Source: Corticimicrobacter populi (GTDB taxonomy: Bacteria > Pseudomonadota > Gammaproteobacteria > Burkholderiales > Burkholderiaceae_B). From it: a DNA stretch of 64,000 nucleotides. This document shows, one piece after another, positions 1 to 64,000 of this stretch. How positions within the stretch are numbered: position 1 is the first letter of the stretch; each line of letters starts with the position of its first letter. The translations under genes and the position numbers were made by a program. Location of the stretch: assembly GCF_003123725.1 (NCBI RefSeq), contig NZ_QETA01000001.1, forward strand, positions 1-64,000, written 5' to 3'. The notes beneath the pieces are model-generated. The model saw only the letters and a program-made list of their open reading frames with translations, made no database searches and was not told the DNA's origin.

Positions 1-54
1 CCTTCGCGCCGATGATAGTTGGTTTACGCCTGTGAAAGTAGGTCATCGTCAAGC
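1..54 (+). rRNA. rrf: 5S ribosomal RNA, 3' end (partial)
   Basis: The first ~54 bases match the 3' part of a betaproteobacterial 5S rRNA: the GCGCCGATGATAGT segment, then TGTGAAAGTAGGTCATCGTC. A strong intrinsic terminator follows directly, as expected at the end of an rRNA operon. The 5' half of the gene lies before the window, so 16S and 23S genes should lie just upstream. The exact mature 3' end is uncertain by a few bases. Confidence 0.88.
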
Positions 55-66
55 TTTTATTCCCAG

Positions 67-97
67 AAACCCCCAAGCTCCGCGCTTGGGGGTTTTT
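67..97 (+). terminator. Intrinsic terminator of the rRNA operon
   Basis: A 10-bp GC-rich stem (ACCCCCAAGC / GCTTGGGGGT) with a TCCGC loop is followed by TTTT. It sits about 12 bases after the 5S rRNA 3' end and should end rRNA operon transcription. Confidence 0.9.
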
Positions 98-567
98 GCT
101 TTTGGTGAAAGAAAAAATTAGAAAAAAGAATGCTTGCTGGGCGTTTATTACTCAGCCCATACCTCCTGGGTTCTTATAGAGAACTCGTGACGTAATGTCT
201 GCAGCCGCCACGTGTTGATCGCATCAATAGCGTTAGCCAGCGGATTGAACGCCACTCAATAGGTGCAAAAGGCGTATGCAGTGACTATCGATCCGCTCTG
301 TTTTCATTGAGTTGCACTGGTATTGCATGCGGATAAAGCTGTCAGCCAGCTACTGCAGAGTCAACACGAATCACAATAGCGTTACCGTTGAGCAAAGACC
401 CGGTGCCACAGCCCGCGCCGTCAGAACACGCCGACCGTCTTGTATTGGCGATGACATCTGTGGCCTGCTTCCTGTTGTGCTGCTGTCGTTATGGAAAACG
501 TCTTGATGGCAGTATGCCGAAAGACAAAGTTCCGGATTCGGCATATTGATCTTGCCGCGGAAGGGAC
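98..567. other. Intergenic stretch without a supportable gene
   Basis: About 470 bases lie between the rRNA terminator and the terminator of the doxX unit. The short open frames here have no ribosome binding site and no recognisable protein family, and they overlap each other on both strands. The base composition is less GC-rich than the genes. I see no repeat or RNA gene here. Confidence 0.6.
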
Positions 568-597
568 AATAAAAAACGGGCACCAGAGGTGCCCGTC
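568..597 (-). terminator. Intrinsic terminator after doxX-family gene
   Basis: Read on the minus strand, a 9-bp stem (ACGGGCACC / GGTGCCCGT) with a three-base loop is followed by a run of six T. It lies about 55 bases after the stop of the DoxX-family gene and should end that transcript. Confidence 0.85.
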
Positions 598-650
598 AGG
601 AAATTGCTCAGCGTTGCGTTGTCAGTCGGCAGTCAAGCGGAAAGACAGTT

Positions 651-1067
651 TCAGCGTGCGTGGTCGGTGCTGCTGCCCGAACGCTTCAAGGCCCAAGCGC
701 CGTCACCGATCAATGCCAGGGCCAATGCCGCGGCCGTCAGGAAAATCGGGTACTCCCAACCGCCATTGGCGTTGGCGAAGGCCCAGCCGTTGCCGAAATG
801 GACAGAGGAAGCAGCAAACAGTTGTACAACGGCAATGGCGGCAATCCAGCGGGCGAAGACGCCCAGGATCAGGAAGGCTCCACCGATGACCTCAAAAGCA
901 ATGACGGGATAGGCGGTCCAGCCCGGAAAGCCGATTGACTCGAAAAAGCCAGCCGTGCCGGCGGGGGTGAAGACCAGCAGTTTGGTCAGCCCATGGGCCA
1001 GGAACATCAGGCCGAGGGCCAGTCGCAGGACGAGGGCTGCATAAGGGGCGGTGCGGGTATCAATCAT
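651..1067 (-). CDS. DoxX family membrane protein
   Basis: 138-residue integral membrane protein of the DoxX family. About four hydrophobic segments are visible, and the typical N-terminal pattern RLALGLMFLAHGLTKL occurs at residues ~15-30. DoxX proteins are small inner-membrane proteins linked to quinone or oxidoreductase functions and redox stress; no precise reaction is known. The ATG start is preceded by GGAG on the minus strand. It lies 112 bases downstream of the YgiD-type dioxygenase on the same strand, and both probably answer to the divergent LysR gene. An intrinsic terminator follows. Confidence 0.85.
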   Translation of the reverse strand: MIDTRTAPYAALVLRLALGLMFLAHGLTKLLVFTPAGTAGFFESIGFPGWTAYPVIAFEVIGGAFLILGVFARWIAAIAVVQLFAASSVHFGNGWAFANANGGWEYPIFLTAAALALALIGDGAWALKRSGSSTDHAR

Positions 1068-1179
1068 GGTTATTCTCCGTTAAGACAGAATTTAGAAAAA
1101 TATGATGAAGCAAGTGTTGCCAATGAGAGGCGCAAACAGATAAAAACAAAGCGTGTTCTGCTGAGGCGCAGGGATAAAA

Positions 1180-1983
1180 TCAATACGCGGTTGTGGAAAA
1201 TTCTCCCAGTACGTAGGTGTCCATGGCGAGGACGCCATAATCCACGCCGCCATCGATGATGGTGGTCGGTTCTTCATCGCCGGTGGCTCCAGCAGCAACC
1301 AGTAGCGGTAGGAAGTGCTCCTCTGTGGGATGGGCGCGTTCGGCCGCGGGGGCCAGCCTGCGATAACCCAGCAGAGCCGAAATATCATGTGCATCTACTT
1401 GGCGGCGGGTCCAATCTGTGAACTCACGTACATACTCGGAAGCATCGCTACCCGGATGGCGAATTTCATAGAGGTTGTGCGTCAGGCTGCCTGAGCCGAT
1501 CAGCAATACGCCTTCATCACGCAAGGGAGCCAGGCTCTTGCCCAGTCGCAATGCTGTATCTGCATCGCAAGGATAGGGCAGCGATACCTGTACTACGGGA
1601 ATCCGGGCATCCGGATACAGATGCATCAAGGGTACCCAGGCACCGTGGTCCAGACCGCGTGAGGCATCTGGCGTGGTGGGCCAGCCGGCCTGCTGCAGCA
1701 ACTCAAGGGTACGTGCCGCGATCTCCGGTGCGCCGGCTGCAGGGTATTGCAGGGCGTAGAGCGGTGCAGGAAAGCCACCGAAATCGTGAATGGTCGCGGG
1801 TTGCGCACTGGTCGTGACTCCCACGGTTCCTCGCGTCATCCAATGTGCAGAAATAACGACGATGGCTCGGGGTTCCGGCAGTTGTTGGCCCAGTCGGGTG
1901 AGCTCCGGACCGGCCAGGCCGGGTTCCAGTGCGAAGGTCGGCGCGCCATGGGAGACAAACAGGACAGGCATGCGGTTCGACAT
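1180..1983 (-). CDS. ygiD: DODA-type extradiol aromatic ring-opening dioxygenase (YgiD-like)
   Basis: 267 residues, the usual length for the LigB/YgiD branch of class III extradiol dioxygenases, which cleave 4,5-DOPA-like catechols with a single metal ion. The expected histidine-bearing motifs are visible: VSHGAP (~13), ISAHW (~46), HDFGGFP (~66), LDHGAWVPLMHLYP (~110-123) and GSGSLTHNL (~163). The physiological substrate in bacteria is not settled. The start ATG has an AAAGGA ribosome binding site. It diverges from a LysR regulator starting about 150 bases away, and a DoxX gene lies downstream. This set suggests an aromatic or quinone stress response, which is an inference. Confidence 0.87.
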   Translation of the reverse strand: MSNRMPVLFVSHGAPTFALEPGLAGPELTRLGQQLPEPRAIVVISAHWMTRGTVGVTTSAQPATIHDFGGFPAPLYALQYPAAGAPEIAARTLELLQQAGWPTTPDASRGLDHGAWVPLMHLYPDARIPVVQVSLPYPCDADTALRLGKSLAPLRDEGVLLIGSGSLTHNLYEIRHPGSDASEYVREFTDWTRRQVDAHDISALLGYRRLAPAAERAHPTEEHFLPLLVAAGATGDEEPTTIIDGGVDYGVLAMDTYVLGEFSTTAY

Positions 1984-2133
1984 GATGAATCCTTTGGGTA
2001 ATGAACTTTCAAGTTCGATGTGAAAATTTTATTGGTTTTAAAAAATAAGATAAACAGACTTTTTATGAACTTATTGTTGTGAAAAAAGAGATAATTGAGC
2101 CTGTTGAGTATTTGGGAGCAGGAGGTAACGGAT

Positions 2134-3018
2134 ATGAGTCGTTCGCTTGAAATGACAGTCTTTGTGGCTATTGTGGATGCCGGTAGTTTCGTCGGTGCGG
2201 CAGATGTGCTGGGTATGTCAAAGGCGGCGGTATCGAGACATATCGTTGCGCTGGAGTCGCGGCTTGGGGTTCGATTGCTGCAGAGGACAACACGCCGGTT
2301 GTCATTGACCGAGGAGGGACAGATTTTCTACCAGCGGGCACGCGAGGTGCTCAATGCCATGGATGAGGCCGAAAGTACGGTGTCGGAGCGAGCACTGGAG
2401 CCCGGAGGACGGATTCGGATCAATGTGCCCGTGTCGTATGGTATTACCTGCCTGGCTCCCTTATGGTCGGGGTTCATGGCTCGCTATCCCAAGGTAGAAC
2501 TGGATATTTCGCTCAATGATCGCGTGGTTGATCTGATCGAGGAGGGCTATGACATGGCGGTGCGAATCAGTGCCCTGCCCAGTTCCAGCCTGATCTGTCG
2601 TCGTCTGGCCACGACGCGAATGATGCTTTGTGCCTCGCCGGATTACCTGCGCCGACGTGGCACACCCACGACGCCGGCCGAATTGCTGCATCACGACACG
2701 CTGACCTATACGCTCCTGGCCAATCATGAGGAATGGTATTTCCAGGGATCGGAGGGACAGGTGCGTACCCGGATACGGCCCAAGGTACTGTCCAACAATG
2801 GAGATACCTGTCGGATGATTGCCCTGCAAGGCGGAGGCATTACGTTGCAGCCGGATTTTATTCTGGGGGCCGATGTGCGCCGGGGGGAGTTGATTGAATT
2901 GCTGCCGAATTACAAGACTCAGGAGCTGGGAGTTTATGCGGTGTTTCCATCCAGGCGACAACTGTCACTCAAGGTCAGGCATATGGTGGACTACCTGACG
3001 CAGGCACTCAACCACTGA
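2134..3018 (+). CDS. LysR-type transcriptional regulator
   Basis: 294-residue LysR-type regulator. An N-terminal winged helix-turn-helix (residues ~1-60, with the family pattern GSFVGAADVLGMSKAAVSRH) is followed by a periplasmic-binding-like effector domain. A longer frame opens at a TTG 39 bases upstream, but the ATG at 2134 has GGAGG eight bases before it and gives the normal LysR N-terminus, so it is preferred. It is transcribed divergently from the YgiD/DoxX pair. LysR regulators usually control their divergent neighbour and repress themselves, so it probably regulates those genes. The effector is unknown. Confidence 0.9.
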   Translation: MSRSLEMTVFVAIVDAGSFVGAADVLGMSKAAVSRHIVALESRLGVRLLQRTTRRLSLTEEGQIFYQRAREVLNAMDEAESTVSERALEPGGRIRINVPVSYGITCLAPLWSGFMARYPKVELDISLNDRVVDLIEEGYDMAVRISALPSSSLICRRLATTRMMLCASPDYLRRRGTPTTPAELLHHDTLTYTLLANHEEWYFQGSEGQVRTRIRPKVLSNNGDTCRMIALQGGGITLQPDFILGADVRRGELIELLPNYKTQELGVYAVFPSRRQLSLKVRHMVDYLTQALNH

Positions 3019-3198
3019 TGATGTCAGTCTGAAAGCCTGAAGAAATGAACGTGTAATGTGCTGCTGCTCAAAGAACTGTATACCAATGTTGAGCTATATA
3101 TTACAAAACATTCCATATTTAAATGATATCGGATAAGAGCAGCCGAATATATTTGCACCCCTGCAGGTAGTCCGGTTGCAGAACCGGAGTCCCTGTCT

Positions 3199-5157
3199 AT
3201 GACGAAGTTGCTTGGAAATTGGTCGCTCTTGGCCAAATTTGCCCTGATTAGTGTGCTGAGCCTGATCATGTTCAGTGTGCCAACCACGCTGTACCTCGGC
3301 AGTACCTATGGCGTGATTGCCCAGAAACAGCTTGAGTGGGAAGGCATGGTACCCAGCAACCAATTGCTGGCTGTGGTCAGGCTCCTGCAACAGCATCGCG
3401 GCATGTCTGCATCTCTGTTGAGTGGCAATACTGCCATCCAGGAGCAACGTCGCCAGCGCGTGGTGGAGATCGAGCAGGCAATGGGGCAACTGCAGCAGAC
3501 TCTGGAGCAGGCTTCGGAAAAGGTGGCAGTGCTATTACCGGAACTGAAGGATGTGCAAGCCCGCTGGCGCGAACTGCAGGCCCGTGTCGAACAGGGCACA
3601 ATTCCTGCCCCTGAGAGCTTTGCCGGGCATGTCAATGTCATCAACGCTCTGTTCTCGATGGGGGATCGCATTCTCGATATCTACGGGCTCAGCCTGGATG
3701 ACGCACTCGAGGTCGATGCACTGATCCAGGGGGCATTTGTTTCATTGCCACTGTTGTCGGAAGAACTCGGCAAGGCGCGGGCACAGGGCGCGCGCTTGCT
3801 GGTGCTGGGCAAAGCCTCTGATCAGGACCGGCTTGCACTGGGTGGCATTGTGCAACGCGCGGACGAATATCTGCAGCAGACCCAGCGTGCGTTTGACAAG
3901 GCCTATGCGCTGGATGCCGATCTGCGCTCGACTTTGCAGGCCAAGACCCGGCAAGCCGCAGAGCAGGCAAGGGAGGCGCTGGTTCTAGTCAACGGGCAGA
4001 TTCTCTCGGCCGCGACGTTGGTAGCGCCTTCGCAACCGTATTTCGATGCCATGACGCGGGCCATCGATGTGCAGTATCGAGTGGTGGACGATGTTATTGT
4101 CGAGCTGGAGCACCTGCTGTCGGAGCGGGTCGATCATTTGCAGCGCGATGCTGCCTGGCTGTTGGGGGGCTTGCTGGTCATGGCACTGCTGGCGGGGTGG
4201 GTCACGCTGTTGGTGATCCGTTCGATTACCCGTCCGATAGCGACCTCGGTTGCAATGGCCAGCCAGGTGGCTGCGTGCGACCTGACTGCCAGGGCCGAGG
4301 TTACAGGGCGGGATGAGCCTGCCCAGTTGCTGCAGGCTCTCAATGCCATGAGCGAAAGTCTTTCCGCAGTGGTCAGGCAGGTGCGTACCAGTGTCGACAG
4401 TATCGATCTGGCAGCCGCCGAAATTGCCCACGGCAATATGGACCTGTCGAGCCGGACGGAATCCCAGGCCTCCAGTCTGGAAGAAACGGCTGCTTCTATC
4501 GAGGAGCTGACCGCTACCGTGCAGCAGAATGCTGGCAATGCCCGCCAGGCCAGTGAGCTGGCTGTGGCCGCAGCGGAGCTGGCAGGGCGCAGCGGTAGCG
4601 AGGTGGAGCAGGCAGTTTCCCTCATGCAGGCGATCAACCAGAGCTCGCGGCGCATGGTCGATATCATCGGTGTGATCGAGAGCATTGCCTTCCAGACCAA
4701 TATCCTGGCATTGAATGCCTCGGTCGAGTCTGCCCGCGCCGGGGAGCAGGGGCGTGGTTTTGCCGTCGTGGCGGCTGAAGTGCGGACGCTGGCGCAACGT
4801 TCGGCGAATGCTGCCCAGGAGATCCGGACGCTGATCAATGCCTCGTTACAGGAGGTGAATCAGGGTAGTGCCTGTATCGAAGGGGTAGGCAATACCATGG
4901 GGCAGGTAGTCAGCTCGATTCGTCAGGTGGCCGATCTGATCGTGGAAATCGATACGGCCAGCGGCGAACAGACGACTGGCATTACTCAGGTCAATCAGGC
5001 TGTGACGCAAATCGATGATATTACCCAGCAGAATGCGGCACTGGTCGAGCAGGCCGCTGCGGCTGCGACCAATCTTCGTGATCAGACGCATGCGCTGGCG
5101 GAGGCTGTTGTGGCTTTCAGGCTGGATCGCGGATTGCCACCACGGATCGGAGGGTGA
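3199..5157 (+). CDS. Methyl-accepting chemotaxis protein
   Basis: 652-residue transmembrane chemoreceptor. A first membrane helix (~13-35) is followed by a long, mostly helical periplasmic region of about 280 residues. A second membrane helix lies at ~318-338, then a HAMP domain, then a cytoplasmic signalling domain. The hairpin tip at residues ~494-535 carries FQTNILALNASVESARAG, the CheA/CheW contact region. The periplasmic segment includes LLQQHRGMSASLLSGN, resembling the start of NIT-like (nitrate/nitrite) sensor regions, so the ligand may be a small anion; this is tentative. There is no C-terminal NWETF-type pentapeptide. Its stop lies three bases before the stop of the convergent TauE-family gene. 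Confidence 0.93.
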   Translation: MTKLLGNWSLLAKFALISVLSLIMFSVPTTLYLGSTYGVIAQKQLEWEGMVPSNQLLAVVRLLQQHRGMSASLLSGNTAIQEQRRQRVVEIEQAMGQLQQTLEQASEKVAVLLPELKDVQARWRELQARVEQGTIPAPESFAGHVNVINALFSMGDRILDIYGLSLDDALEVDALIQGAFVSLPLLSEELGKARAQGARLLVLGKASDQDRLALGGIVQRADEYLQQTQRAFDKAYALDADLRSTLQAKTRQAAEQAREALVLVNGQILSAATLVAPSQPYFDAMTRAIDVQYRVVDDVIVELEHLLSERVDHLQRDAAWLLGGLLVMALLAGWVTLLVIRSITRPIATSVAMASQVAACDLTARAEVTGRDEPAQLLQALNAMSESLSAVVRQVRTSVDSIDLAAAEIAHGNMDLSSRTESQASSLEETAASIEELTATVQQNAGNARQASELAVAAAELAGRSGSEVEQAVSLMQAINQSSRRMVDIIGVIESIAFQTNILALNASVESARAGEQGRGFAVVAAEVRTLAQRSANAAQEIRTLINASLQEVNQGSACIEGVGNTMGQVVSSIRQVADLIVEIDTASGEQTTGITQVNQAVTQIDDITQQNAALVEQAAAAATNLRDQTHALAEAVVAFRLDRGLPPRIGG

Positions 5158-5160
5158 TTG

Positions 5161-5919
5161 TCAGCGCAGGAACGCATCATACGCCGTGCGCATGATCAAT
5201 AACGACACTACACCGATGAAAATCCAGCGTACGAAGCCGGCACCATAGCGCAGTGCCATATAGGTCCCCAGGAAGCTGCCGACCAGGTTGGCGGCAGCCA
5301 GCGGCAGCATCAGGTGCCACCAGATATAGCCCTTGAAGCCGAGCAGGATGATGGTGGCCAGGTTGGTGGCAATGTTGAGCAGCTTGGCGTTGGCCGAGGC
5401 GTTGAGGAAATCGTAGCCAAGCAGCCGCACCAGGGCGAATACGAAAAAGCTGCCGGTGCCGGGGCCGAAGAAGCCGTCGTAGAAGCCGATCAGCAGGCCG
5501 ATGGCGCACCCCAGCACCAGGCTGCGTGCGGCCGACTGCAGGGGCTTGTGGACTTGTCCCATGTCCTTGCGGGCCAGTGTATAGAGCAGCACGGCCAGCA
5601 GGATGAATGGCAGCAGCTTGCGCATGAAGTCGGCCGAGATCATGGTCACCACCCATGAGCCGAAGAGCGATCCCAGGAAGGCGGCGGCCAGTGCCGGCCA
5701 CAGTGTGGGCCAGTCGAATTCGACGCGCCGTGCATAGCGCCATGCCGAGAGTGCCGTTCCCCATATGGAGCCTGTCTTGTTGGTGCCGAACAGCGTGGCA
5801 GGGGCCGTAGTCGGGAATACGGCAAAGAGGGCCGGTACCAGAATCAGTCCGCCGCCGCCCACGATGGCATCGACGAAACCGGCGAACAGGGAAGCAACGG
5901 AAATGACAAGCCATTCCAT
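5161..5919 (-). CDS. TauE/SafE (TSUP) family membrane transporter
   Basis: 252-residue polytopic inner-membrane protein of the TSUP family, exporters or permeases for sulfite, sulfoacetate and related anions. The N-terminal repeat signature GFVDAIVGGGGLILVP lies at residues ~15-30, and the second repeat begins near GFYDGFFGPGTGSF (~145-158). About eight membrane segments are predicted by eye. The substrate cannot be inferred from the neighbours, which are a convergent chemoreceptor and a divergent small membrane protein. Confidence 0.9.
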   Translation of the reverse strand: MEWLVISVASLFAGFVDAIVGGGGLILVPALFAVFPTTAPATLFGTNKTGSIWGTALSAWRYARRVEFDWPTLWPALAAAFLGSLFGSWVVTMISADFMRKLLPFILLAVLLYTLARKDMGQVHKPLQSAARSLVLGCAIGLLIGFYDGFFGPGTGSFFVFALVRLLGYDFLNASANAKLLNIATNLATIILLGFKGYIWWHLMLPLAAANLVGSFLGTYMALRYGAGFVRWIFIGVVSLLIMRTAYDAFLR

Positions 5920-6157
5920 GATGGCGTAATCCTTGGATGCCGCCAGCGTGGCATGGAGGGTGATACGGTGCGGGACGGGCCGGCCACCGTCACGGAAAGG
6001 GAAGGATTTTACTGCGTTTGCAGAAGTCGGGCCTTGCTGCTCGGGAAAGCGCGCTGGCTCTGTTTTCTTAACCTCAATCCTGGCAGGGAATAGTGGCAGC
6101 AGGTGCCGGGCGCTCTGCTACACTTTTCCCCTTTTGGCATGTCGGAAAAGGATCATC

Positions 6158-6430
6158 ATGGACGCTGCAGAGTGGCGTAATAAAAAAGGCTGTCTGTGGC
6201 TGATGCTGGGCGGCCTGGCGTTCATGGGGTTGGTGTTCGGCATCATCATCTATGTGATTTCCCGTCCCCAGACCGCCGAGGTCGAGGCGCAGGAATGGCA
6301 GGCGATCCTGGTATGTCGCCAGCAACTGGCGCGTCCCGATATCACGCCGCAACGCCGTGAGTTTCTGGGAGCCAGCTGCCGCGAGATGGAAAAACAATTC
6401 AGGTTCAAGTTCCCCAATGCAACACAATAG
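6158..6430 (+). CDS. Small single-pass membrane protein, unknown function
   Basis: 90 residues. A short polar N-terminus is followed by one hydrophobic helix (~12-34) and a cytoplasmic or periplasmic tail with two cysteines (~56 and ~77). The ATG at 6158 has GGAAAAGGA just upstream; the open frame extends further upstream but without ribosome binding sites. Its last 14 bases overlap the start of the thioredoxin-fold gene, so the two are probably translated together. I do not recognise the family. Partnership with the downstream thioredoxin-like protein, perhaps as a membrane anchor or redox partner, is an inference. Confidence 0.7.
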   Translation: MDAAEWRNKKGCLWLMLGGLAFMGLVFGIIIYVISRPQTAEVEAQEWQAILVCRQQLARPDITPQRREFLGASCREMEKQFRFKFPNATQ

Positions 6431-7031
6431 GATTACGCCTTCGCGTCGCGCCCTGGTGATTGCCATCGTGGTGGTGGTGATCGTGCTGACCGCCAGCAGC
6501 CTGTTTCTCTGGAAACGGACCGGCGTATCCAACCTGCGTGAGTTCAGTACCGAGCAGGTGGTGATTTTCGAGGGCGAGGGGTTGAGCCTGCCTGCTGCCA
6601 TCAGTGGGCCCGGCAATATCCGCATCGTGCATTTCTGGGATCCGGGTTGCCGCAGCTGCAACAAGGAAACCGATGCCCATCTCAATTACCTGATCGGCAT
6701 GTATCGTTCGGCCGGTATCGATTTCTATAGCGTACAGAAACCGGGTACGACAGGTGAGCTTGCCCCTTTCCTGCAGGGCAAGCTGACACCGTTGGAGACG
6801 ATCCAGGGGATCGAGACACTGCCTGCCAGTCCTGCCATGGCCATATGGGATCGTGATGGCAACCTGGCCTATGCCGGCCCCTATAGCGAGGGGCTGATCT
6901 GCAACTCCAGCAACAGCTTCGTGGAGCCGATCATCGATGCGCTGATTGCCGGGCGCAAGGTTACCCCCAAGGGGTTCCTGGCCGTGGGCTGCTACTGCCC
7001 CTGGGGTGAGGGGAGCATGGTCGGATCCTGA
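6417..7031 (+). CDS. Membrane-anchored thioredoxin-fold protein (DUF6436-like)
   Basis: 204 residues with one N-terminal membrane anchor (~11-32), then a periplasmic thioredoxin-like domain. The redox motif is seen as HFWDPGCRSCNKE (~80-92), a CxxC of type CRSC at the expected place after the first beta strand. The matching cis-Pro region is ASPAMAIWD (~139-147). The C-terminus has extra cysteines (GCYCPWG). It resembles DUF6436 proteins. The start overlaps the preceding small gene by 14 bases. A role in cysteine redox or metal-centre assembly of an envelope protein is plausible; the cyo operon is a convergent neighbour but no direct link is shown. Confidence 0.75.
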   Translation: MQHNRITPSRRALVIAIVVVVIVLTASSLFLWKRTGVSNLREFSTEQVVIFEGEGLSLPAAISGPGNIRIVHFWDPGCRSCNKETDAHLNYLIGMYRSAGIDFYSVQKPGTTGELAPFLQGKLTPLETIQGIETLPASPAMAIWDRDGNLAYAGPYSEGLICNSSNSFVEPIIDALIAGRKVTPKGFLAVGCYCPWGEGSMVGS

Positions 7032-7121
7032 GGCTGCACAGTTCGGTCTGTTTATGCAAGGTGGCAGTCATCTATGAAGCATGAGATCCTGGCATGTTAT
7101 GACAGACGACTGCCAGAAAAG

Positions 7122-7151
7122 CATCGGGGCGGCCATATGGCCGCCCCGATG
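7122..7151 (-). terminator. Intrinsic terminator of the cyo operon (perfect palindrome)
   Basis: A 30-base perfect palindrome (arms CATCGGGGCGGCCAT / ATGGCCGCCCCGATG) lies 27 bases after the cyoE stop. On the minus strand it is followed by CTTTTCT. It is a strong candidate for the cyo operon terminator, and the T-run is short. Confidence 0.75.
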
Positions 7152-7177
7152 ATATCGTCTGATGATATTTATCCGAC

Positions 7178-8083
7178 TCAGCCCAGAGGGACCTCGAGGG
7201 CTGCATTGATGGGCGCGACCAGATTGCCGACCTGGGAATCAACCGACATCATGATGCTCAGCACCATCACCATGGCAATCGAGTAGACGAACAGCTTGCG
7301 TGCCCAGACTCGGTCGTCTGGTGCACGGTAGCCAGAGATCGCCAGCCAGAGCCAGTAGCTGCCACTGGCAGCCACCACCACGAAATAGCTGGTGCCGGCG
7401 TAGCCGCTGACGGCCAGCATCAGTGTGGCTGCCACGAATGCCGCAACGTAGAAGACGATATGGTGCTTGGCGGTGGAAACCCCCTTGCGCACCGGCAGCA
7501 CCGGGATCGAGGCGGCCTGGTAATCGTTGAAGCGGAAAATCGCGATGGCGTAGGAGTGGGGCATCTGCCACAGGCTGAAAATCAGCAGCAGGATCGCCGC
7601 ACCGGCATCGAACTCGTTGGTCACGGCGCAGTAGCCGACCACGGGCGGCGTGGCTCCGGACAGGCTGCCGATCAGTGTGCCGTAGGTCGAATGGCGCTTC
7701 ATGTAGAGGCTGTACACGCCCACGTAGATCAGGAATCCGATCAGTACCAGCGCCACGGGCAGCAGGCTGGCCGTGGCCAGATACAGCACCGCTACACCGG
7801 CCAAGCCCAGGACACAGGCATAGATCAGTGCATTGCGCGGTGACACCAGGCCGCGCACCAGTTCGCGGTTGCGGGTGCGCGACATCAGGCCGTCGATATC
7901 GCGGTCGATGTAGTTGTTGAATACGCACCCGGACGCAATGACCAGCGATACGCCGAGCGCGGTCCAGAACCCGAGTGCCAGGTCGATGTCGCCCTTGGAT
8001 GCCAGGAAGAAACCGCCGGCAACCGAAATCAGGTTGCCGACGACGATGCCTGGCTTGATGAGCTTCAGATAGCGTTTAAGCAT
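7178..8083 (-). CDS. cyoE: Protoheme IX farnesyltransferase (heme O synthase)
   Basis: 301-residue UbiA-superfamily prenyltransferase. It adds a farnesyl group to heme B to make heme O for the bo3 oxidase. The prenyl-diphosphate/Mg2+ motif is seen as [15 protein letters not shown] (~56-70), followed by about eight membrane helices. Length is normal for CyoE. It is the last gene of cyoABCDE, 19 bases after cyoD, and is followed by a strong palindromic terminator. Confidence 0.96.
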
Positions 8084-8102
8084 TGCATCCGCGCATGTGC
8101 GC

Positions 8103-8435
8103 TCAGTGAATCATCATGTTGTAGTGCATGTTCCAGATAATCCAGATCGAGAGCACGACAACGATGACGACGATGACGACCGTGAAGATGAAACTCATCA
8201 GGTTCCAGCCGCTTTCGGAATGGCGGTTCATGTGCAGGAAATACACCAGTTGAACCACGATCTGGATCACGGCGAAAGCCACGATCAGCAACAGCGTGAC
8301 AGGCTTGGGCAGCACGCCGTACATCACCAGGCCAAACGGGATCAGCGTCAGGACCGCCGACAGGATGAAGCCGACGATGTACGACTTGGTCGAGCCGTGG
8401 CTTTCGCCGGCGGGGGTGGTATGTTCGTGCGACAT
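8103..8435 (-). CDS. cyoD: Cytochrome bo3 quinol oxidase subunit IV
   Basis: 110 residues with three membrane helices, matching CyoD. Recognisable segments are [17 protein letters not shown] (~14-30) and [14 protein letters not shown] (~69-82). It supports assembly and stability of the catalytic subunit in the inner membrane. Two bases separate it from the cyoC stop, so translation is probably coupled. Confidence 0.95.
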
Positions 8436-8437
8436 GA

Positions 8438-9079
8438 TTACAGCACTCCCATCAGGTAGACAACAGTGAACACGCAGATCCAGACCACGTCCAGGAAGTG
8501 CCAGAAGATGCTCAGGCAGTTCAGGCGGGTCTGGTTCGAGGCGGTCAGGCCGCGGCTCGATACCTGATGAATCATGACGGCCATCCAGATCAGACCACTG
8601 AAAACGTGCGCGCCGTGGGTGCCGACCAGCGTGAAGAAGGCCGACAGGTAGGCGCTGCGGCTCGGACCGTTGCCGTTTTCGATCAGGTGATGGAACTCAT
8701 AGAGTTCCATGCAGATGAAGGTGGCTCCCAGCACGAAAGTGACGCAGAGCCACTTCAGTACGCCGGAACGGTCATTGCGGTGCATGGCCAGCATGGCGAA
8801 GCCGTAGGTGATGCTCGAGAACAGCAGCACGAAGGTTTCGGTCAGCACGAAGGGCAATTGCTGGCCAAACAGCTCGACGCTGGTCGGGCCGCCCGCGAAG
8901 GCATTGCTCAGCACGGCGAAGACCGCGAAGAGGGTGCCGAACAGAACGCAGTCCGACATCAGGTAGATCCAGAAACCGAAGACGGAGGTGGATCCCGAGT
9001 CGTGGTGCTCGTGGTCGTGGCCGTGCTCCTGCCCGGAGGCAGGGGTCGCGGCAGAGTGATGTAGGGTTTGACTTGACAT
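8438..9079 (-). CDS. cyoC: Cytochrome bo3 quinol oxidase subunit III
   Basis: 213 residues with five membrane helices, the CyoC/CoxC type. The histidine-rich N-terminus ([14 protein letters not shown], ~17-30) precedes the first helix, and motifs such as [14 protein letters not shown] (~152-165) are typical. It has no redox centre and stabilises the oxidase. It follows cyoB after five bases and precedes cyoD by two. Confidence 0.96.
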
Positions 9080-9084
9080 GTCTC

Positions 9085-11058
9085 TTACGCCTGGGTTGCT
9101 TGGGCTTGGATATGCTGGTGCTCGATGCGTGCGACCTCTTCGGACGGGACGTAGTAGTCCACGTCCTGGTCATAGGTGCGCACGATATAGGCCACGATCG
9201 CACCGACGAACGAGGCACCGACCAGCCACCAGATGTGCCAGATCAGGGCGAAGCACATCACGGTCAGCAGCATTGAAACCACGAATGGATTGCCTGTGTT
9301 GCGCGGCATGTGGATCGGTGCATAGTGGCTGGGCGCGGGCGGCAGGCCACGTTGCTTGGCTTCATAGAACGCGTCAATGGAATCCACCTTGGGCAGCACG
9401 GCGAAGTTGTAGAACGGCGGCGGCGAGGCGGTGGACCACTCCAGCGTGCGACCATCCCACGGATCGCCGGTGACGTCCATGTTCTGCTTGCGGTCGCGGA
9501 TGCTGACGTAGAGCTGCAGGATGAAGAAGCCGATACCTGCCAGGATGAACAGCGCGCCTACCCATGCCACGGTCAGGTAGGGGACCCAGGCCGGGTTGTC
9601 GTAGCTGTTCAGACGGCGGGTCATGCCCATGAAGCCGAGCATGTACAGCGGCATGAAGGCCAGGTAGAAGCCGATGATCCAGCACCAGAAGGAGTAGCGG
9701 CCCAGACGTTCATTGAGCTTGAAGCCGAATGCCTTCGGGAACCAGAAGGTGATGCCGGCCAGATAGCCGAATACCGCGCCACCGATGATGGTGTTGTGGA
9801 AGTGGGCCACCAGGAACAAGCTGTTGTGCAGCAGGAAGTCGGCACCCGGCACGGCCAGCAGAACGCCGGTCATGCCGCCGATGCTGAAGGTGACCAGAAA
9901 GCCCAGGGTCCAGAGCATGGGCGTCTTGAACTCGACGCGGCCCTGGTACATGGTGAACAGCCAGGTGAAGATCTTTACGCCGGTCGGAATGGCGATGATC
10001 ATTGTCATGATGCCGAAGAAGGCGTTGACGTTGGCCCCCGAACCCATGGTGAAGAAGTGGTGCAGCCAGACGATGAACGACAGCAGGCCGATGGCGACGG
10101 TAGCACCGACCATGGATTTGTAGCCGAACAGCTTCTTGCGGGCAAAGGTCGAAACGACTTCAGAGAACACACCGAAAGCCGGCAGTACCAGGATGTACAC
10201 CTCGGGGTGGCCCCAGGCCCAGAACAGGTTCACGTACATCATGGCGTTGCCGCCCATGCCGGCCGTGAAGAAATTCATGTCGAGGTAGCGATCCAGCGAC
10301 AGCATGCCGAGTGCGACTGTGAGGATCGGGAAGGCGGCGACGATGATCACGCAGGTGACCAGGGTGGTCCAGGTGAAGATGGGCATCTTCATCAGGGTCA
10401 TGCCCGGCGTGCGCATCTTGAGGATGGTCACGAACAGGTTGACGCCGGTCAGCAGGGTACCCAGCCCGGATAGCTGCAATGACCAGATGTAGTAATCGAC
10501 GCCGACACTTGGACTGAGATCGATCCCCGAAAGTGGCGGATAGGCCACCCAGCCGGACTGGGCGAACTCACCCACACCCAGCGACAGCATCACAAGGATG
10601 ACGCCGCCCACGAACAGCCAGAAGCTGAGCGCGTTGAGGTAGGGAAATGCCACGTCGCGGGCACCGATCTGCAGCGGCATGACGATGTTCATCAGGCCTG
10701 TCACCAGCGGCGTTGCGACGAAGAAGATCATGATGACGCCGTGCGCCGAGAAGATCTGGTCATAGTGGTGCGGGGGCAGGAAGCCGTCGCTGCCGCCGTG
10801 GGCCAGCATCAGTTGCGTGCGCATCATGATGGCGTCGGCAAAGCCGCGCACCAGCATGATGATGGCCACGATGATGTACATGATCCCGATGCGCTTGTGG
10901 TCGACCGTGGTAAACCACTCCTTCCACAGCCAGGTCCACTTCTTGAAATAGGTGATGCCGCCGACGACGGCGATACCGCCCAGCACGATGGCGATCAGCG
11001 TAACGATGATGATCGGGTCGTGAAGGGGGATGGCATCCAGGGTTAGCTTGCCGAACAT
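9085..11058 (-). CDS. cyoB: Cytochrome bo3 quinol oxidase subunit I
   Basis: 657 residues, the heme-copper catalytic subunit that reduces O2 to water and pumps protons. The copper-B and cross-linked His-Tyr region reads [17 protein letters not shown] (~283-299). The paired copper histidines are in [11 protein letters not shown] (~329-339), and the heme ligand segment is [12 protein letters not shown] (~416-427). About 15 membrane helices are expected. It lies between cyoA (six bases) and cyoC (five bases). The overlapping long frame on the opposite strand is a codon-bias artefact. Confidence 0.98.
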
Positions 11059-11064
11059 GGTTGA

Positions 11065-11973
11065 TTACTCCTCCGAACCGGACTGGGGGGCGTCGCCGAT
11101 GTCCAGGCGGTCCCGGGTGTTGGCACCCACGCCGATGAACTGGTCGATGACTTGCTTGAACAGACCGGGCTGCACATTGCCGTAATAGGTCACGGGGTGG
11201 TCCTTGCTCGGCTGAGCGAGCTGCTTGTAGCCTTCGAAGTCCAGGCCCTGCTCGCTGGCCTTGACCTTCTGGACCCACTCTTCGAAACCGGCGTCGCTCA
11301 GAGCGTGCGCCTTGAATTTCATGCCCGAGAAGCCACTGCCGCTGTAATTGCTGGAAATGCCATCATAGACACCCGCCTCATTGGCGATCAGGTGCAATTG
11401 GGTGCGCATCCCGGCCATGGCGTAGATCTGACCGCCCAGCTGGGGAATGAAGAACGAGTTCATCGGCCCGTTGGAGGTGATGTTGAAGGCAATCGGCGTG
11501 TTTTCCGGGAAGGCGATCTCGTTGACCGTAGCGATGCCTTGCTCAGGGTAGACGAACACCCACTTCCAGTCCGTTGCGATCACGTCGATGACGACGGGCT
11601 GGCGATCGGACTCCAGCGGCTTGAACGGGTCGAGCGCATGCGTGCTCTTCCAGACGATGATGGCCAGTGTGAAGATGATCAGCAGCGGTATGCCCCAGAC
11701 CACGATTTCAACCTTGGTGGAATGTGACCAGTCAGGTGTGTATTTTGCATTCTTGTTGGATGCGCGGTATTTCCAGGCAAATACGAAGGTCAGCAAAATG
11801 GCTGGGATCACGACGATCAGCATCAGGCCGACGGCAGTAATGATCAGGTCGCGTTGGGCGATCCCGATCTCGCCTTTTGAATTGAAGAGCACCCAGTCCG
11901 AGCAGCCGCTCAGACCGGAAGCGATCAATAGCGCAAGTGCGCTTCGCCATAATGTCCGGCAGTGGTGTTTCAT
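11065..11973 (-). CDS. cyoA: Cytochrome bo3 quinol oxidase subunit II (lipoprotein)
   Basis: 302-residue subunit II. A lipoprotein signal (hydrophobic ALALLIASG followed by lipobox LSGC, Cys24) is followed by two membrane helices and a periplasmic cupredoxin-like domain. The copper-A ligands are absent, as expected for a quinol oxidase. The open frame extends upstream to 12129, but the ATG at 11973 has AGGA before it and places the lipobox correctly. It is the first gene of cyoABCDE. The upstream region holds an FNR-type site and a long inverted repeat. Confidence 0.95.
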
Positions 11974-12231
11974 ATGGAAAGATCCTGAGATATATAAACA
12001 ATCGTTCGGAAACGCATTTGTTTTCATGCTCTTGCTGTGGCCGGCATGCATGTATGAATGTATGCAGCGACACGACATGCAAAAAGCCGCCATCAGGGAT
12101 GAGCGGCGCGTGCAGGCACGACTATACAAAATATCGGCGGCTCATGAGCGGCACCGATGTTACGACCCAATGTACGGAGAATGCAGGGAGACGCCTTGGG
12201 TGGGCAGGATGAGGTGCCGGAGAGGAATGCA

Positions 12232-12297
12232 GGTCTGTAAAAAAAATCTTTTAAAACAAAGAATTGCTTTGATCTATATCAAATTTTTTTACAGACC
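12232..12297. repeat. Long inverted repeat flanking an FNR-type site
   Basis: Left arm GGTCTGTAAAAAAAAT (12232-12247) is matched by the inverted right arm ATTTTTTTACAGACC (12283-12297), differing by one base in the A/T run. The ~35-base loop contains the TTGAT-N4-ATCAA palindrome. It is too A/T-rich to be a classic terminator. A protein-binding or structured leader role is possible but unproven. Confidence 0.7.
12269..12282. promoter_or_regulatory. Candidate FNR/ANR binding site upstream of cyo
   Basis: TTGATCTATATCAA matches the FNR/CRP-family consensus TTGAT-N4-ATCAA in all ten consensus positions and is a perfect palindrome at its ends. It lies 296 bases upstream of the cyoA start codon. 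Oxygen-regulated control of cyo by FNR-type proteins is established in other proteobacteria; here it is inferred from the site only. Confidence 0.65.
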
Positions 12298-12405
12298 GAA
12301 AAAGTGCGCAGAAGTCAATGATACACATCATCCAGCCTTTTTCTCCGTATATTTTTTAGAAACTATATATTTCTATATGTGTCTTATGGGCGTGAGAAAG
12401 AAGGT

Positions 12406-13266
12406 TCAGGATTGCCAGTGGCCGCTCAGGAGTAGTGGGGGCCTGGATTGGGCACGCACCAAGGCGGAGGCGGGCCAGGTATCCTGGCGCACGGACAGGC
12501 CGGCATAGATGCCGTGCCCTTCGCCGGCTTGCAGCTGACCGCCGGCTTCGATGCCCTCTCCGGCGCGAATGCTGCCGCCCGCCAGGATGTCGCCGCGAGC
12601 CAGGATCCCCCAGCGGGCGTCGAGGTGGTCCGCGCAGCGGATATCCTGGCCGGCCATGATGCCGCGCTGTGTGTGAATTCCGGCACCACCGATGACGTTG
12701 CCGCCAGCCTTGATGCCGCCGTTGCACGACAGCGGGCCGCCGCTGTCGATGTCTTCGCCGGCATGCAGGTCGCCTTCCGCCTGCAAGGCACCTTCGACCC
12801 GGATGTCGCGCCGCGCTTTGATCAGGCCGCGGCAGTTCAGTGTCTGGCCGATGTCCAGGCTCCAGCCAGTGTGCAGGTCGCCGGCGACCTGCAGGTTGCC
12901 ATCGCAGCGGATGCCGCCTTCGGCCCGGATGTCGCGGCCGGCGATGATGTTGCCTTGTGCGCGGATACTGCCCTGGGTGTGGATGCTGCGGCCGGCTCGC
13001 ACGATGGTGTCAACCTCGATGCCCTGGCGGATGCGCAGTTCGCCGGCAAAAATGACGGCATTGGCCTCCAGGCTGTCGAGTGTGCGTACGGCGTCAATCG
13101 GGCCAAACTGATCGAGTAGCCAGAGGGCGTCGTCGATGCGGTTCTCGGCGACGAGGTCGTCAAGCAATTGCTGATATTCGCCCTGACCGTTGCGATTGCG
13201 GATGAACCAGCGAAAGCCGGCGGCGCAGGGTTGCTTGGCTTTGACGAAATTCTTGGTGAGTTGCAT
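12406..13266 (-). CDS. Hexapeptide-repeat beta-helix protein (bactofilin/polymer-like), unknown function
   Basis: 286 residues in two parts. Residues 1-70 form a polar, mostly helical N-terminal domain (including GFRWFIRN and DDALWLLDQFGP). Residues ~71-250 are about 30 consecutive six-residue units of pattern [I/L/V]xxGxx, for example IRAQGN IIAGRD IRAEGG. Such regular hexads are expected to fold into a solenoid beta-helix, as in hexapeptide-repeat proteins and bactofilins. No acyltransferase catalytic domain is visible and there is no signal peptide, so it is probably cytoplasmic. A scaffold or filament role is an inference. It is read toward cyo but is separated from it by ~430 bases. Confidence 0.75.
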   Translation of the reverse strand: MQLTKNFVKAKQPCAAGFRWFIRNRNGQGEYQQLLDDLVAENRIDDALWLLDQFGPIDAVRTLDSLEANAVIFAGELRIRQGIEVDTIVRAGRSIHTQGSIRAQGNIIAGRDIRAEGGIRCDGNLQVAGDLHTGWSLDIGQTLNCRGLIKARRDIRVEGALQAEGDLHAGEDIDSGGPLSCNGGIKAGGNVIGGAGIHTQRGIMAGQDIRCADHLDARWGILARGDILAGGSIRAGEGIEAGGQLQAGEGHGIYAGLSVRQDTWPASALVRAQSRPPLLLSGHWQS

Positions 13267-13644
13267 GGGGCTTCGGTATCTCGTGTGTGCAGGCGCGGCA
13301 GCGTGTTCATCTCGGGTCGCTGTGGGCGTGCATTGCCTCGGCGCGGTGACGCGGCGAAAGGGCAGGGTCGCGGGTGTGGTGCGTCAGGGCAGGATGGCCC
13401 GAGGCATCATCGGCAGGGGGAAGGTGCGTGCGCGAACGATCAGCCTGGTTTGGCGCGGGCAAAGAGAGAGCGAAAAGCCAGTTCCTGCAGGCTGAGCAGC
13501 CTGAAGCGAGTGTGGAGCACGACACCGAAGGTGAAGCGTCCGCGTCCGGCGAACCGGTTTTGCAGAATGCGTCGCTGGTACGGAGTCCTGAGCGTGGGCA
13601 TGGCGGGCGTCGGGTGTCGGAGAATCCGGCAAAGCGTCCGGCAG
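13267..13644. other. Intergenic stretch between hexad-repeat gene and tRNA-Lys terminator
   Basis: About 380 GC-rich bases. Open frames occur on both strands but overlap one another, lack good ribosome binding sites and give arginine/alanine-rich translations with no family features. I see no RNA gene. It must contain the promoter of the minus-strand hexad-repeat gene. Confidence 0.55.
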
Positions 13645-13675
13645 AAAAGCAACAAGGCGGCTGAAAGCCGCCTTG
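13645..13675 (-). terminator. Intrinsic terminator of tRNA-Lys
   Basis: On the minus strand, stem CAAGGCGGC / GCCGCCTTG with a five-base loop is followed by TTGCTTTT. It begins 12 bases after the encoded CCA of tRNA-Lys. Confidence 0.82.
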
Positions 13676-13687
13676 TGCGAGATAACC

Positions 13688-13763
13688 TGGTGGGCTGTGA
13701 GTGGCTCGAACACTCGACCTACGGATTAAGAGTCCGCTGCTCTACCAACTGAGCTAACAGCCC
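13688..13763 (-). tRNA. tRNA-Lys (anticodon CUU)
   Basis: 76 bases including an encoded CCA. The 7-bp acceptor stem GGGCTGT / ACAGCCC, D-arm TAGCTCAGTTGGTAGAGCA, and T-arm with GTTCGAG are visible. The anticodon loop is CTCTTAA with anticodon CTT, which reads AAG lysine codons. Its own promoter and terminator flank it, so it is a single-gene transcription unit. Confidence 0.95.
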
Positions 13764-13806
13764 GATCTGCGTAACTGCAATGTGTGTTGCAGCTCGAGAA
13801 GGCGAA

Positions 13807-13835
13807 ACTATACATGTTTTTTTTGTGCTGTGCAA
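13807..13835 (-). promoter_or_regulatory. Promoter of tRNA-Lys
   Basis: On the minus strand, TTGCAC (13835-13830) and TATAGT (13812-13807) are separated by exactly 17 bases. The -10 matches the sigma-70 consensus in five of six positions and the -35 in three. Transcription would start near 13800, about 37 bases before the tRNA. Confidence 0.55.
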
Positions 13836-13894
13836 ATAATTTCGTCTTTTCTGCAAATTTTTATGCGGTCAGTCTCAATTCCGTAGTGCGATGA

Positions 13895-14377
13895 TCAATC
13901 TCGCAGTGCGATGACGGCTTCTATTTCTACGCGCATGCCGGAGGGCAGAGAGACTGCGCCGCTGGCAATGCGGGCATGCCGGCCTCGCTCTCCGAACAGA
14001 TCGAGAAAGAGCGTGGAGGCACCGTCGAGTACGCTGGCGTGTGCCGTGAAGGTTGCATCGCAATGCACCAGGCCAGCCAGCCGCACGATGCGCTCGATGC
14101 GACCCAGATCGCCCGAGCAGGCGTGTGCCGCCTGCGCCAGGACATTGAGCGCGCAGATGCGGGCTGCCTCCTGACTGGAAGGCAGGTCGGCACTGTCGGC
14201 AGGGCCGGTATGATGCAGCATGCCATTCAGGCGCGGGCCTTGTCCCGCCACGAACAGGAGGTTGCCACTGCGGACATAGGGAACATAGGCTCCCTGGGGA
14301 ATCGTGGCGTCCGGCAACGACAGCCCGAGTTCGGTCAGTCGCTGGCGCAGACGGTCGTTCTCTGACGGCTGGCTCAT
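13895..14377 (-). CDS. RidA/YjgF family protein
   Basis: 160 residues of the RidA/YER057c/UK114 fold. RidA proteins hydrolyse reactive enamine/imine intermediates released by PLP enzymes, such as 2-aminoacrylate from serine/threonine dehydratases. Visible segments are YVRSGNLLFVAGQGPR (~34-49) and the C-terminal arginine-containing strand MRVEIEAVIAL (~148-158). Its ATG overlaps the stop of the D-glutamate-cyclase-like gene by four bases, so translation is coupled. It is the last gene of the operon that also encodes a PLP dehydratase, which fits an imine-clearing role. Confidence 0.88.
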   Translation of the reverse strand: MSQPSENDRLRQRLTELGLSLPDATIPQGAYVPYVRSGNLLFVAGQGPRLNGMLHHTGPADSADLPSSQEAARICALNVLAQAAHACSGDLGRIERIVRLAGLVHCDATFTAHASVLDGASTLFLDLFGERGRHARIASGAVSLPSGMRVEIEAVIALRD

Positions 14378-15441
14378 TTGATCTGTCTCCAGTCGCCCTG
14401 GTCACCCTTCCAGTTGATGGTGTGGCCGAGGGTGCGCAGTACAGTGGCGCGCAGGGTATGCACCAGGCCGACCCATTCATCGACATGAATGCCATCGACG
14501 GCAGGTTCTGGTGCCATGAACATGCCGTCCACGCCGCCATTGCCTACGCACAGCTCAATGCTGCGACGTTCCAGTTCGGCATCATGGAATACGGTGGGAT
14601 TTTCGAGCAGGGCGGTCAGTGCGGCAATCAGGCCGGTGGCCCCCCAGTTTGATACGTTGGAGATGACCAGATGATCCGCGGCATTGGCTGCCGCGACGCC
14701 GCCGCGACCTGGAATGCCGCAGTCGCGGGCCTTGGGCGAGAAGGTGGGCAGGTCCTGGGCAATGACGCCCATGCCAAGCTCATTGCCGCCATCACCGATG
14801 CCGATGGTGGGGATGCCATGCTGCTTTGCCAGGTTGAACAGGTAGTCGGCATCGCCCACCATGCCGTCCAGCGGGCGTCCGCCCAGGCCGTGATAGAGTC
14901 CGTTGGCGTTGGCACCCGGACGTTCGATGGAGATGACCAGGGCGGGCCGGCTGGTTTCGATCAGTTCGTGGGCTGCCGCATGGCAGCGCGTGTCATCCTT
15001 CTCCAGCGAACGGATATAGACTGGCCGCAGGAAATCGATACCGACGGCCTGTCCGTCGGCAGGCAGGTTGCGTGGGGAGAGGCCTGCGCCCATGCAGGTG
15101 GCGCGCATCATGGCATCCCAGTCGTGGTCGATGGCGATGATGGAGTGAACGCCGAAACCCAGGAACAGGGCGCGTGCCAGCAGCGCCGCTCCGACCGGGC
15201 CATCGGTTTCGGGCACACCGCCGCCCTCGGGAAAGCCGGTGATGATCAGTACGGGGCCAGGTTGGTCGCGCAGGCGGGTGGCGATCACTTCCGCCGCGCC
15301 CATGCAGTTGAAGCCGGGCTGGCGTCGCTGCACGGCATCCCGGATATGGCGGATGGAGCCGACGCCGGTCAGGTCCAGGCTCATGAAGTCGTCGATGGTC
15401 TGTGCCACGCGCTGATAGGTGGCGCTGTCTTTGCTCAGCAT
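14374..15441 (-). CDS. DUF4392 (D-glutamate cyclase-like) protein
   Basis: 355 residues. It resembles the DUF4392 C-terminal domain of mitochondrial D-glutamate cyclase, which converts D-glutamate to 5-oxo-D-proline. Conserved-looking segments are ITGFPEGGGVPETDGPVGA (~66-84), SIERPGANANGLYHGLGG (~170-187) and GIGDGGNELGMG (~217-228). The actual substrate is not proven, and other D-amino or hydroxy acids are possible. It sits between a PLP dehydratase gene (29 bases upstream) and ridA (overlap), downstream of a TRAP transporter. An amino acid catabolic role is therefore likely. Confidence 0.82.
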   Translation of the reverse strand: MLSKDSATYQRVAQTIDDFMSLDLTGVGSIRHIRDAVQRRQPGFNCMGAAEVIATRLRDQPGPVLIITGFPEGGGVPETDGPVGAALLARALFLGFGVHSIIAIDHDWDAMMRATCMGAGLSPRNLPADGQAVGIDFLRPVYIRSLEKDDTRCHAAAHELIETSRPALVISIERPGANANGLYHGLGGRPLDGMVGDADYLFNLAKQHGIPTIGIGDGGNELGMGVIAQDLPTFSPKARDCGIPGRGGVAAANAADHLVISNVSNWGATGLIAALTALLENPTVFHDAELERRSIELCVGNGGVDGMFMAPEPAVDGIHVDEWVGLVHTLRATVLRTLGHTINWKGDQGDWRQIK

Positions 15442-15470
15442 GGTGAATTCCTTGTGTTGAAAATGTGGTT

Positions 15471-16466
15471 TCAGGGTTGCTGGATATAGGTCGCGAACTT
15501 GTCGGCATCGACATTGCCGCCGCTCAGGACGATGCCGATGGTCTTGTCGCGGATATCGAGCTTGCCGGCCAGCAGTGCCGCCAGTGGTGCGGCACCGCCC
15601 GGCTCGACGACCAGTCGCAGGTCTTCATAGGCGATGCGTATGGCTTGGCGGACATCCTCGTCGCTGACGGTCAGCGCGCCTGCCAGTAGCGCCTGGTTGA
15701 TAGGGAACGTGATGTCGCCAGGCGACTGCACTTGCAGTGCGTCGCAGATCGACTGGCGACCTGCCGGATTGCCGACGCGGGTACCACTGGCCAGGGAACG
15801 TGCCGTATCGTCGAATTGCTCGGGCTCGACGCACCAGACTGCGGTGTTGGGCGAGAGCGCATGGATGGCGGTGGCGACCCCCGCGGCCAGGCCGCCGCCA
15901 CTGCAACTGACCAGTGCCGCATCAAGCGTGGCCTCCAGCGCCGTGGCCTGCTGGCTCAGTTCGATACCCAGGGTTCCCTGGCCGGCGATGACATGCGGAT
16001 CGTCGTAGGGGGGCACGATGACCGCGCCGGTGCGCTCGGCGATTTCGGTGCCGATGGCTTCGCGGTTTTCGGTTTTTCGGTCGTACAGGCGCACGGTGGC
16101 ACCGAGCTTGCGGGCACCCTCGACCTTGGCGACGGGGGCGTCGGAAGGCATCAGGATCGTGGCCTGGATGCCCAGCCGGGCACCGACCGAGGAGACGGCC
16201 AGCGCATGATTGCCGGACGACCAGGCGACGATGCCGGCTTCGCGCTGGGCGGGTGTGAACTGGATGACGCGGTTGTAGGCTCCGCGAAATTTGAATGATC
16301 CGGTGTGCTGCAGGACTTCCGGCTTGATCAGGATGCGGGCACCCAGGCGTTCGTTGAGTGCGGCATTTTCGATCAGCGCGGTATGCACCACGCGATTGCG
16401 CAGGCGTTGCGCAGCGGCTTCGACATCGGCAAAGGAAACGCTGGGGGCGAGTGTTTTCGTGTTCAT
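15471..16466 (-). CDS. PLP-dependent threonine/serine dehydratase family protein
   Basis: 331-residue fold-type II PLP enzyme, similar in length to catabolic threonine dehydratase, serine racemase and hydroxyaspartate dehydratase. The PLP lysine is in HTGSFKFRGAYN (Lys59), the PLP-phosphate glycine loop is SCSGGGLAAG (~188-197), and the C-terminal IVLSGGN follows. There is no C-terminal ACT domain, so feedback inhibition by isoleucine is unlikely. The product imine would be a RidA substrate, and ridA lies in the same operon. The exact substrate (threonine, serine or 3-hydroxyaspartate) cannot be told by eye. Confidence 0.9.
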   Translation of the reverse strand: MNTKTLAPSVSFADVEAAAQRLRNRVVHTALIENAALNERLGARILIKPEVLQHTGSFKFRGAYNRVIQFTPAQREAGIVAWSSGNHALAVSSVGARLGIQATILMPSDAPVAKVEGARKLGATVRLYDRKTENREAIGTEIAERTGAVIVPPYDDPHVIAGQGTLGIELSQQATALEATLDAALVSCSGGGLAAGVATAIHALSPNTAVWCVEPEQFDDTARSLASGTRVGNPAGRQSICDALQVQSPGDITFPINQALLAGALTVSDEDVRQAIRIAYEDLRLVVEPGGAAPLAALLAGKLDIRDKTIGIVLSGGNVDADKFATYIQQP

Positions 16467-16559
16467 GAGTATGCTTTCCGAAAGGGTGGGAAAAAAGGGC
16501 TGTGGAGGGTCTGGCGGAGCAGGGCTGACCGGCTGGGTTGCCGCCGGCCAGACCGGTGC

Positions 16560-17846
16560 TCAGCCCGAGAGCACGCGGGGCAGAAACAGGGCCAGATCGG
16601 GAAAGGCCACCATCAGGCCGATCACCGCCAGCAGGGCCGCCACGAAGGGCAGTGCGCCGATGATGACGTCGCTCATGGGGCCGGACTTGCGCAGGCCTTG
16701 CACCACGAACAGGTTCAGGCCGACTGGAGGGGTGATCAGGGCTGTCTCGATCAGCAGCACGACCAGGATGCCGAACCAGATCGGGTCGTAGCCCAGCGCG
16801 ATCACGATAGGGGTGACGATGGGGACGCTGGCGACCATCAGTGACAGGGTTTCCATGAACAGGCCGACCACCAGGTAAAACAGGATGATGAACAGCAGCA
16901 TCACCTCGGGGGCCACGTCCATGTTCTGCACGAATGAAGCCACGGCACGGGTGACGCCGATGGAGCCCATGATGAAGTTGAGAAAATAGGCCCCGATGAT
17001 GATGGCCAGCATCATGCCGGTTGTCAGGATGGTGCCCATCAGTGCCTGCTTCAGCATGGCCCAGGAAAGTCGCCCGGTCAGCGCGATGACGAGCATGGCA
17101 CCGGTCACGCCCAGCGCGGCTGCCTCGGTCGGCGTGGCCAGCCCGGCGTAGATGAAGCCGACCACCAGCAGGAAAATGCCCAGCGGGAAGATCAGATCCT
17201 TGAGTGCGGCAAAGCGTTCGCGCCAGGTGGCGTGCAAGCGCTCGCCTCCCAGGGATGGCTTGACTGCACACACGATCAGGATGGTCAGCGAGAACATCGC
17301 AGCCAGCAGAATGCCGGGCAGCAGCGCCGCCAGGTACAGCGCCGGGATCGACGAGTTGGTGAGGGCACCGTAGATCACCAGATTGATGCTCGGCGGGATC
17401 AGGATGCCCAGGGTGCCGCCGGCTGCGATGCTGCCCAGGAAGAGCTTCTCGTTGTAGCCGTATTTGCGGATCTGCGGGATGGCGACCGTGCCGACCGTGG
17501 CTGCGGTTGCCACGCTGGAGCCGCTGGTGGCGGAGAAGGCCGCCGAGGTCCCGATGTTGGAGTGCATCAGTCCGCCGGGTAGCCATGACAGCCACTTGGC
17601 CATGGCTCCGTACATACCTTCGCCGATGCCAGAGCGCAGCAGCAGTTCGCCCAGCAGTACGAAGAACGGGATAGACACCAGCAGCGGGTCGTTGCCGGCA
17701 TTCCAGGCGATCTGGCCGATGCCCTGCAGGATGGGAAAGGGCGAGTAGGCTTCGGCCAGGGCGACGCCCAGCAGCCCGAGCACGGCAGCCACGGGGATGG
17801 AGAGCGCCAGCAGGACCAGCAGTCCGAGCGCGACGTTTGCAATCAT
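16560..17846 (-). CDS. TRAP transporter large permease (DctM family)
   Basis: 428 residues with about 12 hydrophobic segments, the typical size of DctM. Family segments include IPFFVLLGELLLRSGIG (~60-76) and GSIAAGGTLGILIPPSIN (~138-155). It forms the ion-coupled membrane channel of a TRAP uptake system with DctQ and the periplasmic binding protein. Its ATG overlaps the dctQ stop by four bases. The operon genes downstream suggest an amino acid or hydroxy-acid substrate. Confidence 0.95.
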   Translation of the reverse strand: MIANVALGLLVLLALSIPVAAVLGLLGVALAEAYSPFPILQGIGQIAWNAGNDPLLVSIPFFVLLGELLLRSGIGEGMYGAMAKWLSWLPGGLMHSNIGTSAAFSATSGSSVATAATVGTVAIPQIRKYGYNEKLFLGSIAAGGTLGILIPPSINLVIYGALTNSSIPALYLAALLPGILLAAMFSLTILIVCAVKPSLGGERLHATWRERFAALKDLIFPLGIFLLVVGFIYAGLATPTEAAALGVTGAMLVIALTGRLSWAMLKQALMGTILTTGMMLAIIIGAYFLNFIMGSIGVTRAVASFVQNMDVAPEVMLLFIILFYLVVGLFMETLSLMVASVPIVTPIVIALGYDPIWFGILVVLLIETALITPPVGLNLFVVQGLRKSGPMSDVIIGALPFVAALLAVIGLMVAFPDLALFLPRVLSG

Positions 17847-18460
17847 GATGATTCCTTTGCTTGGCGGGCCTGGCCGTCGCGGCTCGCCGCGTCTTCCAGC
17901 TCCTCGTGCACTTCTTCCAGCGTGCTGCGGTTCGAGATCAACTGGCGTGCGCCGTTCCAGTCACGTCGCAGCAACCTGCCGAGCGCCTTGCAGAGCAGGA
18001 TGGCGGCGATCAGGCAGAACAGTGCGAGCCCGGCCAGCCACAGAATCTGCGGAATGGCCAGCGGGGTGCCCAGTGGCGTCATGGATTTGGCGTTGATGGT
18101 GAGGCTGCGATCGACCATGACCCAGCCATAGCGCAGCACCAGGCCGAAGAACGCCAGCATGGCCACGATCGACAGGACGTCGAGCGCGAGCTGGACCGGA
18201 CGGGGCAGAATGGCGTAGAGCGAGTCGATGCGGATATGGCGGCGTGCCAGCAGCGTGGCCGACAGCGCCCAGGTGCTGGTAATCGCCAGGGCATAGCCAG
18301 ACAGTTCGTCGGCACCGTTGAAGCTCATGCCGAACAGGTTGCGGGCCATGATTTCCAGAGTGATGACAACGCTGGCAGCCAGGATCAGCAACCCGCAGGC
18401 CAGTGCAGCGGCATCGCCTGCCTTGCTGCACAGGCGCATCAGGGGGGAGTGGTTATCCAT
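17843..18460 (-). CDS. TRAP transporter small permease (DctQ family)
   Basis: 205 residues with four membrane helices. The motif NGADELSGYALAITSTWALS (~50-69) is characteristic of DctQ. An upstream extension of the frame exists, but the ATG at 18460 lies two bases from the stop of the binding-protein gene and gives a normal DctQ. The charged C-terminal tail is somewhat long. It overlaps dctM by four bases. Confidence 0.93.
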   Translation of the reverse strand: MDNHSPLMRLCSKAGDAAALACGLLILAASVVITLEIMARNLFGMSFNGADELSGYALAITSTWALSATLLARRHIRIDSLYAILPRPVQLALDVLSIVAMLAFFGLVLRYGWVMVDRSLTINAKSMTPLGTPLAIPQILWLAGLALFCLIAAILLCKALGRLLRRDWNGARQLISNRSTLEEVHEELEDAASRDGQARQAKESS

Positions 18461-18462
18461 GT

Positions 18463-19515
18463 TTACCTGGCCTCTGCGGTGAGCCCCAGTTCCCGGCCGA
18501 CGGTGGCGTTCCATTCGTCGGTGCAGTCTTTGCCGCAGCGCTTGGCCCAACCCGGCAGGACATGGTTCTGCAGGATGTCGAGGCGGCGCTGGTTGTCGGC
18601 TTCGGACAGCGGCGTCAGCGTCATGCGTCCGGTGTGGCTGTCCGTGCAGTTCTGGCCGGTAGCGCAGCGCATGGCCTGTTCATCGCCGGCGGCTGCCATT
18701 TCGGCCAGCCGGGTTTCCATTTGGCGATATTGATCCTGCAGGAAGGTCTGTGCTTCGGGTGGCAGGGCATTCCAGGCATCGAGGTTGGCCCCCCAGAACA
18801 TGGTGCTCCAGCCCGAGTTCAGCGGATACAGGGTTTTGGTGACGTCATACCATTTGGCCCGATAGCCTGAAATGGCACCGGTCACGCCACAGTCAGCCAC
18901 ACCGCGCTGCAATGCCGGGACGGCCTCCACGAACGGGATCGTGACGCTGGAGCCCTGCACGCCGTTGACCAGGTCGGTCAGCGAGGCATTGAAGACGCGG
19001 ATTTTCTTGCCCTTGAGCGAGTCGATGTCGTTGATTTGGTCGCGGCACCAGAAGACCTGCGCGCTCATCGGTGCCAGCCCCAGCAGCTTGACGTTGAAAC
19101 GTTCTGCCATGACACGTTCGAGTACCGGGCGGTAGGCGTCGATGGCGCGCATGGCGGTCGGTACGTCCAATGTCAGGCCGGCCAGGTCCACGGCTTCGAA
19201 ACGTGGGTCGTCGCCTGCCATGTAGCTGATGGCCTGGGAGGCGAACTGGATGGCACCATTCTGCAGGAAGGAGAGGATTTCGGGCCCCTTGAGGCCGGCG
19301 ACATCGTGCGGCAGGGCTTCGATGGCGATCTGTCCTCCGGAGGCCTCGGGAATCTGCTTGGCGTACCAGTCCTGTTCGAGGTCGGTCCAGAGGTTGAAGG
19401 TGCTGTTGGCGCCAATGGCGCGCAACTGCAGTTCGGGCAGGGCTGCATCCTGGGCCTGGGCCTGGCCCAGTGACAATGCGGCACCGAGCGCCAGCGCGTA
19501 ACCGAGTTTCTTCAT
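18463..19515 (-). CDS. TRAP transporter periplasmic substrate-binding protein (DctP family)
   Basis: 350 residues with a Sec signal peptide (cleavage expected near AQAQ, ~18-22). The DctP fold is supported by LKGKKIRVFNASLTDLV (~165-181) and GVADCGVTGAISGYRAKWYDV (~200 onward). Four to six cysteines near the C-terminus (CATGQNC, CGKDC) are unusual for DctP and may form disulfides. It is the first gene of the TRAP/dehydratase/cyclase/RidA unit and sets uptake specificity. The ligand is unknown. Confidence 0.93.
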   Translation of the reverse strand: MKKLGYALALGAALSLGQAQAQDAALPELQLRAIGANSTFNLWTDLEQDWYAKQIPEASGGQIAIEALPHDVAGLKGPEILSFLQNGAIQFASQAISYMAGDDPRFEAVDLAGLTLDVPTAMRAIDAYRPVLERVMAERFNVKLLGLAPMSAQVFWCRDQINDIDSLKGKKIRVFNASLTDLVNGVQGSSVTIPFVEAVPALQRGVADCGVTGAISGYRAKWYDVTKTLYPLNSGWSTMFWGANLDAWNALPPEAQTFLQDQYRQMETRLAEMAAAGDEQAMRCATGQNCTDSHTGRMTLTPLSEADNQRRLDILQNHVLPGWAKRCGKDCTDEWNATVGRELGLTAEAR

Positions 19516-19785
19516 GGCAATCTCCTGTCAGGGCGGCGCCGGCGAGATCCGTGCGCCTGTTGCGTGAGGGTCGAGGAGATTGTCTGATCAGGATTTTTTT
19601 AAGACAAAGCGTGGTTTTTTATCGGACTGATCCTTTTTTTTGATAGGTTGGCTGAAAAGGGCATGGCCACGGCGCTGGCGAGCCAGCCCGTTTTTGTAAT
19701 AAATCGGCTGTCTAGGGGAAAGTCCCGAGATCGGTTGCGGTGGTGGCAGGCATTGCCGGCACTGTGCGGCAGGCCGTACGTGCCC

Positions 19786-20706
19786 TCAGTCCGGGTGTCC
19801 GGTCGTGGCGCTGAAGGCTTCGGCGGCTTCCAGGGCAAGGTCGCGAATGGCTTCCTTGAGAAAGGCGTTGGGGCCAGGCAGGTAGGTGGAATAGAAGCTG
19901 AGGTCTTCCAGAGGCAGCCTGCTGGGGAGTGTTTCCAGCTCACCGGCAGCCAGTATCTTCGGGATGCTGACAGGCGACAGGGCTGCAATGCCAAGGCCGG
20001 TACGTGCCATGTCGATAATGGTGGTGATGGGCGAGATGCCCCAGATCCGCAGGTTGGCCAGGCCCAGCCGTTCCTGGCTGACGGCAATCAGATTCTTGGT
20101 CGACAGGGCACTCTTGGGATACGTGATGATCGGATAGCGGGTCAGCAGCATCCGGTCGGTAGCGTTGGCTGGCAGGGCGGCCCGGAAAGCGGGTGAGACC
20201 AGCAGTCGGAACGGGTAGGCGCAGAGTTTCAGCGAGCGGGCATCGGGGTGATCCAGCGGTGCGGCTACCAGCCCCAGGTCGAGGTCGAGCGACAGCAGTT
20301 GCTTGTGGATTTCTACGGTGGTGTCGACCGAGATGTCCAGCGAGATCTGGGGGTACAAGGCACGGATGCGTTCCAGCAGCGGCGACAGCCAGGTATGTAC
20401 CAGCGTTTCGGAGACGCCGAGGCGGAACGTGCCGCGCAGCAGGGCACCATTGTCGGAGACGGCCTGCAGCATCTCGGTGCGTATCTGGAAGATCTTTTCG
20501 GAATACGAGAGCAGCACAGCTCCCCGGTTGGTCAGGGTGATGCGCTTGGTCTGGCGGTCGAACAGGCGCACGCCGAGTTCTTCCTCCAGTTGCGCGATGC
20601 GCGCCGAAATGGCCGGCTGGGTCGTGTTCAGGTGCTGTGCCGCCGCCCGGAAGCCGCCTAGGGTGGCAACCCAGTAGAACGTTTCCAGTGTGCGCATGTC
20701 ACGCAT
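19786..20706 (-). CDS. LysR-type transcriptional regulator
   Basis: 306 residues. The winged helix-turn-helix is near residues ~5-63 (GFRAAAQHLNTTQPAISARI), followed by an effector-binding domain. The ATG at 20706 has GGAGCC upstream and lies 12 bases after the ampD stop, so read-through from ampD is possible. It lies 270 bases upstream of the TRAP binding-protein gene in the same orientation, so it is the obvious candidate regulator of that operon. The effector is unknown. Confidence 0.9.
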   Translation of the reverse strand: MRDMRTLETFYWVATLGGFRAAAQHLNTTQPAISARIAQLEEELGVRLFDRQTKRITLTNRGAVLLSYSEKIFQIRTEMLQAVSDNGALLRGTFRLGVSETLVHTWLSPLLERIRALYPQISLDISVDTTVEIHKQLLSLDLDLGLVAAPLDHPDARSLKLCAYPFRLLVSPAFRAALPANATDRMLLTRYPIITYPKSALSTKNLIAVSQERLGLANLRIWGISPITTIIDMARTGLGIAALSPVSIPKILAAGELETLPSRLPLEDLSFYSTYLPGPNAFLKEAIRDLALEAAEAFSATTGHPD

Positions 20707-20718
20707 GGCAGGCTCCAG

Positions 20719-21333
20719 TCAGGTCTGGCCGGTAGGTGGGAGCGACTTGGCGGCCCAGTCGCAGTGCCTGCCATAGGCTGGCCAGTCGAAGGCGGGGCCT
20801 GGGTCGGTCTTGCGGCCAGGGGCAATGTGTTCGTGTCCACGTACTGCCGACAGCGGGTGGTGCGTGCGCAGGCAGGCGGTCAGCGCCTGCAGGCGGGTGT
20901 ACTGGACAGGTTCGTAGGGCTGGCTGTCGGTGCCTTCCAGTTCGACGCCGATCGAGAAATCATTGCAGCGGCTGCGTCCCTCGAACTCGGATACGCCGGC
21001 ATGCCAGGCTCGCTGCAAGGTGGCCACGAACTGCAGGATCTGGCCGTCGCGCCGGATTAGGAAGTGAGCCGATACACGCAGGCCTCGGATGTTTTCGAAC
21101 CAGGGGTGGTCGGCCAGCACCAGGCTGTTGGTGAACAGGCGCACGATATGCGGGCCACCGAACTCGCCGGGTGGCAGGCTGATGTTGTGCAGAACCAGTA
21201 GGGAGGGAACCTCGTGGCCGGGGCGTTCATCCTGGTTGGGCGAGGGCACCAGATTGACGCCGGGGGCGGGCCTGAGCCAGCCCGCCGTATCGAGTTGCAG
21301 GGGCATGGAGGAGAAACCGGCACGGCTGTGCAT
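20719..21333 (-). CDS. ampD: 1,6-anhydro-N-acetylmuramyl-L-alanine amidase
   Basis: 204-residue zinc amidase of peptidoglycan recycling in the cytoplasm. It cleaves the stem peptide from anhydro-muropeptides, which in many bacteria keeps AmpR/AmpC off. Zinc ligands can be read as His49 (in VLHNISLPPGEFGG), His167 (in GHEHIAP) and Asp177 (in KTDPGPAF). The latter two have the same 10-residue spacing as in E. coli AmpD. The start at 21333 has a GGAG site; 21306 is an alternative. It lies 19 bases after the PP0621-type gene. Confidence 0.94.
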   Translation of the reverse strand: MHSRAGFSSMPLQLDTAGWLRPAPGVNLVPSPNQDERPGHEVPSLLVLHNISLPPGEFGGPHIVRLFTNSLVLADHPWFENIRGLRVSAHFLIRRDGQILQFVATLQRAWHAGVSEFEGRSRCNDFSIGVELEGTDSQPYEPVQYTRLQALTACLRTHHPLSAVRGHEHIAPGRKTDPGPAFDWPAYGRHCDWAAKSLPPTGQT

Positions 21334-21352
21334 GTTCGCGCTCCGCCGAGAG

Positions 21353-21649
21353 TCAGTGCGTTCGCTCGGGGCGCACGCCCAGACGGGCGTGTTCGCTGCC
21401 GCACCAGGTCTTGCCTTGCTGGAGCAGGGCCTCGGAGCGGGGTAGGTGGATGCCACAGTGGGCGCAACGCACCATTTCTTCCGATCCTTGGGCCGCTGCG
21501 GGGGCCGCAGGACCCCGTCCGGGCTGAGCCGGGCGCTGCGCAGCGGGTTGGCGTGCACGGGCCGCCCGCTTGGCTGCGGCATGTCCGAGCAAACGACCTG
21601 CCAACAGAACGGCCAGAATCAGGATGAACCAGAACAGAATCTTGCCCAT
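21353..21649 (-). CDS. PP0621 family protein (membrane-anchored zinc-ribbon-like)
   Basis: 98 residues. An N-terminal hydrophobic helix (~3-23) is followed by an Ala/Pro/Arg-rich linker and a C-terminal motif MVRCAHCGIHLPRSEAL (~59-75) with a CxxC. A further Cys follows (KTWCGSEH), so a small metal-binding ribbon is likely. It lies between ccsA (20 bases) and ampD (19 bases). This neighbourhood is common in beta- and gammaproteobacteria. The function is unknown. Confidence 0.85.
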   Translation of the reverse strand: MGKILFWFILILAVLLAGRLLGHAAAKRAARARQPAAQRPAQPGRGPAAPAAAQGSEEMVRCAHCGIHLPRSEALLQQGKTWCGSEHARLGVRPERTH

Positions 21650-21669
21650 GTGGCGTTGCTACCCTTGTG

Positions 21670-22533
21670 TCAGCGCGTGAGGACGTTTTCAAGCACGAAG
21701 CGCGTGCCGGTATAGGCCAGCAGCATGAAGCCGAAGCCTGTCATGGTCCAGCGCAGTGCGACCCGGCCACGCCAGCCATGGCGATGGCGGCCGATCAGCA
21801 GCAGTCCGAACGTCAGCCATGACAGCAGCGTGAAGACGGTCTTGTGGTCCATGGGCAGAATGCGCCCGGAGATCATCCAGGATGCCAGCGAACCGGTGAT
21901 GACGGTCAGGGTCAGCGCGCCGAAGGCAATCCAGATCAGTCGGAACAGAATGCGCTCCTGCACCAGCAGTGGCGGCATGGCTTCCAGTGTGCGGCTCAGC
22001 AGACCGTGGGTGGCCTGTTCGGCTGCCTCGGGCACGAAGGGCCGGTGCAGGTGGCGGTCGAGCGCGGCCATCAGCATGGCATGGGCAGCAACCACGGTGA
22101 TCAGTGCGTAGGCTGCCAGTGCGATGAGCAGGTGAATACGCAACCAGGGATTGCCGGCGTGCGCCACCAGTGTGGCTTCGGGAAACAGGGCGGCCAGTGC
22201 CGTGGTCAGTGCTGCGCAGGGCAGCAGTAACAGCAGCAGCCCGTCGATGCGGAACCACTGGCTTTCTATCCAGAAGACAACCAGCCCGAGCCAGAAGGCG
22301 ACCGACAGGGCCAGTGACCAGCTCAGGTAGATGGCTGGGCCGACCAGGATGGACTGTTGCAGGCCGATTCCATGCAACAATAGGGCGAACGCCAACCCGA
22401 AGCGCAGTGTCTGCGTTTCGCGTGTGGGACGGGCAGCGTCGGTATGCTCTGCCGGAATATGGCGCCAGTGCGCCACCGAGAGCAGGAAGTAGCCGAAGGC
22501 TGCCAGCGCGTGAAATACAATGCCTGAAGACAT
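21670..22533 (-). CDS. CcsA/HemX-like cytochrome c biogenesis membrane protein
   Basis: 287 residues with about eight membrane helices, the YpjD/CcsA-like family. The C-terminal part keeps MDHKTVFTLLSWLTFGLLL (~234-252), with a conserved histidine in the position of the heme-handling family signature. The ATG at 22533 is preferred over an upstream GTG/ATG extension because it gives a hydrophobic N-terminus like the family. It starts 29 bases from the divergent ffh start. A role in cytochrome c maturation is known for relatives but unproven for this subtype beside ffh. Confidence 0.85.
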   Translation of the reverse strand: MSSGIVFHALAAFGYFLLSVAHWRHIPAEHTDAARPTRETQTLRFGLAFALLLHGIGLQQSILVGPAIYLSWSLALSVAFWLGLVVFWIESQWFRIDGLLLLLLPCAALTTALAALFPEATLVAHAGNPWLRIHLLIALAAYALITVVAAHAMLMAALDRHLHRPFVPEAAEQATHGLLSRTLEAMPPLLVQERILFRLIWIAFGALTLTVITGSLASWMISGRILPMDHKTVFTLLSWLTFGLLLIGRHRHGWRGRVALRWTMTGFGFMLLAYTGTRFVLENVLTR

Positions 22534-22562
22534 AATCCGATAGTGTAAGCGAAACCAGAGCA

Positions 22563-23981
22563 ATGCTTGATAATTTAACCAATCGTTTGTCGCGCGTCGT
22601 CAAGACGCTGCGGGGTCAGGCGCGGCTGACCGAGGAAAATACCCAGGAGATGCTGCGCGAGGTCCGGCTGGCGCTTCTTGAAGCGGACGTGGCGTTGCCC
22701 GTGGTGCGAGAGTTCGTGGCACGCGTCAAGGAAAAGGCACTGGGCGAGGAAGTCATTTCCAGCCTGACGCCGGGACAGGCGCTGGTCGGGATCGTACACA
22801 AGGAACTGACCGCGCTGATGGGGGGCGACCTGGGGCTGGAAGCGGGCGAGTTGTCGCTGGCTGCCCAGCCGCCGGCCGTGATCCTGATGGCCGGCCTGCA
22901 GGGGGCGGGCAAAACCACCACCACCGGTAAGCTGGCACGCTGGCTCAGCGAAGGCAGTCACACGCAGCATGGCCGCAAGACCGGCAAGAAAAAAGTGCTG
23001 GTGGTCAGTGCCGACGTGTATCGCCCGGCCGCTATCGAGCAGCTCAAGACGGTGGCTGGACAGGTCGGCGTCGATTTCCTGCCGTCCGATGCGTCGCAAA
23101 AGCCCGAGACGATTGCAACCCAGGCACTGGATCATGCCAAGCGCCACCACTACGATGTCCTGATCGTAGATACGGCAGGCCGGTTGGGCGTGGACGAGGC
23201 GATGATGCGCGAGATCCGCGCCCTGCACGATTTGCTGAGTCCCATCGAGACCCTGTTCGTGGTCGATGCCATGCAGGGTCAGGATGCGGTCAACGTGGCG
23301 CGCGCCTTTTCCGAGGCGCTGCCGCTGACCGGCGTGGTCATGACCAAGCTCGATGGCGATGCGCGCGGTGGCGCGGCGTTGTCGGTGCGGCATGTCACCG
23401 GCAAGCCGCTCAAGTTCGTTGGGGTCTCGGAAAAGCTCGATGGCCTGCAGCCCTTTCATCCCGACCGGATGGCCCAGCGCGTGCTGGGCATGGGCGATAT
23501 CCTGTCGCTGGTTGAGCAGGCACAGCAATCCATTGATGTTGAAGATGCTGCCAAGCTGGCCAAGAAGCTCAAGTCGGGCGACAAGTTCGACCTGAATGAC
23601 TTTCGCGATCAGTTGGGCCAGGTCAAGAAGCTGGGCGACATGGGATCGCTGCTCGAAAAATTGCCGGCACAGTTTGCGCAGGCCGCAGGTCAGTTGCAGG
23701 GTGGTCAGGCCGAGAAGCAGTTGCGCCGAACCGAAGGCATCCTTAACTCGATGACGCCGCAGGAGCGCGCCAAGCCGGAACTGCTCAAGGCTTCGCGCAA
23801 GCGCCGTATTGCTGCCGGGGCCGGCGTGCCGGTCCAGGAAGTCAACCGGCTGCTGTCTCAGTTCGAGCAGATGCAGGGCATGATGAAGCAGATGAAAAAA
23901 GGTGGCATGGCCAAGATGATGCGTGCCATGGGCGGACTCAAGGGGCTGGGCGGCATGAAACTGCCGCGCGGCTTCAAGTAG
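22563..23981 (+). CDS. ffh: Signal recognition particle protein Ffh (SRP54)
   Basis: 472 residues, a cytosolic GTPase that with 4.5S RNA targets nascent membrane proteins to FtsY. The N domain (~1-95) is followed by the G domain with P-loop GLQGAGKTTTTGK (~112-124), DTAGR and TKLDGDARGG. The methionine-rich M domain ends in MMRAMGGLKGLGGMKLPRG. A short insertion (SEGSHTQHGRKTGKK) follows the P-loop helix. It diverges from the ccsA-like gene, which is the usual arrangement. Confidence 0.98.
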   Translation: MLDNLTNRLSRVVKTLRGQARLTEENTQEMLREVRLALLEADVALPVVREFVARVKEKALGEEVISSLTPGQALVGIVHKELTALMGGDLGLEAGELSLAAQPPAVILMAGLQGAGKTTTTGKLARWLSEGSHTQHGRKTGKKKVLVVSADVYRPAAIEQLKTVAGQVGVDFLPSDASQKPETIATQALDHAKRHHYDVLIVDTAGRLGVDEAMMREIRALHDLLSPIETLFVVDAMQGQDAVNVARAFSEALPLTGVVMTKLDGDARGGAALSVRHVTGKPLKFVGVSEKLDGLQPFHPDRMAQRVLGMGDILSLVEQAQQSIDVEDAAKLAKKLKSGDKFDLNDFRDQLGQVKKLGDMGSLLEKLPAQFAQAAGQLQGGQAEKQLRRTEGILNSMTPQERAKPELLKASRKRRIAAGAGVPVQEVNRLLSQFEQMQGMMKQMKKGGMAKMMRAMGGLKGLGGMKLPRGFK

Positions 23982-24007
23982 GGCGCACACATCAAGGAGG
24001 GCTCGGC

Positions 24008-25015
24008 ATGGCGCGTGCAGTGACCTCCCTGCTGTATGAGCAGGACCTCAAGCGGCAGCTCGGGCTGATATCGAGCGAGGTCGATGCGCCGGTGCCCGCA
24101 TCAGCGACTGACGAGGCCCGCGCTGCGGTGCGTGGGCGCTTTTCCGTATTGCCTTTGCGTGATGGGCTGTATCTGCACATGTCGGATACGGTACAGGTGC
24201 GCGATCATGTGTCCAGTCGTATCCTGCACGAAGGCCTCAAGCTGGCGCTGGTCATTGATGGGCAGGTCGATATGACATACGGACCGCATCGCTTTCTGCT
24301 TGGCCCTGGCTGGGGAGCCGAGCAGGGGCCATCAGCGCAGGCGGCGGCTGTCAATCTGCGACAATCTGTTCTTTGTGTGCGGCGAGGCCGAGCGGGCCGC
24401 AAGGCCCGCGCCATCAGCTTGACTCTTGAGCCATCCTGGATTGGCGACGCAAGTATCTCGGGGGGTGACGACTGGTCTACGGTGCGTCATTTCCTGGAAA
24501 CACATCTTGCGACCTGCGTTTGGCAGCCTTCGGGACGGATATGTGCCTTGGCTGGACAGATGCTGTGCACCAACGTATATGACGATCCCATGCAGCGGCT
24601 GTACCTTGAAAGTCGAGCTATCGAAATTGTGAGTGAAGCATTCCAGCAGATCGCCGGTACTGGCCGTGCCGTGGCGCATGAGGGTATGCCTGTGCGCGAA
24701 CAACGGCGTTTGCTGAGTATCCGCGAATGGCTCGACAGCGGTGAGGCCGATCAACTGAGTGTCAGTGAGATTGCCCGACGGTTCGGTATGAGCGCCAGCA
24801 CACTGCAGCGGTATTTTCGCCAGGCCTATGGTCAAACCGTGTTCGAATATCTCAGGCGTTGCCGCATGGCGCGGGCACGCAAGGCACTGGAGAATGAGTC
24901 CGTCAGTGTGGCTCAGGCGGCGACTATCGCTGGCTACGCCAGTCCTACCAACTTTGCCACGGCCATGCGCCGGCTGTATGGGCTCAGTCCAGCCAGAATG
25001 CGGTCGCGGGTCTGA
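24008..25015 (+). CDS. AraC family regulator (PchR-like)
   Basis: 335 residues. A ~220-residue N-terminal ligand-binding region is followed by a C-terminal AraC DNA-binding domain (~235-333) with two helix-turn-helices: LSVSEIARRFGMSASTLQRYF and VSVAQAATIAGYASPTNFATAM. The layout matches siderophore-responsive regulators such as PchR. AAGGAGGG lies just before the ATG. A TonB-dependent receptor gene follows 171 bases downstream, so this gene probably activates it when the siderophore is present. The inducer is unknown. Confidence 0.9.
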   Translation: MARAVTSLLYEQDLKRQLGLISSEVDAPVPASATDEARAAVRGRFSVLPLRDGLYLHMSDTVQVRDHVSSRILHEGLKLALVIDGQVDMTYGPHRFLLGPGWGAEQGPSAQAAAVNLRQSVLCVRRGRAGRKARAISLTLEPSWIGDASISGGDDWSTVRHFLETHLATCVWQPSGRICALAGQMLCTNVYDDPMQRLYLESRAIEIVSEAFQQIAGTGRAVAHEGMPVREQRRLLSIREWLDSGEADQLSVSEIARRFGMSASTLQRYFRQAYGQTVFEYLRRCRMARARKALENESVSVAQAATIAGYASPTNFATAMRRLYGLSPARMRSRV

Positions 25016-25090
25016 TTTTGACGTTTTTGCATAGTTCTCTGATGCTTGTGCAAACATGCTTTCCCTGTTGCATTTTTATACTTACATGTA

Positions 25091-25109
25091 AATAAGAATG
25101 CATTTCTTT
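25091..25109. promoter_or_regulatory. Candidate Fur-type site before the siderophore receptor
   Basis: An AT-rich near-palindrome, AATAAGAATGCATTTCTTT, lies about 78 bases before the receptor start. It resembles Fur boxes of betaproteobacteria only loosely, through the GAATGCATTTC core. It is a tentative call based on position and symmetry. Confidence 0.35.
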
Positions 25110-25186
25110 TTGATGCTGGAACGAATTTCCGTGCTGGCGTCATGTTGTGTGTCCGGCATTCGGCACAATCGGAACCAGGGAGAGTC

Positions 25187-27460
25187 ATGAGTCATCATCA
25201 TCAAGGCCTGTTCAGGCTGAATCATGTGGCAGCCGTCCTGTGCTGCCTGTCAGTTTTTGCGCCGGTACGCGCCCAGACCGTGCATGCGCTCGATTCCGTG
25301 GACGTGCTGGGTACAGCCGAAGAGGAGCTGAAAGAGTCGCTTGGGGTGTCCGTGATCACTGCGGATGATCTTGCCAAGCGTCCTCCTGCCACGGATCTGT
25401 CAGATATCTTGCGGCGTGAGCCGGGTGTCAATTTGACCGGCAGCGCGGCTTCCGGCATGCGTGGCAATCGGCGGCAACTCGATATCCGGGGTATGGGACC
25501 GGACAACACCATGGTCCTGATCGATGGTCGACCGGCAAACTCGCGCAATGCGGCACGTCAGGGCTGGACCGGCGAGCGTGATACCGACGGTGACACCAAT
25601 TGGGTGCCGCCCGAGGCTGTTGAGCGTATCGAGGTTCTGCGCGGACCTGCCGCGGCCCGTTATGGTTCGGGGGCGATGGGGGGCGTGGTGAACATTATTA
25701 CCAAGCGTTCCACCGACGAACTGTCCGGGTCCATTTCGCAATACAACACTTTCCAGCAGGACTCTGATGAAGGGGATAGCCGGCGTACAACATTCATGCT
25801 GGCAGGACCGCTGAGCGACAAGCTGGGTTTCCGGCTGTTTGGCGGTTATGCCAAGACGCAACCGGATGCCTTGAACATCAATCGCGGCCATGCATACGAG
25901 CAGGGCGGCATCGTGGCGGCTTCCGGCAAGACCGGTGTGCGCGACAAATATATCAATGGCCTGCTGACCCTGGATATCGATGAAAGCCAGACGCTCGATG
26001 TCGAGATGAGCTTCAATCGCAAGAGTGATCTGTATTCCGGAGATACCCAGAATCTCAACGGCTACGCGACCGGCAGCGGTGGTAATTTCGTGCCGGTGAC
26101 GGATCTTTATGGTTCTGAAACGACTGTGGTGTATCGCACCGATCTGGGGCTGACGCATCGCGGCAACTGGGACTGGGGAACGTCACGCATTGGTCTGAGC
26201 TATGGGTATACGCGCAATGATCGAGGCACCGAGGGGCTGTTCGGGGGCCCGGAAGGCGCATTCCTGTCGGAATCGGCTTCGGCACAATCGCGCTATGTCA
26301 GCAAATTCAAGGAGTGGCGTCTTGATGGAGAAGTGAATATCCCGTTGTTTGCGGGTGGCCTGGACCAGATGCTGACGGTGGGCGGTGAATTCGTACATGA
26401 ATCGCTGGAGGATCCGGGCAGCATGCGGATACTGACACTGGCCGGGAGCAGTTTCGAACCGAGCGTATTGCCGGGGCGCGATGGCAACGACAAACTGGAC
26501 TACAACAGTTTTGCCTTGTATGTAGAAGACAATATCCGGGTGACAGATGCACTGACGCTGGTGCCGACCGTGCGCTTCAATCATCATGAAAAATTCGGTT
26601 CCAATGTCAGCCCTGGCCTGACTGCATCGTATGCGCTCAACGATGTCTGGAGTATCAAGGGGGGGATTGCGCGTGCCTACAAGACGCCCAATATGTACCA
26701 GGCCAATCCGAACTATCTGCTCTACAGCCGAGGGATCGGTTGCATGGGGTACATGAGTGCTGCTGGCGGTTGCTATTTGCAGGGCAATGATGATCTCAAG
26801 AGCGAGACCAGCATCAATAAGGAAATCGGATTTGCTTACGATGACGGTTCGTTGAGTGGCAGCCTGGCTTACTTCCGCAATGATTACAAGAACAAGATCG
26901 TGGCTGGGGTTGATCCCTATGGTCAGGTCGTGTCGGGCGCATCCAATCCGTATCTGCTACGCTGGGAAAATACACCCAAGGCGGTCGTGTCGGGCCTGGA
27001 GGGTAATCTGTTCCTGCCGCTGACCGAGACGTTGACCTGGAATACGAACGTGACCTACATGATCGAATCCAAGGATAAAACGTACAACCAACCGCTGAGT
27101 ATTATTCCCAAGTACACAGTGAATTCGTGGCTAGACTGGCAGGCCATGCCCAAGCTGTCGCTGCAGGCCACGCTGACCTGGTACGGCAAGCAGGAGCCTG
27201 CCTCGTTCGATGTTCGCCGCAACGAAGAGGTTGAGCAAGCACCGTCATTGAGTCCCTATGCACTGGTCGGGCTCAATGCCGGATATGAAATCAACAAGAA
27301 TTTCCATATCCGTGCGGGGATCAACAACCTGTTCAACAAGCGCCTGTATCGTACCGGCCTGAATACCGGCACGAACAATGCGGTCATCAAGGGGGCAGGT
27401 GCGCAAACCTACAACGAGCATGGTCGTGCACTGTTCGTCAATCTGACAGCGTCGTTCTGA
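25187..27460 (+). CDS. TonB-dependent siderophore receptor (FepA-like)
   Basis: 757 residues, an outer-membrane beta-barrel receptor. The signal peptide (~1-30, ending VRAQ) is followed by a plug domain with VSVITADDLAKRP, LRREPGVNL, RGMGPDNTMVLIDGRP and RIEVLRGPAAARYGSGAMGGVVNIITK. The barrel ends in aromatic LFVNLTASF with a terminal Phe, as outer-membrane proteins require. The plug pattern matches the FepA/PfeA group that takes up catecholate ferric siderophores. An upstream frame extension exists, but ATG 25187 has AGGGAGAG before it. No siderophore synthesis genes are nearby, so it may use foreign siderophores. Confidence 0.94.
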   Translation: MSHHHQGLFRLNHVAAVLCCLSVFAPVRAQTVHALDSVDVLGTAEEELKESLGVSVITADDLAKRPPATDLSDILRREPGVNLTGSAASGMRGNRRQLDIRGMGPDNTMVLIDGRPANSRNAARQGWTGERDTDGDTNWVPPEAVERIEVLRGPAAARYGSGAMGGVVNIITKRSTDELSGSISQYNTFQQDSDEGDSRRTTFMLAGPLSDKLGFRLFGGYAKTQPDALNINRGHAYEQGGIVAASGKTGVRDKYINGLLTLDIDESQTLDVEMSFNRKSDLYSGDTQNLNGYATGSGGNFVPVTDLYGSETTVVYRTDLGLTHRGNWDWGTSRIGLSYGYTRNDRGTEGLFGGPEGAFLSESASAQSRYVSKFKEWRLDGEVNIPLFAGGLDQMLTVGGEFVHESLEDPGSMRILTLAGSSFEPSVLPGRDGNDKLDYNSFALYVEDNIRVTDALTLVPTVRFNHHEKFGSNVSPGLTASYALNDVWSIKGGIARAYKTPNMYQANPNYLLYSRGIGCMGYMSAAGGCYLQGNDDLKSETSINKEIGFAYDDGSLSGSLAYFRNDYKNKIVAGVDPYGQVVSGASNPYLLRWENTPKAVVSGLEGNLFLPLTETLTWNTNVTYMIESKDKTYNQPLSIIPKYTVNSWLDWQAMPKLSLQATLTWYGKQEPASFDVRRNEEVEQAPSLSPYALVGLNAGYEINKNFHIRAGINNLFNKRLYRTGLNTGTNNAVIKGAGAQTYNEHGRALFVNLTASF

Positions 27461-27518
27461 TCGTCATAAAGACAATGCGCCGTCTTCTGGGTGAAGGTAG
27501 CGCCTTTATACAACAGGC

Positions 27519-27552
27519 AAAAAGGGCAGCCACGCGAGTGAACTGCCCTTTT
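27519..27552. terminator. Bidirectional intrinsic terminator
   Basis: The stem AAAAGGGCAG / CTGCCCTTTT with a 13-base loop has A-runs on one side and T-runs on the other. It lies between the convergent TonB receptor and LysM genes and can serve both strands. Confidence 0.82.
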
Positions 27553-27584
27553 CTGTGAACCGTGCGCCTGGAGGCGCGTCGGCT

Positions 27585-28031
27585 TCAATCCAGCGGCGGA
27601 ATGCGCAGCAACTGGCCGGGATAGATCTTGTCCGGATGGCTCAGCAGCGGGCGGTTGGCCTCGAAAATGACTGTGTACTTGGCACCCTTGCCATTGCCGT
27701 ACTGGGTTTCGGCAATCTTCCAGAGCGTGTCACCCTTGACCACGGTGTAGAAAACAGCCTCGACGGCCACTTCCTCGACATCGAGGTTGTTCTCGACCGA
27801 GGCGATGCCTTGGGTATTGCCGACTGCCAGGGCGATCTTTTCGGCATCGGCAGTGGACTTGGCCTTGCCGGAAATGGTGACCTTGTCGCCATCGACCTTG
27901 ATATCCAGGCCATCGGCCTGCAGGCCGAGGTCGTCCACGGCTTTCTTGAGCTGATCGGGCGTTGCCGCCTTGGCTTCGCTGCCGCCGAAGAGTTTTTCGC
28001 CGGCTTCCTTGATAAAACTGAGCAGACCCAT
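27585..28031 (-). CDS. BON and LysM domain protein (Kbp/YgaU-like)
   Basis: 148 residues. A BON domain (~25-90, including LDIKVDGDKVTISGKA) is followed by a C-terminal LysM domain (YTVVKGDTLWKIAE at ~96-109, then IYPGQLLRIPPL). The length and order match E. coli Kbp/YgaU, a cytoplasmic potassium-binding stress protein. There is no signal peptide, as in Kbp. The ATG at 28031 is preferred over an upstream frame extension. Confidence 0.92.
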   Translation of the reverse strand: MGLLSFIKEAGEKLFGGSEAKAATPDQLKKAVDDLGLQADGLDIKVDGDKVTISGKAKSTADAEKIALAVGNTQGIASVENNLDVEEVAVEAVFYTVVKGDTLWKIAETQYGNGKGAKYTVIFEANRPLLSHPDKIYPGQLLRIPPLD

Positions 28032-28096
28032 GTGTGACTCCTTGTCAGTGGTGGAACAAAGCAAGTGTATACACGACAGGAATGACCCGGTAACGA

Positions 28097-28834
28097 TCAG
28101 CTCGCTATTTGATCATTCCTGACAAAAATCAGATCCCATACGCCATGACCAAGGCGCAGGCCGCGCGTTTCGAACTTGGTCTGGGGGCGATAGTCGGGGC
28201 GGGGGGCATAGCCCTCTGCCGTGTTGGTCAGCAGTGTTTCGCCCGACAGGACTTCAAGCATCTGTTCGGCGTAGTTTTCCCAGTCGGTGGCGCAGTGAAT
28301 GTAGCCCCCCGGTGCCAGCCTGCTGGCCAGCAGGTGGATGAAGGCCGGCTGCACCAGACGGCGTTTGTGATGCCGCTTCTTGGGCCACGGATCGGGAAAA
28401 TAAATATGTACGCCAGCCAGGCTGGCGGGCGCGATCATGTCGCGCACCACCTCGACGGCATCATGCTGGATGATGCGCAGGTTCTGCAGGCCGCTAGCCT
28501 CGATGCGCTTGAGCATGGAGCCGACGCCGGCATTGAAGACTTCGACGCCCAGGAAGTTGTCACCCTGGCGGGACAGGGCGATCTTTTCGGTGGTTTCGCC
28601 CATGCCGAAGCCGATCTCCAGGATCAGGGGGGCGGTACGGCCGAATGCCGTTTCGACGGACAGGCGCTGCGCGGCATAGGGAATCGCCCACTGCGCTGTC
28701 AGGCGATCCAGCGCTTCCTGCTGACCCTGCGTGATGTGACTGCGGCGGTGAACGAAGCTGCGGATATGGGTGCGGTTGGGCTGTGCAGCCAGTTCGTCCG
28801 TATCGGGGGCGACGGGGGTGTCGGGCAGACTCAT
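28097..28834 (-). CDS. trmB: tRNA (guanine46-N7)-methyltransferase
   Basis: 245 residues, a SAM-dependent enzyme that makes m7G46 in tRNA. The SAM-binding motif is [17 protein letters not shown] (~71-87), and the family signature [17 protein letters not shown] (~149-165) is complete. The final [11 protein letters not shown] region is also typical. It follows thiS after three bases on the same strand. Confidence 0.97.
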
Positions 28835-28837
28835 GAT

Positions 28838-29038
28838 TCAGCCGCCTCCTACTGCGACAACGATTTCCAGGCGGTCATCTGCGGCCAGCAGCGTCTCGGC
28901 ATACTGACTCTTGGGCACGATCTCGCCATTGCGCTCGACGGCAATGCGTTTGCCGACGTAGCCGAGCTGTTCGACCAGCGCGGACAGGGTAAGGGGAGCG
29001 GGCACGCTGTGCGGCTCGCCATTCAGGATAATGTTCAT
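28838..29038 (-). CDS. thiS: Sulfur carrier protein ThiS
   Basis: 66 residues with the ubiquitin-like fold and the essential C-terminal Gly-Gly (ends VAVGGG). When thiocarboxylated, it donates sulfur for thiazole formation in thiamine synthesis. The end is GGG rather than the usual single GG pair, so two glycines still end the chain. In many relatives thiS is followed by thiG and then trmB; here thiG is missing from between them. Confidence 0.9.
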   Translation of the reverse strand: MNIILNGEPHSVPAPLTLSALVEQLGYVGKRIAVERNGEIVPKSQYAETLLAADDRLEIVVAVGGG

Positions 29039-29124
29039 GGGCGCTATTGTAGCGGGAGGGTCTGTCGGGCGGCTACTGCATCAGCTACACTCGAACGACC
29101 ATTTTATATGAAGGGTTTTGTCGC

Positions 29125-29799
29125 GTGACTGAAACAGTGCAACTGATCGTCAACGGACAGGCGCTGGATGCCGCGCCTCATGCCACCATCATCCAGGCCT
29201 ACGCGGCAGCCGGTGCCACCCTGACGGCCAATGTCGGCTGCATGGGGCAGGGCGTCTGTGGCTCCTGTCGTTGCCTGGTACGGCGCGAGGGGGAGCCGGA
29301 GGTCCGTACCGCGCTGGCCTGTGAGACGCAGGTCGAGGCCGGCATGCTGGTCAGCTTCATTGATTATTTCTCGACCGGGCAGGACCGGGTCTACGATCTG
29401 GCGTCACTGGGCGATGGCTGGTCACGCCTGCAGGAGACAGCCCGCATCTTTCCGCAGGCGGCGCATTGCCGTCATTGCGGTGGCTGTGACCGGGCCTGTC
29501 CCAAGGGGCTGTCGGTGCAGCAGGGCGTGGCGCACGCCGTGGCAGGGGATTTTGCGGCGGTGGACGATGTATTCGACCAGTGTGTCATGTGCAACCTGTG
29601 TTCGCTGGCCTGTCCGGAAGATATCCGGCCCAATCACCTTGGCCTGTTCGTGCGCCGCCAGCGTGCCAGCGCTCAGCGTCCGGCAGACCTGCTGCGTCGG
29701 CTGAACCAAATCGAATCGGGACGCATGCTGGTCGATCCGGGTACGGACGCGTCATTATCCTGTACGGACGCAGGGCGCAAACCGGGAGCGCAACCATGA
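29125..29799 (+). CDS. Iron-sulfur subunit, fumarate reductase-like (2Fe-2S plus two 4Fe-4S)
   Basis: 224 residues. An N-terminal plant-type ferredoxin domain has GCMGQGVCGSC and LACE cysteines (~38-75) for a [2Fe-2S] cluster. It is followed by two canonical CxxCxxCxxxCP motifs, CRHCGGCDRACPKG (~114-127) and CVMCNLCSLACPED (~153-166), for two [4Fe-4S] clusters. SdhB/FrdB proteins have a similar order but usually carry a [3Fe-4S] third cluster. The start is GTG. The stop overlaps the next gene's ATG by four bases. It should pass electrons between the NuoF-like and flavoprotein subunits; this is inferred. Confidence 0.87.
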   Translation: MTETVQLIVNGQALDAAPHATIIQAYAAAGATLTANVGCMGQGVCGSCRCLVRREGEPEVRTALACETQVEAGMLVSFIDYFSTGQDRVYDLASLGDGWSRLQETARIFPQAAHCRHCGGCDRACPKGLSVQQGVAHAVAGDFAAVDDVFDQCVMCNLCSLACPEDIRPNHLGLFVRRQRASAQRPADLLRRLNQIESGRMLVDPGTDASLSCTDAGRKPGAQP

Positions 29800-31442
29800 C
29801 GGCGGGGGCGTCCATGCGTGCGGCGGGCATTCCCTATGCACAGGCACGCGCCCGCCTGGCGGCAGGCGAGCCGCCGTTGCGACCGGAACCCGGGCCGCGC
29901 GAGGCATTGCTGCGCGAATTTCATCCCGATCATGCCCCTGCTGCCCGCACGGCCCTGCAGGTCGGGCCGAATGCCGGCGACCCCTGTCATCCTGAACTGG
30001 CTCGCCTGCTGCAGAGCCGTACGTTGGTCGATGACCGTGATCTGACCGGCGTGCAGACGCTGGAGACCGATGTGCTGGTGGTCGGTGGCGGCGGGGCAGG
30101 CTGCGCGGCGGCGCTGGCTGCTGTGCAGGCGGGTGCCCGCGTGCTGCTGGCCGGCAAGCTGCGACTGGGGGATGGCAATACCGTGATGGCCGAAGGGGGG
30201 ATACAGGCGGCCGTTGGCGATGAGGATAGCCTGCAGCAGCATTTCGAGGATACCTGGCGGGGTGGACATCAGGTGGCAGACCGCACGCTGGTCGCCGGCA
30301 TGGTCGGCGACGGGCCGGACACCATTCGCTGGCTGATCGGGCTGGGCGTGCATTTCGACCTGGAGACCTCCGGGCCGCACCGGGATTGTCTGGTGCGCAA
30401 GCGCGCCGGCGGCACTCAGGTGCCACGCGTGTTGTGCCATCGCGACTTTACCGGCCTGGAAATCATGCGGGTTTTGCGTGAGGCGGTGGAAATGCATCCA
30501 GGCGTCACCGTCCGCAACCGGCATCCTGTTGTGGAGTTGCTGTCAGACCCGCATGGGGCGTGCGCGGGTGCGGTGCTGTATGACCTGGAGCAGCGCAGGC
30601 TGGTGCTGGTGCGTGCCCGCGCCGTGATATTGGCGACCGGGGGCAGCGGCCGCCTGCACCTGCAGGGGTTCGCAACGTCCAATCATTATGGTGCGACCGC
30701 CGATGGTCTGGTGCTGGCCTATCGGCTGGGTGCCCGCCTGCGCGAACTGGATTCCTTTCAGTATCACCCGACCGGCATCGCGCATCCGGCCCATCTGGCC
30801 GGTGGCCTGATTTCCGAGGCGGTGCGTTCGGCGGGTACCTATCTGGTCAACGGGCTGGGGGAGCGTTTCATTGATGAGCTGGCACCGCGCGATGTGGTGG
30901 CGGCCGCCATCCTGCGTGAATGTGCCGAGGGGCGCGGGGTGCAGCATGATGGACAGGTGGGGGTGTTCCTCGACACGCCGGGTCTGCTGGCACGGCAACC
31001 CGATGCGTTGCAGCGGCTGGTCACGCTGGGGCATATCGCACACAAGTGCGGTGTCGATCCTGCGCAGGATCCTCTGTTGGTGCATCCAACCCTGCATTAT
31101 CAGAATGGCGGCGTGGTCATCGATGCGCAGGGGGCGACAAGCGTGCCCGGGCTGTACTGCGCAGGCGAGGTCAGCGGTGGTATTCATGGACGCAACCGCC
31201 TGATGGGCAATGCCCTGTTGGATATCCTGTGCTTCGGGCGTCGGGCTGGCCGGGCTGCGGCGATGATGCCGCTATCGCATGGAGAGCGGGTGGGTATCGA
31301 GCATGTCCAGGATTGGCATCGCAGCCTGATTCGTGCCGGGCTGGTCGATGCGCCGGCAGCACCCTGCCTGTATCCGAATTACGGTGCCGTACCCTTTGAC
31401 CTGCATGCCCATGCGGCGGGCCAGGAGATGACGCATGACTGA
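29796..31442 (+). CDS. Flavoprotein subunit, fumarate reductase/succinate dehydrogenase-like
   Basis: 548 residues. An ~90-residue N-terminal extension precedes the FAD fold (VVGGGGAG, ~95-102). Residues matching the fumarate reductase active site are present: His324 (HPTG), Arg365 (APRDVV), His434 (LHYQNGG) and Arg468 (HGRNRL). The histidine that carries covalent FAD in SdhA/FrdA is replaced by Asn128 (GNTVMAEGG), so FAD should be non-covalent. The Glu of L-aspartate oxidases is absent (KRAGG in place of REGGH), which argues against NadB. No Tat signal or heme domain is visible, so it is soluble and cytoplasmic. It overlaps both neighbours. Confidence 0.86.
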   Translation: MTAGASMRAAGIPYAQARARLAAGEPPLRPEPGPREALLREFHPDHAPAARTALQVGPNAGDPCHPELARLLQSRTLVDDRDLTGVQTLETDVLVVGGGGAGCAAALAAVQAGARVLLAGKLRLGDGNTVMAEGGIQAAVGDEDSLQQHFEDTWRGGHQVADRTLVAGMVGDGPDTIRWLIGLGVHFDLETSGPHRDCLVRKRAGGTQVPRVLCHRDFTGLEIMRVLREAVEMHPGVTVRNRHPVVELLSDPHGACAGAVLYDLEQRRLVLVRARAVILATGGSGRLHLQGFATSNHYGATADGLVLAYRLGARLRELDSFQYHPTGIAHPAHLAGGLISEAVRSAGTYLVNGLGERFIDELAPRDVVAAAILRECAEGRGVQHDGQVGVFLDTPGLLARQPDALQRLVTLGHIAHKCGVDPAQDPLLVHPTLHYQNGGVVIDAQGATSVPGLYCAGEVSGGIHGRNRLMGNALLDILCFGRRAGRAAAMMPLSHGERVGIEHVQDWHRSLIRAGLVDAPAAPCLYPNYGAVPFDLHAHAAGQEMTHD

Positions 31443-32703
31443 GCACATGGCTGATTTCGAACCGGTGTTGCTGCATCCCTCCCGACAGGTCGGTGCCGAC
31501 CTGGATGCCTGGCTGGCCGCCGGTGGCGGGCAGGGGCTGCAGGCGGCGCTGGCGCAACCCGATGCCGTGATCGGTACGTTGCAGGCGGCCGGCCTGCGCG
31601 GCATGGGCGGCGCGGGCTTTCCGACCTGGCGCAAGTGGGCCGGCATGACCGAGGTCGAGGCACCGGATGGCGTGCGCCATATCGTGTGCAACGGCAACGA
31701 GGACGAGCCCGGCACCTTCAAGGATCGGCATCTGCTGCTGCATACGCCGCACCAGATCATCGAGGGCATGCTGATCGCTGCCGTGGCGCTGCGCGCCAGC
31801 CATGTCACGCTGTATGCCAATCCGCACCAGGCCGAGGCGCTTGTTGCCCTGCGTCTGGCCGTGGCACAGTGGCGCGCCAGTCCGTTGCTGGGGCGGGTGG
31901 CCGACTGTCTGGGTCGCATGCCTGAACTGAACGTGACACCGAGTTCCGGGCGCTACATCGGCGGCGAGGATACGGCGGTCATTTCCTGGCTGGAGGGCGG
32001 TTTTCCGTTTCCGCGCCGCAAGCCGCCGTTTCCGACGCAGCAGGGCGTTGGTGGCGCGCCGACGCTGGTGAACAACGTCGAGACCTTTGCCAATGTGCCG
32101 CATATCCTGAGCCGGGGGGCTGAGTGGTATCGGTCGTTGGGCCAGGGTGAGGCGGCGGGCACCAAGCTTTATTCGCTTTCCGGTGATGTGCTCAATCCGG
32201 GCCTGTACGAACTGCCCATGGGCACGTCGCTGCAGGATCTGGTATTCGTGCATGGCGGCGGCATGCTGCAGGGGCGGGCCTTCAAGGCGGTTTTCACGGG
32301 CGGGCCGTCCAATACGCTGTTGACGGCGGCCGATCTGGATGTCGCGCTGGATTTCGATTCGGTGCGGGCGCGCAAGTCGCGACTGGGCACCGGCGCAATG
32401 ATCGTGATTTCCGAAGGGACCAGCGTGGTGCGCAAGGTGTCGGAATATATCGACTTTTTCGCGGCCGGATCGTGCGGGCAGTGTCCTTCCTGCAAGTGCG
32501 GCACGTTCCAGCTTTCGCGCCTGCTGCATCGCTTTGACAGCGGTCACGGTTCGGCAGACGACCTGCGGGCCCTGCGCAACCTGTGTGGTATTTTGCCGAG
32601 CAGTGGGCGCTGCGGCCTGATCGATGGTGCGGTCACGGTCGTGGAAAGCTCCCTGCACACTTTTCCCGAGGAATATGGCGCGGTGCGCCAGCCCCCTGCC
32701 TGA
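31435..32703 (+). CDS. NuoF-like NADH-oxidising flavoprotein subunit
   Basis: 422 residues of the 51-kDa/NuoF family. The FMN/NADH site motifs are LRGMGGAGFPTWRKW (~54-68) and CNGNEDEPGTFKDR (~86-99). The [4Fe-4S] ligands are SCGQCPSCKCG (~347-357) and a distal Cys near GRCGLI (~397). It should take electrons from NADH via FMN. No NuoE-type or other complex I genes are present; instead it overlaps the fumarate-reductase-like flavoprotein gene by eight bases. A soluble NADH:dicarboxylate oxidoreductase complex is the likely product of the three genes, which is an inference. Confidence 0.88.
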   Translation: MTEHMADFEPVLLHPSRQVGADLDAWLAAGGGQGLQAALAQPDAVIGTLQAAGLRGMGGAGFPTWRKWAGMTEVEAPDGVRHIVCNGNEDEPGTFKDRHLLLHTPHQIIEGMLIAAVALRASHVTLYANPHQAEALVALRLAVAQWRASPLLGRVADCLGRMPELNVTPSSGRYIGGEDTAVISWLEGGFPFPRRKPPFPTQQGVGGAPTLVNNVETFANVPHILSRGAEWYRSLGQGEAAGTKLYSLSGDVLNPGLYELPMGTSLQDLVFVHGGGMLQGRAFKAVFTGGPSNTLLTAADLDVALDFDSVRARKSRLGTGAMIVISEGTSVVRKVSEYIDFFAAGSCGQCPSCKCGTFQLSRLLHRFDSGHGSADDLRALRNLCGILPSSGRCGLIDGAVTVVESSLHTFPEEYGAVRQPPA

Positions 32704-32724
32704 TATCTGACTGGACCTCTGCCC

Positions 32725-34380
32725 ATGCCCAGAACCGATCTGTCTCCGTTTTCGCTGTGCGGCATAGGCCTGGTTCTGGGCACATTGCTGTTTGCTGCTT
32801 CGCTGACACCGTCCCTGGTGCCGCGCGAACCCTGGATACAGGGTGTGCTGGGTGGTTTCTGCCTGGCTGCCGGCTATGGGCTGGGGGTTTTGCTGCGCCG
32901 GTTATGGCGTGCCATGGGCCTGCCTGCGCTGCCGGAGCGTGTGCGGCGTGTGGCCCTGCTGCTGACCCTGGCGCTGTGTCTGATCGCTGCGGCGCTGGCG
33001 TTGTGGTGGGCGGCCGGCTGGCAGAACCGGTTGCGGGCGCGGATGGAAATGACGCCCATCGACAGTGCCGGGCCGCTGAGTATCCTGGCGCTGGCGTTGC
33101 TGACCTTTGCCGTGCTGCTGGCGCTGGCGCGCCTGTTCGGCTGGATCCGGCGCTGGTTTTCGGCACGGCTGGGGCGCTATCTGTCACGGCCGGCCGCCGC
33201 GCTGGTCGGTATTGTGGTGACGGCTACGCTGTTCTGGAACATCGGCAATGGTGTGCTGGCCGATCGTGCCATGCGTGCTGCTGATCGGATCTACAGCGGG
33301 CTGGATGCACTGATCGAGGATGACGTGGCCCAGCCTTCCAATCGTCTCAAGACCGGTGGGCCGGGGTCCCTGGTGGATTGGCAGCAACTGGGCCGGCAGG
33401 GGCGGCGCATGATTGCGGCCGGTCCTGATGCGACACGGATTGCAGAGATGACGGGGCTGCCTGCGCAGGAGCCGTTGCGTGTCTATGTCGGTCTGAATTC
33501 GGCCGATACGCCTCAGGCACGGGCCGAGCTGGCCTTGCAGGAACTGTTGCGCATCGGTGCGTTCGAACGGAGCAACCTGGTGATCGCCACGCCGACAGGC
33601 ACTGGCTGGGTTGATCCGGAAAGTCAGTCGGCGCTGGAGTATGTGCTGCAGGGAGATGTCGCCACCGTTTCGGTACAGTATTCATACCTGCTGAGCTGGC
33701 TGGCGCTGCTGGCCGATCCGCAATACGGCGTGGATACTGCGCGTGCCGTGTTCGCCGCCGTCTATGGGCACTGGCGCAGCCTGCCGCCCGACGCGCGGCC
33801 GCGTCTGTACTTGCAGGGCCTGAGCCTGGGGGCGCTCAATGGCGACCAGAGCCATGATCTGTACCAGGTCATCGGTGCGCCCTATCAGGGTGCGCTGTGG
33901 TCGGGGCCGCCTTTCAGCACACCGACATGGCGCGCGGTCACCGCTGCCCGGCAACCCGGTTCGCCGGCCTGGCTGCCGCGTTTTGGTGACGATTCGGTGG
34001 TGCGGTTCACGGCGCAGGACAACCGGCTTGATGAGGCTGCCCAGCCCTGGGGACCCTTTCGCATCGTGTTTCTCCAGTATGCCAGCGATGCCGTGACCTT
34101 TTTCGATCCACGCGCCTTGTGGCGCCGCCCGGCCTGGATGCAGGCTCCGCTGGGGCCGGACGTGTCACCCGACATGACCTGGATTCCGGTGGTGACATTC
34201 CTGCAACTGGCCTTCGATCTGATGCTGGCGACCGAGCCGCCCAAGGGGTATGGGCATGTCTATGCGTTTGATCACTATGCGGATGCCTGGGCCAGCCTGA
34301 CCTCGCCGTCAGGCTGGACACCGGAGCGACTGGCTGCGCTCAAGCAGCGCGTTGCGCAAGCTGCTCGCGCAGGGCAGTAA
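32725..34380 (+). CDS. Membrane alpha/beta-hydrolase (Abhydrolase_9 type)
   Basis: 551 residues. About five N-terminal membrane helices (~1-185) are followed by an alpha/beta-hydrolase domain with nucleophile motif GLSLG (Ser367). This matches the Abhydrolase_9_N plus Abhydrolase_9 architecture, an uncharacterised family. It starts 21 bases after the NuoF-like gene and may be co-transcribed. Its last 41 bases overlap the 3' end of the convergent DUF1266 gene. Confidence 0.88.
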   Translation: MPRTDLSPFSLCGIGLVLGTLLFAASLTPSLVPREPWIQGVLGGFCLAAGYGLGVLLRRLWRAMGLPALPERVRRVALLLTLALCLIAAALALWWAAGWQNRLRARMEMTPIDSAGPLSILALALLTFAVLLALARLFGWIRRWFSARLGRYLSRPAAALVGIVVTATLFWNIGNGVLADRAMRAADRIYSGLDALIEDDVAQPSNRLKTGGPGSLVDWQQLGRQGRRMIAAGPDATRIAEMTGLPAQEPLRVYVGLNSADTPQARAELALQELLRIGAFERSNLVIATPTGTGWVDPESQSALEYVLQGDVATVSVQYSYLLSWLALLADPQYGVDTARAVFAAVYGHWRSLPPDARPRLYLQGLSLGALNGDQSHDLYQVIGAPYQGALWSGPPFSTPTWRAVTAARQPGSPAWLPRFGDDSVVRFTAQDNRLDEAAQPWGPFRIVFLQYASDAVTFFDPRALWRRPAWMQAPLGPDVSPDMTWIPVVTFLQLAFDLMLATEPPKGYGHVYAFDHYADAWASLTSPSGWTPERLAALKQRVAQAARAGQ

Positions 34381-35809
34381 AGGCCGCCACCATGTTGTCC
34401 ACGTCCTGCTGCATGAGGGCGCGGACCTTCTTGGAGTCCATCTCGATGGCCTTTTCTTCGGTCAGGCCATAGCGGCCGTAGTTGTCGGGAAACGAGATTA
34501 GTTTGCGGCCATTGACCTTGACGGTCAACGAGCACAGCAGGCCGCTGGCTTCGCAGGTGAACTGCATGGGCTCGCTCCAGGCCACGAAGCGCTTGCGCAT
34601 GCCGCCGAAGAGGATGAAGGGGCGATGGGAGAAGTGGATGCCCCGGTCCGTCAGCATGATGTATTTGAACAGCCCCGTGTCGGCCTGCAGGAAGGGCGCT
34701 TCACCCTCCTGCAGATTGAAGAAGAACGGGTCTTCGGCCTGCTCCTGGAAACTGGTCGAGCCCGTGGCGACGGGATCGCCGGGCAGGGAGATCGAGTCTT
34801 CTTCGCCACCCGGGTGCAGTTCGGAACCATATTGCCAGACTTCGGCCAGGTCAAAGCGGGCAAAGACCGGCAGCGCGACATCCTGGATGACTGCGCTGGC
34901 GGTCTGCCCGGCCTGGCCCAGCATGCCGGCAATCAGGCTCAGGTCGCTGTCGGGCCACAATCCCGAGATGGCCAGCGGAAAGTGCGTTGCCGTCACCATG
35001 TCGCGCACGAAAATGAGGTAGTCATCGCTGTCCAGCGTACGCCCGCCGCCTTGTGGAACCAGCATGCGCTTGCCCAGCAGGCAACTGAAGAAAAAGGTCT
35101 GCCAGTCCGGATACAACTGTTCGATCTGGCTGCCGTAGTGATCGATCAGGGCCAGCGCTTCTTCCTCCGACAGGAAACCGGCCGTGGCAGCGCTGGCGAG
35201 AATATCGATGAGGCGGGAGTGGTTGAAGCCGACAATCGAAAAATCTCCGGCAGGTGCCAGCCAGTTCTCGTGTGTCTCAAAAAACGCTGCCAGATGCTCG
35301 CGATATTCACCTTGTTCGGGCAGGAAAGTGTTGGCGACCGCCTGGCGCAGATCGGCAAAATAGCGCTGGCGCGTCTCGTCGTCGGCCGAGCCGATACCGG
35401 TGACCGGATCGTAGCGTGCCGTTAGTGCCTGCAACTGGCCATCAGCGAGGAATGCATGAGTGACCTGCTCGGGGCTCAGGTTTGCAAAGTCCTGGCGATG
35501 TGCCAGATAGATGCGGCCCAGCAGCGCATGTACCGGTCCATCGATCCAGTCACCCTGCTGGAGCGATTCGACATAGGCCTTGAGACTGTCGCGATCAGTG
35601 ATGCCGTAGTTCTCTTCGAGCGAGGCGCGCAAGGCGTTGCGGTGTTCTGCCGGATCGGCAATGTGCAGGCCGAGAAAGGACTGGCGCTGGTCTTCGTCGC
35701 TCAACGGTGTGGCGCTTTCGATCTGCTTGAGGCGGTAGTGGGGGTAACGATAGACGGCGCCCAGCGCGACATATTTGTTGACCGGCTGCTGACTGGCGGG
35801 GTGCTGCAT
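34340..35809 (-). CDS. DUF1266-containing protein, unknown function
   Basis: 489 residues, soluble by composition, with no signal peptide or membrane helix. The N-terminal half includes GWGL-like helical segments and acidic stretches and fits DUF1266-type proteins. The C-terminal half carries RPFILFGGMRKRFVAW and LMQQDVDNMVAAF. Its function is unknown. The ATG at 35809 follows an upstream frame extension that lacks a ribosome binding site. The 3' end overlaps the convergent hydrolase gene by 41 bases. Confidence 0.7.
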   Translation of the reverse strand: MQHPASQQPVNKYVALGAVYRYPHYRLKQIESATPLSDEDQRQSFLGLHIADPAEHRNALRASLEENYGITDRDSLKAYVESLQQGDWIDGPVHALLGRIYLAHRQDFANLSPEQVTHAFLADGQLQALTARYDPVTGIGSADDETRQRYFADLRQAVANTFLPEQGEYREHLAAFFETHENWLAPAGDFSIVGFNHSRLIDILASAATAGFLSEEEALALIDHYGSQIEQLYPDWQTFFFSCLLGKRMLVPQGGGRTLDSDDYLIFVRDMVTATHFPLAISGLWPDSDLSLIAGMLGQAGQTASAVIQDVALPVFARFDLAEVWQYGSELHPGGEEDSISLPGDPVATGSTSFQEQAEDPFFFNLQEGEAPFLQADTGLFKYIMLTDRGIHFSHRPFILFGGMRKRFVAWSEPMQFTCEASGLLCSLTVKVNGRKLISFPDNYGRYGLTEEKAIEMDSKKVRALMQQDVDNMVAAFTALREQLAQRAA

Positions 35810-35987
35810 GATGAGTCTTTCTAAAAAACGAAGGGGCAAAAATTGTAGGGCAGGCTGTCTCGCCAGGAGATTGCAAATTGCGTGCGGAGATGTGTGATGC
35901 TGGCGAGGTGGGGCAGGGGATTTTGATGTACACTTGCGACCTGCCGTACACCTGCTGTGTACGGTGTCTTTGCGATCACTTCGCAAT

Positions 35988-36061
35988 GCGGGTGTAGTTC
36001 AATGGTAGAACGGCGGCTTCCCAAGCCTCAAGCGTGGGTTCGATTCCCATCACCCGCTCCA
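35988..36061 (+). tRNA. tRNA-Gly (anticodon CCC)
   Basis: 74 bases including an encoded CCA. The 7-bp acceptor stem GCGGGTG / CACCCGC, D-arm with TTCAATGGTAGAA, T-arm GTTCGATTC and anticodon loop TTCCCAA are visible. The anticodon CCC reads GGG glycine codons. An 8-bp hairpin (CCGTACAC / GTGTACGG, 35944-35964) lies just upstream. Confidence 0.95.
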
Positions 36062-36089
36062 ATCACAAGGCTTCGAAAGGTTGAGCCCC

Positions 36090-36428
36090 ATGCGAGCTTG
36101 TGTTCTTGCTGGCGTTGCTGCCGCCTTGATTCTGGCGGGCATCGATGTCTATATCTTTCTTTCCAGAACCGATGACATGGCCGCTGTGAGCGTGTCCCGG
36201 TTGTTTTTCTCTATTGTTTTCCAAGCCGTTGGGGTGGCCGGCATTGTGTCGATGGCGCTTCCCGGACAGGCTCCCTGGCGCAGATTTCTGGAAGATACCC
36301 ACAAGGCGCTGCCATGGATCATGGCCGCAGGGGGTGTGCTGTTTGGTCTGGCGTTGGCGGTCGGAGCGCTGCATTACAGTAATTGCGCGCGTTGGGATTT
36401 CAATCGCGGCGTCATGTGCAGTGAATAG
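36090..36428 (+). CDS. Small polytopic membrane protein, unknown function
   Basis: 112 residues with three hydrophobic segments (~1-25, ~38-58 and ~77-97). The ATG at 36090 has AAAGG nine bases upstream; a TTG nine bases earlier has none. It lies 28 bases after tRNA-Gly and might be transcribed from the tRNA promoter. I do not recognise the family. Confidence 0.6.
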   Translation: MRACVLAGVAAALILAGIDVYIFLSRTDDMAAVSVSRLFFSIVFQAVGVAGIVSMALPGQAPWRRFLEDTHKALPWIMAAGGVLFGLALAVGALHYSNCARWDFNRGVMCSE

Positions 36429-36449
36429 TGTTTCGACCGTCACCCGCTT

Positions 36450-37130
36450 TCACCCCCTCAACCCCCTGATCATGCCACGCGCCCGTCCTCCCGCCCTGGC
36501 GGCTTGCGGATGCGGATGCTGTGCGCAAGTCTGCGCAATCTCGGCCAGTGCCTTGTGCGGCCGTCTGCAGATTTCCAGCGCTATCGCTTCTGAAATATAA
36601 AAATCTTCGTGGCTGGCCAGTTGGCGCAGCAAGGCAAGATCGGTCAGGTCAAGCGAGGGGATCAGCGCCGGCACCCGCACATCGGCATCGGCTTCCTCCA
36701 GCATCGTCAGGATCCAGTGGCCCAGCGCATGCTGGTCTTCGGCAAGGGGCGATAACTCAGGGTGCCGGTCTTCCAGAATCTGGTGTTCTGCCCTGGCCGC
36801 GATGGCGGCCGACAGAAAGTCGGACAGTGATGCATACACGATGCGGCTTGCGCCATCATGGGAGAGCCAGCAGACTGCGCCGCGCAGCGGTCCGGTCGAG
36901 ACATACAGGTGGTGATTGCTGGTCTGGACATCGTCCAGGATAAGGCCGCCGAGCTGTTGCATGAGCGGATGAAAATGCATCTGCTGCGACAGATGCCGTG
37001 CTTCTGCCCTGGTCAGTAACTGTTGCGAGTGATCTTGCGGCAGGTGCAGGCTGGCGTGCTCGACCTCTTCGAAATAACGTGTCAGATCGGTCGGCTCGGT
37101 GTGGCCTGGCAGGGTGTCGGAAAAAATCAT
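36450..37130 (-). CDS. Hypothetical protein coupled to ogt
   Basis: 226 residues, soluble and rich in His and Leu. No motif that I recognise: no helix-turn-helix, nucleotide-binding loop or metal site is clear. The ATG at 37130 overlaps the ogt stop by four bases, so it is translationally coupled to the alkB-ogt unit. This suggests, but does not prove, a role in alkylation damage. A TTG start 12 bases upstream is the alternative. Confidence 0.68.
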   Translation of the reverse strand: MIFSDTLPGHTEPTDLTRYFEEVEHASLHLPQDHSQQLLTRAEARHLSQQMHFHPLMQQLGGLILDDVQTSNHHLYVSTGPLRGAVCWLSHDGASRIVYASLSDFLSAAIAARAEHQILEDRHPELSPLAEDQHALGHWILTMLEEADADVRVPALIPSLDLTDLALLRQLASHEDFYISEAIALEICRRPHKALAEIAQTCAQHPHPQAARAGGRARGMIRGLRG

Positions 37131-37678
37131 GGTGTGTCCCAAAGAGAGGCTTGTTCTCCCGCCGTCTGTGCGCCCTCATGCGCCAGCAGCCAGGCCTTGC
37201 GTGGCAAGCCGCCGCCATACCCTGTCAGCGTGTGATTCGCGCCGATGACCCGGTGGCAGGGCACGACGATGCTGATCGGATTGGCACCGTTGGCCAGCCC
37301 GACGGCACGGACAGCCTTGGGACGGCCGATGCGTTCGGCCAGGGTACGGTAGCTCATTGTGGAGCCGCATGGGATGGTCCGCAATGCGGTCCAGACCTGG
37401 CGCTGGAAGTCGGTGCCGCCGGTGGCAATGTCCAGATGGTCGATGGCATCGAGACGCCCTCCGAAATAGGCCCTCAGGGCCAGGGTGGCGGTACTGTCCT
37501 GCGTGCTGTCGCGCAATGTCAGGTCTAGGCGGGGATTCTGGCGGCGCAGCAACTGGCGCAGGCTGTCTTCGTGGTCGAACCAGTCCAGCGCCCGCAGCCG
37601 GTCCTGTTCGTCGGTGACGATCAGCATCTCGCCAAGCGGCGAGGGCTGGCGTTGCAGCAGGAATGTGGTGGCGGTCAT
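37127..37678 (-). CDS. ogt: Methylated-DNA--protein-cysteine methyltransferase
   Basis: 183 residues, a suicide repair enzyme that moves O6-alkyl groups from guanine to itself. The acceptor cysteine is Cys141 in IVVPCHRVIG. The helix-turn-helix with STMSYRTLAERIGRP (~106-120) positions the flipped base. It has no N-terminal AdaA domain, so it is Ogt-like and not a full Ada. It lies four bases after alkB and overlaps a hypothetical gene downstream. Confidence 0.95.
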   Translation of the reverse strand: MTATTFLLQRQPSPLGEMLIVTDEQDRLRALDWFDHEDSLRQLLRRQNPRLDLTLRDSTQDSTATLALRAYFGGRLDAIDHLDIATGGTDFQRQVWTALRTIPCGSTMSYRTLAERIGRPKAVRAVGLANGANPISIVVPCHRVIGANHTLTGYGGGLPRKAWLLAHEGAQTAGEQASLWDTP

Positions 37679-37682
37679 GGCT

Positions 37683-38333
37683 TCAGCTTGCCTTGCGGAA
37701 TGTCAGGTTGATGCGCTGCGCGCCCAGCACCGGATGGGGATGGTGCGGCAGCGGCATGATGCCATGGTAGCGCAGTCGGTCGGGGCCGCCCCACACGGCC
37801 ACGTCGCCATGATGCAGCGGTACATGGGCGGTACGCTCGGCGCGTTGCAGGCCACCGAACAGAAAGGTGGCGCTCATGCCCAGTGACACGGAGACAATCG
37901 GGGCCCGCAGGTCGCGCTCATCCCTGTCCTGGTGCAGCGACATCCGGGCACCCGGCAGGTAGCGGTTGATGAGGCAGGCATCCGGCTCGAAGCCGGGAAA
38001 ACCGGCGGTGTCGGCCGCATTGCAGGCCAGTTGCCGCAGCGCGGGTGGCATGGCGGGCCAGGGACGGCGAGTATCGGGATGGACACGGCTGTAGCGATAG
38101 CCATATCGATCCGATGTCCAGCCCAGGGCACCACAACTGGTGAGCATGACCGACATGGGGCGGCCACCCGGCGTGTTGATGCGGCGGAAAGGTGCTTCAG
38201 CCTCGATAGAGGCCAGTGCCGACAGCAACCCGTCTTCGCCCGCGAGTGCAAAGCCTCGCAGGATGCAGGCTCCGGGGCCGATGCGCTCGAACTCGCCGGG
38301 AGCGGTGCTGCGAAACAGATCCAGGGTTGTCAT
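37683..38333 (-). CDS. alkB: Alpha-ketoglutarate-dependent DNA dioxygenase AlkB
   Basis: 216 residues. The Fe(II)/2-oxoglutarate enzyme removes methyl groups from 1-methyladenine and 3-methylcytosine. Iron ligands His134 and Asp136 (LHQDRD) and His190 (RYHGIMP) are visible, with 2-oxoglutarate-binding Arg207 and Arg213 (QRINLTFR). It is the first gene of an alkB-ogt-hypothetical unit. The divergent gene is a DUF333 lipoprotein, and the space between has a nested inverted repeat. Confidence 0.96.
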   Translation of the reverse strand: MTTLDLFRSTAPGEFERIGPGACILRGFALAGEDGLLSALASIEAEAPFRRINTPGGRPMSVMLTSCGALGWTSDRYGYRYSRVHPDTRRPWPAMPPALRQLACNAADTAGFPGFEPDACLINRYLPGARMSLHQDRDERDLRAPIVSVSLGMSATFLFGGLQRAERTAHVPLHHGDVAVWGGPDRLRYHGIMPLPHHPHPVLGAQRINLTFRKAS

Positions 38334-38362
38334 AGGGGGATCACAATGGGAGTCAGATGACA

Positions 38363-38411
38363 GGAATGGAATTGCAAATGACTGTGTTTACGAACAGTGT
38401 AGTTCCATTCC
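38363..38411. repeat. Nested inverted repeat between alkB and DUF333 gene
   Basis: Outer arms GGAATGGAA (38363-38371) and TTCCATTCC (38403-38411) enclose inner arms ACTGT / ACAGT. It lies in the divergent promoter region, so it could be an operator or a structured leader. No T-run follows, so it is not a terminator. Confidence 0.55.
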
Positions 38412-38462
38412 AGCTATGATCGTATTTCCATCCTGGATATCCGGATCAAAAGGAGTCGACTC

Positions 38463-38753
38463 ATGAACCATCGCACATCCCGCCATTATCGATCCTTGGG
38501 TTTGCTGACCGTCTCCATGGCGGCAGGCCTGTCGGCCTGCGCAGTCGAGCCACCGCAACGGGACGCGCCACCCATGATCGGCATGGCCAATCCTGCGTCG
38601 GTCTATTGCATCGAGCAAGGCGGCAAGATCGAGATCCTCAAGGGCGAGGATGGTGGCGAGTACGGTGTATGCCACTTGCCCGACGGGACGGAAATCGAGG
38701 AGTGGACACTGTTCTACCGCGACCATCCCCGGCAGGGCAACGCCACTCGCTGA
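38463..38753 (+). CDS. DUF333 lipoprotein
   Basis: 96 residues. A lipoprotein signal peptide with lipobox LSAC (Cys26) is followed by a DUF333 domain: NPASVYCIEQGGKIEILKGE (~42-61), then GVCHLPDGTEIEEW (~68-81). The two conserved cysteines may pair. The function is unknown. Similar small lipoproteins are found in the envelope of many proteobacteria. Confidence 0.9.
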   Translation: MNHRTSRHYRSLGLLTVSMAAGLSACAVEPPQRDAPPMIGMANPASVYCIEQGGKIEILKGEDGGEYGVCHLPDGTEIEEWTLFYRDHPRQGNATR

Positions 38754-38805
38754 TCTGGGCCGGTGCCAGTAGACGATACCAAGACAGAGAAAGAGATAGA
38801 CGACG

Positions 38806-39393
38806 ATGCATGAACATATTGCAGCAGTGCCCCTGGACAAAGCGTTTCGCCTGCTCAACCATGGGCCGACCATCCTGGTTTCCGCACGCCATGACGGGGT
38901 GGATGATGTCATGGCGGCGTCCTGGGCCTGCGCGCTTGATTTTGATCCGCCCAAGCTCACGGTCGTGCTCGACAAGATCGCCAGGACGCGGGATCTGGTC
39001 GAGCAAAGTGGGCGCTTTGTGATCCAGGTGCCGACGGTGGCACAACTGGAACTGACTTACCAGGTCGGTCATCGCAGCCTGCACACGGTACCGGACAAGC
39101 TGGTGCGCAGCGGTGTCGAACTGTTCGGGATCGATGGGCAGGCGTTGCCGTTCGTGGCGGGGTGTTCGGCCTGGCTTGCTTGCCGGCTGATTCCCGAATC
39201 GCACAACCAGCAGACCTACGATCTGTTCATTGCCGAAGTCGTAGGAGCCTGGGCGGATACGCGGGTATTCCGCGACGGGCACTGGCACTTTGAGCGTGCC
39301 GATCCGGCATTGCGCAGCCTGCACTATATTGCCGGCGGTCGTTTCTACGCGATCGGTGAGGCGCTGGACGCAGACACACATACTCAGGGTTGA
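38806..39393 (+). CDS. Flavin reductase family protein
   Basis: 195 residues of the FMN-binding split-barrel flavin reductase-like family. Visible segments are GPTILVSARHDGVDDVMAASW (~20 onward), GRFVIQVPT (~69-77) and a C-terminal LHYIAGGRFYAIGE (~173-186). It probably binds FMN and may supply reduced flavin or reduce a small molecule. There is no partner oxygenase nearby. It is followed by a metallophosphoesterase four bases after its stop. Confidence 0.86.
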   Translation: MHEHIAAVPLDKAFRLLNHGPTILVSARHDGVDDVMAASWACALDFDPPKLTVVLDKIARTRDLVEQSGRFVIQVPTVAQLELTYQVGHRSLHTVPDKLVRSGVELFGIDGQALPFVAGCSAWLACRLIPESHNQQTYDLFIAEVVGAWADTRVFRDGHWHFERADPALRSLHYIAGGRFYAIGEALDADTHTQG

Positions 39394-39397
39394 TGCC

Positions 39398-40534
39398 ATG
39401 TTCCATGTTGTCAGTGGTTTGATCGCCCTGTATGTCATCTGGCGTTTTGTCTTGCCCTTGCCCTGGCAGCGGCCAGGCAAGGTTGCTCTTGCTGGCGTGC
39501 TGTTGCTGGTGGCCGAGCATCACCTGGTGACCCGGACATTCTTTGGCACCATGTCGTCTCCCGAAGTGCCGGCTACGGTGTTGTTGGTGCTGGGTTGGGC
39601 ATTCGGTACGCTGATCCTGTTGGCTGTTCTGCTGTTGCTGAGGGATGTGCTGGGCTGGCTGGCAAGGCCACTTTCCCGGCGGGTGTCAGACACGCTGTTC
39701 GGTAGCGGGGGGCTGCGGTGGGTGCTGGCGGTGACTTCGGCCGTACTGGCTGGCGTCGGCGTCTGGCAGGCCGTGCGCGTGCCGGAGGTGCGCACGGTCG
39801 AAATCGAATTGCCCGGCCTGCCAACTGCGCTGGACGGGTTCACGGTTGTGCAACTGACTGACCTGCACGCCAGTCGCCTGCTGCAGCGGCCCTGGATGGA
39901 GGCCGTGGTGGCGCGGACCAATGCGCTGTCACCCGACCTGACGCTGGTGACCGGGGATCTGGTTGATGGCACGCCCGAGGCACGTGCCGACGATGTGCGT
40001 CCGTTGGCGCATTTGCAGGCGCGCCACGGTGTCTTCGCCATTCCGGGCAATCATGAGTACTACGCCGAGTACCAGGGCTGGATGGCAGCATTTGAGCGGC
40101 TCGGATTGCGCATGCTGCCCAATGCGCATGTCGTGCTGCCGGTGGGCGACAGCACACTGGTGGTGGCGGGTGTGACCGATCCGGTTGCGGCCCGGTTCGG
40201 ATTGCCAGAACCTGATATCGGTGCGGCGCTGGCCGGTGTCCCCGAGACGGATACCGTGATCCTGATGAGTCACCGGCCTGTCGGGGCGGATGCCTACGCG
40301 CAGGCCGGCGCGGATCTGCAACTGTCGGGACATACCCATGGCGGGCAGGTGCTGGGCCTGCATCTGGCCACGCAACTGGCCAACGAGGGCTATGTGTCGG
40401 GGCTGTACCGGGTCGGGGCGATGCAACTTTATGTGAGCAACGGTGCAGGCCTGTGGAATGGTTTTCCGATCCGGCTGGGACGGCCTTCTGAGATTACACG
40501 CTTGGTCTTGCGGTCGATGTCGGCTGGTGAATGA
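39398..40534 (+). CDS. Membrane-anchored metallophosphoesterase
   Basis: 378 residues. Three to four membrane helices (~1-130) precede a calcineurin-like domain with LTDLHAS (~152-158), VTGDLVDG (~184-191), GNHEYY (~217-222) and SGHTHGGQ (~308-315), the full dinuclear metal-binding set. This layout fits the YkuE/YaeI-like branch of membrane phosphoesterases. The ATG at 39398 is preferred over an upstream extension inside the flavin reductase gene. Confidence 0.92.
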   Translation: MFHVVSGLIALYVIWRFVLPLPWQRPGKVALAGVLLLVAEHHLVTRTFFGTMSSPEVPATVLLVLGWAFGTLILLAVLLLLRDVLGWLARPLSRRVSDTLFGSGGLRWVLAVTSAVLAGVGVWQAVRVPEVRTVEIELPGLPTALDGFTVVQLTDLHASRLLQRPWMEAVVARTNALSPDLTLVTGDLVDGTPEARADDVRPLAHLQARHGVFAIPGNHEYYAEYQGWMAAFERLGLRMLPNAHVVLPVGDSTLVVAGVTDPVAARFGLPEPDIGAALAGVPETDTVILMSHRPVGADAYAQAGADLQLSGHTHGGQVLGLHLATQLANEGYVSGLYRVGAMQLYVSNGAGLWNGFPIRLGRPSEITRLVLRSMSAGE

Positions 40535-40662
40535 TGCTGCCGGATCGTGGAAAATCTGGTTTCTTCTTGTTTCAAAATGACGGGGTGCTGCTGATCTTCG
40601 TCATGTCGCAGACGTGTTTGGAGGATTAAAGTAGTCTTGCAACTCATATAAAGGACTGCAAC

Positions 40663-42054
40663 ATGACTTACGCAAGCATCAATCCCTACACTGGCGAAAC
40701 CATCAAGACATTTCCCGATGCAACCGATGCATCGGTCGATGGGGCCATTGACCAGGCACACAAGGCTTTTTTGGCGTGGCGTGAGACATCGTTCGCCGAG
40801 CGTGGGCGCATCCTGCAGCGGGCGGCCGACCTGCTGCGCCGCGACGCCAAGCACTATGCCAAGCTGCTGACCATGGAAATGGGCAAGCTGTATACCGAGG
40901 CACAGGGCGAGGTCGAACTGTCGGCCAAGATCCTCGAATACTACGTTCGCAACGCCGAGAAACTGCTCGAACCCGAAAAACTGCCGGTGCTGGACCCGGA
41001 AGAAGGCGAAGCCGTGCTGGTGCATGAGCCGCTGGGCGTGATCCTCGCCATCGAACCCTGGAATTTCCCCTACTATCAGATCGCTCGCATCCTGGCTCCG
41101 CAACTGTCCGCCGGCAATACGCTGCTGCTCAAGCACGCTTCCAATGTGCCGCAGAGCGCTGCCGCTTTCGAGGGCCTGATGCGTGAGGCGGGTCTGCCAG
41201 AGGGTGCGTTTATCAACCTGTACGCGACGCGTGGTCAGATCGAGCGCATCATCAGCGATCCGCGCGTGCATGGTGTGGCCCTGACCGGCTCCGAAGGCGC
41301 GGGTGCCATCGTGGCAGCTCAGGCAGGCAAGGCGCTCAAGAAATCGACCATGGAGCTGGGTGGTGCCGATGCCTTTATCGTGCTGGCCGATGCCGATCTG
41401 GACAAGGCCGTCAAATGGGCCGTGTTCGGTCGCCACTGGAACGGTGGCCAGGTGTGCTGCTCGTCCAAGCGCATGATCATCGTCGATGAACTCTACGATG
41501 CCTTCCTCGAACGCTACCGTGCAGGTGTGGCAGGGCTGGTGGCGGGAGATCCGTTCGATGCCGCCACCACGCTGGCACCGCTGTCCTCGCAGGGTGCAGC
41601 CGACGAGGTGCGTGAAAAAATCCAGGAAGCCATCAAGCTGGGTGCCAAGGCCGAAGCTGTCGGTCCTGTCGTGCCGACGCAGGGCGCTTTCGTGCAGCCG
41701 ACCATCCTGACCGACCTGGCCGAAGACAATCCTGCCCGCTACTGGGAATTCTTCGGCCCTGTGTCGATGCTGTTCCGCGCCAAGGACGAAGATGATGCCG
41801 TGCGCATCGCCAATGATTCGCCGTTTGGCCTGGGTGGTTCGGTCTTCACCACCGATATCGAAAACGGCAAGAAGGTGGCACAGCGCGTGTCGACCGGGAT
41901 GGTGTTCATCAACCACCCGACCAAGGTCGAGGCCGACCTGCCGTTTGGCGGGATCCGCCGTTCCGGCTATGGTCGCGAGTTGCTAGGCCTGGGCCTCAAG
42001 GAATTCGTCAACCACAAGCTGATCGACGTGGTGGATATCGACGCCCGTTTCTGA
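40663..42054 (+). CDS. NAD(P)-dependent succinate-semialdehyde dehydrogenase-like (YneI/Sad type)
   Basis: 463 residues of the aldehyde dehydrogenase superfamily. The catalytic glutamate lies in ELGGADAFIV (~230-239) and the nucleophile in NGGQVCCSSKR (~261-271). The overall pattern, including AIEPWNFPYYQ, resembles succinate-semialdehyde dehydrogenase YneI. It would oxidise succinate semialdehyde from GABA to succinate, though other aldehydes are possible. A glutamate decarboxylase lies 20 kb away in the window. It is followed by a terminator-like hairpin before the alcohol dehydrogenase gene. Confidence 0.88.
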   Translation: MTYASINPYTGETIKTFPDATDASVDGAIDQAHKAFLAWRETSFAERGRILQRAADLLRRDAKHYAKLLTMEMGKLYTEAQGEVELSAKILEYYVRNAEKLLEPEKLPVLDPEEGEAVLVHEPLGVILAIEPWNFPYYQIARILAPQLSAGNTLLLKHASNVPQSAAAFEGLMREAGLPEGAFINLYATRGQIERIISDPRVHGVALTGSEGAGAIVAAQAGKALKKSTMELGGADAFIVLADADLDKAVKWAVFGRHWNGGQVCCSSKRMIIVDELYDAFLERYRAGVAGLVAGDPFDAATTLAPLSSQGAADEVREKIQEAIKLGAKAEAVGPVVPTQGAFVQPTILTDLAEDNPARYWEFFGPVSMLFRAKDEDDAVRIANDSPFGLGGSVFTTDIENGKKVAQRVSTGMVFINHPTKVEADLPFGGIRRSGYGRELLGLGLKEFVNHKLIDVVDIDARF

Positions 42055-42160
42055 TTAACGAGCGGATGATAAGCCCGGTCGATTGATCTGTTCCCGAAGT
42101 CGAACGTTGAATCCGACATTTTGGGACAGTTCATATAAGATACCGGGCTGTTTTTCAGAG

Positions 42161-42205
42161 CGGGCGGATGTGTACTATATGGGCACATCCGCCCGTTTAC
42201 TTTTT
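42161..42205 (+). terminator. Hairpin terminator between the dehydrogenase genes
   Basis: A 12-bp perfect stem (CGGGCGGATGTG / CACATCCGCCCG) with an 11-base loop is followed by TTTACTTTTT. Its T-run ends only a few bases before the ribosome binding site of the next gene. It can end aldehyde dehydrogenase transcription, or act as a leader hairpin of the alcohol dehydrogenase gene. Confidence 0.75.
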
Positions 42206-42217
42206 ACAAGGATCATC

Positions 42218-43264
42218 ATGCAAACCATCGGTTATGCCGCGCAGGGCCCCGACACCGCCCTGGCTCCCCATGTATTCGAACGCCGCGAACTGCGTGCCCA
42301 TGATGTGGCGCTTGAGGTGCAGTATTGCGGCGTCTGTCACTCCGACCTGCACACGGCCCGCAATGACTGGGGCTGGACCCTGTATCCGGTCGTGCCCGGC
42401 CACGAGATCGTGGGGCGTGTCACGGCAGTGGGTTCTGCCGTCAAACGCTACAAGGTGGGCGATAAAGTCGCCGTGGGCTGCATGGTGGACTCTTGCCAGG
42501 AATGCGATCAGTGCGAGCATGGCGAGGAGCAGTACTGCCGCGAAGGCATGACCGGCACCTACTCCAGCCCGGATCGGGTCACCGGCGAGGCGACCCAGGG
42601 CGGCTATTCCAAGCATCTGGTGGTGCGCGAAGAGTTTGTGCTGTCGGTGCCCGATGGCCTGGACCTGTCGCGCGTGGCACCGCTGCTGTGCGCCGGCATC
42701 ACGACCTATTCGCCGCTGCGTACCTGGAACGTCGGGCCGGGCAGCCGCGTGGCGGTAGTCGGCCTGGGCGGGCTGGGTCACATGGCCGTCAAACTGGCGG
42801 TGGGCATGGGCGCGCAGGTGACCGTCTTGGGTCGTACCGATGCCAAGGCGGCCGATGCGAAGGCGCTGGGGGCGCATGCCTTTCTGGTGTCATCGGATGA
42901 AAAGGCCATGGCGGCGGCACAATCCTCGTTCGACCTGATCATCGATACCGTGCCGGTCAAGCACGATCTGAATCCCTACCTGCCGCTGCTCGATATCGAC
43001 GGTACCCTGACCCTGGTGGGGCAGATCGGCCCGCTTGATGAGCCGAGCACGGTGCCGCTGGTGCTGGGGCGTCGGCGCGTGGCGGGTTCACTGATCGGCG
43101 GCATCCGCGAGACGCAGGAGATGCTGGATTTTTGCGCCGAGAAGAATATCCTGCCCGAGTGCGAGATGATCCGCATGGACGAGATCAATGAAGCCTTCGA
43201 GCGCATGGAGCGGTCCGATGTGCGCTATCGCTTCGTGATCGATATGGCCTCACTGCAGGGCTAG
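42218..43264 (+). CDS. Zinc-dependent NADP alcohol/aldehyde dehydrogenase (YahK/AdhC-like)
   Basis: 348 residues of the medium-chain, cinnamyl alcohol dehydrogenase-like group. Catalytic zinc ligands are in CGVCHSDLH (~38) and GHEIVG (~61). The structural zinc cysteines are in CQECDQCEHGEEQYC (~93-107). The cofactor loop is GLGGLGHMAVKLA (~178-190). It probably reduces broad-range aldehydes with NADPH. AAGGA precedes the ATG, while an upstream extension runs through the hairpin and is rejected. Confidence 0.92.
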   Translation: MQTIGYAAQGPDTALAPHVFERRELRAHDVALEVQYCGVCHSDLHTARNDWGWTLYPVVPGHEIVGRVTAVGSAVKRYKVGDKVAVGCMVDSCQECDQCEHGEEQYCREGMTGTYSSPDRVTGEATQGGYSKHLVVREEFVLSVPDGLDLSRVAPLLCAGITTYSPLRTWNVGPGSRVAVVGLGGLGHMAVKLAVGMGAQVTVLGRTDAKAADAKALGAHAFLVSSDEKAMAAAQSSFDLIIDTVPVKHDLNPYLPLLDIDGTLTLVGQIGPLDEPSTVPLVLGRRRVAGSLIGGIRETQEMLDFCAEKNILPECEMIRMDEINEAFERMERSDVRYRFVIDMASLQG

Positions 43265-43327
43265 TGGTGACTCTGGCTTCGCTCGGGTCTGCAAGGCGGC
43301 AGGATGATTTCGGTTATTTTGCCTGTC

Positions 43328-44557
43328 TTATGTGGACTGCGAGGCCAGTGCGGCATCGACCAGCTCGATCCAGTGCCGCACGGGGGTGCGGCCGGCACCA
43401 TCCAGATGGGTCTGGCAGCCGATATTGGCGGTCACGATCAGGTCGGGATGGCCGCTTTCCAGGGCGTCCAGCTTGTTGTCGCGCAGTTTTTTCGACAGCA
43501 CGGGTTCGGTGATCGAGTAGGTGCCTGAAGACCCGCAGCACAGGTGTGCATCCGGCACGGCGGTCAGATTGAATCCCAGGCGCGTCAGCACCTGATCGGC
43601 CAGGGGGCCGAGCTTCTGGGCATGCTGCAGGGTACAGGGGCAGTGAAAGGCGATGCGTCGTTCAGCCTGGATCCGGATGGTCTCCAGGTCGGCTTCGGCC
43701 AGTACCTCGAACAGGTCTTTGGTGCAGGCGCTGATGTGCCGGGCCTTGTCTGCATAAGCGGGATCGTCGCGCAGCATCCTGCCGTATTCTTTGATGAAGG
43801 CACCACAACCGCTGGCTGTTTGAATAATAGTGTCGGCACCCTGTTGCAGCAGCGGCCACCAGAGGTCGATGTTGCGGCGGGCACGGGCCAGGCCTGTTTC
43901 CTGAGCATTCATGTGATAGTCAATGGCACCGCAGCAGCCTGCCTCGGTGACTGGCACGATACTGATGTCGAGCCGGTCGAGCACGCGTGCGGCGGCGGCA
44001 TTGGTGTTGGGTGACAGGGACGGCTGCACGCAGCCCTCCAGCATCAGCATGCGGCGCGCATGGCGTGGGGCAGGGCGTCGCCCTGGCTCCGTGATGCGCG
44101 TCGGGATTTTGTTGGCCAATACCTGTGGCAGCAATGCGCGCAGGCCACGTCCGGCTCGCAGCAGCAGGGCGAAGAGCACCGGGCGAGGCAGGGCGGCACG
44201 CAATCCGGTACGCAGCAGGCGCTCGCGCCAGGGGCGTGGCGCATGAACCTCCAGTGCGGCCCGGCCAATGTCCAGCAGGGCATGGTATTCCACGCCCGAG
44301 GGACAGGTGGTTTCGCAGTTGCGGCAGCTCAGGCAGCGGTCGAGATGCGCACGGGTGGTGGGGCCCGCCGTGTCGTGTTCGAGGAATTGCTTGATCAGGT
44401 AAATGCGCCCGCGCGGGCCATCGAGCTCATCGCCCAGCTCCTGGTAGGTTGGGCAGGTGGCATTGCAGAAGCCGCAGTGCACGCAACTGCGCAGGATACG
44501 CTCGGCTTCTTGCGCATGGGGCAGGGCTTGGGCGGCAGCGCTCAGATTGGTTTGCAT
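43328..44557 (-). CDS. glcF: Glycolate oxidase iron-sulfur subunit
   Basis: 409 residues. Two 4Fe-4S motifs of type CxxCxxCxxxCP, CVHCGFCNATCP (~26-37) and CLSCRNCETTCP (~75-86), precede two CCG-type domains with EAGCCGAIDYHMN (~207-219) and HLCCGSSGTYS (~341-351). It carries electrons from the flavoprotein subunits toward the quinone pool at the inner membrane. It lies nine bases after glcE. Confidence 0.97.
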   Translation of the reverse strand: MQTNLSAAAQALPHAQEAERILRSCVHCGFCNATCPTYQELGDELDGPRGRIYLIKQFLEHDTAGPTTRAHLDRCLSCRNCETTCPSGVEYHALLDIGRAALEVHAPRPWRERLLRTGLRAALPRPVLFALLLRAGRGLRALLPQVLANKIPTRITEPGRRPAPRHARRMLMLEGCVQPSLSPNTNAAAARVLDRLDISIVPVTEAGCCGAIDYHMNAQETGLARARRNIDLWWPLLQQGADTIIQTASGCGAFIKEYGRMLRDDPAYADKARHISACTKDLFEVLAEADLETIRIQAERRIAFHCPCTLQHAQKLGPLADQVLTRLGFNLTAVPDAHLCCGSSGTYSITEPVLSKKLRDNKLDALESGHPDLIVTANIGCQTHLDGAGRTPVRHWIELVDAALASQST

Positions 44558-44566
44558 GATCGGCTC

Positions 44567-45679
44567 TCAGAATTCGGCGTACATCCGCCCGGGATTGAAA
44601 ATGCCGTGCGGATCAAGCCTGGCTTTCAGGTTGCGGTGCAGGTGCATCAGGGCCGACGGCAGGGGCTGGAAAGGGCTGTCGGCATGACCGGCCGTGAAAC
44701 AGGTGGCATGGCCGCCGGCCGCCTGGGCCAAGTGCTGGATGTTATTTGGTGGTGCTTCGCTGCGCAGCCAGCGCTGGGCACCGCCCCAGTCCACCCACTG
44801 ATCTCCCGGCAGATTCAGTGGCGGCTGCCAGGACGGCACGGACAGGCGCCACAGCGGACGAGGGTCGTCTGTCGTGGCGAAAAAAGGCAGGCGATGTTCG
44901 CGCAGTGACAGCCACCAGTCGTCATCGAGACGGTCGCCGCCGATGCGGTCGCAGGCGGCGCGCACCGAGCCGTCATTGCCCTCGAAGCGCAGGTACAGGG
45001 CATAGCCATCATGGCTGGCGGCGCTGATCGGCAAGGGTTGCTGGCCCCATTCGCGCAGCCGCGCCAGTGCCTTGTCGGGCGGCATGGGTTGCGCGACGCT
45101 GATGCTGCAGCGCGGTTGTGGCAGCACCTTGAAAGAGACTTCGGTGATCAGCCCCAGGCAGCCATGACTGCCTGCCAGCAGGCGCGATATATCGTAGCCG
45201 GCCACATTCTTCATGACTTCGCCACCAAAGCGCAGGTAGGTGCCCAGGCCGCTGATCAGGCGCGTGCCCAGCACGAAATCTCGCACGGCACCGGCCCATG
45301 GGCGGCGTGGCCCTGATAGCCCGGCTGCAACCATGCCGCCTACGGTGGCTGCCGGGCCGAAGGCGGGGGCTTCACAGGCCAGCATCTGGCCGCCACGCGC
45401 CAGTACGCTTTCCAGCTCGGCCAGCGGGGTGCCGGCGCGTGCCGTGATGATGAGTTCGGTCGGATCGTAGGAAACAATGCCGCGATGGCGGGTGGTGTCT
45501 ATGGGGACACCCCGGCGCGGACGTCCCAGGAAGTGTTTGCTGCCGCCGCCCTGGATGTCGAGCGGGGTACGGTCACGCAGGGCGGTGCGTACCTGATCAA
45601 GCAGGTGGAGACTGTCGTCATGGTCCTGGTCGGTCTGGAAGTCGATGGGCAGACGCGAGGTATCGTGTGCGGCAGTCAT
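44567..45679 (-). CDS. glcE: Glycolate oxidase FAD-binding subunit GlcE
   Basis: 370 residues, shorter than GlcD and with one FAD-binding domain. The motif IQGGGSKHFLGRP (~42-54) and the FAD-contact loop GPAATVGGMVAAGLSGPRRP (~107-126) are visible. It works with GlcD and GlcF to oxidise glycolate to glyoxylate. An upstream extension of the frame overlaps glcD; the ATG at 45679 overlaps the glcD stop by one base and is preferred. Confidence 0.95.
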   Translation of the reverse strand: MTAAHDTSRLPIDFQTDQDHDDSLHLLDQVRTALRDRTPLDIQGGGSKHFLGRPRRGVPIDTTRHRGIVSYDPTELIITARAGTPLAELESVLARGGQMLACEAPAFGPAATVGGMVAAGLSGPRRPWAGAVRDFVLGTRLISGLGTYLRFGGEVMKNVAGYDISRLLAGSHGCLGLITEVSFKVLPQPRCSISVAQPMPPDKALARLREWGQQPLPISAASHDGYALYLRFEGNDGSVRAACDRIGGDRLDDDWWLSLREHRLPFFATTDDPRPLWRLSVPSWQPPLNLPGDQWVDWGGAQRWLRSEAPPNNIQHLAQAAGGHATCFTAGHADSPFQPLPSALMHLHRNLKARLDPHGIFNPGRMYAEF

Positions 45680-47178
45680 CAGAAACGCTCCAGTTCGGGG
45701 TGCGGCAGTTGGCCATGATGAACGTGCATCGCACCGAACTCGGCGCAGCGGTGCAGGGTCGGAATGTTCTTGCCGGGATTGAGCAGCCCGGCCTCGTCGA
45801 AGGCCGCCTTGACCGCATGGAAAAAGGTGATTTCGTCGCTGTTGAACTGGGCGCACATCTGGTTGATTTTTTCGCGGCCCACGCCGTGCTCGCCGGTGAT
45901 GCTGCCGCCGACCTCCACGCACAGTTCAAGGATCCGGCCACCCAGCGCTTCGGCGCGTTCCAGTTCACCCGGCCGGTTGGCGTCGAACAGGATCAGCGGA
46001 TGCATGTTGCCGTCGCCGGCATGGAAGACGTTGGCCACGCGCAGGCCGTATTCTTCCGACAGTGCGGCGATGCCCTGCAATACGCCCGGCAGCGCCCGGC
46101 GCGGAATCGTGCCGTCCATGCAGTAATAGTCGGGAGAAATGCGGCCCACGGCAGGGAAGGCATTCTTGCGGCCAGCCCAGAATCGCGCCCGCTCGGCTTC
46201 GTCGCGGGCCTGCCGGACTTCCGTGGCCCCCGCTCGTGCCAGGACATTGCGCACCAGAGTACAGTCCTCGTCGACATCGGATTCGACACCGTCCAGTTCG
46301 CACAGCAGGATGGCTTCGGCATCGAGCGGATAGCCGGCGTGGATGAAATCCTCGGCGGCGTGGATCGACAGTCGGTCCATCATCTCCAGCCCGCCCGGAA
46401 TGATGCCGGCGGCGATGATGTCACCCACGGCCCGGCCTGCTTTCTCGACATCGTCGAAGCTGGCCATCAGTACCTTGGCAACCACGGGACGGGGCAGTAG
46501 CCGTACGGTGACTTCCGTGACCACCCCCAGCATGCCTTCCGAGCCGGTAAACAGCGCCAGCAGATCGAAGCCTGCTGCATCCAGTGCATCGCTGCCAAGC
46601 GTGACAGGCTCGGCATCGATGGTCAGCATCTCGACCTTGAGCACGTTGTGAACGGTCAGGCCGTATTTCAGGCAGTGGACGCCGCCGGCATTCTCGGCCA
46701 CATTGCCACCGATCGAACAGGCAATCTGCGAGGAAGGATCGGGCGCATAGTACAGGCCATGCGGTGCTGCCGCCTGTGAAATCGCCAGGTTGCGCACACC
46801 CGGCTGTACACGGGCATAGCGGCCTTCCGGATGGATATCGAGGATGCGCTTGAAGCGGGCCATGACCAGCAACACACCCTGGGCCAGCGGCAGCGCGCCG
46901 CCCGACAGGCCGGTTCCGGCACCGCGTGCCACGACCGGCACACCCATGTCCCGACAGGTTCGCAGGATGGCCGCGACCTGCTCTACACGCTCGGGCAGGA
47001 CAGCCAGCAGCGGCGTGGTGCGGTAGGCAGACAGTCCGTCGCACTCGTAGGGGCGCAACTGCTCTCTTTCGTGCAGGATTGTCAGGCCCGGCGCGGCCTG
47101 GCGCAATGCCTCGATCAGGGCGGGGCGGTCAACGTCCGGCAGGACGCCATCCAGACGCGGGTCGTACAGGATGTTCAT
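45679..47178 (-). CDS. glcD: Glycolate oxidase catalytic subunit GlcD
   Basis: 499 residues, FAD-dependent, of the GlcD/D-lactate dehydrogenase family. The FAD-binding segment includes VPVVARGAGTGLSGGALP (~80-97) and SIGGNVAENAGGVHCLKYG (~143-161). The C-terminal domain has HAGDGNMHP (~390) and ITGEHGVGREK (~430). It oxidises glycolate to glyoxylate. It is first in the glcDEF unit and diverges from the FadR-family regulator. Confidence 0.97.
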   Translation of the reverse strand: MNILYDPRLDGVLPDVDRPALIEALRQAAPGLTILHEREQLRPYECDGLSAYRTTPLLAVLPERVEQVAAILRTCRDMGVPVVARGAGTGLSGGALPLAQGVLLVMARFKRILDIHPEGRYARVQPGVRNLAISQAAAPHGLYYAPDPSSQIACSIGGNVAENAGGVHCLKYGLTVHNVLKVEMLTIDAEPVTLGSDALDAAGFDLLALFTGSEGMLGVVTEVTVRLLPRPVVAKVLMASFDDVEKAGRAVGDIIAAGIIPGGLEMMDRLSIHAAEDFIHAGYPLDAEAILLCELDGVESDVDEDCTLVRNVLARAGATEVRQARDEAERARFWAGRKNAFPAVGRISPDYYCMDGTIPRRALPGVLQGIAALSEEYGLRVANVFHAGDGNMHPLILFDANRPGELERAEALGGRILELCVEVGGSITGEHGVGREKINQMCAQFNSDEITFFHAVKAAFDEAGLLNPGKNIPTLHRCAEFGAMHVHHGQLPHPELERF

Positions 47179-47261
47179 GGCTGTCTCTTCCAGGTTGGAT
47201 AGGTATAGGTATGCAATGATTATCGGGAGCCTGGGCAGGCAGCTCAAGCCCTGTTCCTGGA

Positions 47262-47270
47262 GGTCATACC
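47262..47270. promoter_or_regulatory. Operator site for FadR-family regulator (upstream copy)
   Basis: GGTCATACC fits the GGT-N3-ACC core bound by GlcC, LldR and PdhR-type regulators. It lies between glcD and glcC. A second copy in inverted orientation (GGTATGACC) lies 89 bases away over the glcC start codon. Extended arms GGTCATACCA and TGGTATGACC are exact reverse complements. Confidence 0.68.
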
Positions 47271-47359
47271 AGTTTTTCGGGTTATCGTTATCCCTTGGTG
47301 CTTTATTGATTGATGAAATAAAAGGGATTTATTGATTCACCTGACAAGGGGGTTCTGCT

Positions 47360-47368
47360 GGTATGACC
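47360..47368. promoter_or_regulatory. Operator site overlapping the glcC start codon
   Basis: GGTATGACC fits GGT-N3-ACC and contains the ATG start codon of glcC itself. A bound regulator here would block its own gene, which suggests autoregulation. Together with the upstream copy it may support looping. Confidence 0.62.
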
Positions 47369-48148
47369 AGTGATTCAAGACCGCCCAGTGTGGCGGAACG
47401 CGTGGCCGTGCATGTCGAGAAATTGATCGTCGACAGCGTGCTGAGGCCGGGGCAGGTATTGCCGTCCGAGCGGCAGTTGATGGAACGGTTCGGCTGTTCG
47501 CGCACGGCGCTGCGCGAGGGGTTGCGCATCCTGCGTGGTCGCGGGCTGATCCGTACCGAGCATGGTCGGGGCTCATTTGTGGCCAGTCTGGGCGCAGGGC
47601 GTGAGTCCTCCCCGCTGATGCACCTGTTCGCTTCCCAGCCCCGTACGCTGTATGACCTGCTGGAGGTTCGGGCATTGCTCGAGGCCGAGGCGGCCCGGCT
47701 GGCCGCCGCGCGGGCCACCCAGGCCGACATGGTGTTGATCCGCCGCGCCTTTGAGGCGTGGCAGCAGGCACAGTCGTTGCCTTCCGGGCAGGTCTTGCCG
47801 GCAGAAGAACATGCGCGTCGTGATCATGCCTTTCACCGTGCCATCAGTGAGGCGGCCGACAATCCGGTGCTGGTGCATACCCTGGATTCGCTCAGCGAAC
47901 TGATGCTGGGCAGTGTGCATGCCTCGGTCAGCCATCTGTATGGCCGGCCACTTTACAAGGCGCAGATCGACCGTCAGCACCTGCGGATTTTCAGGGCCAT
48001 CGAGCAGCGCCGGCCCGAGGCGGCCCAGCGTGCTGCACTGGAGCATGTCCGTTCGGTGCGCGACAACCTGCAGGAAGCGGGGCGCGAGCAGGAGCGGCAG
48101 GCGCGTGCGCTGTTGCGGCTGGAAGGGGCTGCGGGAACGCGCCTCTAG
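47363..48148 (+). CDS. glcC: FadR/GntR-family regulator of glycolate use (GlcC-like)
   Basis: 261 residues. An N-terminal winged helix-turn-helix (~10-75; LPSERQLMERFGCSRTALREGLRIL) is followed by an all-helical FCD ligand domain (~95-230) with metal-binding histidine positions (DHAFHRAI and later His). It is divergent from glcDEF and most likely senses glycolate or glyoxylate. Two GGT-N3-ACC sites flank the promoter region, one over its own start codon. Confidence 0.93.
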   Translation: MTSDSRPPSVAERVAVHVEKLIVDSVLRPGQVLPSERQLMERFGCSRTALREGLRILRGRGLIRTEHGRGSFVASLGAGRESSPLMHLFASQPRTLYDLLEVRALLEAEAARLAAARATQADMVLIRRAFEAWQQAQSLPSGQVLPAEEHARRDHAFHRAISEAADNPVLVHTLDSLSELMLGSVHASVSHLYGRPLYKAQIDRQHLRIFRAIEQRRPEAAQRAALEHVRSVRDNLQEAGREQERQARALLRLEGAAGTRL

Positions 48149-48216
48149 CAACTTGCGCTGGTACCCTGGCATCCGGCCATCAGCGCACCGGGCACGTGCC
48201 GGCAAAGTCAATACCG

Positions 48217-48807
48217 CTATGCGTTTGTGATGTAGCCGAACACGTCATTCAGCATGTCCGGATCGATGTTTTCCGCCAGCGTGCGGTTGCGCAGCGCACG
48301 GACCGACAGGCCTTCCATCAGGGCGGCAATCAGCTCCTGGCGAGACCGCGCACGCGGACTGTCGTCGCCGCGCAGTTTCAGCAGGGTGGCTTGCAGTTCG
48401 GTATCGCTGCGCTGCAGTTCGGCAGCAATTTCAGGATTGCGGGCGGCCTCGGCCAGGATTTCCATCATCAGGGAGGCGCGGGCTGGATCCTGGCTGAGCC
48501 GGATGGCCTTGACGGCATGCTCTATACCCAAAGCACCGCTGGGCGCAGACGCGTCCGTGGAGCGGGTCTCTTCGATCAGCGTGTCGATGGCGCTGCGTTC
48601 GCGCGCCACGATAGCGGCCACGATGTCTTCCTTTTTCTTGAAGTAATGATAGATATGGCCCGCACTCATGCCCGCTTCGGCAGATATTTGCGCCATGCTG
48701 CTGCGGTGGAAGCCTTTTTCGCGAAAGCATCTGGCAGCCGCTTCGAGTATCTGTTCCTTTCTGCGTCGGGCAATCGCGGAGTCTTCGGATCTATTCCTGT
48801 CGGTCAT
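48217..48807 (-). CDS. TetR family repressor of the RND efflux operon
   Basis: 196 residues. The N-terminal TetR helix-turn-helix lies at ~10-60 (ILEAAARCFREKGFHRSSM, SAEAGMSAGHIYHYFKKKEDI). A C-terminal ligand-binding domain of about 130 residues follows. The ATG at 48807 is preferred; an upstream ATG at 48840 is possible. It is divergent from the efflux operon, and a 32-bp palindrome lies over that operon's promoter. It is therefore likely the repressor of the pump, released by a toxic compound. Confidence 0.92.
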   Translation of the reverse strand: MTDRNRSEDSAIARRRKEQILEAAARCFREKGFHRSSMAQISAEAGMSAGHIYHYFKKKEDIVAAIVARERSAIDTLIEETRSTDASAPSGALGIEHAVKAIRLSQDPARASLMMEILAEAARNPEIAAELQRSDTELQATLLKLRGDDSPRARSRQELIAALMEGLSVRALRNRTLAENIDPDMLNDVFGYITNA

Positions 48808-48939
48808 GGCTGTGTCTGTGGAAGGGCCGTGGCGTGGCATTTGGATTGGCCGCGCGCCAGCGTTTCGTGAAAACAACAGTTTAGCGGGTGTAGGGCCAGA
48901 TCGGGATGGCGCATTCCGATGCATCTTCCCGATACGGTA

Positions 48940-48967
48940 TTGCAAACTGATCGCAATCCTCTAAAAT
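48940..48967 (+). promoter_or_regulatory. Promoter of the RND efflux operon
   Basis: TTGCAA (48940-48945) and TAAAAT (48962-48967) are separated by 16 bases. The -10 matches consensus in five of six positions and the -35 in four. The -10 is the left edge of the TetR-type palindrome, so binding would block RNA polymerase. Confidence 0.58.
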
Positions 48968-48993
48968 TAGGTCGGTTAACCAACCTAATTTTA
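48962..48993. promoter_or_regulatory. TetR-type operator palindrome
   Basis: Two perfect 11-base arms, TAAAATTAGGT and ACCTAATTTTA, flank CGGTTAACCA, whose GGTTAACC core is also palindromic. It covers the -10 hexamer and the start-site region of the RND operon, and lies between the divergent TetR gene and the pump. Confidence 0.8.
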
Positions 48994-49010
48994 TGCGAGA
49001 GTGCCGTTAT

Positions 49011-50195
49011 ATGACACATCAGTGGAAAAAGCATGGCCTGGCGCTGGCTGTGGCGATGGTCAGCTTGATGCTGGCCGCCTGCCAGAAGAACGCTTCCGAT
49101 TCCGCCGCCGTCGGCCAGCCCGAGCCGGAGGTCGGCGTTGTCACGCTTGCGCCGCAACCGGTGTCCCTGGTCGCCGACCTGCCGGGGCGCACGCGGCCGT
49201 ATCTTGTGGCTGAGGTGCGGCCGCAGGTGGGCGGGATCCTGCAGAAACGTCTGTTCGAGGAGGGGAGCCAGGTCGAGGCAGGGCAGCCGCTCTACCAGAT
49301 CGACCCGGCACTATACCGGGCGACGTTGGCGCGGGCTGAGGCCAGCCTGGCGTCAGCCCGTCTGCTGTCCGAACGCTATGCGCGTTTGATTGAACGCAAC
49401 GCGATCAGCCGACAAGACCATGACGATGCACGCTCGCAATATCTGCAGGCTCGGGCGACGGCGGAGACAGCACGTATCGACCTGAGCTATACCCGCATGG
49501 CCGCGCCTATTGCTGGTCGGATTGGTCGCTCGTCGGTGACGCAGGGGGCGCTGGTGACGGCCAACCAGGCAGAGGCATTGGCCACGGTGCAACAGCTTGA
49601 TCCGATCTATGTCGATATCGTGCAGCCCGCCACGGCCATCCTGGCCCTGAAGGAAGACCTGGCGCGGCGAGGCACGGCAGATATGGAACAGGCTCAGGCA
49701 GAGGTGAACCTGACGCTGGAGAACGGCAAGCCCTATCCGCATACGGGCGTATTGAAGTTTTCCGAGGTCAGTGTCGACGAGGGAACCGGGGCGGTCACTT
49801 TGCGTGCCGTGTTTCCAAATCCGGAGCATTTGCTGCTACCAGGCATGTTTGTTCATGCGCAACTGCCACAGGAGCGGCGCGAGGCGGCGTTGCTGGTGCC
49901 GCAACGCGGCATTGCCCGCGATGTCGCCGGCCAAGCCAGTGCCCTGGTCGTCGATGCCGAAGGCAAAGTTGAACAGCGGCCTGTGGTGGTCGGACGTAGC
50001 ATGGGGGCCTCCTGGCTGATCGAGTCCGGGTTGCAGGCCGGCGACCGGGTCATCGTCGACGGGCTGCAGAAAGTCCGCCCGGGTATGCAGGTCAGCGTGG
50101 TGCCCGCCGATGGCGCGAAACAGCCGCAGCAGGCGGGTGCCGAGCGGCAGCAGCCTGCCACTGAGCCGCAGCAGTTCGCCGTTGGCGCACGATAG
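49011..50195 (+). CDS. RND efflux periplasmic adaptor (MexA/AcrA-like lipoprotein)
   Basis: 394 residues. The lipoprotein signal with lipobox LAAC (Cys24) is followed by a membrane fusion protein: beta-barrel and lipoyl parts around VRPQVGGILQKRLFEEG, and a helical hairpin near SLASARLLSERYARLIERNAIS. An ATG at 48993 inside the operator is an alternative start; 49011 fits the lipobox better. It links the inner-membrane pump to the outer-membrane channel. It is first in a TetR-controlled operon. Confidence 0.95.
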   Translation: MTHQWKKHGLALAVAMVSLMLAACQKNASDSAAVGQPEPEVGVVTLAPQPVSLVADLPGRTRPYLVAEVRPQVGGILQKRLFEEGSQVEAGQPLYQIDPALYRATLARAEASLASARLLSERYARLIERNAISRQDHDDARSQYLQARATAETARIDLSYTRMAAPIAGRIGRSSVTQGALVTANQAEALATVQQLDPIYVDIVQPATAILALKEDLARRGTADMEQAQAEVNLTLENGKPYPHTGVLKFSEVSVDEGTGAVTLRAVFPNPEHLLLPGMFVHAQLPQERREAALLVPQRGIARDVAGQASALVVDAEGKVEQRPVVVGRSMGASWLIESGLQAGDRVIVDGLQKVRPGMQVSVVPADGAKQPQQAGAERQQPATEPQQFAVGAR

Positions 50196-50207
50196 GAGAG
50201 ATGCAGC

Positions 50208-53200
50208 ATGTCACGTTTCTTTATCGACAGGCCGATCTTTGCCTGGGTGGTCGCCATTGTCGTGATGTTGGCCGGAGTGCTGGCGATTCGCGGGTTGCCG
50301 ATCAACCAGTATCCCAATATCGCCGCGCCGGCCATCCAAATCAGCGGCACCTATCCCGGCGCTTCGGCACAGACCGTGCAGGATACGGTAGTGCAGGTGA
50401 TCGAGCAGCAGCTCAACGGCCTGGATGGCCTGCGCTATATCAAGTCCGAGGGCAATGCCGACGGCAGCTTCTCGATCACAGCGACCTTCGAACAAGGCAC
50501 TGATCCCGACATCGCCCAAGTGCAGGTGCAGAACAAACTGTCCCTGGCGACCCCCCTGGTGCCGGACGAGGTCCAGCAGCAGGGCATTCGCGTGGCCAAG
50601 TACCAGATCAATTTCCTGGTGGTAATCGGGCTGGTGTCGGCCAATGGCGGCATGAGTGCATATGACCTGGGCGACTATATTGTTTCCAATCTGCAGGATC
50701 CGCTGTCGCGCACGCCGGGGGTGGGTGACTTCATGGTGATGGGATCGCAGAATGCAATGCGGATCTGGATGGACCCTGTTCGTCTCAACAGCTACGGCCT
50801 GACGCCAGTGGATGTGGCCAATGCGATTCGTACGCAGAACGTGCAGGTGTCTTCCGGTCAGATTGGCGGGCTACCGTCGCGGGCTGGCGTGCAGCTCAAT
50901 GCCACCGTGATCGGCAAGACCCGCTTCCAGACGCCGGCGCAATTCGAGAATATTCTGCTCAAGGTCAATCGCGACGGCTCGCAGGTCAGGCTGCGCGACG
51001 TGGCAGAGATCGGGCTGGGCGCGGAGAATTTCTCTATCCAGGCTCGCCATGACAGCGACCGGCCTTCTGCTGCGATTGCCTTGCGGCTGGCGACGGGAGC
51101 CAATGCCCTGGAGACGATCGAGGCAGTGCGCGCGACGCTCGACGACCTGCAGTCGACCTTTCCGGATGGGCTGCAGATCGTCTATCCGTACGATACCGCA
51201 CCGGTCATCAGCGAATCGATCGAGGGTGTGGTGCATACCCTGCTCGAGGCGATCGTGCTGGTGTTCCTGGTGATGTTCCTGTTCCTGCAGAACTGGCGCG
51301 CCACCCTGATTCCCACGCTGGCCGTGCCGGTGGTGCTGCTGGGCACCTTCGGTATCATGTCGGCCTTTGGTTTCACCATCAATATCCTGACCATGTTCGG
51401 CCTGGTGCTGGCGATCGGGCTGCTGGTGGATGATGCCATCGTGGTGGTCGAGAACGTGGAGCGGCTGATGGCCGAGGAAGGACTGTCCCCGGTCGAGGCT
51501 ACCCGCAAGTCGATGGACCAGATCACGGGTGCCCTGGTTGGTATTGGTCTGGTGCTGTCGGCAGTGTTCGTGCCGATGGCGTTCTTTGGCGGTTCCACCG
51601 GGGTGATCTATCGCCAGTTCTCGATTACCATCGTCTCGGCGATGGCTTTGTCAGTATTGGTGGCCATCATCTTCACGCCGGCCCTGTGCGCCACGCTCCT
51701 GAAGCCGGCCGGGCAGGCGCATGGCACCGGCAAGGGGCCACTGGCGGCCTTCAACCGCTGGTTCGACCGGCTTACTCTGCGCTACCGCAATGGCCTAGCC
51801 CGCTTCGTGGGCGGTCGCAGGCGTGGGATGGCGGCATTCGCCGTGATCATTGCCGCGCTGGTGGTGCTGTTCCCGATGCTGCCGACGACATTCCTGCCGG
51901 ATGAGGATCAGGGCAATCTGTTCGTGCAGGTGCAGATGCCGCCCAACAGCAGTGCCGAACGGACGCAGGAGGTGCTGTCAGAGGTGGCGCGCTATCTTCT
52001 TGAAGATGAGGGCGAAACCGTCGAATCGGTTATGACCGTGGCCGGTTTCAACTTTGCCGGGCGCGGGCAGGGATCGGGGATGGCTTTTGTCCAGTTGCGT
52101 CCCTGGGCCGAACGCAGCGTCGGCGTATTCGAGCTGGCAGGGCGTGCGATGGGGCGGTTCAGCCGCATCAAGGAAGCTTCGGTGATCGCCTTCGCGCCAC
52201 CGGCTGTCATGGAGCTAGGCAACGCGACCGGTTTCAACCTGTTCCTGGAAGATCGCAGTGGCGGCAATCATGAAAGGCTGATCGAGGCGCGCAACCAGTT
52301 CCTGATGCTGGCTGCGCAACATCCGGCGCTGTCCATGGTGCGTCCGAACGGCCTGGACGATGAACCTCAGTACCAGATCCTGATCGACGACGAGAAGGTG
52401 CAGGCGCTGGGGCTGAGCCTGGCGGATGTGAACAGCACCATGTCGGCGGCCTGGGGATCGTCCTACGTCAACGATTTCATTGACCGAGGCCGAGTCAAGA
52501 AAGTCTTTATCCAGGGGGCACCTGATTTCCGCATGACCCCCGAGGATTTCGAAACATGGTACATGCGCAACGCGGATGGGCAGATGGTTTCGTTCGCGGC
52601 GTTCGCGACGGGGCGCTGGACCTATGGCTCGCCCAAACTAGAGCGCTACAACGGTGTGTCTGCAGTGGAGATCCTCGGTGAGCCGGCGTTAGGCTACAGT
52701 TCGGGCGAGGCGATGGCGGCAGTCGAGGAAATCGCTGCACAACTTCCGGGCGATATCCGTGTGGCCTGGACCGGTCTGTCTTACGAGGAACGGTTGTCAG
52801 GGGCCCAGGCCCCGATGCTGTATGCACTGTCTCTGTTGATTGTGTTCCTGTGTTTGGCGGCGCTGTATGAGAGTTGGTCGATACCGTTCTCTGTCATGTT
52901 AGTGGTGCCGCTGGGCGTCTTGGGCACTGTGGTGGCCACGCTGATGCGTGGACTGGGCAACGATGTCTTTTTTCAGGTCGGATTACTGACGACCATTGGT
53001 CTGGCGGCCAAGAACGCCATTCTGATCGTCGAGTTCGCCCGCGAGCTGGTCGAGCGGCAGGGTCGACCCCTGATTGAGGCGGCGATCGAAGCGGCGCGGC
53101 TGCGACTGCGCCCGATTGTCATGACCTCGCTGGCTTTCACTGCCGGGGTGATCCCGCTGGCAATCGCGAGCGGTGCCAGTTCGGCAGCCAAGCATGCCAT

Positions 53201-53366
53201 CGGCACTGGCGTGATCGGCGGCATGGTGGCGGCTACCGTGTTGGCGGTATTTTTCGTGCCGCTGTTTTTCGTGGTGGTGTCCAGCCTGTTCGGTAGAAAA
53301 CGACGCCCACCAGAGGCGTCGGGTACGGCATCTGCCGAAGTGACACGACAGGAGGATGCGCGATGA
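50208..53366 (+). CDS. RND multidrug efflux pump (AcrB/MexB/HAE1 family)
   Basis: 1052 residues, a proton-driven drug exporter trimer. Proton-relay aspartates are in [20 protein letters not shown] (~404-423). The relay lysine in helix 10 is in [14 protein letters not shown] (~930-943). Twelve membrane helices and two large periplasmic loops are expected. It starts 12 bases after the adaptor gene and overlaps the outer-membrane factor gene by four bases. Substrates are not evident from the sequence. Confidence 0.97.
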
Positions 53367-54823
53367 GCAAGACGGTCTACCACATTGCGGCGACCTGCAG
53401 CCTGTTGTTCCTGTCTGCGTGCGCGAGCATGGCACCCGAGTACCAGCGCCCGGCGATGCCGGTGGCCGGGCATTGGGCCGGAGAGGACGATGCACCTGCG
53501 CCGGGGGGGGGCCACGCTGCCGAATTGCCCTGGCGCCAGGTGTTTGCCGATGCCAGATTGCAGCGCCTGATCGAACTGGCGCTGCGGCACAACCGCGACC
53601 TTCAGGTGGCAGTGCTGAATATTGAAAAGGCACGCGCCCAATACCGTATCCAGCGTGCCAGTCTACTTCCCCAAATAGAGGCGGCTGGCAGCGGCACGGC
53701 GCAGCGAACACCTGCGGCCACGTCGGTAACCGGCGAGTCCGGTGTCAGCCATACCTACGGACTGGAAGTGGGCCTTGCTTCCTATGAGTTGGATCTATTT
53801 GGTCGAGTTCGCAGTCTCAGGGATGAAGCGTTGCAAAGCTACCTGGCTACCGAGGAAACCAGGCGTTCGGTGCATATTGCCCTAGTGGCCGAAGTGGCCG
53901 ATGCCTGGCTGGCGTTGGTGACCGACCGGCAGTTGCTGCAACTGGCCGAGCGTACCCTCGCCAGCCGCGAGGGGGCGTATGCATTGCAGCAGGCCAGGGC
54001 TGAAGAAGGCAATGCGTCGCAGCTCGACCTGCGCCAGGCCGAACGTGAAATGGAGCAGGCGCGGGCCCAGGCCCTGTCTGCCACGCAGCAGGCAGCACTC
54101 GACGCGAATGCCCTTGAATTGCTGGTTGGCCTGCCGCTGGATGCATCGTTGCTGCCCGAGGCCGATGTCGATCTTGACACGGTGCTCGGCACGCGTGAGA
54201 TTCCGGCCGGGTTGCCGTCGGCCATGCTCCAGGCGCGTCCGGACATCCTGGCGGCCGAGCACCGGCTGATGGCGGCCAATGCCCATATCGGCGCAGCGCG
54301 GGCGGCGTTCTTCCCGATGATTTCCCTGACGGCTGCAACCGGGCGTGGCAGCGACGCGCTCTCCAGTCTGTTCGATGCAGGCGGACGGACCTGGCGTTTC
54401 GTGCCGCAGATCACGCTGCCGATCTTTACGGGCGGACGCCTGCAGGCAGAGCTCGAGGTCTCCGAGGCAGATCGCAGGATTGCCGTGGCAGAGTATGAAC
54501 AGACCATACAGACTGCGTTCCGAGAAGTGGCAGATGCCCTGGCGCGACGCAGTACGGCCGATGCCACGGTACAGGCACAGTCTAAGCGCGCTCAGGCTGC
54601 GGCCGAGGTCGACGAACTGGTGCGGTTGCGCTACGACACTGGAGTTTCGGACTACCTGGAGGTGCTGGATGCCCAGCGTACGCTCTATGCGGCGCAACAG
54701 GATCGGCTGCAGGCGGAGCAGGCTCGCCAGGGCAGCCTGGTGTCGCTTTATCGGGCACTGGGCGGCGGCTGGCTGGCGCAGGGGCAGACCGACTCTGCTG
54801 CGGCCGGTCCGTCGGGCGGATGA
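53363..54823 (+). CDS. Outer-membrane efflux lipoprotein (OprM/NodT family)
   Basis: 486 residues. The signal peptide with lipobox LSAC is followed by two repeats of the OEP fold with coiled-coil helices. Recognisable segments are [21 protein letters not shown] (~131 onward) and [21 protein letters not shown] (~314 onward). It forms the trimeric outer-membrane channel. It overlaps the pump gene by four bases. Confidence 0.96.
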
Positions 54824-54830
54824 AACGCTC

Positions 54831-55586
54831 ATGTCGCAAGGACTGAAGGATATCGCGGTATTTTTCGATCTGAGTGATTGCGGGCGTAGCTTGCTGGGCG
54901 TGGCCGCGAACATGGCGGAGCGTGAGCGGGCCAGGCTCATCGGCATCTGCTGTCCTGACCTGGAGGTTGTCTCGCAGGACAGTGGTCAGGCTTATGGTGC
55001 GGCTGCTCGCGCAGCCACTGAGCGGCGCGGAGCCTCCATGGCTGCAGAGTTGATGCGGGCCGGACAGGTGCTTGGTGATATGGCGATAGACCTAGGTGTT
55101 GATGCCGAGCTCCGGGCGATCTTTCAATCCGAGGACAGCCGGACGCTGGCTTTGCATTGCGATCTGCTTGTTGTGGGTTACCCGGAAGCGCCGGGGGCCC
55201 GTTTTGCTTGGTCTTCCTATGCCATCTTGCAGCAAGTCGGGGTGCCTTTGCTTGTTGTGCCCAATGCTTGGCAGGGCGATATAGGCCGGCATGTGCTGCT
55301 GGCTTGGTGTGGTGCTGCGCCGGCCCGCAGCGATGTCACCAGGGTATTGCCGCTACTGGCGTCGGCCGAGTCTGTGGCGCTGATGCAGGTTGATCCCGAG
55401 GCGTGGTCCGAGAAGACCGTGGCAGCCGAGCAGCCGCTGGCAGAATGGCTGGCCGAGCAAGCTGGTCTCTGGGAGGCCGATCTCGTGGTGCTGGGAGGCT
55501 GTGATCGAGGCGAAGCCGCTACGACGGTTTTCGGGAAAAAGCCTCGGCAGTCTTGCGGTATGGTGCCTTTGGTGTTGCTTTTTTAG
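54831..55586 (+). CDS. Universal stress protein (UspA-like), C-terminal part of RND operon
   Basis: 251 residues with two Usp-like repeats. Segments such as IAVFFDLSDCGRSLLGVAANMAERERARLIG (split: starts ~8) and the later LLVVPNAWQGD and DLVVLGG pattern fit the UspA fold. The glycine-rich ATP motif G-x2-G-x9-G(S/T) is not evident, so it may not bind ATP. It starts seven bases after the outer-membrane factor stop, so it is probably in the efflux operon, which is unusual. Confidence 0.78.
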   Translation: MSQGLKDIAVFFDLSDCGRSLLGVAANMAERERARLIGICCPDLEVVSQDSGQAYGAAARAATERRGASMAAELMRAGQVLGDMAIDLGVDAELRAIFQSEDSRTLALHCDLLVVGYPEAPGARFAWSSYAILQQVGVPLLVVPNAWQGDIGRHVLLAWCGAAPARSDVTRVLPLLASAESVALMQVDPEAWSEKTVAAEQPLAEWLAEQAGLWEADLVVLGGCDRGEAATTVFGKKPRQSCGMVPLVLLF

Positions 55587-55613
55587 CCGCTGCAGGACTG
55601 AGTCATGCGCCGT

Positions 55614-56510
55614 CTATGCCTGCGCGCCGACGGCAACCCAGAGCGCTTCAGCCGTTTTTCCGAGCGGGGCCGGGTTGCGGTAGAGGCGGATTTCCAGTGG
55701 AACCTGCCATTGAGGGCCGCCCGCCGGTTGCAGCCGGCCGGCATCCAGGTCGGGTGCGATCAGGCTGAATGGCAGCCAGGCCACGCCCCGGCCATCCAGT
55801 GCCATGGTGCGCAGCACCGATGCCAGGTGGGCGGTAAAGACGGTATGAGCTGCCAGGCGCAACTGTGCGGCAGGGCAGGCGGCAGCCAGGATGTGGCCCA
55901 GGCCGGACTCGTCGCTGTAGGCCAGCAGGGGAGCCGTCGTATCATCGAGGCTGTGGCGTGATGCCTGATCGCCCGAGCCTGCGGCACTGACCGGCAGCAG
56001 CGTATCGTGGCCGACTGCCATCGAGATATGGCCGGCCTGTTCCATTGGGCTACTGGCCTGCGCATGGGCATGACACAGCACAAACTGTACGCGCCGCTGT
56101 GCCAGCAGTGTTTCGCAGCGGCGCAGCATGTCGGATTCGAGCTGCAGGTTGCCGGCCAGCGTGTAGACGTCGAAGCGGCGCAGCCAGTCCGGCACGAAGG
56201 TCAGCGACAGGGCATGCGTGGCGGCAAAGCGCAGCCGGCTGGATGCCGCTTCCGCCATGGCGCGTGCTTCGCCGGGCAGGCGGTGCATTTCGGCCAGCAG
56301 ATTGCGTGCCGTGTCGTGAAACCACAGGCCGGCCTCGGTCAGTTGCACCGGCTGCGAACTGCGGTCGAACAGCTCCGCGCCCAGCCATTCCTCCAGTGCC
56401 CTCACACGCCGTCCGAAAGCTGGCTGCGTGACATGCCTGTCGTCGGCCGCCCGCGAGAAGTTGCCGGTTGCCGCCAGGGTCAGGAAATCTTCGAGCCAGG
56501 TCATGTTCAT
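55614..56510 (-). CDS. LysR-type transcriptional regulator
   Basis: 298 residues. The winged helix-turn-helix (~2-60; GNFSRAADDRHVTQPAFGRRV) precedes an effector-binding domain. The start at 56510 or 56504 is preferred to an upstream extension, but the ribosome binding site is weak. It diverges from the D-tartrate dehydratase gene with about 105 bases between starts, so it is the likely regulator of that gene. The 3' end lies 27 bases from the convergent stress protein. Confidence 0.88.
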   Translation of the reverse strand: MNMTWLEDFLTLAATGNFSRAADDRHVTQPAFGRRVRALEEWLGAELFDRSSQPVQLTEAGLWFHDTARNLLAEMHRLPGEARAMAEAASSRLRFAATHALSLTFVPDWLRRFDVYTLAGNLQLESDMLRRCETLLAQRRVQFVLCHAHAQASSPMEQAGHISMAVGHDTLLPVSAAGSGDQASRHSLDDTTAPLLAYSDESGLGHILAAACPAAQLRLAAHTVFTAHLASVLRTMALDGRGVAWLPFSLIAPDLDAGRLQPAGGPQWQVPLEIRLYRNPAPLGKTAEALWVAVGAQA

Positions 56511-56614
56511 GATGTCATCGCGTGCTAGTGCCTGGAAAGCATGGAAAGGAAAAAAAACGGCATTGGTCAATGTCGCCGCGCAGGACGATCATAACGGTTC
56601 CATCCGAGGAGATC

Positions 56615-57784
56615 ATGATGAGAATCGTCGAAATCAGGGAGCAGACGCTCCCGATCAGTTCCCCCATCCGCAACGCCTATATCGATTTCAGCAAGATGAC
56701 CCTGAGCCTGGTGGCGGTCATTACCGATGTGATTCGCGATGGCAAGCCGGTGGTCGGGTATGGCTTCAACTCCAATGGCCGCTACGGTCAGGGCCAGCTC
56801 ATGCGCGAGCGCTTTATTCCGCGTCTGCTTGAAGCCGATCCCGAGTCGCTGGTCGATGATACCGGCCGCAATCTTGATCCGCACAAAGTCTGGAATACCC
56901 TGTTCACCAACGAGAAGCCCGGCGGCCACGGCGAGCGCTCGGTGGCGATCGGCACCATCGATATGGCGATCTGGGATGCCGTGGCCAAGATCGAAGGCAA
57001 GCCGCTGTTCCAGCTGCTGGCCGAGCGCTATGGCAATGGTCGGCCCGATCCCCGCGTATTCGTGTACGCAGCCGGTGGTTATTACTACCCCGGCCAGGAT
57101 CATGGCAAGCTCAAGGACGAGATGCGCAGCTACATCGACCGGGGCTATACGGTGGTCAAGAAAAAGATCGGCGGCGCTTCGCTGGACGAAGATCTGCGCC
57201 GCATCGATTCCATCCTCAGCATCCTGCAGGACGGGCAGAAGCTGTGTGTGGATGCCAATGGCCGCTTCGACCTCGACACGGCCATCAGCTATGCCAAGGC
57301 CTTGTCCCAGTACGACCTGTTCTGGTACGAAGAGGCGGGTGATCCGCTCGATTTCGAGCTGCAGGCCACGCTGCGCAACTATTACCGCAACCCCATGGCT
57401 ACCGGCGAAAACCTGTTCTCGATGCAGGATGCGCGCAATTTGATCCGTCATGGTGGCATGCGTCCCGATCGTGACTGGCTGCAATTTGATTGCGCGCTCA
57501 GCTACGGCCTGGTGGAGTATCTGCGCACGCTTGACATGCTGCATGAACATGGCTGGTCGCCGTCGCGCTGCATCCCGCACGGCGGGCATCAGATGTCGCT
57601 GAACATCGCTGCCGGTCTGGGCCTGGGCGGCAACGAATCCTATCCGGACCTGTTCCAGCCGTTCGGCGGATTCCCCGATGGCGTCAAGGTGGTCGATGGC
57701 TATGTGACCCTCCCGGAACTGCCGGGTATCGGCTTCGAAGGCAAGGCCGATCTCTACGCACAGATGCAGGCACTGTCGGCCTGA
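56615..57784 (+). CDS. tarD: D(-)-tartrate dehydratase (enolase superfamily)
   Basis: 389 residues of the mandelate racemase group of the enolase superfamily. It dehydrates D-tartrate to oxaloacetate (via its enol). Catalytic positions match the characterised D-tartrate dehydratase by number: Lys184 (VVKKKIGG), metal ligands Asp213 (CVDANG), Glu239 and Glu265 (ATGENLFS), and His322 (IPHGGH). GAGGA precedes the start; a second ATG lies three bases later. The divergent LysR gene probably controls it. No tartrate transporter is adjacent. Confidence 0.92.
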   Translation: MMRIVEIREQTLPISSPIRNAYIDFSKMTLSLVAVITDVIRDGKPVVGYGFNSNGRYGQGQLMRERFIPRLLEADPESLVDDTGRNLDPHKVWNTLFTNEKPGGHGERSVAIGTIDMAIWDAVAKIEGKPLFQLLAERYGNGRPDPRVFVYAAGGYYYPGQDHGKLKDEMRSYIDRGYTVVKKKIGGASLDEDLRRIDSILSILQDGQKLCVDANGRFDLDTAISYAKALSQYDLFWYEEAGDPLDFELQATLRNYYRNPMATGENLFSMQDARNLIRHGGMRPDRDWLQFDCALSYGLVEYLRTLDMLHEHGWSPSRCIPHGGHQMSLNIAAGLGLGGNESYPDLFQPFGGFPDGVKVVDGYVTLPELPGIGFEGKADLYAQMQALSA

Positions 57785-57844
57785 TCGTCGATTTACCTTG
57801 CTTTTCTGGACGGGCAAGCCGGATTTCCCGGATAATGCCCGCTC

Positions 57845-58474
57845 ATGAAGACCTATCCCGACCTGATCGCGTGCGAGCATTGCGACACCGTATACCGGCG
57901 CCGCCAGTTGGCGTCTGGTGAAGCGGCCAGTTGTCCGGTCTGCGCTGCCGTGCTGTATCGCAGCAGCAGGCTGGATCTGGACCGCTGGCTGGCGCTGACG
58001 GTCGCGGCCGCCATTGTCTTCGTGATCGCCAATATCAACCCGGTGATCCGCATCAGTTTCCAGGGGCTGAGCAACGATGCCACGCTCTGGCAGGCCGCCG
58101 TGGCGCTGGACTACGGGCTGGTCGCACCGATTGCCATCCCGGCGGCGATGACCGTCATTATTGTGCCGTTCATGCAGATTTCCCTGCTCGGCTGGGTGCT
58201 GATCCATGCCCGTCGGGGACGGCGTGCGCCCGGCTTTGCCGCTGCGATGCGCATGCTGGTGGCCTTGCGCCCCTGGAGCATGGTGGAGGTGGCCCTGCTG
58301 GGCATCATGGTGGCGGTTATCAAACTATCCGGTTATATGGATGTTGCGCCCGGTGCCGGTATCTGGGCCACGGCCGTTCTGATGGTACTGATTGTGCTGA
58401 TTGCCAAGCGTGATCTTCAGGACCTGTGGCAGATGACGGAACGTCGGGCCCCGCACGACGAGGTGGCGGCATGA
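57845..58474 (+). CDS. pqiA: Paraquat-inducible protein A-like, first half (PqiA)
   Basis: 209 residues. An N-terminal zinc-ribbon-like CEHCDTVYRRR (~10) and CPVCAA (~32) is followed by four membrane helices with RLDLDRWLALTVAAAIVFVIANINP (~43 onward). It corresponds to the N-terminal half of E. coli PqiA. Its stop overlaps the start of the second PqiA-like gene by four bases. It is an inner-membrane part of the PqiABC lipid-transport system. Confidence 0.93.
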   Translation: MKTYPDLIACEHCDTVYRRRQLASGEAASCPVCAAVLYRSSRLDLDRWLALTVAAAIVFVIANINPVIRISFQGLSNDATLWQAAVALDYGLVAPIAIPAAMTVIIVPFMQISLLGWVLIHARRGRRAPGFAAAMRMLVALRPWSMVEVALLGIMVAVIKLSGYMDVAPGAGIWATAVLMVLIVLIAKRDLQDLWQMTERRAPHDEVAA

Positions 58475-59115
58475 GCATGCCAGGCAATGGCTCTCTGGAG
58501 CGTCTGCCGCGTGCACGCCAACTGGGGGTGACAGGTTGCGAAGCCTGCGGCCTGGTCAGTGAGGCGACGTCAGACCCCCATACGCGCTGTCCGCGCTGCG
58601 GCGCGACACTGCACAGTCGCCGGCCTGACAGCATCATGCGGGCCTGGGCTTTTCTGATTGCAGGCATAATCTGTTACATTCCAGCCAATGTGCTGCCCGT
58701 GATGTACACCAGTCTGCTGGGCAATCATCTGGACAGCACCATCATGCACGGTGTGGTCGAATTCTGGAGCAGCGGCTCGTATGGCATTGCCCTGGTGATT
58801 TTCACGGCCAGTGTGGCCGTGCCCTGCACCAAGTTCCTGGTCATGGCATTGCTGCTGGTGACCACGCAGCGTCGCAGCCGCTGGGCCATGCGGGAAAGGG
58901 CACGGCTGTATCGCCTGGTCGAGCTGGTCGGCTACTGGTCCATGCTTGATGTGCTGGTGGTGGCCGTGATTGCGGCGCTGGTCAAGTTCCAGGCGCTCAG
59001 TGATATCGAGCCGCGCATCGGCATTCTGTTTTTTGGTGCCGTGGTGATTCTCACCATGCTGTCCGCCATGAGTTTCGATCCACGCCTGATCTGGGATGTC
59101 GAGGAAAATGACTGA
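58471..59115 (+). CDS. pqiA: Paraquat-inducible protein A-like, second half (PqiA)
   Basis: 214 residues. A cysteine motif CEACGLV (~23) and CPRCGATLHSRRP (~39-51) is followed by membrane helices with ICYIPANVLPVMYT (~66-79), the PqiA signature. It corresponds to the C-terminal half of the fused E. coli PqiA. It overlaps both the preceding gene and pqiB (8 bases with the chosen start). Confidence 0.93.
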   Translation: MSMPGNGSLERLPRARQLGVTGCEACGLVSEATSDPHTRCPRCGATLHSRRPDSIMRAWAFLIAGIICYIPANVLPVMYTSLLGNHLDSTIMHGVVEFWSSGSYGIALVIFTASVAVPCTKFLVMALLLVTTQRRSRWAMRERARLYRLVELVGYWSMLDVLVVAVIAALVKFQALSDIEPRIGILFFGAVVILTMLSAMSFDPRLIWDVEEND

Positions 59116-60766
59116 TTCGCAAGAACGCCTGACCACGCCTGCGGAGCTGACGATTACGCGTCGCCGTACCCGCCGCATTTCGCTGGTCTGGCTGGTGCCT
59201 GTGGTGGCCGCCCTGATCGGCCTGTCGATGCTGGTCAATACCTGGCTGTCGAAAGGACCGGTGATCACGATTTCCTTTGCCACGGCAACCGGACTCGAAG
59301 CCGGCAAGACGCCGGTCAAATACAAGGATGTCACGGTCGGGGGCGTGTCTGCCATTGAGTTGAGTGATGACGGCAAGGAAGTGCTGGTTACTGTCAACAT
59401 GATCAAGACCGGCCTCAAGCTGACACGCGAGGACACGCGTTTCTGGGTGGTGAGGCCGCGTATCGGCATGAGCGGGGTGTCGGGAATCGACACGCTGCTC
59501 TCGGGGGCGTATATCGCCGTGGACCTGGGGCAGAGCGACGAGACCGCTCGCAAGTTCGTCGGGCTGGAAAACCCGCCCACTGTCATCACGGGCACGCCTG
59601 GGCGCTCGTTCATCCTGCATGCCCAGGATCTGGGCTCGCTGGATATCGGCTCACCGGTCTACTATCGCCGTATCCCGGTCGGCCGTGTCGCTGCCTACAG
59701 CCTCGATGAAAGTGGCCGGCGCGTGAATGTCCAGATTTTCGTCGATGCCCCCTATGACAAATATGTCCGCACCGATACCCGGTTCTGGAATGCCAGCGGT
59801 GTTGACCTGACGCTGGGTGCCAATGGGCTGAACCTGCAGACCGAGTCCCTGGCTTCTATCCTGGCGGGCGGTATCGCATTCCATCAGCCGACCCTGGGCA
59901 ATGGCGAACAGGCGCAAGAACACAGTGTGTTTGCGCTGTCCCCCGACGAAGCGACGGCGCTGGCACCGCCCGACGGACCGGGACAGTATCTCGAACTGCG
60001 CTTCCAGCAATCCCTGCGTGGCTTGGCCATCGGTGCGCCGGTACTGTTCTCCGGCGTCAATCTGGGCAAGGTGATGTCGCTGAGTCTGGACTACGACGAA
60101 ACAACCAAGCGCTTTCCGACTGTAGTAGGCGTGATGGTTTATCCGCAACGGCTTGGGCCGGTCCTCAACAAGCTGACCCGCCTGGAAGGCGATACCGATG
60201 CGCAGATGGCCGATTTCCTGGCAAGTCTGGTGGCACATGGCCTGCGGGCGCAGGCCAATACCGGCAACCTGCTGACGGGGCAGCTCTACATCTCGCTCAA
60301 TTTCGTGCCGGATGCGACTCCTGTTGAGTTCAACCCGGATGCCGATCCATTGGTGCTGCCGACCATCGACAGCGGTTTTGGACAAATGGAAGAGCAGATC
60401 AGCAGCATCGTGGCCAAGATCAATCGCATTCCTTTCGCAGACATCGGCCGCAACCTGAATGCATCGCTGGCAAATCTCGACCGTACACTGGCGCAGATCA
60501 ATAGTCGTGTGCTGCCGGATGTGGCCGGTACGCTCGATCAGGCGCAGCGCACGCTCAAGTCGACCGGCAGCATGCTGTCCGAGGATGCGCCCCTGCAACA
60601 GAACCTCAATGAAACCCTGCTGGGTATCCAGCGGGCCACCCGCTCCCTGCAGACCCTGACCGACGTGCTGGGCCGCAGTCCGGATGCGCTGTTGCGCGGC
60701 CTGCCTACGCAGCAGCCGCCGATGCCCGGCAGCGGGCGTGACCCTTCCCGGGAGATGCTTCCATGA
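59108..60766 (+). CDS. pqiB: MCE-domain protein PqiB
   Basis: 552 residues. One N-terminal membrane helix (~23-45) is followed by three MCE domains, each with the G-x-PV-x-Y/F pattern: TPVKYKDVTVGGV (~64), GSPVYYRRIPVGRV (~183) and GAPVLFSGVNLGKV (~308). A C-terminal alpha-helical coiled-coil follows. This matches E. coli PqiB, which forms a tunnel across the periplasm for lipids. The start at 59108 has a GAGGA site. Confidence 0.95.
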   Translation: MTDSQERLTTPAELTITRRRTRRISLVWLVPVVAALIGLSMLVNTWLSKGPVITISFATATGLEAGKTPVKYKDVTVGGVSAIELSDDGKEVLVTVNMIKTGLKLTREDTRFWVVRPRIGMSGVSGIDTLLSGAYIAVDLGQSDETARKFVGLENPPTVITGTPGRSFILHAQDLGSLDIGSPVYYRRIPVGRVAAYSLDESGRRVNVQIFVDAPYDKYVRTDTRFWNASGVDLTLGANGLNLQTESLASILAGGIAFHQPTLGNGEQAQEHSVFALSPDEATALAPPDGPGQYLELRFQQSLRGLAIGAPVLFSGVNLGKVMSLSLDYDETTKRFPTVVGVMVYPQRLGPVLNKLTRLEGDTDAQMADFLASLVAHGLRAQANTGNLLTGQLYISLNFVPDATPVEFNPDADPLVLPTIDSGFGQMEEQISSIVAKINRIPFADIGRNLNASLANLDRTLAQINSRVLPDVAGTLDQAQRTLKSTGSMLSEDAPLQQNLNETLLGIQRATRSLQTLTDVLGRSPDALLRGLPTQQPPMPGSGRDPSREMLP

Positions 60767-61389
60767 TCCGATCCTATCGCCTGGCCGGCTGGCTGGCTGC
60801 TGCTGCCGTCATGGCTGGCTGCAGCTCTGCACCCGTGCATTACTACACGCTGTTGCCGCCCGAGAGTCCTGCGCCTGCAGGCCAGGCGGTGGCTCCTTTC
60901 CTGATCGAGGTGCTGCCTGTGGGCGTACCGGCGCAACTGGATCAGCAATCCATGGTGGTACGCCAGGGTGACAGCGGTGTGGCCGTGCTCGATACCGAGC
61001 GCTGGAGCGGGCCGCTGAGTGACGAGATGCGTACCGCGCTGTCGAGCGGTCTGTCGCAGCGCCTGGGGGTGCCGGATATTGCCGGTCTGGCCCGTCCGGG
61101 TGGGCAGCCGCTGTTGCGGATCAAGGTACAGGTGAGGCGCCTGGATGCCTGGCCAGGACGCGAGGCACAGATGGAAGCAGGCTGGAGCATGGGTCAGGCC
61201 GATGACCAGGCTGATTCCAGGCTGGTGTGCCAGGGACGTTTCCGGGTGGCCGCTCCCGGCAGCTATGCGGAATTGGTGCAGGCACAGCAACGCCTGGTTG
61301 CTGATCTGGCTGATCGGATCGCGCAGGATGCCCGCCTCTGGATGGCATCGCGCACCGGTTGCGGGTCGGCATCGCCGGCCGTCAACTGA
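60763..61389 (+). CDS. pqiC: Outer-membrane lipoprotein PqiC
   Basis: 208 residues, an ABC-type transport auxiliary lipoprotein. The lipobox is MAGCSS (Cys20). The PqiC/YmbA-type fold is supported by VHYYTLLPPESP (~26-37) and RWSGPLSDEMRTALSSGLSQRL (~80 onward). It probably anchors PqiB at the outer membrane. It overlaps pqiB by four bases and ends the operon. Confidence 0.93.
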   Translation: MIRSYRLAGWLAAAAVMAGCSSAPVHYYTLLPPESPAPAGQAVAPFLIEVLPVGVPAQLDQQSMVVRQGDSGVAVLDTERWSGPLSDEMRTALSSGLSQRLGVPDIAGLARPGGQPLLRIKVQVRRLDAWPGREAQMEAGWSMGQADDQADSRLVCQGRFRVAAPGSYAELVQAQQRLVADLADRIAQDARLWMASRTGCGSASPAVN

Positions 61390-61393
61390 GCGC

Positions 61394-61876
61394 TCAGGCG
61401 CTGGGGTCGCTGTCGGTATTGTCCAGCGTCGGGATCTGGCGCGAGGTGTCCAGATGCGCCCGTACACTGCGGGCCAGTTCGACGGCAGTCGGTGTGGCCG
61501 GTTCGTAGGGGCGGATCGGGATCGGCCGTCCGTGGGAGTCGATCGACACGAACACGATCACGCATTCTGTCGTCGTCTGCATCTTGCCGCTTTTCATGTC
61601 ACCGCTGCGCACATCGACCACGATGTTCATGCTGGTTTCGCCGGTATAGGCCAGGCGCGCCTCGACCTCGACCAGGTCACCGATCATGATGGGATGATGA
61701 AAGCGGATGCCGCTGACGTAGACCGTCACGCAATAACGCTGTGACCATTTGGTGGCACAGGCGTAGCCTGCTTCGTCGATCCATTTCATGACGGTGCCGC
61801 CGTGCACCTTGCCGCCAAAATTGACGGTGCTGGGTTCGGCCAGAAAGCGCAGGGTGATGGAGTGATCGTTTTTCAT
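61394..61876 (-). CDS. Acyl-CoA thioesterase (hotdog fold)
   Basis: 160 residues, YciA/acot family. The motif NFGGKVHGGTVMKWIDEAG (~19-37) contains the catalytic acid region and substrate-binding turn. It hydrolyses acyl-CoA to acid and CoA; chain length is unknown. The ATG at 61876 is preferred over an upstream extension. It converges on pqiC, with four bases between stops. Confidence 0.92.
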   Translation of the reverse strand: MKNDHSITLRFLAEPSTVNFGGKVHGGTVMKWIDEAGYACATKWSQRYCVTVYVSGIRFHHPIMIGDLVEVEARLAYTGETSMNIVVDVRSGDMKSGKMQTTTECVIVFVSIDSHGRPIPIRPYEPATPTAVELARSVRAHLDTSRQIPTLDNTDSDPSA

Positions 61877-61985
61877 GAGGTCGGTCGGCCAGGTGCCGCA
61901 AGGTAGCGATGGGCCGCAGATTGTAGCGCTTGCCATACACTGTCAGGGCCTCTCCCGTTTTTACACGACACTGAAAAGGTGATCC

Positions 61986-63389
<1,404 letters not shown>

Positions 63390-63702
63390 TGGGCTGACAG
63401 GGTGTGCCAGTCCATACTTTGATCTCACCGGTATCAAGCTGCGCGATTTGCAGCTGGATCTCCCGCATGCGTACAAAGCGTTGATGAATCAGCGTGCTGT
63501 TTATGCGGCGGTATATATACAAGAGGCCTGCAGGCCTCTTTTTTTGCGCGGACAAGACCGCAATGCGTACGGTTGCGCGCAATCTACGAGGGTGTAAATG
63601 CAGTTGACGTCTTTACCTCTACCAGATGAAATGGAATGACCTGTATGTGTCAGGTAATTTCAAGTAGAAACGATCTGTATTGGTTTGGGGGAGTACGCAA
63701 TA
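63390..63702. other. Intergenic region between gadB and chemoreceptor gene
   Basis: About 310 bases. It holds the gadB terminator and the ribosome binding site GGGGGAG (63687-63693) of the next gene. A candidate -35 TTGACG lies at 63604 but no clear -10 partner is visible. No gene is supportable here. Confidence 0.55.
63521..63546 (+). terminator. Intrinsic terminator after gadB
   Basis: A perfect 20-base palindrome, AAGAGGCCTG / CAGGCCTCTT, is followed by TTTTT. It is the likely end of the gadB transcript. Confidence 0.88.
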
Positions 63703-64000
63703 ATGAAGCATCTGAAGATAGGTGTGCGTCTGGCAGGCGGGTTTGGATTGCTGGTCGCACTGGTGGTGTTGATGTCGGTCGTGGGATTGCTCAGCCTGAG
63801 TGCCATTGACCGCTCAGTCGCGGAAATGACGCAGCAGTCGCTGGCCAAGGAGCGGCTGATTGGTGACTGGTATCGCAATATCAACACGGGGTCACGGCGC
63901 ACTACCGCCATTGCCAAGAGCACGGATCCGGGGTTGGCAGACTTCTTCGCAGAAGAAGCAGCCGAATCCTCCCGTCAGTCGAGCGCGCTGCAAAAGCAGA
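63703..64000 (+). CDS. Methyl-accepting chemotaxis protein (N-terminal part, cut by window end)
   Basis: The visible 99 residues start with MKHLKIGVRLAGGFG and one membrane helix (~10-32). A helical periplasmic region follows (IDRSVAEMTQQSL, DWYRNINTGSRRTTAIA), the pattern of a Tar-like four-helix-bundle sensor. The frame stays open to the window edge. GGGGGAG lies ten bases upstream of the ATG. HAMP and signalling domains should follow beyond the window. Confidence 0.85.
   Translation, partial: MKHLKIGVRLAGGFGLLVALVVLMSVVGLLSLSAIDRSVAEMTQQSLAKERLIGDWYRNINTGSRRTTAIAKSTDPGLADFFAEEAAESSRQSSALQKQ

Follow-up and report, generated by a model that had tools for sequence, protein, structure and literature searches.

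What reaction might be carried out by a fumarate reductase-type flavoprotein whose gene lies between those of an iron-sulfur protein and a NuoF-type NADH dehydrogenase subunit, in an operon that contains no membrane-anchor gene? The question is raised by positions 29125-32703 (+ strand) of the window, the 64,000-nucleotide stretch of Corticimicrobacter populi DNA that was analysed here. An earlier note on this DNA had described three overlapping genes at this place and proposed that their products transfer electrons directly from NADH to a dicarboxylate, or to another unsaturated acid, in the cytoplasm. Reading-frame coordinates and Pfam domains confirmed the gene content: an iron-sulfur (FeS) subunit of 224 aa with a GTG start (29125-29799), a flavoprotein of 548 aa with an ATG start (29796-31442) and a NuoF-type subunit of 422 aa (31435-32703), all on the + strand and overlapping by 4 and 8 bases. 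The start of the flavoprotein was placed at 29796; a longer mechanical reading frame (620 aa) begins earlier, and its extra part (29580-29795) does not have the GC-by-codon-position pattern of the gene. None of the three proteins has an evident transmembrane segment: over 19 residues the Kyte-Doolittle mean peaks at 1.14 in the FeS subunit, 1.69 in the flavoprotein and 1.54 in the NuoF-type subunit. Hydropathy and operon content both bear out the lack of an anchor. A promoter scan of the region returned 0 sites, and a terminator scan 3 against 2.1 expected.

The two flanking subunits keep their cofactor motifs. The FeS subunit consists of an N-terminal [2Fe-2S] and a C-terminal 2x[4Fe-4S] domain (Pfam Fer2_4 and Fer4 dicluster). 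In the family alignment its ligands are C39, C45, C48 and C66 for the [2Fe-2S] cluster (29239-29322, +), and C115/C118/C121/C125 and C153/C156/C159/C163 for the [4Fe-4S] clusters (29467-29613, +), and none of the twelve cysteines varies among the 75 full-length rows. Residues 99-185 of its structure model match HdrC (Z 11.1, rmsd 2.3, 87 aligned), and the model also matches N-terminal domains of the NuoG/HydA type (Z about 9). The structure models were used for fold only, because their confidence is moderate (mean pLDDT 74.3 and 74.6) and several active-site stretches fall below 50. In the NuoF-type subunit Pfam recognises the Complex1_51K FMN/NADH domain (31582-32103, +; 137.4 bits), SLBB and the NADH_4Fe-4S domain (32437-32682, +). 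The FMN/NADH motif residues are intact in the family alignment, and of the cysteines of the N3-type [4Fe-4S] cluster C347, C350 and C353 occur in 79/79 rows and C384 in 75/79. The subunit scores 374.7 bits with the NuoF model TIGR01959, below the cut-off of 558.65; two further NuoF-type matches (37-39%) are present in the host genome. Among the matches listed (for the flavoprotein, 25 of 58 models), none of the three proteins reaches an NCBIfam cut-off.

The flavoprotein, with its FAD_binding_2 domain (30069-31217, +; 241.8 bits), is by sequence a member of the fumarate reductase/succinate dehydrogenase flavoprotein superfamily. Alignment with E. coli FrdA, SdhA and NadB, which the earlier note had proposed, showed an FrdA-type active site in which H324, E341, R344, R365, H434 and R468 are all kept; four of these (His324, Arg365, His434, Arg468) had been numbered correctly in that note, and E341 and R344 are additional. 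No residue of the fumarate site or the proton path varies among the 79 full-length family members, and only Ser or Thr occurs at position 340. H324 aligns with FrdA H232, and E341, R344 and R365 with FrdA E245, R248 and R287; we take these to correspond to the carboxylate-ligand histidine and to the proton path of Fcc3, respectively. In PMC7921117 the Fcc3 histidine is described as a ligand of the fumarate carboxylate, replaced by Tyr in urocanate reductase, and the proton path is also described. The site of the covalent-FAD histidine of complex II flavoproteins is N128 in 79/79 rows, and A204 occupies the position of NadB Glu121, so that both losses that had been read from the single sequence are upheld. 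The pocket nonetheless differs from that of FrdA, because the conserved Phe116 is replaced in all 79 rows (Pro in 39, Ala in 37, Val in 2, Gly in 1). An N-terminal extension of about 88 residues (29796-30059, +), in which H43-P44-D45 and C64 are invariant (79/79), is absent from the three E. coli proteins; Pfam found no match to Succ_DH_flav_C, the C-terminal helical domain of FrdA, in the flavoprotein, and the FrdA alignment stops short of that domain. In fold the model is closest to fumarate reductases, among them flavocytochrome c3 fumarate reductase 1qo8 (Z 27.8, rmsd 3.4, 372 aligned), and tied with urocanate reductase. In a midpoint-rooted tree, in which long branches meet and methanogen TfrA was left out, the trio flavoproteins fall together with those of NuoF-less relatives in a single group (100/100), separate from FrdA, SdhA and NadB.

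A search for the same trio in other genomes, also suggested in the earlier note, was successful. Of 83 confirmed loci, among them loci of two Cupriavidus necator strains, 80 were retained as named loci. All 80 gave a NuoF match and 79 an FeS match, and order and strand are the same in 79/80, the exception (L039) being on a contig that starts inside the flavoprotein. Since order and strand are so widely shared, the trio is not a chance arrangement, and an oddity specific to this organism is ruled out. Two of the loci, L048 and L087, look like one contig and are best treated as a single locus. At L076 the FeS subunit and flavoprotein lie in a single reading frame, which is possibly a natural fusion, and the L081 copy may be broken because its matches to the flavoprotein and to NuoF are fragmented. 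The distribution is patchy (2/61 relatives; 15/369 genomes of the class, host genome included). Pairwise distances of the three proteins correlate at 0.98 (74 loci), a value in which shared ancestry is not controlled for and which we do not count as evidence.

The surroundings of the trio in relatives were surveyed in 94 stretches, some of them short, with predicted genes and with families identified on representatives. KorA was found in 35 stretches and KorB in 34, on the strand of the trio every time; in Gallionella- and Sulfuricella-type autotrophs the trio and this 2-oxoglutarate:acceptor oxidoreductase (KorAB) share one operon. Other neighbours are transporters (DASS 28, DctA 4), malate dehydrogenase on the strand of the trio (4), ATP-citrate lyase (3) and, immediately downstream at L115, SucC and SucD of succinyl-CoA synthetase. 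In 20 of 22 sampled genomes a separate SdhA of nearly full length is encoded (55-71% to E. coli); of the other two, one has a partial copy and one none at high identity; the trio is thereby ruled out as the hosts' sole succinate/fumarate enzyme.

Taken together, the sequence evidence indicates that the trio is probably a soluble three-subunit NADH:fumarate reductase. The cytosolic transfer of electrons from NADH to fumarate that had been put forward earlier is supported by the invariant site residues, the NADH/FMN motifs, the neighbours and the absence of an anchor. From these features we infer complex formation, electron route, substrate and direction as follows. A hydride from NADH would pass to FMN in the NuoF-type subunit, and single electrons would then travel through its N3-type [4Fe-4S] cluster, the [2Fe-2S] and two [4Fe-4S] clusters of the FeS subunit and on to the non-covalent FAD of the flavoprotein. 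FAD would deliver a hydride to fumarate, with a proton donated by R365 and supplied via R344 and E341. In relatives, the best reading is that the trio serves the reductive branch of the citric acid cycle, from oxaloacetate to succinate to 2-oxoglutarate, or dicarboxylate metabolism. With such an enzyme fumarate could be reduced even where a low-potential quinone is missing, as to our knowledge it is in most beta-proteobacteria.

It is conceivable, if unlikely, that NADH takes the same route and that the acceptor is another unsaturated acid such as mesaconate, aconitate, itaconate or an aryl acrylate. The replacement of Phe116 throughout the family would suit a different acceptor, as would the transporters of unassigned specificity that adjoin many Burkholderiales trios, and urocanate reductase, equal in closeness of fold, shows that the fold can switch substrate (PMC7921117). 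However, the invariance of H324, H434, R468 and the proton path and the restriction of position 340 to Ser or Thr argue for fumarate, and the KorAB, SucCD, malate dehydrogenase and ATP-citrate lyase neighbours point to fumarate and succinate. In the KorAB operons the trio might belong to a larger machine, in which NADH bifurcates to fumarate and to low-potential ferredoxin or KorAB, or in which KorAB passes electrons of 2-oxoglutarate to fumarate. We consider this improbable, even with the gene order KorA-KorB-FeS-flavoprotein-NuoF in 27 loci, the short overlaps between adjacent genes in some KorAB loci (L054, L050) and the distant FeS-flavoprotein pairs that sit among Kor and Hdr genes (L106, L108), a gene setting for which PMC6315080 puts forward a bifurcating complex. 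Against it, no KorA was detected in 59/94 stretches (some short), and the host genome has no KorA-family match. Bifurcating HydB/NuoF (Bfu) proteins, moreover, carry extra N- and C-terminal FeS domains, extensions that are missing from the NuoF-type subunit of the trio; this subunit covers only the middle part of two HydB chains (131-526 of 599 and 161-554 of 626 residues). It would be a long shot that in chemolithoautotrophs the five gene products form a single soluble complex in which fumarate reduction by NADH is coupled to 2-oxoglutarate synthase, through bifurcation or direct hand-over, one machine thus running both of these reductive TCA steps, and that the trio of the window is the free-standing version.

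It is very improbable that the trio runs oxidatively, from succinate to NAD+, or oxidises aspartate for NAD synthesis. Homology to SdhA and NadB would be in keeping with such activities, as would the nadB gene that immediately precedes the trio in L104 and L105. Electron transfer from succinate to NAD+ is, however, strongly uphill in terms of redox potentials, and the separate SdhA of most sampled genomes also argues against an oxidative role. A NadB role is disfavoured because Glu121 is lost, nadA had no match in the host genome (12/14 controls positive), and no host protein exceeds the cut-off of 452.75 bits of the NadB model TIGR00551 (SDH 360, trio flavoprotein 294, one fragment 20 bits); replacement of NadB in NAD synthesis was ruled out on these grounds.

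For C. populi itself, the role of the proposed NADH:fumarate reductase is judged from relatives, because no KorA was detected and no searched cycle gene is adjacent: none of 13 neighbour types sought was found beside the trio, and neither a KorA protein nor the TIGR03710 model (14/14 controls positive for the model) found a KorAB partner in the host genome. The fumarate-reducing role likewise leans on relatives because the genome also encodes an SDH (57.6% to E. coli SdhA).

We know of no characterised enzyme made up of an FeS-flavoprotein-NuoF trio. Hydrogenobacter thermophilus is said to have a soluble NADH-dependent fumarate reductase of five subunits, FrdABCDE (ascribed to Miura, 2008), the genes of which are reportedly scattered. 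In its Aquifex aeolicus counterpart, as listed in PMC10052474, FrdD is aq_835 'nox' and FrdC and FrdE are additional subunits. By these descriptions the enzymes share with the proposed trio enzyme solubility, an FrdA-type flavoprotein with FeS, NADH as donor and a reductive TCA role, and are set apart by a Nox-type FrdD, whereas the trio is one operon of three genes with a Complex1_51K/NuoF-type third. They are listed with five subunits; since their genes are reportedly scattered, the presence of three genes at the trio locus is not decisive on this point. E. coli FrdA and SdhA resemble the trio flavoprotein in FAD domain and active site but have the covalent-FAD histidine, the C-terminal helical domain and anchor subunits, and lack the long N-terminus. 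NadB, the FAD of which is non-covalent, shares fold and active-site Arg/His, and differs in Glu121 and in the sub-threshold score. In Klebsiella a single-chain cytosolic NADH:fumarate oxidoreductase has an old-yellow-enzyme-like domain; the activity would be the same as that proposed here, in one polypeptide and with a different NADH module, and Pfam reported no such domain in the three trio proteins. Methanogen TfrAB is closer by score, TfrA giving the best NCBIfam score for the flavoprotein among the matches listed (329.1 bits, below the cut-off of 718) and TfrB a weak match to the FeS subunit (29.5 bits). TfrB, however, carries a cysteine-rich CCG (HdrB-like) half, which is missing from the 224-aa FeS protein, and TfrAB has a thiol site where the trio has an NADH subunit.

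No description of the trio came up in the titles and abstract openings of the open-access papers listed, or in passages of PMC12743299, PMC10439189, PMC10052474, PMC7325909, PMC2607301, PMC10238741, PMC6315080, PMC11636981, PMC8305228, PMC8238504 and PMC7921117. The earlier view that exactly this trio is uncharacterised stands within that literature, but a distant relative of its FeS-flavoprotein core has been published (PMC6315080): the putative tfrAB, which lies in a reductive-cycle gene cluster in tubeworm symbionts and in Thioflavicoccus. We infer that L106-L108 are these clusters. The core at these places (also numbered L098-L100) is 31-34% identical to that of the trio in FeS and 44-45% in the flavoprotein; it differs in that NuoF is unmatched in the stretches analysed and Hdr-type genes adjoin it in L106 and L108. 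ATP-citrate lyase is also among the neighbours of this NuoF-less version.

If the proposed function is correct, it may be that a common FeS-flavoprotein core has been fitted, according to lineage, with a NuoF module for NADH or with Hdr modules, a swappable design. The small soluble trio might also find use in succinate-producing strains. A fumarate reductase would be assigned to iron- and sulfur-oxidising autotrophs of the Gallionella and Sulfuricella type. In ubiquinone-reliant bacteria, whose quinone is too oxidising to be a good electron donor to fumarate, the trio would provide a quinone-free means of reducing fumarate, and with it a way to reverse the lower TCA cycle or to balance redox.

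The soluble three-gene set described in the earlier note is confirmed. The genes for the iron-sulfur protein (29125-29799), the fumarate reductase-type flavoprotein (29796-31442) and the NuoF-type NADH dehydrogenase subunit (31435-32703) follow one another on the forward strand with overlaps of 4 and 8 bases, and no membrane-like segment occurs in their products. The proposed identities are borne out by domain matches: [2Fe-2S] and dicluster [4Fe-4S] in the first protein, FAD_binding_2 in the second, and Complex1_51K, SLBB and NADH_4Fe-4S in the third. Among the matches listed (25 of 58 for the flavoprotein), none of the three proteins scored above the cut-off of an NCBIfam model. We take the flavoprotein as 548 amino acids from the ATG at 29796, because the extra stretch 29580-29795, which begins at the mechanical ORF start, has a GC content by codon position (0.67/0.69/0.54) unlike that of the gene proper (0.78/0.50/0.73), and because a GGGAG stretch stands ahead of this ATG. 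On the 5' side, divergently oriented, are trmB and a 66-amino-acid ORF (28838-29038, reverse strand) that resembles ThiS by eye; on another contig (G000:C10:231419-232162) lies the strong ThiG match of this genome. An Abhydrolase_9 gene (32725-34380, forward strand) lies directly 3' and has no cluster partner among the relatives' neighbourhoods. At 24008-27460 lie an AraC-type regulator and, after it, a FepA-type TonB siderophore receptor that scores 938 bits with NF010048 (cut-off 493).

Alignment with E. coli FrdA, SdhA and NadB (fumarate reductase, succinate dehydrogenase and L-aspartate oxidase) places the catalytic residues in register. Flavoprotein residues H324, L338, S340, E341, R344, R365, H434 and R468 correspond to FrdA H232, L242, T244, E245, R248, R287, H355 and R390, and, apart from position 340 (45 Ser, 34 Thr), none of them varies among the 79 full-length rows (81 rows in all, counting the window's own); the four residues that the note had singled out (His324, Arg365, His434, Arg468) are thus kept throughout. 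We take the substrate-binding histidine of flavocytochrome c3 fumarate reductase (Fcc3) to be the counterpart of FrdA H232, and its proton-path residues to be those of R248, E245 and R287, an equivalence assumed rather than drawn from this alignment. In Fcc3 this histidine is described as a ligand of the fumarate carboxylate, replaced by Tyr in urocanate reductase, and the proton path as Arg380/381, Glu377/378 and Arg401/402 (PMC7921117). The best fold match of the predicted model (mean pLDDT 74.6) is flavocytochrome c3 fumarate reductase (1qo8; Z 27.8, rmsd 3.4, 372 aligned), tied with urocanate reductase (Z 27.3), with E. coli FrdA slightly lower (26.5). Unlike FrdA, the protein has no C-terminal helical domain, and its N-terminus is longer by about 88 residues, among which H43-P44-D45 and C64 are invariant.

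Two absences reported from the single sequence also hold: N128 stands at the site of the covalent-FAD histidine, and A204 at that of NadB Glu121. Of the 79 rows, 39 have Pro at the latter site, 37 Ala, two Val and one Gly; with Phe at this position in FrdA and SdhA, the pocket differs from theirs. L-aspartate oxidase was rejected as an identity on the loss of Glu121, a score below the cut-off, and the results for its pathway in the window genome, where there was no match to nadA (12 of 14 controls ringing) and none to nadB over the cut-off (13 of 14 ringing, 5 over the cut-off). By these results the genome seems to lack the de novo route from aspartate to NAD. In two other trio-type loci nadB lies directly upstream (L104, 5281-6939, over the cut-off; L105, 5217-6848, 88% identical to that of L104).

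All 12 cysteines of the iron-sulfur protein are invariant across 75 full-length rows (of 78). Residues 99-185 of its predicted model (mean pLDDT 74.3) match HdrC (Z 11.1, rmsd 2.3, 87 aligned); RnfC (Z 10.3, 77 aligned) and NuoG/HydA-type N-terminal domains (Z about 9, about 70 aligned) follow, and both halves match Mycobacterium SdhB (6lum_B, Z 7.8) but with an rmsd of 10.7. The NuoF-type protein is a separate paralogue, as the two further NuoF-type matches in the genome are 37-39% identical.

In named species genomes, 83 relatives were confirmed by a pattern-based scan, and 80 loci were kept. Most belong to Burkholderiales and Gallionella/Sulfuricella-type bacteria; further hosts include Pseudomonas luteola, Halotalea, Rhodospirillaceae and assorted MAGs. 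The trio sought in other genomes was recovered with NuoF in 80/80 and the iron-sulfur protein in 79/80, order and strand being kept in 79/80; the contig of L039 starts within the flavoprotein. In L081 (8001-10900) both the NuoF and the flavoprotein match are fragmented, which may reflect a broken copy or a sequencing error. A single 738-codon frame on one MAG contig (L076, 1-2250) holds both iron-sulfur protein and flavoprotein, possibly a natural fusion. In two further genome sets, matches above the cut-offs set came up in 2 of 61 relatives and in 15 of 369 class genomes, the window genome being counted, so the distribution is scattered. Fifteen other loci from these searches all have the iron-sulfur gene, and NuoF was matched within the examined stretch in 12 of them; the three without it (L098-L100) are the most distant, at 44-46%.

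Neighbouring genes were surveyed in 94 stretches (the 80 loci, 13 larger stretches and the window). KorA and KorB, subunits of 2-oxoglutarate:acceptor oxidoreductase, occur near the trio in 35 and 34 of these, always on its strand, and 27 loci have the order KorA-KorB-FeS-flavoprotein-NuoF. Representatives from L054 and L072 exceed the TIGR03710 and TIGR02177 cut-offs; in L111 KorA does so and KorB falls below. In L109-L111, L113 and L114, from five genomes of the same class as the window, both lie 3' of the trio, as does KorA in L046. Malate dehydrogenase is on the trio's strand in four stretches (two weak hits of 26-27% on the opposite strand were left out), SucC, overlapping NuoF, and then SucD directly follow in L115, monomeric NADP isocitrate dehydrogenase is upstream in L050 and L052, and succinyl-CoA:acetate CoA-transferase is a neighbour in Pseudomonas luteola. 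A DASS-type anion transporter adjoins the trio in 28/94 (27 Burkholderiales loci and L116), on the opposite strand in 26, and DctA is near it in four loci. The DASS query had 26 matches in 133 Mb of 18 genomes, about 0.003 expected per 17.6-kb stretch, a rough yardstick only since these genomes were mostly picked for DASS beside the trio and that of L010 was not among them. None of the 13 neighbour types sought was found in the 20-kb stretch around the window trio, and KorA had no match in the window genome. After KorAB, a protein of about 815-850 amino acids recurs (L110, 337-2886; L111, 483-2930; L113, 12891-15359; L114, 12697-15216), its sole recognised domain, scanned for L111 only, being a Fer4_13 ferredoxin near the C-terminus; a further small iron-sulfur protein, RnfB-like by eye, follows. 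Two clusters, cl6 (14 loci) and cl7 (12 loci), DUF3300/DUF2950-like by eye, also recur (e.g. L009, L019, L023); an NCBIfam scan of a single cl6 member gave no match.

When the three NuoF-less loci were enlarged (L106-L108), iron-sulfur protein and flavoprotein were found beside ATP-citrate lyase-type genes, again with no NuoF match in these stretches. L106 and L108 also hold Kor alpha/beta, a gamma-like gene by eye, HdrB/HdrC-like genes and HdrA (families scanned on L108), and the L107 contig stops short of this region. These gene sets fit what has been described for tubeworm symbionts and Thioflavicoccus, in whose reductive TCA cluster the two genes go by the name tfrAB, as a putative thiol:fumarate reductase, and a connection with an electron-bifurcating Flx-Hdr complex has been proposed (PMC6315080); tfrAB expression is described as departing from the rest of its cluster (PMC11636981). 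In a tree of 29 flavoproteins, which has long branches and lacks methanogen TfrA, the NuoF-linked family and its NuoF-less relatives group at 100/100, apart from FrdA, SdhA and NadB.

The reading of the trio as a soluble NADH-to-dicarboxylate enzyme is supported by this comparative evidence beyond the single sequence, which points to NADH-driven fumarate reduction. NADH would reduce FMN in the NuoF-type subunit, electrons would pass through its [4Fe-4S] and the small-subunit clusters to FAD, and fumarate would be reduced there; the first and last steps follow from known family chemistry, and the clusters and operon suggest the route between them. The nearest functional precedent is a soluble enzyme of Hydrogenobacter thermophilus, an NADH-dependent fumarate reductase reportedly described by Miura in 2008. 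Its Aquifex counterpart comprises FrdA aq_594, FrdB aq_553, FrdC aq_116, FrdD aq_835 'nox' and FrdE aq_067 (PMC10052474). With five subunits and another kind of NADH protein ('nox') there, against three genes in one operon and a NuoF-type protein here, the trio is a different assembly that probably carries out the same reaction. Electron transfer from NADH to fumarate is strongly downhill by redox potentials, and the reductive direction is therefore the one expected. Because 20 of the 22 genomes sampled carry a near-full-length canonical SdhA, and the window genome likewise has an SDH of its own (57.6% to E. coli SdhA), the trio would complement succinate dehydrogenase in reverse, without a low-potential quinone.
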